Shown piece by piece: positions 1 through 31,361 of a DNA stretch of 31,361 bases. The stretch lies in the IMG/VR virus record IMGVR_UViG_3300045107_000275, positions 1 to 31,361 of that record. One strand, 5' to 3'. The stretch is from a virus. The notes under the pieces are model-generated. The model made no database searches, was not told the DNA's origin, and saw only the letters and a list, made by a program, of their open reading frames with translations. Position 1 is the stretch's first letter; the number at the start of each line of letters is the position of its first letter. A program made the translations under genes and the position numbers.

Positions 1-1
1 C

Positions 2-157
2 CAGAACAACGGCACGAATGACCAGACGTTCGGCTACGCTGACTACACCTACCCAGCTCCGGTCGATGGCATCCCGCTGGCGGACGAGCAGGGTCTGGGG
101 GGTGACGCCGGTACGACGGTAACGCTGGAGGGGACGATTAACCGTTCGACGGAGTAA
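2..157 (+). CDS. C-terminal end of a structural protein (5' end outside window)
   Basis: Reading frame 2 is open from the first base to a TAA at 155-157, giving 51 residues of C-terminus. The residues are rich in Gly, Thr, Asn and aromatics (for example FGYADYTYPAP), as in beta-sandwich tail or fibre proteins. No start lies inside the window. The frame is exactly the one needed to continue the gene running off the far end (30202-31361), with one codon split across the junction. If the molecule is circular, this is the last part of that gene and the whole protein would be about 438 residues. The next gene starts 5 bases after the stop. That the segment codes is fairly sure; the join is inference. 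Confidence 0.6.
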   Translation, partial: QNNGTNDQTFGYADYTYPAPVDGIPLADEQGLGGDAGTTVTLEGTINRSTE

Positions 158-162
158 TCCGT

Positions 163-441
163 ATGTCCCGTCGTCGCAAAAAGAAACTCGCTCCCATCGT
201 TTACATCATCTTGGACGAGATCACCAAGGAGATGTGGGGGCCGTTGGATTTGGACGAGCAGGGCGAGGCGAAGCGGGATGGTTGGGTTCTATCGCCAGGG
301 ACGGTTTACTTGTTCGAGGATTATGCCGAGTGCGAAGCGGAGTTCCTGGCGATTCGGAAGAGTCCCCAGTGGCGCTTGTGTCAGGTGATCGCTCGCTATA
401 ATTCCAAGACGGGCGAGTGCCAATCGGAGGAGATCGAGTAA
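163..441 (+). CDS. small basic-start hypothetical protein
   Basis: A 92-residue protein that I do not recognise. It opens with a strongly basic stretch (MSRRRKKK), followed by a hydrophobic beta-like segment (APIVYIILDEI). The rest is acidic and contains no Cys cluster or clear motif. It starts 5 bases after the preceding stop, and its own stop overlaps the next ATG (TAATG at 439-443), so it is probably translationally coupled at the end of the tail operon. The position just before a strong terminator suggests a late gene of minor or accessory role. Function unknown; the coding call rests on tight spacing and overlap. Confidence 0.7.
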   Translation: MSRRRKKKLAPIVYIILDEITKEMWGPLDLDEQGEAKRDGWVLSPGTVYLFEDYAECEAEFLAIRKSPQWRLCQVIARYNSKTGECQSEEIE

Positions 442-650
442 TGCTGGAGTCCGTGACGTTGGTCGGCGGTCCGTTGGATGGCCAGCCGTGGCAGGTGACG
501 CAGGGGACCAAGTCGATTGGCATTCCCTGCACGGCGGATGGCACGCCGATTGTCAAGGATGGCAGCTACGCCGGCAAGGTCCGGGGCGGCTGGTTGGTCT
601 ATGACCGCGATGGCGACGGCAAATTCAAGTTCGACAAGCAGACGCACTAA
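441..650 (+). CDS. small protein with LVGGPLDG motif
   Basis: A 69-residue protein starting at an ATG that shares a base with the preceding stop (TAATG). An in-frame earlier start at 417 would overlap the upstream gene by 25 bases, so I prefer 441. The N-terminus VTLVGGPLDGQPW resembles a family of small phage proteins of unknown role that begin with a GGPxDG turn. The remainder alternates short beta strands and Gly/Asp turns (YDRDGDGKFKF), suggesting a small all-beta fold. It is the last gene before a strong intrinsic terminator. No function can be assigned. Confidence 0.7.
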   Translation: MLESVTLVGGPLDGQPWQVTQGTKSIGIPCTADGTPIVKDGSYAGKVRGGWLVYDRDGDGKFKFDKQTH

Positions 651-654
651 TCGG

Positions 655-690
655 AAGGCAAGCAGGAGGAGATTCCGCTTGCCTTTCTTT
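655..690 (+). terminator. intrinsic terminator ending the structural operon
   Basis: A perfect 9-bp stem (655-663 with 677-685, AAGGCAAGC/GCTTGCCTT) with a 13-base loop is followed by a T-rich tract to 690. It lies 5 bases after the stop at 650 and directly before the promoter candidate at 689-717, marking a transcription unit boundary. Confidence 0.8.
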
Positions 691-717
691 GCCAACTGAT
701 TTATATAAGCATATTAA
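689..717 (+). promoter_or_regulatory. sigma70-like promoter opening the sugar module
   Basis: TTGCCA at 689-694 and TATTAA at 712-717 are separated by 17 bases, in an AT-rich island that stands out from its GC-rich surroundings. Transcription would start near 724, about 17 bases before the ATG at 741. The -35 box overlaps the T-tract of the terminator just upstream, a compact terminator/promoter arrangement. This is pattern matching to the consensus only. Confidence 0.55.
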
Positions 718-740
718 ATTACTATTCATCGAGAACGCCA

Positions 741-944
741 ATGACGCCGTTCCTCGTGTATTATGATGAGTCCGTAATGAGTGGGTTCCGGCTCAAAGCA
801 GAGCTAACGGGGCATTCTCTCGCCTATCATTTCCGACTGGCCGCCCAGCAATATCTCAGCGGTTCCAACCTAGCGGCGGGCATCCTCCTCAGCGGTGGCG
901 GAGTGTGCTCGGGGTCCGTTCTTTCCATTCAAATTGGGGGTTAA
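741..944 (+). CDS. possible small leader protein
   Basis: A 67-residue frame between the promoter candidate and the first glycosyltransferase. It ends 2 bases before the preferred GTG start of that gene, and the Shine-Dalgarno of the next gene lies in its last codons, which would allow coupling. The C-terminal half is hydrophobic and Gly/Ser-rich (LAAGILLSGGG), perhaps a membrane-prone segment. The ribosome site in front of it is weak. I do not recognise it, and it could be a chance frame in a leader. Confidence 0.4.
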   Translation: MTPFLVYYDESVMSGFRLKAELTGHSLAYHFRLAAQQYLSGSNLAAGILLSGGGVCSGSVLSIQIGG

Positions 945-946
945 TT

Positions 947-1654
947 GTGTCCGCCCCTTCATGGGAGATCCGCGAGGCCAATCAAGTCCTCGTCGGCATC
1001 CTGCATACCGAGATCACGACGCTGGCATGGTCCTTCGGCGTCCGCGAGCTTATTATTCCGGGCCGTAATGACCTGCGGAAATTCTATCCCTTCTTGCCGA
1101 TTGCTGGCCAACCCTATGACATGGCTCGCAACAACTGCTGCCAGCGAGCGTTGGATTTGGGTTGCAGCCACGTATTCTTTCTGGACTCGGATGTTGTCTG
1201 TCCGCCGGATACGATCCTCCGGCTGATGGCCCACAACCAGCCCTTTATCTCCGGCGTCTATCATCGTCGCAGTCCGCCGATTGGCGTGCCGGTGATGCTG
1301 CGGGATGGGCAGTACATCCAGAACTATCCGATCCCCGCCGTTATTCCTGTTGATTTGGTTGGGGCGGGCTGCCTGTTGCTCCGGCGGGATTTCTTGGAGA
1401 AGATTCCACCGCAACGGCCCGGCTCCCGCTGGTTCGATTGGCGGGTGAATCTGCTCGGCTGGCCCGGCGTGGATCAGGCTCGCTGTAAGAGTGAAGACTA
1501 CTCGCTGTGTGAGTGGGCGAAGGAACATGGCTGGCAGCCGATGGTGGATACTTCGATTAGCTGCCGTCATATCGGAAATTCTGAAAGTAGACTGAAGATT
1601 GAAAATGGAGTCCCCGTTGGGCCTGAGTATCGACCATTGGAGACTTTAGTATGA
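947..1654 (+). CDS. GT-A fold glycosyltransferase (family 2-like)
   Basis: A 235-residue glycosyltransferase predicted to move a sugar from a nucleotide donor. The DxD metal/nucleotide motif is in HVFFLDSDVVCP (Asp80 and Asp82), preceded by a nucleotide-binding type N-terminus. Downstream are GVYHRR and a GAGCLLLRRD segment, as in small GT-A enzymes found in phage and metagenomic sugar clusters. I chose GTG 947 because GGGGG lies 6 bases upstream; GTG 905 is an alternative. The last 30 codons are AT-rich in codon choice and are present a second time, recoded, after the HNH gene at 1651 (relic 2148-2240). The working 3' end therefore seems to be a replacement brought in with the endonuclease. 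Its stop overlaps the HNH start (ATGA). Confidence 0.85.
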   Translation: MSAPSWEIREANQVLVGILHTEITTLAWSFGVRELIIPGRNDLRKFYPFLPIAGQPYDMARNNCCQRALDLGCSHVFFLDSDVVCPPDTILRLMAHNQPFISGVYHRRSPPIGVPVMLRDGQYIQNYPIPAVIPVDLVGAGCLLLRRDFLEKIPPQRPGSRWFDWRVNLLGWPGVDQARCKSEDYSLCEWAKEHGWQPMVDTSISCRHIGNSESRLKIENGVPVGPEYRPLETLV

Positions 1655-2142
1655 AATCACTTGCTTTTCTTGGATATCCAAATCATCGAATAACTCGTAG
1701 TGGTGTTTGTTGGAGTAAAGAAAGTGGCAAATGGCGACGCCTTAATTGGGTAGGGCGTGGATATCCAATTGTTGGTCTTTGTAGGAAATCTAAGCAGACT
1801 TTATTTTTCGTTCATCGCCTTCTATTGCTGGCTTTTGTTGGTCCATGTCCCGAGGGTATGGAATGCCGCCATTTAGATGGGGATAAGCGAAATTGTCGTC
1901 TGCCAAATCTTTGTTGGGGGACAAAGCAAGAGAACAATGGATTGGATAAACGTGCTCATGGAACCGCTTCGGTAGGAGAAAGAAATGGCAACGTTCGCTT
2001 GACTGAAGAAAAAGTTCGCCGAATCCGTGCTTTGTGGCGGACTGGTAGATTTGTTCCTCGGGAATTGGGGGAACGGTTTGGAGTTCATAAAGACACAATC
2101 CGTCAGATTGTAAAAGGAAAGACTTGGAAAGCCGTCGCTTAA
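1651..2142 (+). CDS. HNH homing endonuclease with C-terminal helix-turn-helix
   Basis: A 163-residue site-specific DNA endonuclease. Residues 1-20 carry a degenerate NUMOD4-like segment (GYPNHRI...SGVCWS). The central HNH_3-type core reads VHRLLLLAFVGPCPEG, then the catalytic His in ECRHLDGD, then Asn residues in KRNCRLPNL, so the active site looks intact. The last 50 residues (LTEEKVRRIRALW..., FGVHKDTIRQIVKG) form a DNA-binding helix-turn-helix. It is distinctly AT-richer than its neighbours. It sits exactly between a complete glycosyltransferase gene and a stranded copy of that gene's 3' end, with an ATGA overlap to the enzyme. There is no room for an intron core, so it is a free-standing homing gene. 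It shares architecture with the HNH gene at 29633. Confidence 0.9.
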   Translation: MKSLAFLGYPNHRITRSGVCWSKESGKWRRLNWVGRGYPIVGLCRKSKQTLFFVHRLLLLAFVGPCPEGMECRHLDGDKRNCRLPNLCWGTKQENNGLDKRAHGTASVGERNGNVRLTEEKVRRIRALWRTGRFVPRELGERFGVHKDTIRQIVKGKTWKAVA

Positions 2143-2147
2143 TCCAG

Positions 2148-2240
2148 TGCCGGCACATTGGAGCGAGCGAGTCTCGGCTGAAGGTGGAGAATGGCGTACC
2201 GATTGGTCCTGAGTATCGCCCGTTGGAGACGTTGGGATGA
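2148..2240 (+). pseudogene. stranded relic of the GT-A gene 3' end
   Basis: Thirty codons and a stop in one frame, with no start of their own, match the last 30 codons of the glycosyltransferase at 947-1654. Twenty-six of 30 residues are identical (for example CRHIG, SESRLK, GPEYRPLETL), while 27 of 93 bases differ and most changed codons are synonymous. The TGA overlaps the ATG of the next gene (ATGA at 2237-2240). The enzyme therefore probably once ran directly into that gene, and the HNH cassette inserted upstream of this point. Its GC-rich codon choice fits the local background, suggesting this is the original end. Confidence 0.85.
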
Positions 2241-2572
2241 GCCCGCAAGTAATTGTGCAAATCTATTACCCCGGCGGCATTTTGCAGTTAGTTCGGCCCG
2301 AGTCTTATGGGAAGGAATTGGTTAAGCGATGGGCTGACTTGAAGTGTGGCACGCCGGACAAGCCCCTGAGAGATTATCTCCTCCCTCACGTCATTGCTAA
2401 CGATAGCTGCGCATTTGATTTGGCAGCGGCTTACGCGGTGAATTATGTCCCTTATGGCAGCACGCCGATTGAGCGAATGGTCAATTTGATGGAGCAGCAG
2501 GTGGGGGACGTGCGACAGGGCGAAGAGTGGAAGCTGGATGACAACGATGACAACGAGACAAGCGAGGACTGA
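2237..2572 (+). CDS. hypothetical protein with acidic tail
   Basis: A 111-residue protein I cannot identify. The first 80 residues look globular with mixed strands and helices (QVIVQIYYPGGI, AFDLAAAYAVNYV). The last 20 are very acidic (LDDNDDNETSED), a tail type common in small soluble phage proteins. Its ATG overlaps the stop of the relic glycosyltransferase end, showing that it was originally coupled to that enzyme gene. It is followed after 3 bases by the next gene. Confidence 0.7.
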   Translation: MSPQVIVQIYYPGGILQLVRPESYGKELVKRWADLKCGTPDKPLRDYLLPHVIANDSCAFDLAAAYAVNYVPYGSTPIERMVNLMEQQVGDVRQGEEWKLDDNDDNETSED

Positions 2573-2575
2573 GCA

Positions 2576-2848
2576 ATGACCCGCGAACAGAAGTTGGAAC
2601 AGGAACTGGCCGAGTTGAGGAAGGCCAGAAATGCACTGGTCAATTGTCTGGAGGATGCTGGCAAGCGATCCGTGGAGGAAAAGGCGAAGTTGTTCGATGC
2701 CGTGCTGCCATTTATTCGGGCTCAGGTTGATGCGAGGCTGAATGACGAATCGTCATTCAGGACTACTTCGCCATCGGACAACGTCGTCGCCAACAAGGTA
2801 CGGGAATTGATCCTTGGCGAGACGGTGGCTTATCTGGAGAAGCTCTAA
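2576..2848 (+). CDS. small coiled-coil hypothetical protein
   Basis: A 90-residue mostly helical protein. Residues 1-45 are a charged heptad-like helix (QKLEQELAELRKARNALVNC) that could form a coiled coil. A Ser/Thr-rich break near residue 60 is followed by a second helix. There is no enzymatic motif. It starts 3 bases after the preceding stop and its stop shares a base with the next ATG (TAATG), so it is likely co-translated with the following glycosyltransferase. Function unknown; it may be an accessory or dimerising partner. Confidence 0.7.
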   Translation: MTREQKLEQELAELRKARNALVNCLEDAGKRSVEEKAKLFDAVLPFIRAQVDARLNDESSFRTTSPSDNVVANKVRELILGETVAYLEKL

Positions 2849-3915
2849 TGCGCATCGCAGTGATATCGACTCCGGTCTTCGCCGTCCCCTGCTACGGATA
2901 CGCGGGACTTGAGGTTGTAGCGTATGAATGCGCTAAGGGACTGGCGGCAAGGGGCCATCAGGTCGCTTTAATCGCTCCCGATAGCAGTTCCTGCGATGGT
3001 GTGCAGATGATTCACACGGGGCCAGCGGGACAGCACAATGAGGAGCAAGCCTATAGTGGAGATAAGAGCCGTGGCTATCCCGGCTACTGGATGCATCTGC
3101 TGAACGCCGACGTAATTATTGACCATTCGTGGTCGAAGCACTGTTACTTGTTGAAAATGGAGGGCAAGCTCAAAGCTCCGATCCTCGGCGTTTGCCATGC
3201 GCCGATTGACACGATGATGACCAAACCGCCGCCGGTCGAGAAGCCCTGTATTACCTGCATCAGCAAGGATCAGGCGGCTCATTTTACGGCACTATTCAAT
3301 CGGCCGGCTCGGCATTGTTACAACGGCGTGGATTTGGATTTTTACCGGCCGCTGAACGTTCCTCGTACTGATCGATTCTTATTTTTAGCGAGGTTCTCGT
3401 CAATTAAGGGCCCGGACCGAGCGATTGAAGCTTGTCTCGAAGCCGGCGTCAAGCTGGACATGGTAGGTGATACGACGATTACCAACGAGCCGCAGCTGGT
3501 CGAGCATTGCCGGCGGCTAATGGCCAAGGGCAAGCTGGGGCAGATTAATATTGTGGGCAACCAGAGTCGCGGTTCTTGCGTATGGTGGTTATCGCAAGCC
3601 CATTGCATGCTGCACCCCAATCAGCGATTCCGGGAACCATTTGGTCTGGCTCCCGTCGAGGCGATGGCCTGCGGAACTCCGGTAATTGCGTGGGATAACG
3701 GGGCGATGCGAGAAACGGTTGGTTCCGATAATGGAGTAGGAGCCTTGGTGCAGAGCAAGGAAGAACTGGTCGAGCAGATTCTGGCGTGGAAGTCGCCAAT
3801 GGATCAGTCCGTTCGGGATCGTTGTCGTGAGTGGGCCAGCCAGTTCTCGATTGAGAACATGGTTAGCGGTTATGAGTCGGCTGCTCGTTTGGCATTGGAT
3901 ACGGGAGGGTGGTAA
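2848..3915 (+). CDS. GT-B glycosyltransferase, family 4-like
   Basis: A 355-residue retaining glycosyltransferase of the GT-B fold. The N-terminal Rossmann domain opens MRIAVISTP with a Gly-rich turn (YGYAGLEVVAYECAKGLAARGHQV). The C-terminal domain begins near residue 170 (FLFLARFSSIKGPDRAIEA) and carries the E-x7-E donor-binding motif, Glu263 to Glu271, in EPFGLAPVEAMACGTPVIAW. Length and motif order are typical of the family. It is probably cytoplasmic or membrane-peripheral, using a nucleotide sugar to extend a glycan; the acceptor cannot be read from sequence. The start overlaps the upstream stop by one base, and the next gene begins immediately after its TAA. Confidence 0.88.
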   Translation: MRIAVISTPVFAVPCYGYAGLEVVAYECAKGLAARGHQVALIAPDSSSCDGVQMIHTGPAGQHNEEQAYSGDKSRGYPGYWMHLLNADVIIDHSWSKHCYLLKMEGKLKAPILGVCHAPIDTMMTKPPPVEKPCITCISKDQAAHFTALFNRPARHCYNGVDLDFYRPLNVPRTDRFLFLARFSSIKGPDRAIEACLEAGVKLDMVGDTTITNEPQLVEHCRRLMAKGKLGQINIVGNQSRGSCVWWLSQAHCMLHPNQRFREPFGLAPVEAMACGTPVIAWDNGAMRETVGSDNGVGALVQSKEELVEQILAWKSPMDQSVRDRCREWASQFSIENMVSGYESAARLALDTGGW

Positions 3916-4209
3916 ATGGATAGTGCGAAACGGGCGGAAGTAGCCCGCTGGGTTGAATGTCAGATTACGGAGCGAGAACTCAAGCAGGAGTTTGATCGGA
4001 TCAAGAATCGGCTGGAAACGGCTCAGCGGGCGTCCGAACAAGCCTTGAAAAAGTTACAGGGCTGGCTCGGCCCCAACAAGACGGAGCAGGTCGTCCGTGT
4101 GCCGATGGAGAGCGGCAAGGATTGGCTGGTGCAGTTGGAATGGCACCGGGGCACAGAGGACCGGCGGAAGGAAGACTGCGTTACCGCCCGTATCTTGGAG
4201 GTCGAATGA
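3916..4209 (+). CDS. small coiled-coil protein between two glycosyltransferases
   Basis: A 97-residue protein whose first 60 residues form a long charged helix (ERELKQEFDRIKNRLETAQR) with coiled-coil character, followed by a short beta-rich end (DWLVQLEWHRG). No known motif. It starts directly after the GT-B stop and overlaps the next glycosyltransferase by ATGA, so the three are surely co-expressed. It could be an adaptor or chaperone for its neighbours, but that is a guess from position. Confidence 0.7.
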   Translation: MDSAKRAEVARWVECQITERELKQEFDRIKNRLETAQRASEQALKKLQGWLGPNKTEQVVRVPMESGKDWLVQLEWHRGTEDRRKEDCVTARILEVE

Positions 4210-5375
4210 GCCGGTATTTGTATATCACCGCCGATGAAGTCGGCATTCAGACAGGCGGCGGTAGTGTCACGCAGCACGAATCCCAAGCCCTGAAGGAACT
4301 TGGCCCGACGGATGTGGTTGACCGTAAGGCTTTGGAGCCGGTCACGAACATGGTGGACGTTCACGATCCCTGGCAGTGGGATCCGGTGGTTGTCGCGGTA
4401 TTGAAGACCAACCCCAATCAGTCTTTCAAACTCGCCCACGGCTACGCCGGCACCTTCACCGAGACCGTCCGTCGTCTTAAGGACAATGGCTGCAAGGTGA
4501 CTTGGACCTGTGCTGCCCATGACGTGGACAAGAGCCGTGAGGCCCATTTGAATCTGGGGCTGCCTTTTGACTACCCCCATTTGAATGACCCCAAGCTGTT
4601 CGAGCGGTATATTGGCGGCTACAAGCTGGCGGACGTGCTGATTACGCCGTCCAAGCATTCCCACGACGTGCTGCGGCGGCAGGGCTGTACAAACAGGATC
4701 GAAATCATCCCACATGGCTGCAAAATCCCAAAGTGTGTTAAGTGCGATGGTACGAAGATAAGCTATCATGATTTTGGTGGCGGGGAACTGTTTGAATCGA
4801 GCAAACCGTGTTCGCGTTGTAAAGGTATCGGCTACGAAAACCCCAAACCCCTCCCCAAGCAGTTCACGGTAGGTTATCTCGGGGCCATCGGAGCTGACAA
4901 GGGCTTGATTTATCTGATCCAGGCGTGGGCCAAGCTGAAATACAAGGATGCTCGGCTTATCATCGCCGGCCGTGATTCGACCCATCCCGCCGTCCGCTAT
5001 CTGGTGCAGCAGGCGGGGGCGGGAAACGTGCATCTGGCCGGCTGGCAGGAGAACGTCAGCGACTTCTACGACTCCATCTCGCTTTACGTCCAGCCCAGCG
5101 TTACGGAGGGCTGGGGCATTGAGGTCGGCGAGGCGATGGCGCATGGACGGCCGGTGATTTGTAGCGATGGGGTTGGTGCCGTCGATATGGTGCCTGGGTG
5201 GTATTGCTGCCCCGCTGGCGATGTAGATGCGTTGGCAGACAAGATCGAGACCGTTCGTAATCGTAGCGGTTGTGTTGGAGAAGGCTACCCTGATTGGCGT
5301 GGGATTGCTGAACAATACAGTTGGGACAAGATTCGGGAACGTTACAAAAACCTTTGGAAGGAGCTTTTGGAATGA
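4206..5375 (+). CDS. GT-B glycosyltransferase with inserted four-Cys zinc-finger-like segment
   Basis: A 389-residue GT4-type glycosyltransferase. The second Rossmann domain (FTVGYLGAIGADKGLIYLI onward) carries the E-x7-E motif at Glu301-Glu309 (EGWGIEVGE) followed by AMAHGRPVI. Between the two domains sits an insertion of about 45 residues with Cys177-x2-Cys180 and Cys202-x2-Cys205. The second pair reads CSRCKGIGY, like the CxxCxGxG repeat of DnaJ zinc centres. The DNA of the insert is AT-richer than its flanks, suggesting later acquisition. The ATG at 4206 overlaps the previous stop (ATGA); longer in-frame starts are rejected because they overlap the upstream gene. The zinc site may stabilise the hinge or bind a partner; its role is unknown. 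Confidence 0.87.
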   Translation: MSRYLYITADEVGIQTGGGSVTQHESQALKELGPTDVVDRKALEPVTNMVDVHDPWQWDPVVVAVLKTNPNQSFKLAHGYAGTFTETVRRLKDNGCKVTWTCAAHDVDKSREAHLNLGLPFDYPHLNDPKLFERYIGGYKLADVLITPSKHSHDVLRRQGCTNRIEIIPHGCKIPKCVKCDGTKISYHDFGGGELFESSKPCSRCKGIGYENPKPLPKQFTVGYLGAIGADKGLIYLIQAWAKLKYKDARLIIAGRDSTHPAVRYLVQQAGAGNVHLAGWQENVSDFYDSISLYVQPSVTEGWGIEVGEAMAHGRPVICSDGVGAVDMVPGWYCCPAGDVDALADKIETVRNRSGCVGEGYPDWRGIAEQYSWDKIRERYKNLWKELLE

Positions 5376-5593
5376 GCAGCTACAACAATCGGTTGAACAA
5401 TCGCGGGCGACGGCCCAAGGAACGAATCAAGAAAAACCACGCTATCAAGTCAGTTGGAGCAATGCGGAATTATCAGATCAATCTGACGATTATCGCCGCC
5501 AACTCTGCTGCTGAGGCCAAAAAGGCGTACAAGGACAAGTGGAAGAAGTCACCGAACCGCTACTTCAAGTTTCTCGGGGAGGAAGTCAAATGA
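5372..5593 (+). CDS. small basic hypothetical protein
   Basis: A 73-residue, strongly basic protein. Residues 1-25 are Arg/Lys/Asn-rich (NNRLNNRGRRPKERIKKN). The middle is a short beta-like segment (NYQINLTIIAANSAAEAKKAY) typical of small domains that end in an alpha helix, and the tail is again basic. It could contact nucleic acid or a polyanion, but no family is recognised. Coupled by ATGA at both ends to the upstream glycosyltransferase and the downstream gene. Confidence 0.65.
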   Translation: MSSYNNRLNNRGRRPKERIKKNHAIKSVGAMRNYQINLTIIAANSAAEAKKAYKDKWKKSPNRYFKFLGEEVK

Positions 5594-5919
5594 GTTTGCT
5601 GCAATTCGATTTCCTGCCGCGTAATCCGCAGGAACTGCTGGTCGGCATCTGCGTTCGCCTCAAGGAGCAGCATATCATCGTATTCCAGGTGCCCGAGGGG
5701 CAGGTGCAGGCGTTCCTGCACAAGTATTACAGCGGTGGGCTGGTCGGCAAGGAACTGTACGGCGTGAGTCTGGGGGATATCACGCACTGGTCGTTCCAGG
5801 GCAGTGATATCGTCGCCATGCATACGTTGGCCTCGCAGTCGATGGGACAGGCCCGCCGGCTGGGCGGCAATGCCACGGGTTTCGGGCCAGCGGTGGGCAA
5901 TAACCATTTCAGTGGGTGA
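5590..5919 (+). CDS. hypothetical protein
   Basis: A 109-residue protein starting at the ATG overlapping the previous stop. It begins with a hydrophobic mixed alpha/beta region (LLVGICVRLKEQHIIVFQVPEGQ) and ends in a Gly/Asn-rich flexible tail (GGNATGFGPAVGNN). No Cys, no catalytic motif and no clear membrane segment. It lies in a run of five small genes between the second GT-B enzyme and the aminotransferase. Function unknown. Confidence 0.65.
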   Translation: MSLLQFDFLPRNPQELLVGICVRLKEQHIIVFQVPEGQVQAFLHKYYSGGLVGKELYGVSLGDITHWSFQGSDIVAMHTLASQSMGQARRLGGNATGFGPAVGNNHFSG

Positions 5920-5922
5920 CCT

Positions 5923-6240
5923 ATGTCGCAATGTATGTATTGTCAGAATCAGATTCCGCAGGCAATTTCGTCGGGGGCCTTGTATCCGTACCCTGGTCAA
6001 TTGATTGGTGGTAAGTACGCCTGTGCTGCTTGCGCCGAAAAACTGATTACGGCAGCGAAGCAGATCAAATATCCGATCAATGGTCATTGTCCGACTTGTG
6101 GGGCTCCGGTTTATGAGCCAGCGGAAGCTCATGCTTTCCGCGTTAGCTATTGCAGTGGTGATGGTTACTACGGATGTAATTGCCGGCTCCGTCCACAAGT
6201 CTATCACGTCGAGTTGAAGCCAGAGCAGATGGACGAGTAA
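5923..6240 (+). CDS. multi-CxxC zinc-ribbon protein
   Basis: A 105-residue protein with four Cys pairs or near-pairs: CMYC at the N-terminus, CAAC near residue 33, CPTC near residue 60, and a C-terminal CNC preceded by another Cys. This pattern suggests two zinc-binding knuckles or ribbons. Such proteins in phages often act as small nucleic-acid or protein-binding modules, but no specific family is recognisable. It starts 3 bases after the preceding stop. It is the first of three consecutive CxxC proteins (with 6299-6505 and 6505-6723). Confidence 0.7.
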   Translation: MSQCMYCQNQIPQAISSGALYPYPGQLIGGKYACAACAEKLITAAKQIKYPINGHCPTCGAPVYEPAEAHAFRVSYCSGDGYYGCNCRLRPQVYHVELKPEQMDE

Positions 6241-6242
6241 AG

Positions 6243-6299
6243 CGATGTTTGGCCGATCTGCTTGCCAAGAAAGAAGAACCCAAGCGAGGGTGGTGGTAA
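6243..6299 (+). other. coding-like 3' remnant without a start
   Basis: Between two genes, the third frame reads a plausible C-terminus ending LLAKKEEPKRGWW and a TAA that overlaps the ATG of the next gene (TAATG at 6297-6301). No start codon or longer frame explains it. It may be the stranded 3' end of a gene displaced when the zinc-ribbon gene before it arrived, like the relics at 2148 and 8161. I find no matching intact copy in the window, so this is tentative. Confidence 0.3.
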
Positions 6300-6505
6300 T
6301 GAGTATTCTGACGGTAATACTCGCCGATACGAAAGAGGAAGCCGAACGCTACCGCCCGCCAGTTCGTTCTGGTTTCAAACGAGCCGAGTCCTTGGAGGAT
6401 TACGATTTGCCGATGTCTACGCAATGCAGCAAATGTGGAGCGGAGCATATCGATCAGAGCCGTATTTACAAGCAGTGGCGGCTGTCCATTACGGATACCA
6501 AATAA
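6299..6505 (+). CDS. small CxxC protein
   Basis: A 68-residue protein with a single CxxC (QCSKCGAEHID) near residue 42 and a short N-terminal beta segment (SILTVILADTKEEAE). I chose ATG 6299 because GAGGG lies 8 bases upstream; an earlier in-frame ATG at 6245 would give an unlikely N-terminus. The stop overlaps the next ATG (TAATG). A half zinc site suggests dimerisation or an incomplete ribbon. Function unknown. Confidence 0.6.
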   Translation: MSILTVILADTKEEAERYRPPVRSGFKRAESLEDYDLPMSTQCSKCGAEHIDQSRIYKQWRLSITDTK

Positions 6506-6723
6506 TGCCCGATAAAGTCGCTGTACTATTGCCGCGAAAGTATCAGTGTCCGATCTGCCAGCAGTGGGTGCGATTGCTCTGGGCTTCGGATTGCCGGGGC
6601 AATCAGTTCACCCCCCATCGCTGTTCTTTTTGCATGGAACGACTGAACGGGGAGGGGATCGCCGCCCCCCCTGCGCAACAGACGTTATGGACCAACCCCA
6701 ATAGTTCGGAGTGGCGACGCTGA
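6505..6723 (+). CDS. small zinc-ribbon protein
   Basis: A 72-residue protein with paired Cys motifs CPIC (about residue 15) and CSFC (about residue 43), with a His just before the second pair, consistent with one zinc ribbon. The C-terminal 25 residues are Pro/Asn-rich and probably disordered. It overlaps the aminotransferase gene downstream (TGATG at 6721-6725) and the CxxC gene upstream, so it is part of one translational chain. No specific function assigned. Confidence 0.65.
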   Translation: MPDKVAVLLPRKYQCPICQQWVRLLWASDCRGNQFTPHRCSFCMERLNGEGIAAPPAQQTLWTNPNSSEWRR

Positions 6724-7835
6724 TGGAAATGTTCTACACCCATATCGACCCCGAGGTCGAGGAAAACCTACGGCGGGTGCTGCGATCACGGCGACTAAGC
6801 GAGGGGGTTTGGGTAGCCAACTTCGAGCAGCAGCTGGCCAGCCAACTCGGCCTCGCCAACCCCGTCGCGGTCAATTCAGGTACGTCGGCCCTCTACTTGG
6901 CCCTACGGCTGGCGGGGGTCGGCCCCGGCGACCGAGTGATCCTGCCGGCGATTACCTTCATAGCTACGGCGGCGGCAATCCTGCAATGCGGGGCCGTGCC
7001 GGTGTTCGCCGACGTAGACCCGGAGACGGGGAATATCGATCCTGAGTCAGTGAAGGAGATTTTACAATCGTATGATGGACCGGTCGGGGCAGTCATTCCC
7101 GTTCATTGGTTGGGTCTGCCAGCCAATTTGGAAGGACTAGCTGACGTTTTGGGTAATGATTGGAGATCCCTCTATTGCATAGAGGACGCTGCCCATGCTT
7201 TGGGAGCGATTTATCATAATCATCCGATTGGCGATTGTTGGGAATCGGACTACGCTTGCTTCTCTTTCCAAGCGACCAAGCATTTGACAACGGGTGATGG
7301 TGGGGTTGTTTGTCCTTTTAGCTACCACGATTCGTTTCGAGCTAAAAAGCTCCGCTGGTTCGGCATCGACCGCTCTTTCCCTGTTGGCCCCCTCGGCGAG
7401 AGGGAATTCGAGTTGAAAGAAGTGGGGGGCAAGTACCATATGAACGACATTGCCGCTGCCATCGGTCTCGGCAATCTGGAGAGCTTTGCCGAACGATTGG
7501 CCCGACGGCGAGCAATCAATTCGTGGCTACGATTGGGGCTGGCGATGGTCGATGGCGTCAAGCTGCTGGCCAGTCCGCCGGATCGGGAATCGGCCTGCTA
7601 CGCCTTCGGCCTGCGGGTCCAGCGACGGGTTGATTTCGCTCGGGCGATGCAGGATCGGGGCATCCCCTGTTCAGTGATCGCCAGCCGTATTGACAAGTAC
7701 GAATTTCCTGCTGTCCGCCGACCATTGCCGGGAACGGACGTGTTCGATAGCGAATTCATCGCTATGCCGTGCCATGAGGATTTATCGGGCGAGGACGTGA
7801 ATCAAATTATCAGGGCGGTGAAAGATGGATGGTAA
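6723..7835 (+). CDS. DegT/DnrJ/EryC1/StrS family sugar aminotransferase
   Basis: A 370-residue PLP enzyme that would transfer an amino group, usually from glutamate, to a keto-nucleotide sugar. Family features in order: NSGTSALYLALRLAGVGPGDRVI (phosphate-binding region), PAITFIATAAAI, the IEDAAHALGA aspartate segment, and the PLP lysine Lys186 in SFQATKHLTTGDGG. Length is normal for the family. The ATG overlaps the upstream stop (TGATG). With the formyltransferase and SDR downstream it fits a pathway to a formamido sugar. The last 16 codons exist twice: the working copy here and a relic at 8161-8209. The middle (roughly 7030-7350) is AT-richer than the ends, suggesting mosaic origin. Confidence 0.93.
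   Translation: MEMFYTHIDPEVEENLRRVLRSRRLSEGVWVANFEQQLASQLGLANPVAVNSGTSALYLALRLAGVGPGDRVILPAITFIATAAAILQCGAVPVFADVDPETGNIDPESVKEILQSYDGPVGAVIPVHWLGLPANLEGLADVLGNDWRSLYCIEDAAHALGAIYHNHPIGDCWESDYACFSFQATKHLTTGDGGVVCPFSYHDSFRAKKLRWFGIDRSFPVGPLGEREFELKEVGGKYHMNDIAAAIGLGNLESFAERLARRRAINSWLRLGLAMVDGVKLLASPPDRESACYAFGLRVQRRVDFARAMQDRGIPCSVIASRIDKYEFPAVRRPLPGTDVFDSEFIAMPCHEDLSGEDVNQIIRAVKDGW
7787..7807 (+). repeat. 21-bp direct repeat, copy 1 (inside aminotransferase)
   Basis: A 21-bp sequence starting GGGCGAGGACGTG is identical to 8161-8181. The two copies bracket the segment that contains the aminotransferase 3' end, the small gene at 7825 and a formyltransferase 5' fragment. It looks like the recombination footprint of that insertion. 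Confidence 0.85.
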
Positions 7836-8130
7836 AGAGCAGTTGGGGTTTTCTAGTGGCAGCTACCCAGATGGGGCCATTGCTTTGTGTATTTGGCGAA
7901 TAGATTCAAACGGTGTCAAAAAAGAGGAAGTTGAGATTATCGCGGGTTGCAAGGATGCCCTACTCCCGATCATTATTCGTAGCGGAGAAGGTGAAATAGA
8001 CAAAACTCCATTGTGGGCAGCAAATATGGGATTCGGTGCATTTTTTGACATGATCGGGAAGGCAGTTGCCGATATGCGGAATAATCATTGCGGGCATTGT
8101 GGGAAACCGTTTAGTCAGGAGGAGTCATGA
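7825..8130 (+). CDS. inserted small protein with C-terminal zinc knuckle
   Basis: A 101-residue protein of unknown function, AT-richer than its neighbours. The N-terminal two thirds look alpha/beta (AIALCIWRIDSNG, EVEIIAGCKDALLPIIIR). The end carries NNHCGHCGKPF, a CxxC knuckle. It overlaps the aminotransferase by 11 bases and is followed by two stranded gene ends: the start of a formyltransferase and the end of the aminotransferase. It appears to have entered as a cassette between those two genes. No endonuclease motif is visible in it, unlike the two HNH cassettes. Confidence 0.7.
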   Translation: MDGKEQLGFSSGSYPDGAIALCIWRIDSNGVKKEEVEIIAGCKDALLPIIIRSGEGEIDKTPLWAANMGFGAFFDMIGKAVADMRNNHCGHCGKPFSQEES

Positions 8131-8174
8131 GCCTTCCACGAATAGTTTTCGTCGGTTCTGGGGCGAGGACGTGA
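8127..8174 (+). pseudogene. stranded relic of a formyltransferase 5' end
   Basis: A strong Shine-Dalgarno (AGGAGGA) precedes ATG 8127, which opens MSLPRIVFVGSG, resembling the real formyltransferase start MVKVAFVGEG at 8211. After about 12 codons the sequence switches into a copy of the aminotransferase 3' end and terminates out of frame at 8172-8174. The ATG overlaps the stop of the inserted small gene. This looks like the donor-side start of the formyltransferase, left behind when the cassette joined. Confidence 0.7.
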
Positions 8175-8209
8175 ATCAAATCATCGACGCCATCAAAAAG
8201 GGGTGGTGA
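8161..8209 (+). pseudogene. stranded relic of the aminotransferase 3' end (contains repeat copy 2)
   Basis: In one frame this reads GEDVNQIIDAIKKGW and a TGA, against GEDVNQIIRAVKDGW in the working aminotransferase. The first 21 bases (8161-8181) are identical to 7787-7807; the rest is diverged. It ends 1 base before the GTG of the formyltransferase, which fits an ancestral arrangement in which the aminotransferase ran straight into that gene. Confidence 0.85.
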
Positions 8210-8210
8210 C

Positions 8211-8840
8211 GTGGTTAAGGTAGCATTTGTTGGTGAGGGGCCATTGGCGGAATTGATGGTTCATTGGTTGGGTACACTGCCGCATTGTTTCGTCGCGTGG
8301 GATGGGCATGATGGCCGCGTGCCAACGATGGATTTCAACGACGACTACGAGATTGGTTTCAATTTTCTCGGCAGTAAGCGAATCCCTGCCGAGCAGCTGG
8401 GGGACGGTCGCCGCTGGATTAACTGGCATCCCGCTCCCCTCCCCGAGTACGGCGGGCGGAATGTGGCCTATCACGCCATCATGGAGGGAGCCAAGGAATT
8501 CGGGGCGACAATCCATTACATGACGGCGGAGATGGATGCCGGCGATATCATCGAATGCCATCGTTTTCCGATCCATGCCTATTCGACGGCCGGCTCGATC
8601 ATGGAACTCGCCAAGCAGCATTGCGTTTCCCTGTTTCAGAAGTGGGTGCCGGAATTGCTCAAGGGACCAGTACCGGCGAGGAAGCAGGTGCCAAACTACT
8701 ACAAAAAGCAACCCATCAACGATTTCCTATGGGTCAGTGACGAGCAGAAGCGGGTGATTCGGGCCTTGACCTACCATCCGCAGCATCATGCTCGCATCGA
8801 CATTGGCGGCCGAACCTACCGTATTACGCCGGAGGAGTAG
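8211..8840 (+). CDS. sugar N-formyltransferase (formyl-THF dependent)
   Basis: A 209-residue enzyme of the methionyl-tRNA/sugar formyltransferase fold. It would transfer a formyl group from N10-formyltetrahydrofolate to an amino group. The N-terminus is Rossmann-like (VKVAFVGEGPL). The catalytic triad is visible: Asn71 and His73 in NWHPAPLPEYGG, and Asp109 in the GATIHYMTAEMDAGDII segment. It is much shorter than tRNA formyltransferase, matching compact enzymes that formylate 4-amino sugars such as Qui4N. Starting at GTG 8211, it lies 1 base after the aminotransferase relic. Next to a DegT aminotransferase, the likely product is an N-formylated amino sugar; the exact sugar is not determinable. 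Confidence 0.88.
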   Translation: MVKVAFVGEGPLAELMVHWLGTLPHCFVAWDGHDGRVPTMDFNDDYEIGFNFLGSKRIPAEQLGDGRRWINWHPAPLPEYGGRNVAYHAIMEGAKEFGATIHYMTAEMDAGDIIECHRFPIHAYSTAGSIMELAKQHCVSLFQKWVPELLKGPVPARKQVPNYYKKQPINDFLWVSDEQKRVIRALTYHPQHHARIDIGGRTYRITPEE

Positions 8841-8842
8841 TG

Positions 8843-9049
8843 ATGGACGTAGGAAATCAATTGGCCCGAATGATGAAAGCAGCGAAGAACGTTTGCCTGC
8901 AAACTCATTTGCATGGTTCTCATTCTGCCTCAGTAGCAGTCGCGATTAATGAGATGGCTGCTGTTCACGATTCGATAATCGATGAGCAGGAAAAGGAACG
9001 TCAGTGGCAGCAACGTCAGTGGCAGCGTAGGACGGAGAAGTTTGAATAA
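8843..9049 (+). CDS. small helical protein with Gln/Arg repeat
   Basis: A 68-residue, largely helical protein. GGAGGAG ends 5 bases before ATG 8843. The C-terminus is a charged helix containing a duplicated RQWQ element, encoded by two 15-bp direct repeats (8999-9028). It has one Cys and several His, and no enzyme motif. The stop overlaps the next ATG (TAATG). It is one of the small genes that alternate with sugar enzymes. Function unknown. Confidence 0.65.
   Translation: MDVGNQLARMMKAAKNVCLQTHLHGSHSASVAVAINEMAAVHDSIIDEQEKERQWQQRQWQRRTEKFE
8999..9028 (+). repeat. tandem 15-bp repeat within the small gene
   Basis: Two adjacent units of 15 bp (8999-9013 and 9014-9028), beginning CGTCAGTGGCAGC, differ only in their last two bases. 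They encode a duplicated RQWQ segment, consistent with slippage. Confidence 0.8.
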
Positions 9050-10002
9050 TGCCAAGAAAAATCCTGGTAACTGGTGGGGCCGGAGCCCTTGGCGTCTCTC
9101 TCGTCAAAGCCTTGGTCGAACGTGGCGACGATGTCCGCGTGATCGACAATTGCTCGCGGGGCAGCCGGGAGAATCTGCCCAAGGAAGTTCATTTCATCAA
9201 GGGCGACGTGACCCAGGTCCCCTACGTCAATTGGGCGATGAACGGCCGGGATTGCGTGATCCATCTGGCCGCGATCAACGGCACGGCCAATTTCTACGAG
9301 CGGCCCTACAGCGTGCTCGAAGTCGGCGTCAAGGGGATGTTGAACCTGCTTGACGCCTGCCAACGCTACAACGTCCGCGAGTTCCTGCTGGTCAGTTCCA
9401 GCGAAGTTTACCAGACGCCGCCGATGATCCCCACGGCCGAGGACGTGCCGCTGAGCATCCCCGACGTGCATAACCCTCGCTACAGCTACGCCGGCAGCAA
9501 GATCATCAGCGAATTGCTGGCCCTGCATTGCAGCCATCTGGATCGGGTTTTGGTGGCGAGGCCGCATAACGTCTTTGGCCCGTTGTTCCCTCGTGGGCAT
9601 GTCATCCCCGATTTGATTGAACGGATTCTAGACCTGAAGGCCGATGAGCCGTTGCTGGTCAACGGCATGGGCGAGGACAGCCGGGCCTTTTGCTACGTCG
9701 ATGATGCCGTGAGCGGGCTGCTGACGGTGCTGGATAAGGGGGAGAATCGCGGGGTCTATCACGTCGGCGATGAGCGGAACGAAATGAAAGTTTGGCAGCT
9801 CGCTCAGTACCTGCTGGGTCTGGGGGGCTGGGGTGCTCATCGCTATGACTACACGGCGGCCTCGCCGACTGGCAGTCCGGCTCGTCGCTGCCCCGATACG
9901 ACGAGGCTTCGGGGCCTTGGGTGGGAACCGAAGATGCGATTGGAAGACGGGTTGTATGAGACGTTCCAGTGGCATAAGCAGCAACGGGAGGCAGTGAAAT
10001 GA
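9049..10002 (+). CDS. extended SDR: NAD-dependent nucleotide-sugar epimerase/dehydratase
   Basis: A 317-residue extended short-chain dehydrogenase. The NAD motif TGGAGALG (residues 8-15) and an acidic residue after the second strand (VRVIDNCSRG) are clear. The catalytic residues are the Ser in LLVSSSEVYQ and Tyr147-x3-Lys151 in YAGSK. The length is typical of sugar 4-epimerases or 4,6-dehydratases. The sequence does not show which reaction it performs, though NDP-hexose is the expected substrate. It overlaps both neighbours (TAATG upstream, ATGA downstream). It could supply the sugar used by the aminotransferase, but there is no separate recognisable 4,6-dehydratase unless this is it. Confidence 0.92.
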   Translation: MPRKILVTGGAGALGVSLVKALVERGDDVRVIDNCSRGSRENLPKEVHFIKGDVTQVPYVNWAMNGRDCVIHLAAINGTANFYERPYSVLEVGVKGMLNLLDACQRYNVREFLLVSSSEVYQTPPMIPTAEDVPLSIPDVHNPRYSYAGSKIISELLALHCSHLDRVLVARPHNVFGPLFPRGHVIPDLIERILDLKADEPLLVNGMGEDSRAFCYVDDAVSGLLTVLDKGENRGVYHVGDERNEMKVWQLAQYLLGLGGWGAHRYDYTAASPTGSPARRCPDTTRLRGLGWEPKMRLEDGLYETFQWHKQQREAVK

Positions 10003-10208
10003 AAGGCATTTTATTTTTCATATCAGTGACATGGACTCTAGGAGGTTGGGTAGCGTTAGGGATTGCTTCGCTGCCGAATTCTCCGTTGGAGATACGGAGT
10101 TTTTTGATACCGTCGGCTTTCGGTTGCTGGGCGATTGGCAGATCACTGCGATCCGATATTGAAATTGATGAGTTGAAGCGACGTGTCGAAGAATTGGAGA
10201 AGCAATGA
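9999..10208 (+). CDS. small membrane protein with coiled-coil tail
   Basis: A 69-residue protein with two likely membrane segments, the first near residues 4-22 (ILFFISVTWTLGGWVALGIA) and the second near residues 35-48. A charged helix follows (IDELKRRVEELEKQ), probably cytoplasmic and able to form a coiled coil. It overlaps the SDR and the methyltransferase by ATGA at both ends. The topology suggests a small membrane anchor or holin-like protein. The position inside a glycan operon favours an anchor or accessory role, but this is inference. Confidence 0.65.
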   Translation: MKGILFFISVTWTLGGWVALGIASLPNSPLEIRSFLIPSAFGCWAIGRSLRSDIEIDELKRRVEELEKQ

Positions 10209-11410
10209 ACTCAACCCCCGTGACTCATTGTGCCGTCTGCGGCTTGGGTCAGTTGCAATCGCTGGTTTTCCTGGGCTACCTGCCGCCGGTCAATACGCTG
10301 ACGAAGATCGGCGAACGGCCAACGGAGCAGCCTTTTTACCCCGCTGAATTGCTGCAATGCCCTGTCTGCAAATTGGTACAGCTCGGCTGCATCGTGGATC
10401 GGGAGATTCTCTTTCCTCGCAATTACGCCTATCGCTCTTCAACCACGAAAGCCTTGCAGGACAACTTCGCCGATCTCTGCCGCGAAGTCCAGGAACTGGG
10501 CTATGGTAAGCCGGGCGATTTCGTCGTGGACGTAGGCTCGAACGATGGCAGCCTGTTGCAGCACTTCAAGGCAGCCGGCTTCAACGTGATGGGCGTAGAG
10601 CCGACAGCCGCTGCGATGGAAGCTCAGTGCAAGGGCATCCCGACCTGCCCTACGACGCTACGGACGGATTTGGTCCGTTGGTGGTTGAAGGATTTGGGCA
10701 AGCCGGAGAAGGCTCAGGTAATTACTGCCTGCAACGTCTTTGCTCATACTCCTGACCCAAACGGCTTCGTAGCAACGGTAAAGGAGTTCTTGGCGGATGA
10801 TGGCGTGTTTGTAGTCGAAGTACAGAACGTTTTCAGTTTGGAATACGACACGGTCTACCACGAGCACCTGCAATATTACTCGCTGGAAAGTTTGAATCGG
10901 TTGTTCCATCGCAATGAAATGGAGATCATCCGCTACCGCTCGATTCCGACGCATGGGGGTTCCCTGCGAGTGTACGTCACTAAAAGTACAAGTGATAAGT
11001 GTAGAGTACCTACTTTAGGAATTCCAGCGGATGACTTCAGTGGTAAGGTGTTTGGCAAACAGGTTGTACGACAGCGGCTCGAATTGCTGGCCCTGATCGC
11101 CGAACTGAAACGGAGTGGAGCGAAGATTTACGGCGTCGGCTGTCCGAGTCGTGGCGTCAGCCTGATTTACTTCGCTGGCTTGCAGGGCGTGCTGGATTGT
11201 GTTTGTGAAATCGCCGGCTCGCCGAAGATCGGTCATTACGTCCCTGCTTGTAAAATCCCTATCGTTGATGAGCGATTTCTATACGAAGTTCAGCCTCGCT
11301 ACGCCTTGCTGCTATCGTGGCACTTAGCTGATGATTTGATTCAAAAAATCCGGGCCAAGGGATTTAAGGGCCAATTTATCCTGCCCCTCCCGAATGCGAG
11401 GGTTGTTTGA
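10205..11410 (+). CDS. NDP-hexose C-methyltransferase-family protein
   Basis: A 401-residue protein with the three-part layout of the TylC3/NovU-type sugar C-methyltransferases. An N-terminal zinc domain carries Cys9-x2-Cys12 and Cys52-x2-Cys55. The central SAM-binding Rossmann domain has VVDVGSNDGSLL near residue 107. The family hallmark YHEHLQYYSLESL follows, and a C-terminal domain contains IYGVGCPSRG. Full length for the family. Members methylate C-3 or C-5 of keto-deoxysugars on a nucleotide carrier, so this adds a branched sugar step to the pathway. A short AT-rich patch (about 10970-11030) interrupts the GC-rich gene. ATGA/TGATG overlaps on both sides. Confidence 0.88.
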   Translation: MNSTPVTHCAVCGLGQLQSLVFLGYLPPVNTLTKIGERPTEQPFYPAELLQCPVCKLVQLGCIVDREILFPRNYAYRSSTTKALQDNFADLCREVQELGYGKPGDFVVDVGSNDGSLLQHFKAAGFNVMGVEPTAAAMEAQCKGIPTCPTTLRTDLVRWWLKDLGKPEKAQVITACNVFAHTPDPNGFVATVKEFLADDGVFVVEVQNVFSLEYDTVYHEHLQYYSLESLNRLFHRNEMEIIRYRSIPTHGGSLRVYVTKSTSDKCRVPTLGIPADDFSGKVFGKQVVRQRLELLALIAELKRSGAKIYGVGCPSRGVSLIYFAGLQGVLDCVCEIAGSPKIGHYVPACKIPIVDERFLYEVQPRYALLLSWHLADDLIQKIRAKGFKGQFILPLPNARVV

Positions 11411-11640
11411 TGCATCCTGATTTTTATCATCTTCAGCATGCGGATCACGTAGCACTCGGAGATAAAATGCTTTGGCGTATTTGGGCGGGGAAAGTAGGGG
11501 ATGGTTACATAATCGAAGAACGTATTGGAACGGCAGAAGTCGGCGAGATGATGGCTGATTTTTGCACTGCTCTGAATACGGCTCATTGGAAAAGATTGAA
11601 GCCTACATTTCACGACATGACCGGAGGGGTATTTTCGTGA
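11410..11640 (+). CDS. small hypothetical protein
   Basis: A 76-residue protein beginning at an ATG that shares a base with the upstream stop (TGATG) and ending in a GTGA overlap with the next enzyme. It is AT-richer than both neighbours. It has several His and Trp (MHPDFYHLQHADH, LWRIWAGK) and a predicted mixed alpha/beta fold. No motif recognised. The Shine-Dalgarno of the following gene (GGAGG at 11623-11627) lies in its last codons. Confidence 0.6.
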   Translation: MHPDFYHLQHADHVALGDKMLWRIWAGKVGDGYIIEERIGTAEVGEMMADFCTALNTAHWKRLKPTFHDMTGGVFS

Positions 11641-13148
11641 TCTCGTTAATTTGCTGCACCTATCGCCCCGGTGGCATCGACTTACTGGCTCGCTCCTTCG
11701 TCGGGATGGCGGACAAGGATTACGAGTTAATCGTAGTCGATGATTGTCCCGGCCGCGTGGAGCGGGGCCTTGTGCCCAAGTATCTGCTGGAACAGGGCAT
11801 CAAGCTGCGCTGGTACGGAAAGTCAAAGGACAAAAGCTACCCCGAAGCGAAGGGTGGTTTGTGCAACGCGTGGAATACGGCCCTTGCTTTTGTCACCAAG
11901 CCCCTGACGGTTTGGGTTAGCGACTACACAATACTGCCGCCAAACTGGTATGACCAATGGACGCGAGTGGTCGATATGTACCCGCCGCGAACATTGATTA
12001 GCGGCTCGGCGATCATGTACGACTGCCCCAAGCCGGGGATTGTCGGCGATATCGAGAGCAATTTGGATTGGTCGAAAGCATGTCCTCGCTTTCCGTGGGT
12101 GCCCCGTGAGTTCGAGACTTTTTACGCCATGATCCCCACGCCGTTCTGGGAGGCAATTAATGGCGTCGATGAACGAGCCGATCATTGCCATTGCTGGCCG
12201 GTTAGCAGCAAGATTGCTCAAGCCAAAATCCTGGGTTATCGACTCGCTATTGAACCGGACGTTTGCTGCCATATGATCGACCATCGCTCATGGGACAGCC
12301 CGGCGGAGAAGGCCCCAGCGGGTTGCGGCGGTGAGGGGTTGTGGCGGATTACGCATATCCAGTCCGTCCCCGAGGAACCCAAATGGGTAGTGCCATCGTC
12401 GAACCCATTCAACCTACGGGAAGTCCGCTACGGCCCGAGCCGGTCGTTCTCCGAATTCGTCAACTATGATTTCCCGCCGGAGCACGATGCTCTATTCCGC
12501 GAGATGCTGGCCGATGACGTACGTTGCCGTCGCTCCTGCCAGTTCCAACGGGACGACAATGGGGCCTACCAGCTCAAGGTGCCGCCGTCGCCGTTGCACT
12601 GGAGCCGGCAGTGCGAATGGCCGTGGGCGGTGTTGAATGCCGAACTGACGGGAAGTGAGGACTGCCTGGATATTGGCGGTGGGTGGGCCTGCGTTAAATA
12701 CGCGATTGCTCGCCGATGCAATACTTTGTTGTGCATCGATACGATGGACGAGGCAATTGAAGCAAGTCGGCAGACGACGGGGGAACTTGGATTCAAGAAC
12801 ATCGGATCGATGAAGGCTGATGCTCGTGCCATCCCATTCGCCGATAATTATTTCGACCGCGTCTTTTGCCTCAGTGTGCTGGAGCATATCCCCGGCGAGC
12901 ATTTGACGTGTGTGCAGGAAATCCTTCGCGTTCTCAAGCCCGGCGGCATCGCCTTGATTACGCTGGACGTGCTGTTCGATGGCGAGCGGTCGGGGCATTT
13001 CTACGTCACACAGGAGATGGCGGGGCAGATTCTGGGGGCGTTGGGGATGGGCCGGCCCCGCAATACCTGTCGCAATGGGGCCGATCTGGAAGGGATGAAG
13101 CTAACTGTGCTCATGATCAAATTCGTCAAGCCATTGGAGGGGTTATGA
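11637..13148 (+). CDS. GT2 glycosyltransferase fused to a SAM methyltransferase
   Basis: A 503-residue two-domain protein. Residues 1-230 are GT-A-like: VISLICCTYRPGG, then the nucleotide-binding LIVVDDCPGR, then WVSDYTILPPNWY in place of a classic DxD. From about residue 340 a class I methyltransferase follows: CLDIGGGWACVKYAIA (SAM motif I), CIDTMDEAIEA (motif II), and VFCLSVLEHIPGEHL with ILRVLKPGG. The enzyme may add a sugar and methylate the product or a neighbouring residue, perhaps as a chain-capping step. I chose GTG 11637 because GGAGGGG lies 7 bases upstream and it overlaps the prior stop. Both halves are recognisable; the acceptor is unknown. Confidence 0.85.
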   Translation: MISLICCTYRPGGIDLLARSFVGMADKDYELIVVDDCPGRVERGLVPKYLLEQGIKLRWYGKSKDKSYPEAKGGLCNAWNTALAFVTKPLTVWVSDYTILPPNWYDQWTRVVDMYPPRTLISGSAIMYDCPKPGIVGDIESNLDWSKACPRFPWVPREFETFYAMIPTPFWEAINGVDERADHCHCWPVSSKIAQAKILGYRLAIEPDVCCHMIDHRSWDSPAEKAPAGCGGEGLWRITHIQSVPEEPKWVVPSSNPFNLREVRYGPSRSFSEFVNYDFPPEHDALFREMLADDVRCRRSCQFQRDDNGAYQLKVPPSPLHWSRQCEWPWAVLNAELTGSEDCLDIGGGWACVKYAIARRCNTLLCIDTMDEAIEASRQTTGELGFKNIGSMKADARAIPFADNYFDRVFCLSVLEHIPGEHLTCVQEILRVLKPGGIALITLDVLFDGERSGHFYVTQEMAGQILGALGMGRPRNTCRNGADLEGMKLTVLMIKFVKPLEGL

Positions 13149-13297
13149 CAATCATTTTTGAATTTTACGGCGGGGAGTTGGATAGCTTATGTCGCTTGCT
13201 AACAGATCCGCCTTTGTTATTCGTTCGCCTGGAAAATAATCAGCGACTGATTTCCAAATGGAATCCTTCCTCGGGCTTTTACGAGATCACACAATGA
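13145..13297 (+). CDS. tiny protein between two methyltransferase genes
   Basis: A 50-residue frame starting at the ATG overlapping the previous stop (ATGA) and ending in an ATGA overlap with the next enzyme. The sequence (IIFEFYGGELDSLCRLL ... RLISKWNPSSGFYEITQ) is AT-richer than its neighbours and looks like a small beta-alpha-beta domain. The perfect overlap at both ends argues that it is translated. Function unknown. Confidence 0.6.
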   Translation: MTIIFEFYGGELDSLCRLLTDPPLLFVRLENNQRLISKWNPSSGFYEITQ

Positions 13298-15192
13298 TTA
13301 CGATCAATGCACCAGCGGGCTACAAGATTCTCGAACTCGGCTGCGGGTCCGCTCGTAACCCTGCCACGACGGTCGGAGTCGATTTCCGCCCCGGCCCCGG
13401 CGTGGATTTTACCGCCGACCTGACCAAGCCGGACTGGCCCATCGCGTCGGCTGAGTTTGACGCCGTGCTGGCCGTCTTCGTCCTGGAGCATATCCCCTAC
13501 CCGCTCGTCCCACAATTCCTCGCGGAATGCCGGCGGGTACTAAAGCCGGACGGTCGGCTAATTGTGATCGTGCCGAACACCGAAGCCCAGCTCAAATGGA
13601 TTCTGGTTCACCCCGACGGTTGGGACGGCAAGGATTTGTTTACGTCGGCTTCGTGCAAGCTGTTCGGCGATCAGGAGCATGGCAAGCGGCAGGGGGACGA
13701 CAACCCCGGCGTAGATTCACACAAGGCGTATTTCAGCCCAGCAATCGCCGTGCAGTTGTTCAATGCCGCCGGCTTCGAGCAGGTCGTTACGAGCCCCTAC
13801 GGTGAGCGGGCGACGGATTTGGCGATTGAGGCGACGCGGCCGATGGAGGATAAGCGAGAGGCGACTGTGGAAATCCCTGATTTGGGTGAAGTAAAATCGA
13901 CTTGGGAGCGGAAATTGGTGGGGGTTACTCAGGAAGGGAATTTGGTAGAGCAGACGAAAGCGGGCTTGGTAATTATTGAATCAATGAAAATCCCTGCTGC
14001 TCCTTACGAACCAGCGAAGATTTTCAACCGGCAGTATTTCGACTTCGGCGGCCCCGGCTACCCGCATGGCTATCTGGACGGCCCGCACAATGAACTGGTT
14101 GCTCGGCAGGTGTTGCAACGGCATCCCAAGAGCGTGCTGGAGCTGGGCTGCGGGCGAGGGTACGTGCTCAAGCGGTTGCAGGACGTGGGGCTGTTCGCGA
14201 TGGGGTTGGACGTATCCCGCCATTGTTCCCTAACCCGTGTTTGTGGTGAATTGTGGGAGTTTGACGTATGCTCTACCCCTTGGGAATTGCGAAGTCGGAG
14301 TACGAATGATCCTGACGTGGGATTCGATCTATGTCTCTCCGTTGCCTTCTTTGAGCACGTCCCCGAGGACCGGCTGCCGGATTTGATCGCCGAGATGCGG
14401 CGGGTCTGCCAGCGGGGCCTGCACGGCATCTCCTTCGCCGCCAACGGCCACGACCCGACCCAGGTGACGATCCGCCCCCGCAGCTGGTGGAAGGAGCGGC
14501 TGCCGGAGGGTCATGAAGTCCTGGACATCAACGAACTCCGTTCGGGCAAGCTGCCGCCGGAGTATTGGCGGTCAGCTGGGGATCAGGTCAAACTGAATCT
14601 GGGCTGTCACCTGACCGCCTTCGCTCACGGTTGGACCAACATCGACGCTCTGGACCTGTCAAAGTACATGCAGGCCAATGGCTATACCTTCCAACAGCGG
14701 GATTTGCGACAGGGATTGATTCAGAAGACGGGGATGGTTGATGCTGTTTTCCTGCACCACTGTCTGGAGCACTTCGACTACTCGGAGGGTTTGAGCCTAC
14801 TTCGCGACATTCGCCGAGTACTGCGGCCGGAGACGGGGTGTTTGCGGGTAGTTGTTCCGAATGCTGAATTTTTGCAACGGTGCTATACCCGGCCGTCGGA
14901 AGAACTGATGCCGCAATTGAAAGATTTTGACGAGATGAACGGCGGCTGTGCGGCGGCCAAGACGCCGATGGCCAAGCTGCACGCTCTGCTGCAAGGTGGC
15001 GATCATCGGGCTTTCTACGACGCCGAGACGTTGCAGGGGATGTTGGCCGAGGCGGGATTCGAGTCTTGCCAAACCGAGTTCCGGCGAGCCTCGTTCAACC
15101 GTACCGGCCTGCATGACATGCTCAAAGAAGTGATCGAGATGGACTACGGCGGTACGTCGCTGTTCGTGGACGCAATTCCGAGGGTAGGATAA
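13294..15192 (+). CDS. triple-domain SAM-dependent methyltransferase
   Basis: A 632-residue protein containing three successive class I methyltransferase domains. Domain 1 (about 10-150) has YKILELGCGS and AVFVLEHIP...RRVLKPDG. Domain 2 (about 275-390) has SVLELGCGRG and SVAFFEHVPEDRL...MRRVCQRG. Domain 3 (about 430-620) has KLNLGCHL and LHHCLEHFDYSEGL...RRVLRPETG. Domains 1 and 2 keep the ExGCGxG-type SAM loop; in domain 3 the loop is shortened, so it may be degenerate or belong to a different subfamily. It probably methylates a surface glycan at several positions. The ATG at 13294 overlaps the preceding stop. An AT-rich patch (about 14220-14340) lies inside domain 2. Confidence 0.87.
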   Translation: MITINAPAGYKILELGCGSARNPATTVGVDFRPGPGVDFTADLTKPDWPIASAEFDAVLAVFVLEHIPYPLVPQFLAECRRVLKPDGRLIVIVPNTEAQLKWILVHPDGWDGKDLFTSASCKLFGDQEHGKRQGDDNPGVDSHKAYFSPAIAVQLFNAAGFEQVVTSPYGERATDLAIEATRPMEDKREATVEIPDLGEVKSTWERKLVGVTQEGNLVEQTKAGLVIIESMKIPAAPYEPAKIFNRQYFDFGGPGYPHGYLDGPHNELVARQVLQRHPKSVLELGCGRGYVLKRLQDVGLFAMGLDVSRHCSLTRVCGELWEFDVCSTPWELRSRSTNDPDVGFDLCLSVAFFEHVPEDRLPDLIAEMRRVCQRGLHGISFAANGHDPTQVTIRPRSWWKERLPEGHEVLDINELRSGKLPPEYWRSAGDQVKLNLGCHLTAFAHGWTNIDALDLSKYMQANGYTFQQRDLRQGLIQKTGMVDAVFLHHCLEHFDYSEGLSLLRDIRRVLRPETGCLRVVVPNAEFLQRCYTRPSEELMPQLKDFDEMNGGCAAAKTPMAKLHALLQGGDHRAFYDAETLQGMLAEAGFESCQTEFRRASFNRTGLHDMLKEVIEMDYGGTSLFVDAIPRVG

Positions 15193-15533
15193 TGTCACTC
15201 AAATTCCCGCAGGTGCCGGGCCATTACTTTTGGTTCAATCTGGACCTCAGTTTTTTCGAGATCGGGTCGGTCCATGTTCTGAAGGACTCCGAAAAGCACC
15301 TGGCGTATTTGCGGGTACAGCCCCGCCTTCGAGAAAGCTGTTGGTCCGGCGTTTTCTACCCAGCCCCCTACATCTACCAAAACGATGCCGGCGAGACGTT
15401 GACTATGTACTGGGACGCCAACGGAGGGCAGAACCCGCATTTGCCATTCCTGTTTGAGCCAGACAATCGACCGAATGTTGACGGGTTCATCCCGTTCGAT
15501 TTCAAGGAACTGCTTGACAAGCAATTGAAATAG
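15192..15533 (+). CDS. hypothetical protein at the end of the sugar operon
   Basis: A 113-residue protein, coupled to the triple methyltransferase by TAATG. It is rich in aromatics and Pro (GHYFWFNLDLSFF, SGVFYPAPYIY, LPFLFEPDNRP), suggesting a compact beta-rich fold. No motif recognised. It is the last + strand gene before the bidirectional terminator. Confidence 0.7.
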   Translation: MSLKFPQVPGHYFWFNLDLSFFEIGSVHVLKDSEKHLAYLRVQPRLRESCWSGVFYPAPYIYQNDAGETLTMYWDANGGQNPHLPFLFEPDNRPNVDGFIPFDFKELLDKQLK

Positions 15534-15540
15534 AAACAGC

Positions 15541-15570
15541 AAGGGCCGGGGTTTTCACCCCGGCCCTTTT
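15541..15570. terminator. bidirectional intrinsic terminator
   Basis: A perfect 11-bp GC-rich stem (15541-15551 with 15558-15568) with a TTTTCA loop is followed by TTTT on the + strand, and flanked by A residues that give Ts on the - strand. It lies between the converging stops at 15533 (+) and 15577 (-), so it probably serves both units. Confidence 0.9.
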
Positions 15571-15576
15571 GCGTTG

Positions 15577-15855
15577 TCAGAAGGGAATCGAATCATCTGG
15601 CTCCCAGTCGTCCCAGCTTGCCATCTCGGCTGCCATCTCCTCCTGCAACGCCTTCCAGTTCGCCTCGCCCTGCGGGTGCTGGCCAAACTCGAAAAACGCG
15701 TCGGGGTCCATGTCGCACTCGGCCTGACAGGCGACGCAGAGGCCCGTGCTGCCGAGTTCGAGGCGATGGATGCAGGAGTTGACTCGAGCCCGCTGTCGGG
15801 CCCATGCTTCCTCGGTTTCGCGGGCATTACGTTCCCATTCGTCATTGCTGGCCAT
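15577..15855 (-). CDS. small acidic minus-strand protein
   Basis: A 92-residue acidic protein on the minus strand. The N-terminal half is a charged helix (ERNARETEEAWARQRARVNS). A CVACQAEC segment near residue 40 could hold a metal. The tail is strongly acidic with several Trp (MASWDDWEPDDSIPF), a composition seen in small phage inhibitors and DNA mimics, though I cannot assign a function. Its ribosome site and first codons are identical over 23 bp to those of the gene upstream of it. It is read from the promoter at 16143-16171 and ends at the shared terminator. Confidence 0.75.
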   Translation of the reverse strand: MASNDEWERNARETEEAWARQRARVNSCIHRLELGSTGLCVACQAECDMDPDAFFEFGQHPQGEANWKALQEEMAAEMASWDDWEPDDSIPF

Positions 15856-15867
15856 CGTCGGCTCCTT
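15845..15867 (-). repeat. 23-bp direct repeat over a translation start (partner 16093-16115)
   Basis: The 23 bases here are identical to 16093-16115. Each copy spans the Shine-Dalgarno (AAGGAG on the - strand), the ATG and the first codons of one of the two minus-strand genes. This suggests duplication of a start cassette, or selection for identical initiation rates. Confidence 0.9.
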
Positions 15868-15890
15868 GGAAAAGGGCAGAGGGTTGGGAG

Positions 15891-16103
15891 TTACTCGTTC
15901 GTGTACCGCCAGCCGTGGTTGCGATTGCCGCAGGCATTACGGTCGCCGATTACCTTGCTCCGCTCACAGCCGCAATACGAGCAGCGTTCGACCACCTTCA
16001 GGGCCGTGCCGCCAATGCTGAAGTAACCGGGGTTTTCTTTTAGGCCGCCGTAGGGCTTGAAAGAATGGCGGGGCTTGGTGCAGTTGGGGGTCTTGCTGGC
16101 CAT
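15891..16103 (-). CDS. small zinc-finger-like minus-strand protein
   Basis: A 70-residue basic protein, first in a two-gene minus-strand unit. It carries ERCSYCGCERSKVI in the middle, with further Cys and His residues before (NCTKPRHSF) and after (ACGNRNHGW), consistent with one zinc finger. Small proteins with this CxYCGCxR pattern are common in phages and of unknown role, possibly DNA binding. AAAGGAG precedes the ATG, and a consensus-like promoter lies about 40 bases upstream. Opposite orientation to everything else in the window suggests a separately timed, perhaps early or lysogenic, regulatory function. Confidence 0.75.
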   Translation of the reverse strand: MASKTPNCTKPRHSFKPYGGLKENPGYFSIGGTALKVVERCSYCGCERSKVIGDRNACGNRNHGWRYTNE

Positions 16104-16142
16104 CGTCGGCTCCTTTCAGGGTTGGGTCTTGACTACACCCTA

Positions 16143-16171
16143 ACTATAGTCCCTCTAGTTTCCGAATGCAA
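16143..16171 (-). promoter_or_regulatory. sigma70-type promoter for the minus-strand pair
   Basis: On the minus strand TTGCAT (16171-16166) and TATAGT (16148-16143) are separated by exactly 17 bases. This is the best consensus match I found. It lies about 40 bases upstream of the ATG at 16103 and drives the two small minus-strand genes. Confidence 0.75.
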
Positions 16172-16217
16172 GCCCGAAAGCGAAAATTTTTTGGATTTTT
16201 CCCACCCCGACCCTGAC

Positions 16218-16247
16218 TTGACCTAAACCTCGTTCCCGCTTTACCCT
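16218..16247 (+). promoter_or_regulatory. promoter-like element, copy 1, before the head module
   Basis: TTGACC and TACCCT are separated by 18 bases, about 100 bases before the first head gene. The stretch TTGACCTAAACCTC recurs at 18148 with the same spacing to another TAnnnT box. A shared phage promoter is one reading; a repeated gene end (Leu-Thr-stop) is another. No other gene lies between 16104 and 16342 on either strand. Confidence 0.4.
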
Positions 16248-16342
16248 CAAGCTAAATCCATCCGTCTGGCCGCGTCCGTCGTGCTCCAGCCCGGCGTTAT
16301 GGCAGGTCTGCCAGCGGCCGAATGGGTGAACGAGGAACAGCT

Positions 16343-16849
16343 ATGAGTTTGACGAATCGCAATCCCCTTGGTTTTCAGGGGGCCGTGACCAACTCCGGTA
16401 ACATGGGCAACACTGGCCAGTCGACCTGGACGCAGGGCGGCGGTCAAGTGTTTTCCCAGCTCTCCGGCATTACCGCCGCGACCCTGATTGCCTCCGGTGG
16501 TGGCCGTCTGGATCGTATCCAGTGGCTCGTGCCGATGCAATCTGGCCAGGGCGTCATTTTCTACGATTCCGCCGTCGCCACGTCTGGCGGCCCCTTCCAG
16601 ACTTCGGGCCACAAGGTTCTGGGCTTCCTGCCGCCGACGGTCAACCCGGCCCTCGCTCTGGCCTCTGGCTTGGCCAGCACGGTGGCCCCGTATCCCTTCA
16701 TCGACTACCCAGGCGCCCCGTTCTTCTCGGGTCTCTGCGCCGCGATTACTCCCGGCACCGTCTCGGGTACGGGTGGCTTCGTTGCTCAGTTCACGTTGGC
16801 TGGGCTGACTTCGGGCGGTGGCAACATCGGCTACCCGAACCAGATTTAA
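16343..16849 (+). CDS. putative head decoration or surface structural protein
   Basis: A 168-residue Gly/Ser/Thr-rich protein with very few charges, typical of secreted-like beta-rich phage surface proteins. Features include repeated Gly runs (TQGGGQVF, ASGGGRLD) and a beta-strand core (RIQWLVPMQSGQGVIFYDSA). GAGGA lies 6 bases upstream of ATG 16343. The gene stands alone between a promoter candidate and a strong terminator, so it is probably made in large amounts, as expected for decoration or head-fibre proteins. Its composition resembles the protein at 23401 after the capsid gene, without obvious alignment. Role inferred. Confidence 0.65.
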   Translation: MSLTNRNPLGFQGAVTNSGNMGNTGQSTWTQGGGQVFSQLSGITAATLIASGGGRLDRIQWLVPMQSGQGVIFYDSAVATSGGPFQTSGHKVLGFLPPTVNPALALASGLASTVAPYPFIDYPGAPFFSGLCAAITPGTVSGTGGFVAQFTLAGLTSGGGNIGYPNQI

Positions 16850-16867
16850 CTCACCAATCCCATCCCC

Positions 16868-16926
16868 AGCCCGTGGTTGGCGGTTCGGCAGCCAAGTTAC
16901 CCAACCACGGGCTTCCTTTCCTTTTT
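16868..16926 (+). terminator. intrinsic terminator after the surface protein gene
   Basis: A perfect 13-bp stem (16868-16880 with 16901-16913, AGCCCGTGGTTGG and its complement), a 20-base loop and a T-rich tail (16913-16926). It isolates 16343-16849 as its own transcription unit or gives partial read-through into the next gene. Confidence 0.85.
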
Positions 16927-16938
16927 GGATCTCCATCA

Positions 16939-18156
16939 ATGGCCCTTTCGGCAATCGATACGACGCTCGGCGGGGCTTTGGTGCCTCCGGCTCAGCAGGG
17001 TCGGAAGCGAATCCGGCAGCGATTGGGCCAGAGCAAGACGTTGCTGACGTTGGGTAAGAGCTGGTATGAAGCGAAGGGGAAGGGCACCTGCAAGCCCGGC
17101 CAGAATCCGACCCGTGATGGCTGCACGGCCGCGACGGAAGACGCAAAGGGACCAAGCAATGAGCGAGCCAATGACAATGCGGATGAAAAAATTAGCAATG
17201 CTGGTCGATCTGCCGAACGAACTGCTCGGGTTCAAGCCGTGCCCGAAGAAAAAGTCGATACTAGCGATCCCCAGTTCGAGAAAGAGTGGACGGCGGAAGT
17301 CGAAAAGCATCTCGCCGAAGTTGAAGCGAACGACGTAGCCCAGTTTCCCTTCGATGCTCAGCAGGTCGCCGCCGAGCAAGATTGGCACAGTCAGTACATC
17401 GAGTGGCGGTGGGGCTTGCTGACGGGTGGTCTGGATACGCCGAGCAACCAAGGCAAGTTCAAACCCAACACCGCTGATATCGGCACGACGAGCCGTTTTA
17501 TTTCGGGCTTGCTCAATCCTATCGTCGGCGGGGCGAAGTACGTTGCCAGCCTGTACGACAAGCTCGTCCGGCCTCGCTCCAGAACGCACAAGCCCGCTGA
17601 TCCCAAGATTGGCGAGGAACTGCAAGCCTATTTCGACAAGCTCTCGCCGAATCAGGACAACAAGCAGACGGCGGAACTGGTGGCCGAAGTAATCGGCCCG
17701 GCCGCCGTCCCTGTCGCCAAGGCTCTTGCCGCCAAGGCCCCCGAGCCGTTGACACAAGAACAACTGATGGCCATGACGCCGGCTGAGCGGTCTCAGGCCG
17801 TGGCAGCGGAGCGAGCCGCTAGGCAACGGCCGACGACGGAACTCCGTCAGGCCGCCGGCCCCCTGACTAAGCCGAGCAAGCCCAACGTTGCCAATCGCGT
17901 CCAGTTGGCCCAGCGACGGGCTCAGGGCAAGGAGAAGAAACGGCAGAATGAGACGCCGGAGCAGCGGACGGCTCGGATCGCCAAGGAACGAGCGGCTTTT
18001 ATTGCTCGTCGAAAAAAGCAGGAAGCCCGAATGGCCAAGTATCGCGAGCAGGATCGTAAGGCCGCTGAAAAAGCTCGAAGGCAAGCGGGGAAGAAGGGTA
18101 GCAAGACGCTGGGATTGTTGATGGATAGAAGTTGGTGGGACAAGGCATTGACCTAA
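16939..18156 (+). CDS. scaffold-like or minor head protein
   Basis: A 405-residue, very hydrophilic Ala/Lys/Arg/Glu-rich protein. Near residues 50-65 is a CKPGQNPTRDGC motif that recalls Cys/Gly motifs in planctomycete phage-related proteins (from memory, not searched). The middle has a globular region (QDWHSQYIEWRWGLLTGGL). The last 130 residues are a basic, continuous helical region (RIAKERAAFIARRKKQEARM) with coiled-coil character. It lies where a portal or scaffold would be expected, before the prohead protease, but I see no portal signature. I chose ATG 16939; a frame extending upstream to 16522 overlaps the previous gene and terminator and is rejected. Read from the preceding gene or an undetected promoter. 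Confidence 0.7.
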   Translation: MALSAIDTTLGGALVPPAQQGRKRIRQRLGQSKTLLTLGKSWYEAKGKGTCKPGQNPTRDGCTAATEDAKGPSNERANDNADEKISNAGRSAERTARVQAVPEEKVDTSDPQFEKEWTAEVEKHLAEVEANDVAQFPFDAQQVAAEQDWHSQYIEWRWGLLTGGLDTPSNQGKFKPNTADIGTTSRFISGLLNPIVGGAKYVASLYDKLVRPRSRTHKPADPKIGEELQAYFDKLSPNQDNKQTAELVAEVIGPAAVPVAKALAAKAPEPLTQEQLMAMTPAERSQAVAAERAARQRPTTELRQAAGPLTKPSKPNVANRVQLAQRRAQGKEKKRQNETPEQRTARIAKERAAFIARRKKQEARMAKYREQDRKAAEKARRQAGKKGSKTLGLLMDRSWWDKALT

Positions 18157-18177
18157 ACCTCCGCCTCTTCTTACTAT
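18148..18177 (+). promoter_or_regulatory. promoter-like element, copy 2, before the capsid operon
   Basis: TTGACC (18148-18153) and TACTAT (18172-18177), 18 bases apart, lie 25 bases before the start at 18202. The first 14 bases match the element at 16218, with the same spacing. The -35 box overlaps the last codons of the preceding gene. Confidence 0.45.
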
Positions 18178-18201
18178 TTGGATTGACAAGGGGGAAGCAG
18201 C

Positions 18202-18417
18202 GTGGGTGTCAACGAGAACGAGGCCAAGGTTCGTCTTCGCCTCGAATTGACGAGTTTGGCGGAAATCGCTCAGGCCGTGTGCCGGCCGGAACATTCGGTG
18301 ACGGATTTTGTGCAGATGCTGACGATGGCCCTGAGCAACGAGATTGCCCTGGAATTCGTAATGGAGCGGATTGCTCAACGAGCCAAGAGCGAAGCCGCCG
18401 CCAAAGGGAATAAATGA
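18202..18417 (+). CDS. small helical protein before the prohead protease
   Basis: A 71-residue all-helical protein (RLRLELTSLAEIAQAV, VTDFVQMLTMALSNEIALEF) starting at GTG 18202 with AAGGGGG 7 bases upstream. Its stop overlaps the prohead protease start (ATGA). It is about the length of small helical assembly proteins. No family recognised; co-translation with the protease suggests a head assembly role, perhaps a partner or minor scaffold. Confidence 0.7.
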   Translation: MGVNENEAKVRLRLELTSLAEIAQAVCRPEHSVTDFVQMLTMALSNEIALEFVMERIAQRAKSEAAAKGNK

Positions 18418-21400
18418 CGGTGATGCCGCAACCGCCAGCACTGAAGCAAAACCAGCGGGCCATTGCCGGTCAGTACAAGCTGGCCGCTGGGCCGATGGCG
18501 GGTAATTACGGTCTCGACGTGGCCATCGGCGAACCGCAGATCGATGAAAGCCGGATGGCCATCAAGATTCCCTATGCCAACGGCGAACGACGAGATGGCG
18601 TTGGTGATCTGCTCGACGTGGGCGGTATTCAATTGTGGCGACACCGGGCGAATCCCATCTGCCTTTTCGATCACGGCAAGGTGCAGGGCAATTCCGGCAC
18701 GACGCTGCCGATTGGCACCTGCGAAGACCCCGACACCAAAGCCTACCGCAACGAAATCGACGTGCTGGCCAAGACGGCGGCCGCGTGGAATTTCTTCTAC
18801 AGCGGTACGGGCCTGAACGGCGTGCCCGTGGCTGAAGAATACTCACATGCCCTGTTTTGTGAGCAGCTCTTCGACATGACGGTCAAGCGGATTCTGCGGG
18901 GCGGTTCCATCGGCTATCAGAACATCAAGACGCTGCCGCTCCAGGCCGATTACCAAACGGGCACGCCGGCCGGTCAGCATCTGCTCGTGACGCTAATGCT
19001 CGAATTTAGCCTTGTGGTCCTGCCAGCGAATGGCGACACGGTGATGAAGTCCTTCCCCTCCGTTGATGCTTACAACGAGTGGGAGGAGTCGGTACGGCGG
19101 AATCTGAGCCGTGGTTATTTGGTTTGCGGCAAGGCGTTGTCTCCCGTCTTGCACAAGAGCCTGGCGACCTATGTGCCGGAAGAGACTAAAGCAAGCACGG
19201 GTGGTGGTTTGGTGACGTTGAAGCAAATCGATGAGGCAGCAGAGCGAAAAATGAAAGAAGTCGCTGTGCCGCTGGCCAATCTCCCCGATACCAAGATTCC
19301 GCCGGCCCAGTTCGACCCCGGTGTTGGAGCGACTTGCAAGAAGGTCAAGGAACTGCGGAGCAAGTATGCCCGCAAGTCTTACGATCAGCGAGTCGATCAA
19401 CTGAAGCCCCGTGACATTATTCAACGGGAAGATGGCCAGTGGGATATTGTCCGCAAGGTGGATGTCGGCCCCGATTTCGTTCGACTGCAACTGGAGTCGG
19501 GCAACGTCTGGATGGCACGGCCCCATAACTTCGTCGTCGTCAAGCACCTGAAGAGTCAACCGTCGGCGGGGATCAGCCCCGAGAAAGCTCGGCAGATTCT
19601 CAAAGACGGCGAAGTGCGGGGCCATCCGCTGACGGAGAAGCAGCGGGGGCTATTCGGTGCCGCCGCTGGTCGCGGCAAGCAGCTCCGCCGGAAGTATATG
19701 GGCGTCGATCAGCAGCAGGTTGCCACGGATACCTGTGCTTGTGGTTCCGATGGTGCCTGTGCCTGCCGGAAGCAACTTCCTATGAAGCTTACCAGCGATT
19801 GGAAGGCGATCAGCCGCAAGAGCATTGGCCACAAATATTACGAGGCCCGGCGGGTACGGCGGGACCGGGACGGGTTGGAGGGCTGGATCGTTTGGAATAC
19901 GACGACGAACAAGCCCGCCAATGACGAGATTTACCTGAACGAGCAGGCGGCCCGGAACTACGCTCAGTCCTGCAATATCGATGATCCTGGCAGTGGTGAT
20001 GATCCGAATGCCTTCCGGCGTGGCCGCAAGTCGATCCAGGTCAAGTATCGCAACAAGCTCGTTCGGGGCGTCCCGAACGTCTCCATGAAATTCGATACGT
20101 CGGGGATGACAACCGCTCAGCAGCAAGCATTTTGCAAGGATATGGCGGAGGCCGGTTTCGGCAAGGCCAAGGGGCATGGCGGCCGCTGGAGCGATGGCGA
20201 GAAGACGCAGCTGACCGCCCCGATGAAGGCCGCGACGTTTGCCTTCGATATGGACCCGGCGACGGCCAACATCCCCGACGCCGTGGGCAAGGCCGTGACG
20301 ATTGCCGCCAAGCACGGGGCCAAGTTTCTCGGCTCCCAGAAATCAACTCAGGTACAGGGAATCAAAGCGATGCCGCAAGCGAATACGAAGGCCGTCCCGA
20401 CCAAGAAAAAGGCCATGCCGGGCAGCGATGTAGAGGCGATGCCCGACGCCGCTCAGGACGCCGTGGCTGTGGCCACGGATGAGCTGGCTGGCGTAGAAGG
20501 GGACGTGCTGGCCGCCGAGGAGAAGATGGGCGCCCAGGTGCTCCGCCGGCTGCACGAGATTCACTCCGCCTTGCTCGAAGAAGGCGACGAGATGGCCGAA
20601 TTGCTGGAAAATCCCAACGTCAAGAAGCTGCTCGAAAACAAGCTCAAGGACGTGGTCAGCACGCTCGAGGAAGTCGAAGCCATGTTCGGCAAGGAAGGCT
20701 ATGGCAGCCTGAGTGAAAAGGATATGGACAGCGACGGGGCCGAAGCAACCGGAGAAGAGGAGCCGACGGATAGCGACGGGGAGCTGGAAGAAGCATTGCC
20801 GGACGATAGCGACGTGGTCGAGGAAGAACCAGCGGAGGACGCCGTGCAAGGAATGAATGCCAAGCAGTTGCAGGCCAAGGTCAATAAACTGCTGCGGAAG
20901 CAGTACAAGGCTGCTCCGCCGGTTCAGACCAAGTCGGAAGCAGCCGACGAACGCAATGAGATGGAGAGCGAGGATTCGCCGACGGCCATGGAGCAGGAAA
21001 AATCACTCGATCAATACGAGCGAAACGCCGTCGGCAAAGCCGCCGCCTTCCTCAAGTCAATTGGCGAATCGACCGAGTCGTGGGGCGAGATGCACCGGAT
21101 GGAATCCTACCACCACCACAAGACGCTAGAGCCGATTGGAGCCATCGAGCAGGGCGTCGGCGAGGGCAACGTCCAGATGGGCGGGGCGCAGCCCAAGAAT
21201 ATCGAGATTGATGGCACACGAGCTACGCGGCTGGAAGCCGATACGGAGGAACAGGACTCCGACCTCGAGCATGGTAAGGATATCACGACGGGTATGCCGG
21301 ATAGTGGCATGGTCAGTGATCAGTCCCAGATCGACCATGACCTGCACAAGCCCGGCGTGCAGTTGACGGGTCGAAAAGCTATCGGGCAAGCGAGTTGCTT

Positions 21401-21686
21401 CCTCAAGGAATTGAGCACGGCTCAGGAGTTCAATGATGATTTCCGCACGAAGTCGCTGGGCTGGCACAAGCAACTGAGTCCGTTGGCTCAGGAACAGGCA
21501 CAGGGAGTGACGCCGGACGATATGCATGCCGAAGGGATCGCCGCCATGCCTGACGGTGGGGTGGAGACGAAGAAGCAGTCCATGATTGACGCCAAGGCCC
21601 TGAAGGAGGCGGCCCTCCAGGACAAGGCCGCTAGCGAAGCCATCAATCGGAAGTTCGACCAGTTGCTGAAGATTTTCGGAGGGTAG
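18414..21686 (+). CDS. giant prohead protease fused to scaffold-like regions (S78-type)
   Basis: A 1090-residue protein whose first 220 residues match HK97-type prohead proteases (peptidase family U35/S78). Catalytic candidates are His87 in LFDHGK and Ser165 in RGGSIGYQ, followed by the family motif LEFSLVVLPAN (Glu197). Normal members have about 200-300 residues, so some 800 extra residues are appended. These include a small beta region (RDIIQREDGQWDIVRKVDVG), a Cys-rich knot (CACGSDGACACRK), two globular domains, a long acidic helical region (about 690-840) like a scaffold, and two related C-terminal helical repeats (near residues 870 and 985). Protease-scaffold fusions are known in phages; this size is unusual. 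The start overlaps the previous gene by ATGA. Confidence 0.85.
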   Translation: MTVMPQPPALKQNQRAIAGQYKLAAGPMAGNYGLDVAIGEPQIDESRMAIKIPYANGERRDGVGDLLDVGGIQLWRHRANPICLFDHGKVQGNSGTTLPIGTCEDPDTKAYRNEIDVLAKTAAAWNFFYSGTGLNGVPVAEEYSHALFCEQLFDMTVKRILRGGSIGYQNIKTLPLQADYQTGTPAGQHLLVTLMLEFSLVVLPANGDTVMKSFPSVDAYNEWEESVRRNLSRGYLVCGKALSPVLHKSLATYVPEETKASTGGGLVTLKQIDEAAERKMKEVAVPLANLPDTKIPPAQFDPGVGATCKKVKELRSKYARKSYDQRVDQLKPRDIIQREDGQWDIVRKVDVGPDFVRLQLESGNVWMARPHNFVVVKHLKSQPSAGISPEKARQILKDGEVRGHPLTEKQRGLFGAAAGRGKQLRRKYMGVDQQQVATDTCACGSDGACACRKQLPMKLTSDWKAISRKSIGHKYYEARRVRRDRDGLEGWIVWNTTTNKPANDEIYLNEQAARNYAQSCNIDDPGSGDDPNAFRRGRKSIQVKYRNKLVRGVPNVSMKFDTSGMTTAQQQAFCKDMAEAGFGKAKGHGGRWSDGEKTQLTAPMKAATFAFDMDPATANIPDAVGKAVTIAAKHGAKFLGSQKSTQVQGIKAMPQANTKAVPTKKKAMPGSDVEAMPDAAQDAVAVATDELAGVEGDVLAAEEKMGAQVLRRLHEIHSALLEEGDEMAELLENPNVKKLLENKLKDVVSTLEEVEAMFGKEGYGSLSEKDMDSDGAEATGEEEPTDSDGELEEALPDDSDVVEEEPAEDAVQGMNAKQLQAKVNKLLRKQYKAAPPVQTKSEAADERNEMESEDSPTAMEQEKSLDQYERNAVGKAAAFLKSIGESTESWGEMHRMESYHHHKTLEPIGAIEQGVGEGNVQMGGAQPKNIEIDGTRATRLEADTEEQDSDLEHGKDITTGMPDSGMVSDQSQIDHDLHKPGVQLTGRKAIGQASCFLKELSTAQEFNDDFRTKSLGWHKQLSPLAQEQAQGVTPDDMHAEGIAAMPDGGVETKKQSMIDAKALKEAALQDKAASEAINRKFDQLLKIFGG

Positions 21687-21701
21687 AAACGAGCGGGGGC
21701 C

Positions 21702-21776
21702 GGCGGCTCGTCAAGCCGCTAGCAATCAGATAGGCATAGGCGGAGTAATTAACCGCCGAGGCGTGCCCGAAACACG
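21702..21776 (+). other. structured untranslated leader with three hairpins
   Basis: The 183-base gap between the protease and capsid genes contains three small hairpins without T-tracts: 21702-21720 (GCGGCT/AGCCGC), 21739-21757 (GGCGG/CCGCC) and 21762-21776 (CGTG/CACG). They lie upstream of the strong terminator at 21791. They could be part of an RNA element that protects or regulates the abundant capsid message, or a small RNA ending at the terminator. Confidence 0.4.
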
Positions 21777-21790
21777 ACGCAGCCTTTTTC

Positions 21791-21830
21791 GGGGGCTGGC
21801 GGACTTCACGGTCCTCCGGCCCCTTTTTTA
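21791..21830 (+). terminator. intrinsic terminator/attenuator before the capsid gene
   Basis: A long GC-rich stem (about 13 bp with one wobble and one mismatch, 21792-21804 with 21811-21823) is followed by seven Ts. It lies 40 bases before the major capsid start, so either a capsid promoter lies between or the terminator is partial and sets the protease to capsid ratio. Confidence 0.85.
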
Positions 21831-21869
21831 TTTCCTTGAAATTCAGACCCCGTTCTTTAGGAGTGCAGA

Positions 21870-23321
21870 ATGTCCGCGATTGCAGAGAAGGAGGCCCGCG
21901 AGGCCCTCGAGCTGAGCCGGCAGAACAAGGCCATGAATGAGCAGACCGGCAAAAAGCTGGACCTGCTTATCGACAAGTTGTCCAAGACTCCCAATTACGG
22001 GAGTGAGGGCAACCCATTCGGGCCGGGGATTCACATCCGCAAGGGTGAAGACCCCCTGTCGTCTCGTGGCTTCAAGTTCTTGAACATGCTCGGCGTCCTG
22101 ACGCAGGCGTGCAGCCGGGAAGTGGCCAAGCATGAGTACGGCATCCACGAACGACTGACCAAGGCTTACGAGCAGGCTGGCTATCAGTGGGGTGGCGCCG
22201 GCCGTACCGGGGAGACTCGCTTCCTGGCCCCGCTCGCCACGGGCTACATGGAAGAGAATATCATCGACCGTGAGTTCCGACAGGAAATGAAGTCGATGGC
22301 GATTGCCGGTACGGACGGCAGCTACGATTTGCCGGATGAAATGCGGTGGATGAAGCGGAAGATGTTGGAGCAGCAGGGCTATTCCGGCAAGGCCCTGTCC
22401 TGGCTGAACGAGCTGACCGGCGGCAGCCTCGTTGCTCCCCCCGAGCAAGGGGAACTGATCGAACTGCTGCGTAACCGGGAAGCTCTCATCAACGCTGGTG
22501 CCAAGACGGTGCCGCTGCCCGCTCAGGGCCGTTTGAAGTTCCCTCGGCAGACGGCGGCCTCGAATACCTACTGGGTCGGTGAGAACAGCCCGATCCCGGA
22601 CAGCAACATCGGGACTGGCGAAACCACGCTGCAAGCCAAGAAGCTAGCAGTAATGATCATTGCCCCGAACGAACTGATTCGTTTCGCCTCCCCGGCGGCC
22701 GAAGCATTGATACGGGACGACATGACCAAGTCGCTGGCCCTTGGCCTCGACTTGGCGGGCCTCGAAGGTCAGGGTAGTGATACCCGGCCCCGTGGTATCA
22801 TCAACTACCCCAACATCAACCGCGTCACGTCAAGCATTCCCGGTGCCGACGGTGATCAGCTCGTCGCCAACGATATCTACCGCATGATCGCGGCGATTGA
22901 GGAATCGAACGCCGAGTTTGAATCGTGGATCATGCGGCCCAAGACGCTCTATCGCTACTACCAGCTGCGGGCCGATGCCGTAGCGCAAGGCGATAAGCAG
23001 GGCGTCTTCCTGTTCAACCTGATCCGCGAGGCCGGCGACGGCTGCAAGGCCATGCTGGGCGGCTACCCCGTCACCAAGTCCACGCAGGTCAGCCAGTCCC
23101 GTTCCAAGGGCAACAGCACGAACCTGACGTACATCGTCGGTGGCATGTTGTCCGATGTCATCATCGGCATGTTCGGGGCCATCGAGTTCGCGGCGACCAC
23201 CCAGGGCGATACGAGCTTCCGCAACGATCAGACCTGGGTCCGGGGTATCCTGTCGGCCGATATTCAGCTGCGTCATGAAGCCAGCGTGGTCTTCATGGAC
23301 AACCTGATCGTGACCGGTTAA
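21870..23321 (+). CDS. HK97-fold major capsid protein
   Basis: A 483-residue protein with the layout of HK97-type major capsid proteins. A helical N-terminal delta-like region (EKEAREALELSRQNKAMNEQ, about 1-45) is probably removed by the protease encoded upstream. The shell domain follows, with the conserved run GGSLVAPPEQGELIELLRN, then KFPRQTAASNTYWVGE, the spine-helix region, DLAGLEGQGSDTRPRGI, and the C-terminal AFGAIEFAAT-like strand with QTWVRGI. AGGAG lies 6 bases before ATG 21870. The gene has its own terminator before and a large palindrome after it, fitting high-level expression. It follows the prohead protease directly, the classic order. Confidence 0.93.
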   Translation: MSAIAEKEAREALELSRQNKAMNEQTGKKLDLLIDKLSKTPNYGSEGNPFGPGIHIRKGEDPLSSRGFKFLNMLGVLTQACSREVAKHEYGIHERLTKAYEQAGYQWGGAGRTGETRFLAPLATGYMEENIIDREFRQEMKSMAIAGTDGSYDLPDEMRWMKRKMLEQQGYSGKALSWLNELTGGSLVAPPEQGELIELLRNREALINAGAKTVPLPAQGRLKFPRQTAASNTYWVGENSPIPDSNIGTGETTLQAKKLAVMIIAPNELIRFASPAAEALIRDDMTKSLALGLDLAGLEGQGSDTRPRGIINYPNINRVTSSIPGADGDQLVANDIYRMIAAIEESNAEFESWIMRPKTLYRYYQLRADAVAQGDKQGVFLFNLIREAGDGCKAMLGGYPVTKSTQVSQSRSKGNSTNLTYIVGGMLSDVIIGMFGAIEFAATTQGDTSFRNDQTWVRGILSADIQLRHEASVVFMDNLIVTG

Positions 23322-23335
23322 TTGCTGTAATCCAC

Positions 23336-23365
23336 GGATCGATATGGGAATTCCCATATCGATCC
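23336..23365 (+). repeat. perfect 30-bp palindrome after the capsid gene
   Basis: Fifteen bases (GGATCGATATGGGAA) are followed at once by their exact complement, centred on GAATTC and followed by TTT. It can form a strong hairpin and may act as a terminator or 3' stabiliser of the capsid message. A dimeric protein-binding site is equally possible. It lies 14 bases after the capsid stop. Confidence 0.9.
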
Positions 23366-23400
23366 TTTCCATCCGATCAAAGCTTAAAGGAGTTTTGCAA

Positions 23401-23976
23401 GTGAGTGCAAATCTGGTCGTAGATTTGTTCAACAACGTCCACAGCCAGCCGTCGCTGCCGAGCACGGCCGTCGCTGGCAAGGGTGGCATTGCCGTGACCT
23501 CCGGCGGCTGTGTATCCAGCCTCTCCGGCGTACTGATTGGCGATATCATCGATCTCGGTGACGCCAATACGGTTTGCAACGTCTACGTGGCCGGCAAGCC
23601 TATCGGTTCCGGTCCGCTCATCATCGGCGTGCAGTGCTCCGATAGCACGGCTTCGGGCACGTTCACCGATCCGACTTCCGGTCTGGCCCAGCTGCCCGGC
23701 AAGTTCGCCTCCGGTGGCTTCCTGATCCTGGGCTCCGGTGCCTGGACCGACGGCTTCGTCGGTATCTTCGGTTCCGGCGTTTCGGGCAATATCTTCCTGT
23801 CGGGCGTGATGACAGGCAGCTATTTCCAGCGGCCGCAGCAGTTTGCCCGGCTGTTCCTGGCGTCGGGCTTTGCCGATGTCGCTGGCTTCCAGGCTGGCTT
23901 CATCACCCAGCTCCGCACGGTTGGTTCCGGTGGTGGCTACTCATACCAGCCGACTTCCGGTGCCGTGAACGTCTAG
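23401..23976 (+). CDS. putative capsid decoration protein
   Basis: A 191-residue Gly/Ser-rich, low-charge beta-type protein directly after the capsid gene. Repeated short strands with Gly-Ser turns (VSGNIFLSGVMTGSYF, GSGPLIIGVQCSD) suggest a beta-sandwich or barrel as in decoration or vertex proteins. I chose GTG 23401, with AAAGGAG 8 bases upstream. A longer in-frame start at 23344 lies inside the palindrome and is less likely. The place between capsid and connector genes supports a head role; the exact role is inference. Confidence 0.7.
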   Translation: MSANLVVDLFNNVHSQPSLPSTAVAGKGGIAVTSGGCVSSLSGVLIGDIIDLGDANTVCNVYVAGKPIGSGPLIIGVQCSDSTASGTFTDPTSGLAQLPGKFASGGFLILGSGAWTDGFVGIFGSGVSGNIFLSGVMTGSYFQRPQQFARLFLASGFADVAGFQAGFITQLRTVGSGGGYSYQPTSGAVNV

Positions 23977-24004
23977 CAATGGGATGCAGTCTCCCCCTTG
24001 TCCC

Positions 24005-24036
24005 CGCCGGGGTAGCCGAATGGTCGGGCCCCGGCG
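24005..24036 (+). other. strong hairpin between decoration and connector genes
   Basis: CGCCGGGG (24005-24012) pairs with CCCCGGCG (24029-24036), with an inner CCGA/TCGG pairing. It lacks a T-tract, so it may be a processing or stability element in the operon message rather than a terminator. Confidence 0.55.
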
Positions 24037-24061
24037 TTCATTATCCTGAGTAGGCCAAGCG

Positions 24062-24748
24062 ATGGCTGTCTACAGCGATCTGGTGGAGATCAAGCAAGTG
24101 TTGGGGATCGACCCCACCAACACGACGCAGGACGTATTGTTGGGCTTCTACAACACCTGGGCGGCCAATATCATCGAACTCGCTCTCAATCGGGGCGAGG
24201 ATGGACTGTTCAAGAAATCGCGGACGATCTACGTCAATGGCACCGGTACACAGCGATTATTGCTGCCCCATCGGCCGATCTATACGACGCCGACGCCGCA
24301 AGTTTGGGAGGATATGCAGAACGGCTTGTGGGGTCAGGGCAATGATGCTTTCAACAGCGATCCCCTGACCTATGGCAGCAGCTATGTCGTGATTATCGAT
24401 GGAGCGAATGGACTCGGCAACTCCGGCATCTTGTTCAAAAACAACGGCTACTGGGAACTGCCTTATTGCCGGCAAGCGGGTTATCTCTCAACGTTCGTGG
24501 GCCAGGGCCGGGGCAATATCAAGGTGACGTACACCGCTGGAATGACTGTAGACAATATGCCACCGACGATCCGTATGGCCGCTGATCTATTAGTAGCGAG
24601 ACTGAGTTACATTTTTCCACTGGGGATAGAGCTTGGCGGGGAGTCTTACGAAGAACGTAGCATTAGTTTGGGGGTGAAGGATCAGAATTATCTACTTTCT
24701 CTTGTGAAACCCCTTTTATACCCAATGTATCGGAACTGGCGCTGGTAA
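24062..24748 (+). CDS. head-tail connector (gp6-like)
   Basis: A 228-residue protein with the N-terminal pattern of gp6/Gp15-like head-tail connectors (YSDLVEIKQVLGIDPTN...WAANIIELAL). Two short N-terminal helices precede a central beta region (KVTYTAGMTVDNMPPTIRMAADLLV), where connectors typically carry VTYxAG followed by an Ala-rich helix. It is longer than HK97 gp6 because of a large central insertion. It should sit in the ring between portal and tail. Its gene order after capsid and before closure and tail genes matches siphoviruses. Confidence 0.8.
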   Translation: MAVYSDLVEIKQVLGIDPTNTTQDVLLGFYNTWAANIIELALNRGEDGLFKKSRTIYVNGTGTQRLLLPHRPIYTTPTPQVWEDMQNGLWGQGNDAFNSDPLTYGSSYVVIIDGANGLGNSGILFKNNGYWELPYCRQAGYLSTFVGQGRGNIKVTYTAGMTVDNMPPTIRMAADLLVARLSYIFPLGIELGGESYEERSISLGVKDQNYLLSLVKPLLYPMYRNWRW

Positions 24749-24760
24749 GGGAGTTTGCCG

Positions 24761-25147
24761 ATGCCAATGAACCGCCAGAACCAGCGATATTTCTACCGCA
24801 AACTTTATGCAGGGTGGCTAGATACGATAACAATCCAGAAGCGGGCGAACGATCAGAATATGGGGCAGGTAACTACGCTCACCGCGTTTGAGTGCCGTGA
24901 AAAAAAGATTCACCACTCCGGCGAGCCCCTGAGGGGGACAGCAGCAGCGGGAGACCGAACAGTCTGGCAAATCCCTCGCGTGGAAATGGATCGGTTGGGC
25001 ATCACCGAATTCAATGCCTTGGATCGGATTATCGGTCCTGATGGACAAACGTGGCAGATTGAAGCGAATGATGGCGAAGTGACGATCCAGTTGGGAAAGG
25101 ACTACTGTAACTTGTCATGCCGACGAGTGCCGGGAACGGGTTCTTAA
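24761..25147 (+). CDS. head closure or head-tail adaptor protein
   Basis: A 128-residue beta-rich protein. The segment RIIGPDGQTWQIEANDGEVTI resembles strands of small head-tail joining proteins. AAGGGAG lies 7 bases before ATG 24761, which I prefer over a TTG 6 bases earlier. It directly abuts the tube-like gene after it. Position after the connector and before the tube genes is the main evidence, so closure versus tail terminator cannot be told apart. Confidence 0.7.
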   Translation: MPMNRQNQRYFYRKLYAGWLDTITIQKRANDQNMGQVTTLTAFECREKKIHHSGEPLRGTAAAGDRTVWQIPRVEMDRLGITEFNALDRIIGPDGQTWQIEANDGEVTIQLGKDYCNLSCRRVPGTGS

Positions 25148-25714
25148 ATGGGCGTGGACTTTCAGACATTTGGCGAAGCTTTAGTCCAGGTCGAAGGGGG
25201 CTCGATCACCCTCATCGAGTTGGGCTATTGTAGTGAACCTGTCCATATCGAGCCTCGCTTCGCTTACAAGGACGTGCCCACGGACGACTTCCCGATTGTG
25301 CCGTCCAATCGACTGTGGATGTTGGCCGAAACCAAAATCACGATGACGTTGGTCTACTATGATCCGACTGCCCTAGAAGCAGTAATTCTCGCGTCAATGG
25401 GTGGCGGCAATGCTCAGGGGGATACGTTGACGATGGCTGGGGCGGGGACGCCGATGGGAGTGGGGATTTTAGGCAGCAGTGATAATCCGTTAATGACCTT
25501 GACCATCAGCAGTAATAACGGGCTGGAACAACCGTATATTTTCGATGCCTGTCATCTGGCGGAAATGCCGGTACGTATCCCGATTGGTGTGGAGCGGAGT
25601 TTGGTGCAATTGACGTGGAGCAGCATCCCGTATTTCAACAGCCCCTATGGTGGTCAGGGTAGCGTGGAGTTGATCTCAGCCAACTCGATTCTCTGGCGGC
25701 GAGGGACGACCTAA
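25148..25714 (+). CDS. tail tube-like protein, first paralogue
   Basis: A 188-residue beta-rich protein that starts directly after the preceding stop. Motifs shared with the next gene are FGEALVQVEGG, IELGYCSEP, a central TLVYYDPTALEAVI and a C-terminal FDACHLAEMPVRIPIGVERSLVQL. The alternating strands and size suit a tail tube or tube-terminator subunit. The pair suggests one forms the tube and the other a related ring. Which is which is unknown. Confidence 0.75.
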   Translation: MGVDFQTFGEALVQVEGGSITLIELGYCSEPVHIEPRFAYKDVPTDDFPIVPSNRLWMLAETKITMTLVYYDPTALEAVILASMGGGNAQGDTLTMAGAGTPMGVGILGSSDNPLMTLTISSNNGLEQPYIFDACHLAEMPVRIPIGVERSLVQLTWSSIPYFNSPYGGQGSVELISANSILWRRGTT

Positions 25715-25715
25715 C

Positions 25716-26264
25716 ATGGCGGTTGATCTTTTTACAGCCGGCGAGGTTTTGGTGCTGGTCAAAGGCGCCGCCGGCTCGGCAATTGCTGGTGTCCAGCAGC
25801 TGGGTTACTGCGAGTCGTCGCCAACCTGGAATCCGGTTTATGAAAATCTTGATGTCATCATCAATGCCTACGGTCAGACGCCGGCTGAAGTACAGACGAT
25901 GGGTAAGACAGCTACGCTGAGCATTCCGCTAGTCTATTTCGATCCGGCGATTCTCGATGCCCTGTGCTCCGAATCGTCGGCTGGGGCAGGCTCGCCGGGA
26001 GCAAATTCCTACGCAGGTAAGCGAATGGGTGGTGGCGGGGCGCTTTACTCCTCAACCTGCCACTTCTTTTCCGTTTGCTTTACCAGTCCAGTCGCGGGCA
26101 AGCCTTTTACGTTCCTGGCCTGTCATCTGGTAGGCCAGCCGATCAATTTCCCCGTAGGAGCGGAGCGGTCCGTGGTGCAAGTCAATTTGCGAGCAATCAG
26201 TTACAGTCCGACGCCGACGAGCCTTGCAGGGGTAGTGTGTTGGAACAACAGTTTACTTACATGA
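25716..26264 (+). CDS. tail tube-like protein, second paralogue
   Basis: A 182-residue protein clearly related to its upstream neighbour, in the same order: FTAGEVLVLVKG, QLGYCESSP, LVYFDPAILDAL, FLACHLVGQPINFPVGAERSVVQV. It differs in a Gly-rich central insertion (AGSPGANSYAG). It begins 1 base after the previous stop, so the two form a recent tandem duplication that has diverged considerably. It lies immediately before the G/GT chaperone gene, where the major tail tube gene usually sits, which slightly favours this copy as the main tube. Confidence 0.75.
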   Translation: MAVDLFTAGEVLVLVKGAAGSAIAGVQQLGYCESSPTWNPVYENLDVIINAYGQTPAEVQTMGKTATLSIPLVYFDPAILDALCSESSAGAGSPGANSYAGKRMGGGGALYSSTCHFFSVCFTSPVAGKPFTFLACHLVGQPINFPVGAERSVVQVNLRAISYSPTPTSLAGVVCWNNSLLT

Positions 26265-26289
26265 TTTGTTGGGACAAAGGGGATAAGGG

Positions 26290-26835
26290 ATGTTTGGTTG
26301 GCTGACAAACTGGCTCCGTCGTGACGGCATCTATCGCCCCGCCGAACGGCGGATTTTTCGTTATTGGAATGGTGAGCGGTGGGTAGATGGCGACCCGATG
26401 GTGATTCATCGGCGGATCATGGATGTAGTCGGCGATTTCACTGCTTATTGCATTGCCGCTTCCTCGCCGATGAAGGATGCTGAGTCTGCAACTTGTCGAG
26501 CCTGTGAAATGATTCGGGTGTTCTTCGATCTCAAACCATTGATTGGCAATGACGCGGCCGGCACGTTGACGAACGAAGACTGCGTAGATTTGTTCGTCAC
26601 CTATCGTGCCTGGCAGGCACGGTTAAAAAAAAATTTGAGGAATACTCCGATACCTGCCAGGGCAATATCGGCTTCTACCGCCTCCTCACCGGCCGCCGCC
26701 CCAGTTACGCCGAGTTCTTCGGCTTCTGGCTCAACCGCCGCCGCCAGTGCTACCGCGAAGCCGGAGCGGTCGCGTACGGGGCTGGAATCGCTCTCGGTAG
26801 TCTCAATGCCGAGCGAGCCTACTTCGACGCCGTAG
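26290..26835 (+). CDS. tail assembly chaperone, unshifted product (G-like)
   Basis: The zero-frame product is 181 residues. Residues 1-112 look globular (FRYWNGERWVDGDPMVIHRRIMDVVGDF, a Cys-containing helix, and EDCVDLFVTYRAWQARL). After the A9 run it becomes low-complexity Ser/Ala/Pro, probably because that frame is only a shadow of the real -1 frame. In lambda-like phages the short form greatly exceeds the fusion; here the odd long tail raises the chance that slippage is very efficient or that one A is missing in the assembly. Confidence 0.65.
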   Translation: MFGWLTNWLRRDGIYRPAERRIFRYWNGERWVDGDPMVIHRRIMDVVGDFTAYCIAASSPMKDAESATCRACEMIRVFFDLKPLIGNDAAGTLTNEDCVDLFVTYRAWQARLKKNLRNTPIPARAISASTASSPAAAPVTPSSSASGSTAAASATAKPERSRTGLESLSVVSMPSEPTSTP

Positions 26836-26912
26836 CCGATGGTCCAGGGCAGGCGATGGTTATGAAAGCCCAGTATGAGGCCCTGCGGCAGAACAGGAGC
26901 CGTCGTAAATGA
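26290..26912 (+). CDS. tail assembly chaperone, -1 frameshift product (GT-like)
   Basis: If ribosomes slip by -1 on the A9 run at 26625-26633, 114 codons of the first frame join 93 codons of the -1 frame, giving 207 residues. The -1 frame reads KKFEEYSDTCQGNIGFYRLL, continues as a normal globular protein, and stops at 26910-26912, overlapping the next start (ATGA). This matches the lambda G/GT arrangement between tube and tape measure genes, where a minor frameshifted chaperone is needed for tail assembly. By contrast the unshifted end is a low-complexity Ala/Ser tail. Confidence 0.75.
26625..26634 (+). promoter_or_regulatory. A9 slippery site for -1 frameshifting
   Basis: Nine consecutive As followed by TTT. 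In the zero frame the codons are TTA AAA AAA AAT, giving an A AAA AAA slippery heptamer. Slippage by one base backward opens the frame that ends at 26912. Transcriptional slippage on the homopolymer is an alternative mechanism. Confidence 0.75.
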
Positions 26913-27613
26913 GCATGTTCGATAAATTCGGGGGTATTGCCAAGGACTTGCTGGCTGCCAAGCAAGCCTATGGCGGCATGGACCCGCAGCAGTACAAAAA
27001 GCTGCGGGAGAAAGTGGACGCCGGCGTTGATATCGGCAGTTCGGTGGCCGGCGTTGTGCAGCAGGACAGTCCCTTCAATGCCGCTGGCTCGGCTCTGGGT
27101 CAGGCTGGGGATAAACTGGTTGATACTGGCAATCCCTATGCAATGGCAGCAGGAGCCGTCCTCAAGTTTGCGGGGGCGATGGCCGAGAGTGTCGAGAAAA
27201 TTCGTGGCTGGGCCAAAGAACTGAACGATGCCAATCTGGCTTTCGCCGATTTCTCCGCTTCGATGGCTAACGTCGCGGCCGATCAGGAAATGCGGGATTT
27301 CGAGCGGAAGATGAATCAAGGGGAGAACCGGGCGGAGACTGCTGAGAAGCTATCCAAGGCTCTCGGTGATCTCAACGATACGATGGCTCCATTCGAGGAT
27401 GCTTGGGCCAATTTCAAGGGTGAGATCGCTACCGTACTGGTCGAAGCCTGCACGGCGATTATCAACTGGCTGCCCAAAATCGGCTCCAAGAGTGACAAGC
27501 CCGATGACGACATGAAGGGTATCGTTTACGGGGACGCCGCTTATCAAGAACGGTTGGAGAAGCAAGCCCAAGGACGCCGGCCCAAGCGGTTCCGTAGCGG
27601 AGGGGATTTCTAA
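26909..27613 (+). CDS. very short tape-measure candidate
   Basis: A 234-residue, mostly helical protein following the frameshifted chaperone with an ATGA overlap, the standard tape measure position. It has Ala/Gly-rich helices (VAGVVQQDSPFNAAGSALGQ, AMAAGAVLKFAGAMAESVEK) and a hydrophobic segment (ATVLVEACTAIINWLP), with a basic end. Tape measures are usually 600 or more residues. At about 0.15 nm per residue this would set a tail of roughly 35 nm, so the particle would have a very short tail, or this is another tail component. No lytic domain is visible. Confidence 0.65.
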   Translation: MSMFDKFGGIAKDLLAAKQAYGGMDPQQYKKLREKVDAGVDIGSSVAGVVQQDSPFNAAGSALGQAGDKLVDTGNPYAMAAGAVLKFAGAMAESVEKIRGWAKELNDANLAFADFSASMANVAADQEMRDFERKMNQGENRAETAEKLSKALGDLNDTMAPFEDAWANFKGEIATVLVEACTAIINWLPKIGSKSDKPDDDMKGIVYGDAAYQERLEKQAQGRRPKRFRSGGDF

Positions 27614-28812
27614 TGGCGGAAATCGTCTACAACGACTGCTCACTGCCATATCCCTTCCATACGTCCTTTTCGCAGGAGGCCGAGTACGATGAGATCGGCA
27701 AGACGGATTGGTACGTCACCAAGTTTGATATTACGGTGCAGTTTTTGGTCAATGCCAATTACGCGGGCATGCTGGGGGTCAGTGGAGACAATCCCGCTGC
27801 TTTGATGGTAGCCCTGCGGAAGAAACTCCTAGAACCACGCAAAACACTGTCGGTAAAGTGCAACGGCAACGAGTTGATCCCGCTGCCTCAAGCTGACGGC
27901 ACCGTCGACGCCCAGAATGGACCAATGCCGCAGTTCTGTCAAATCACCAATCTGACCAACGCGACGTTTCTTTGCACTTATCGGATCGTCGCCAAGTATT
28001 GGGAGACAGCGGAGCAGCAGGAAGATGGGGAGGGAACGGGAACGGCTACCCCCGGCAACGACACGCTCTATAATCGCTGGACGGAGACGGTGGCGATTGA
28101 TCGTCGCCTTTACAGCACCCGTACCCGTACGGGTAAGTTCGTTATCCGTAGCGATAACGTTACCCAGCGGTCGGCGGATGAGATTCGGGGGCAGATGGCC
28201 GTCACCGGCATCCCCCAAGGGTTCTATCGTGATTCGGCGACATATACGGTTGATCCATCCGGCCTAGGGATCAGCTATACCTTGGTGGACAAAGAAGTTT
28301 GGAACAACGCTCCACAAGGCGTTCACCAAGCCGAAGGAACATACACCGAGTCAACTACTCGCCGTGGGTTCCAGCGGACAGGTGAAGTGCAATTGACGAT
28401 GCGAGGAGCCAAGGGGACGAAAGTCGCCGATTTGATTACGACAGCGGTGGTTACGGCTGCGATCAAACTCCGTACCAGTGCGGCCATTGCCGTCAAGGAT
28501 GGCGGTTTGGCCCGGTTGGAGTCGGGAACGCTATCCGTCAATCTTTATGACAACGTTGTTACCGTGAATCTCAAAGCATTGCTGTCCCCCAACAAAAAGC
28601 TCCGTTTGGCGGGGGTGGCCAGTTTGAACTTCAACAGTTTCGCCAAACCAGTGGTTAATGCTACGCAAACCCCACCAGCAATGACAGATCGCGGCTCGGC
28701 CGCTCTCTTCTTGCAAGCAGCAGCTTATTATGATCCGAGCATTCAAGGCACGACGCTCAGCCAGTTGACGGGACAGCTGACCAACGGCAATGTGCCGGGA
28801 ACGGAGGGCTAA
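27613..28812 (+). CDS. tail or baseplate protein
   Basis: A 399-residue beta-rich protein starting at the ATG sharing a base with the previous stop (TAATG). The N-terminal domain (PFHTSFSQEAEYDEIGK, KFDITVQFLVNANYAG) and the C-terminal region with repeated strands (LSVNLYDNVVTVNLKALLS) suggest a two-domain distal tail or hub-type protein. No peptidase or lysozyme motif. Order after the tape measure candidate supports a tail-tip role. Exact component unknown. Confidence 0.65.
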   Translation: MAEIVYNDCSLPYPFHTSFSQEAEYDEIGKTDWYVTKFDITVQFLVNANYAGMLGVSGDNPAALMVALRKKLLEPRKTLSVKCNGNELIPLPQADGTVDAQNGPMPQFCQITNLTNATFLCTYRIVAKYWETAEQQEDGEGTGTATPGNDTLYNRWTETVAIDRRLYSTRTRTGKFVIRSDNVTQRSADEIRGQMAVTGIPQGFYRDSATYTVDPSGLGISYTLVDKEVWNNAPQGVHQAEGTYTESTTRRGFQRTGEVQLTMRGAKGTKVADLITTAVVTAAIKLRTSAAIAVKDGGLARLESGTLSVNLYDNVVTVNLKALLSPNKKLRLAGVASLNFNSFAKPVVNATQTPPAMTDRGSAALFLQAAAYYDPSIQGTTLSQLTGQLTNGNVPGTEG

Positions 28813-28815
28813 GCG

Positions 28816-29490
28816 ATGGCCGAGCCATTTGACGAAGCACTCAACGAGGAAGTCCAAGTACAAAACGGAACGGCGGAAGCCGTCGTCCAGTTCGGCGATG
28901 TTAGTATTGATTCGGCCGATGCTCTTTATGAAGTAGACGATACGGGCATCTGGACGGATTACTACGTCGTCAATCATTACGAGAAGGACAAGCAAATCTG
29001 GATGCTGCCGGTTACCAGCCCCAGCGGCTTCGACGGCGATTCGGTCTCTTTCGTCCAGTTGGCCTCCCAAACGTTGCTGCTCATTTGTGACTGGACGGCG
29101 GAGAAGACCGGCGAGGCCCCGACGATTCCCAGTGAAGAGCCCAGCGATGATAATATGGTTCTGCTCGATGCCCACAAAGAACCGGGCATGAAGGAACTGG
29201 GGGCCGGCGGAGCCGAGGAGGACATTATCTATCGCCTTTCGGGGACGTACATCTACGGCTTTAAAAATCCCGATCTGGCGAGCATGTGCTTCCCCCAGCC
29301 GCCGTGGATGCAGCAGGGTGCCGGCGAGTGCGATATCTCCGAGAGTATCGAGCAAGAAGGCATCATGTGCTGTGAATCTGGTAGTAGTGACAGCAGTGAG
29401 GCATCGCCCGGTGATGCCGGCAGCCAGAATTCTCCGGCTCTGTCCGATGAAGGACTTGAAAGCAGGGGTGGGGATTTCAGCCAATCTTAG
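28816..29490 (+). CDS. hypothetical tail-module protein with Cys/Ser-rich end
   Basis: A 224-residue acidic protein. The first 110 residues look like a beta-rich domain (GIWTDYYVVNHYEKDKQIWMLP). The final 50 are Ser/Glu/Gly-rich with CC and isolated Cys (GIMCCESGSSDSSEASPG), probably disordered. It follows the tail protein by 3 bases, and a relic gene start follows after 11 bases. I do not recognise it; a small tail-tip or fibre accessory is plausible. Confidence 0.65.
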   Translation: MAEPFDEALNEEVQVQNGTAEAVVQFGDVSIDSADALYEVDDTGIWTDYYVVNHYEKDKQIWMLPVTSPSGFDGDSVSFVQLASQTLLLICDWTAEKTGEAPTIPSEEPSDDNMVLLDAHKEPGMKELGAGGAEEDIIYRLSGTYIYGFKNPDLASMCFPQPPWMQQGAGECDISESIEQEGIMCCESGSSDSSEASPGDAGSQNSPALSDEGLESRGGDFSQS

Positions 29491-29501
29491 ATAGGTGATT
29501 C

Positions 29502-29552
29502 ATGGCTATTGCATTCTATGGAAGTCCGGGCAATCTCTTCAATGTAAGATAA
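29502..29552 (+). pseudogene. stranded relic of the 5' end of the structural gene at 30202
   Basis: A good ribosome site (AGGTG) and ATG open MAIAFYGSPGNLFNV, then the frame ends at TAA 29550-29552. The intact gene at 30202 opens MAINFYGSPGSLFSV: 12 of 15 residues match while 16 of 45 bases differ. The HNH cassette follows directly. This is probably the original gene start, cut off by the insertion, while the cassette supplied a recoded start downstream. Confidence 0.85.
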
Positions 29553-29565
29553 TTTTTAGTAAAAT

Positions 29566-29600
29566 GAAAGGGGAGGCGATCACTACTCGCCTCTCCTTTC
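29566..29600 (+). terminator. strong hairpin in the HNH leader
   Basis: A 14-bp stem with a single wobble (29566-29579 with 29587-29600) and a 7-base loop. It is followed by CTAG rather than a T-run, though TTTC closes the stem. It may end read-through from the tail operon or limit endonuclease expression. Confidence 0.6.
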
Positions 29601-29608
29601 TAGGAAGC

Positions 29609-29626
29609 CTAGCTGAAAGGAGCTAG
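29609..29626 (+). promoter_or_regulatory. hairpin presenting the HNH ribosome binding site
   Basis: A perfect 6-bp stem (CTAGCT/AGCTAG) with the loop GAAAGG. The Shine-Dalgarno AAAGGAG (29616-29622) starts in the loop and runs into the stem, 10 bases before the ATG at 29633. Hairpins over ribosome sites are known to control phage T4 homing endonucleases, so this may restrain HNH translation. Confidence 0.55.
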
Positions 29627-29632
29627 AAATCC

Positions 29633-30202
29633 ATGTTTGATAAGTTATCTAGTCATTCAGTACATTACAAGAGTTTGGATTGCATTGGATATCCTTTGTA
29701 TCGGGTAGGGAACGATGGCTCCGTTTGGTCTAAATTTAATGTTGGCCACAATCCAAAACCCAACAGGCGAGATATCGCAAAAAATGGAGCGTGGAGAAAA
29801 TTAAATCCTTCCGTAAAAGGAAATGGTTGTTTGGTCGTCGTATTGCGAAATAATATTGGAAAGAAGCGGATGTTTCGGGTACACCGCCTTGTTTTAATGG
29901 CTTTTATTGGGCAATGCCCTGCAAATTTAGAGTGTTGTCATAACGATGGGGATTTCCGCAATAATAATTTGAGTAATCTGCGGTGGGATACAAGCAAATC
30001 AAATGGACAGGATATGGTACGCCACGGTACATCGCGGAGTGGCGAAAAATCTAATTTTGCTAAATGTTCTAATGAAGATATTGTCAAAATAAGACTCCTG
30101 CGAAGGAAAGGTCTGCTACTCCGGGAGATTCAAGAGCAAGTTCCCCTGTCGATGGGGATGATAAGCATGATTATCAATAGAAAAAACTGGAAACACATAT
30201 AA
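29633..30202 (+). CDS. HNH homing endonuclease, second copy of the family
   Basis: A 189-residue endonuclease with the same layout as the one at 1651. It has an N-terminal NUMOD4-like motif (IGYPLYRVGNDGSVWSKF), an HNH_3 core (FRVHRLVLMAFIGQCPANLE, catalytic His in CCHNDGD, Asn in RNNNLSNLRW), and a C-terminal DNA-binding helix-turn-helix (IVKIRLLRRKGLLLREIQEQ, MGMISMIINRKNW). It is AT-rich. Its own leader carries two hairpins. It sits between a truncated copy of a structural gene start and the intact gene, whose ATG overlaps its stop (TAATG at 30200-30204). The intact gene has no good ribosome site of its own and may depend on coupling to this gene. Confidence 0.9.
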   Translation: MFDKLSSHSVHYKSLDCIGYPLYRVGNDGSVWSKFNVGHNPKPNRRDIAKNGAWRKLNPSVKGNGCLVVVLRNNIGKKRMFRVHRLVLMAFIGQCPANLECCHNDGDFRNNNLSNLRWDTSKSNGQDMVRHGTSRSGEKSNFAKCSNEDIVKIRLLRRKGLLLREIQEQVPLSMGMISMIINRKNWKHI

Positions 30203-31361
30203 TGGCAATAAACTTCTACGGTTCTCCGGGCAGCTTGTTCTCGGTAACCGGCAAGCTTGGGCTTGTCCTCAAGCAGCTTCGTTCCTATCAGACGACGATG
30301 AACACGACGCTGACGGATACGACCAACGGCGTCACGGGGCAGCTCAATGCTCAGCCCGATATCCAGGCGGTCAACGGCGGCAACTACTTGGCGAATCTGT
30401 CGGCCCCGGAACCAGTAGCGACGACGATGCAAAATATTTGCGTCCAGTACTGGAACCGCGTGGTATTCCTGGACAATGCTCGTCGCAATCAGACCTTGCA
30501 GCAGGTCAATATCGTCAGTTCGATTCAACAAGTTATTACGCAGATGTTGGCACAAGGCCAGACGATCCAACAATGCACCGTGACGGCGACTCCCGGAGCA
30601 TTTATCGGTACGGGCGATGGCAGCATCAACGTCTCCGTTTACCGTCCTAGTGATGGCTACCAGCAGCAGAATCTGTTCGCCGAGAGTATCCAGGTACTCT
30701 GCTCAGCCGACAGTTATATTGGCAACGCGACGGCGGGCAACGAAACGTTCGCTGTTACCGGGCAAGGCAGCCAGACTGATTTCTACGCCTTTAACTGGCC
30801 GCTTGGTTCCAACGCTTCGATCAGTGTCAGTGCGATTGATGGCTACAGCAATAATGCCAATAACAATTTCCTGACGGGAGCGGGTTTCAACGCGGCAAGT
30901 TGGACGGGCACGCCGCCGACGGCTACGCTTAATCAATGGACGGTGGTAGCTGGAGCCTACGGAACAAATTTGGCGGAGGAAACGGGCGTTACCTTTGGTA
31001 GCAATGCCTGCCTGGCGATTATTGGCGATGGGACGACGAACTTCAATATTACGCAGACGTTCAACCTGTCCACGGGGACTCTGGGTACGCTCAGCCCCCT
31101 GACGCAATATAGCGTCTGTATCTTCATGCGGCGGGACGGCGTAGCGGCGGCCAATGGTACGCTGACAATCGACCTGATTGACGGCAGCAACAATATTATT
31201 CAGGATGCCGCCGGGGCGAATAACTCCTTTGCGGTGGACTTGACCGCTCTGACGACGAGCTTCGTCGCTCAGAAGGGGGTATTTCGGACCCCATTGATCA
31301 TGCCGTCCAGTTATAAAATTCGTCTGCGGTTGACAGGGACAGCTTTGACGGCCGGACGGAC
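30202..31361 (+). CDS. beta-rich tail/fibre structural protein (3' end outside window)
   Basis: The frame is open from ATG 30202 to the window edge, 386 full codons. The N-terminal 100 residues are helical (LGLVLKQLRSYQTTMNTTLTD, LQQVNIVSSIQQVITQML). The rest is Thr/Asn/Gly-rich beta structure, resembling a carbohydrate-binding sandwich near residues 225-385 (GAGFNAASWTG ... YKIRLRLTGTAL). This suggests a tail fibre or tip protein that binds surface sugars. Its first 15 codons exist in a second, recoded copy at 29502. The frame is in phase with 2-157 across the window ends. Confidence 0.75.
   Translation, partial: MAINFYGSPGSLFSVTGKLGLVLKQLRSYQTTMNTTLTDTTNGVTGQLNAQPDIQAVNGGNYLANLSAPEPVATTMQNICVQYWNRVVFLDNARRNQTLQQVNIVSSIQQVITQMLAQGQTIQQCTVTATPGAFIGTGDGSINVSVYRPSDGYQQQNLFAESIQVLCSADSYIGNATAGNETFAVTGQGSQTDFYAFNWPLGSNASISVSAIDGYSNNANNNFLTGAGFNAASWTGTPPTATLNQWTVVAGAYGTNLAEETGVTFGSNACLAIIGDGTTNFNITQTFNLSTGTLGTLSPLTQYSVCIFMRRDGVAAANGTLTIDLIDGSNNIIQDAAGANNSFAVDLTALTTSFVAQKGVFRTPLIMPSSYKIRLRLTGTALTAGR

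Follow-up and report, generated by a model that had tools for sequence, protein, structure and literature searches.

Free-standing HNH endonuclease genes beside recoded ends of the genes they interrupt: probable homing cassettes in phage genomes

The window analysed here is the whole 31,361 nucleotide stretch of IMG/VR virus record IMGVR_UViG_3300045107_000275. It holds two HNH_3 endonuclease genes, each with similar copies of one gene end on its two sides (Table 1). At the site near the right end of the window a stub opens with an ATG at 29502, runs through 15 codons (29502-29546) reading MAIAFYGSPGNLFNV, and closes after one arginine codon with a TAA at 29550-29552. The intact gene begins at an ATG at 30202 that has one base in common with the HNH stop codon (TAATG, 30200-30204), and its N-terminus reads MAINFYGSPGSLFSV. 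Between the stub and the intact 5' end 12 of 15 residues and 29 of 45 bases are identical, with 8 of the 16 differing bases located at third codon positions. A sequence-only reading of this DNA had described a ribosome site, 15 codons and a stop ahead of the HNH gene and an intact gene after it, with 12 matching residues and 16 differing bases; the layout proved exact and a recount returned the same figures. The BLOSUM62 score of the pair is 63, above the maximum of 53 among 2494 mismatched flank pairs. Random placement of 16 base substitutions would leave about 5.4 identical residues against the 12 observed (0 of 4000 simulations).

Table 1. Features of the two HNH_3 sites in the window, and HNH gene leaders at other loci.
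Feature	Position	Strand	Basis or remark
Glycosyltransferase-like gene body	905-1561	+	Pfam matches weak, below cut-off; phrog_1574
Recoded replacement 3' end, overlaps HNH start (ATGA)	1562-1654	+	Codon usage nuclease-like, log-ratio -10.1; G+C 0.45
HNH_3 endonuclease gene, 163 aa	1651-2142	+	PF13392 E 4.8e-16
Native 3' stub, stop overlapping ATG of next gene at 2237	2148-2240	+	Codon usage genome-like, log-ratio +10.35; G+C 0.60
Upstream structural gene, native left flank	28816-29490	+	Homologues directly precede tail gene in relatives lacking the HNH gene
RBS AGGTG, probably native RBS of invaded gene	29493-29497	+	Sequence
Stub: first 15 codons of invaded gene, AGA (R), TAA stop; probably native 5' end	29502-29552	+	Sequence; GNLFN is the consensus of uninserted relatives
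HNH leader, 80 bases	29553-29632	+	TAAAAT hexamer 29560-29565; 14-bp hairpin 29566-29600; second hairpin 29609-29626 around RBS; z -5.7
HNH_3 endonuclease gene, 189 aa, G+C 0.40	29633-30202	+	PF13392 E 4.6e-10, above cut-off; phrog_1492, phrog_59
Recoded replacement 5' end, 15 codons, ATG overlapping HNH stop	30202-30246	+	Sequence comparison
Invaded gene body, runs off record	30247-31361	+	43-53% identical homologues in L010, L016, L017, L018, L019, L025
HNH leader, L012	15615-15704
HNH leader, L019	15411-15502
HNH leader, L022	6335-6416
HNH leader, L164	2878-2961
HNH leader, L174	2689-2775
HNH leader, L120	2891-2976

The sequence-only reading had also set a replaced 3' end at 1651 against the replaced 5' end at 29502, and both layouts are seen in the sequence. 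In the mirror case the two end copies (1562-1654 and 2148-2240) are identical at 26 of 29 residues and 61 of 87 bases, and codon usage separates them cleanly, the intact end going with the nuclease and the stub with the genome. A related-locus search with the glycosyltransferase-like gene gave no relatives. Identity between the two HNH proteins is 37%, and both exceed the HNH_3 domain cut-off of 24.8 bits (39.4 and 58.6 bits). Phage HNH genes are often located within introns or inteins, and splicing could in principle remove the nuclease here. However, splicing would fuse the stub to the gene and double 15 codons, a stop codon terminates the stub, the intact gene carries a start codon of its own, and no Rfam family, introns included, was matched at gathering score anywhere in the window. 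Stub and gene are separate closed frames outside any self-splicing intron or intein, and we give practically no weight to splicing as an explanation.

Relatives of the phage were reached by an alignment of the capsid protein, which led to 23 loci with capsid identities of 61-80%. Related-locus searches with the tail protein, its upstream neighbour p27613 or a two-sequence HNH alignment found no relatives, and neither degenerate DNA patterns for both gene ends nor tblastn of the tail genes against isolate phages gave matches. Six of the capsid-linked loci (L010, L016, L017, L018, L019 and L025, including a pair, L017 and L018, identical over their overlap) carry a homologue of the upstream gene (28816-29490) followed by a homologue of the tail gene, with no HNH gene and no second copy. 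These are uninserted alleles of the 29502 site; their tail proteins are 43-53% identical to that of the window, and no close pair with and without the HNH gene was found at this site. An intact extra paralogue ahead of the HNH gene, or the lack of any uninserted allele, had been named by the sequence-only reading as grounds for doubt, and with six syntenic loci neither ground holds.

A third case is found in L023, where the stub (MARDFQVAGPTLVKVKGG) continues in frame into the HNH gene and the intact gene starts with MARDFQIAGPTLVKVRGG at the HNH stop. Because of this case HNH_3 loci were gathered and surveyed, similar peptides being sought in the DNA on both nuclease flanks of 134 distinct loci, with the 2494 mismatched flank pairs as controls. 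At 13 of the 134, both window cases counted, gene ends similar in protein and diverged in nucleotides were present on both sides, and all 13 exceeded every mismatched control. One assembly lies behind each case. The sequence of each was inspected and all four topologies are present, namely 5' ends in sense (window 29633, L023, L112, L124, L133, L199) or antisense orientation (L120, L164, L174) and 3' ends in sense (window 1651, L022, L253) or antisense orientation (L214). Most cases beyond 29502-30246 likewise replace a 5' end. The invaded genes vary and include a DUF5131 gene (L124), a uracil-DNA glycosylase gene (L133) and, by inspection only, the end of a Toprim-type primase gene (L253).

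Recoded ends also accompany two HNH enzymes of the phrog_374 type, one at L022 2448-3194 (40 of 46 residues and 101 of 138 bases identical) and one at L008 2943-3869, where the end is 7 codons long. Both enzymes have zinc-knuckle-like CGC motifs and no Pfam match. Among 20 public phage records the sole stub case was L274 (15 of 17 residues), itself metagenomic, and no cultured phage with a stub was found among those records. With 625 control genes no comparable case was present in the 16 matches scoring at least 54, which were re-fetched HNH loci, the L022 nuclease, tandem paralogues, low-complexity frames and a non-coding repeat in L044. This repeat (about 488-1007) consists of direct DNA repeats around a short, apparently non-coding region. 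No stub was found at the HNH genes of L012 and L019, the GIY-YIG gene of L020 or the LAGLIDADG genes of L014, L019 and L029. From the two window cases the sequence-only reading had proposed a common strategy by which related HNH genes replace gene ends, and the proposal has gained in strength, as the arrangement recurs at 11 further HNH_3 genes, at L274 and at the two phrog_374-type genes.

In every case the nuclease is contiguous with the intact end, and the stub is located beyond the nuclease, on the far side from the intact gene. In the sense 5' cases the nuclease ORF runs at its 3' end into the ATG of the intact gene, and in L214 there is a tail-to-tail overlap of the two stop codons. A stub might also be what remains of the first of two tandem gene copies after HNH insertion removed most of it. 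Such pairs do exist in this phage family (p25148, p25716 and relatives). However, the relatives are single-copy at the 29502 site, stubs end at the nuclease in every case, and the 3'-end and antisense versions would each require an equal coincidence, making a truncated paralogue very unlikely.

Because the copies flank the insertion as direct repeats, target-site duplication at insertion followed by drift might also be considered. However, with 11 cases pooled 181 residues are conserved, compared with 94 (maximum 110) when the observed base changes are placed at random, and the differences by codon position are 56, 30 and 132 (132 of 218 at third positions). Both copies have therefore diverged as coding sequence. 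With protein identity this far above the drift expectation, a drifted duplication is hardly credible; it is excluded for the case set and refuted for most single cases, L008 with its 7 codons being too short to tell.

In all 14 cases the G+C content of the intact, recoded end is below that of the 90 bases of gene body next to it (Wilcoxon p 0.0001), and in 12 of the 14 it is below that of the stub (p 0.002), a contrast to be read with the caveat that A+T-richness is in any case common at the 5' ends of genes. Mean G+C is 0.43 for the recoded end, close to the 0.47 of the nuclease itself, and 0.56 and 0.54 for the adjacent body and the stub. At 29502 the stub is the more A+T-rich copy (G+C 0.42, against 0.49 for the intact end), codon-usage log-ratios are +2.9 for the intact end and +0.5 for the stub, and neither measure tells the native copy from the recoded one. 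Because composition and codon usage fail to decide there, polarity is argued from architecture and from the relatives. The uninserted relatives have GNLFN in common at their N-termini, the stub has GNLFN as well and the intact window copy has GSLFS, and because of this common motif we favour the stub as the putative native end. For the L008 site, at which the window represents the allele without the insertion, stub and intact end match the uninserted allele at 18 and 16 of 30 bases respectively, which decides nothing.

Judging from sequence, it is highly probable that the feature is a homing cassette, consisting of a free-standing HNH gene and a recoded, protein-conserving copy of the end of the gene that it invades. 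Because a similar arrangement is found at many other genes, in this and in other phages, the design would be a recurrent natural one and not an accident. The nuclease would cut a cassette-free allele near the point corresponding to the end of the stub, and repair from a cassette-bearing genome would copy both the nuclease and the recoded end into the break. The recoded end would then complete the gene's own body, with the displaced native end left over as the stub. Recoding should make the rebuilt gene resistant to the enzyme and keep the end from offering repair a homologous short cut past the nuclease, and it would avoid a long direct repeat that might allow deletion of the cassette. A homologous gene in another phage is the probable source of the recoded ends.

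The same layout might be left behind by one-sided homing, in which an HNH gene located beside a gene X in a diverged donor cut X in the recipient, one end being repaired by homology within X and the other joined illegitimately. The stub would then be a by-product, and the nuclease and donor end would never have been built as a travelling unit. Consistent with this, stubless HNH genes stand immediately ahead of a gene in L012 and L019, the HNH gene overlaps the start of the next gene in several isolate phages, free-standing homing endonucleases of phages cause co-conversion of the sequence at their flanks (PMC2988022), and phage nuclease genes are found at the boundaries of genetic exchange (PMC10448857). 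However, the foreign composition ends with the recoded end and does not reach the gene body, and a one-sided scar is a model of origin with which later movement as a cassette is compatible. As such, we regard a mere scar as possible but rather doubtful, and one-sided homing from a diverged donor, which would leave such a scar, as a plausible origin of the cassette. Because of the stubless insertions in L012 and L019, the stub of a homing cassette may represent one extreme in a spectrum of insertion positions.

We also lean, with some reserve, towards the broader view that end-replacing nuclease cassettes are widespread mobile elements of phages that act as natural home-and-rescue drives. Several unrelated nuclease types would each have gained recoded gene ends, 5' or 3' and from 7 to about 85 codons long, on their own. 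These ends would both rescue the invaded gene and protect it from the enzyme, and would swap protein termini between phages.

Fungal mitochondrial mobile ORFs (mORFs), described in atp6 of Allomyces macrogynus and in atp6, atp9, cox2 and nad3 of Glomus sp., combine an endonuclease ORF with a foreign carboxy-terminal end (PMC3630166). As in the phage cases, an end diverged in nucleotides and conserved in protein rebuilds the invaded gene, and the native end is found beyond the ORF. However, the fungal elements are reported for 3' ends, mitochondria and LAGLIDADG or GIY-YIG enzymes (PMC3630166), whereas the present ones are found in phages, with HNH enzymes, at 5' and 3' ends and in sense and antisense orientation. 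A foreign end that rebuilds the gene with displacement of the native end is found at 1562-2240 and, for a 5' end, at 29502-30246, where the carboxy-terminal end is thus not the one replaced; the enzymes belong to HNH_3 here and to the phrog_374 HNH type in L008 and L022. T4-like phages, for which free-standing endonucleases, intronless homing with co-conversion and split genes are known, similarly carry free-standing HNH genes in or beside essential phage genes, yet their insertions lie between genes or split a gene into two working halves, with no recoded replacement end described (PMC2988022).

The synthetic home-and-rescue drive HomeR re-codes 22 or 27 residues past the cut site, to rebuild the target and prevent gene conversion (PMC7968924), and its recoded end resembles those described here, that of the mirror case being 29 codons long. 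However, HomeR is engineered, CRISPR-based and used in flies (PMC7968924); the parallel is one of logic only, with no shared ancestry. Lactococcal Skunavirus phages resemble the present phages in that free-standing HNH genes are numerous and spread over several genome positions, with no case inside an intron, and the passages of that report drawn on here make no mention of a duplicated or recoded gene end (PMC12724721). No report from phages of a nuclease with a recoded gene end was found in the literature covered, which excludes most subscription papers.

If the homing-cassette reading holds, a selfish nuclease can inhabit coding sequence without a splicing element, and in ordinary phage genomes. 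The predicted cut site of each enzyme would be the junction of stub and gene body, making the targets of uncharacterised HNH enzymes testable. The cassettes would also offer a route for the exchange of protein termini between phages, and would parallel a design reached independently by gene-drive engineers.

A leader similar to that of the 29633 gene is found at 11 HNH genes of different phages, this gene included (Table 1; also L128, L134, L159 and L230). It comprises a TAxAAT-like hexamer, a hairpin of about 9-16 pairs and variable sequence, mostly a CACAACC-like stretch, and an RBS that is often within a second hairpin. All 11 leaders fold better than shuffles (z -2.6 to -5.7). Hairpin counts gave no general separation of HNH leaders from control genes, the leader being limited to a subset, and no Rfam family matched the window leader. 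As a guess, the common leader may function as a promoter.

Several side observations were made in the related loci. A LAGLIDADG_3-type ORF separates the capsid gene from the one after it in L014 (6030-7019), L019 (11532-12422) and L029 (11570-12454), and L028 represents the empty allele of the L029 site. L012 has an intein-like insertion (12935-14098) in the homologue of window gene 24755-25147. The tandem paralogous genes 25148 and 25716 occupy 25148-26264 of the window, and the pair is retained in many relatives. Relatives of the HNH genes occur in Planctomycetota assemblies, which points weakly to Planctomycetota as the host. Among single phage records, that of L114 (137 kb) contains 15 HNH_3 genes and that of L129 (72 kb) contains 13.
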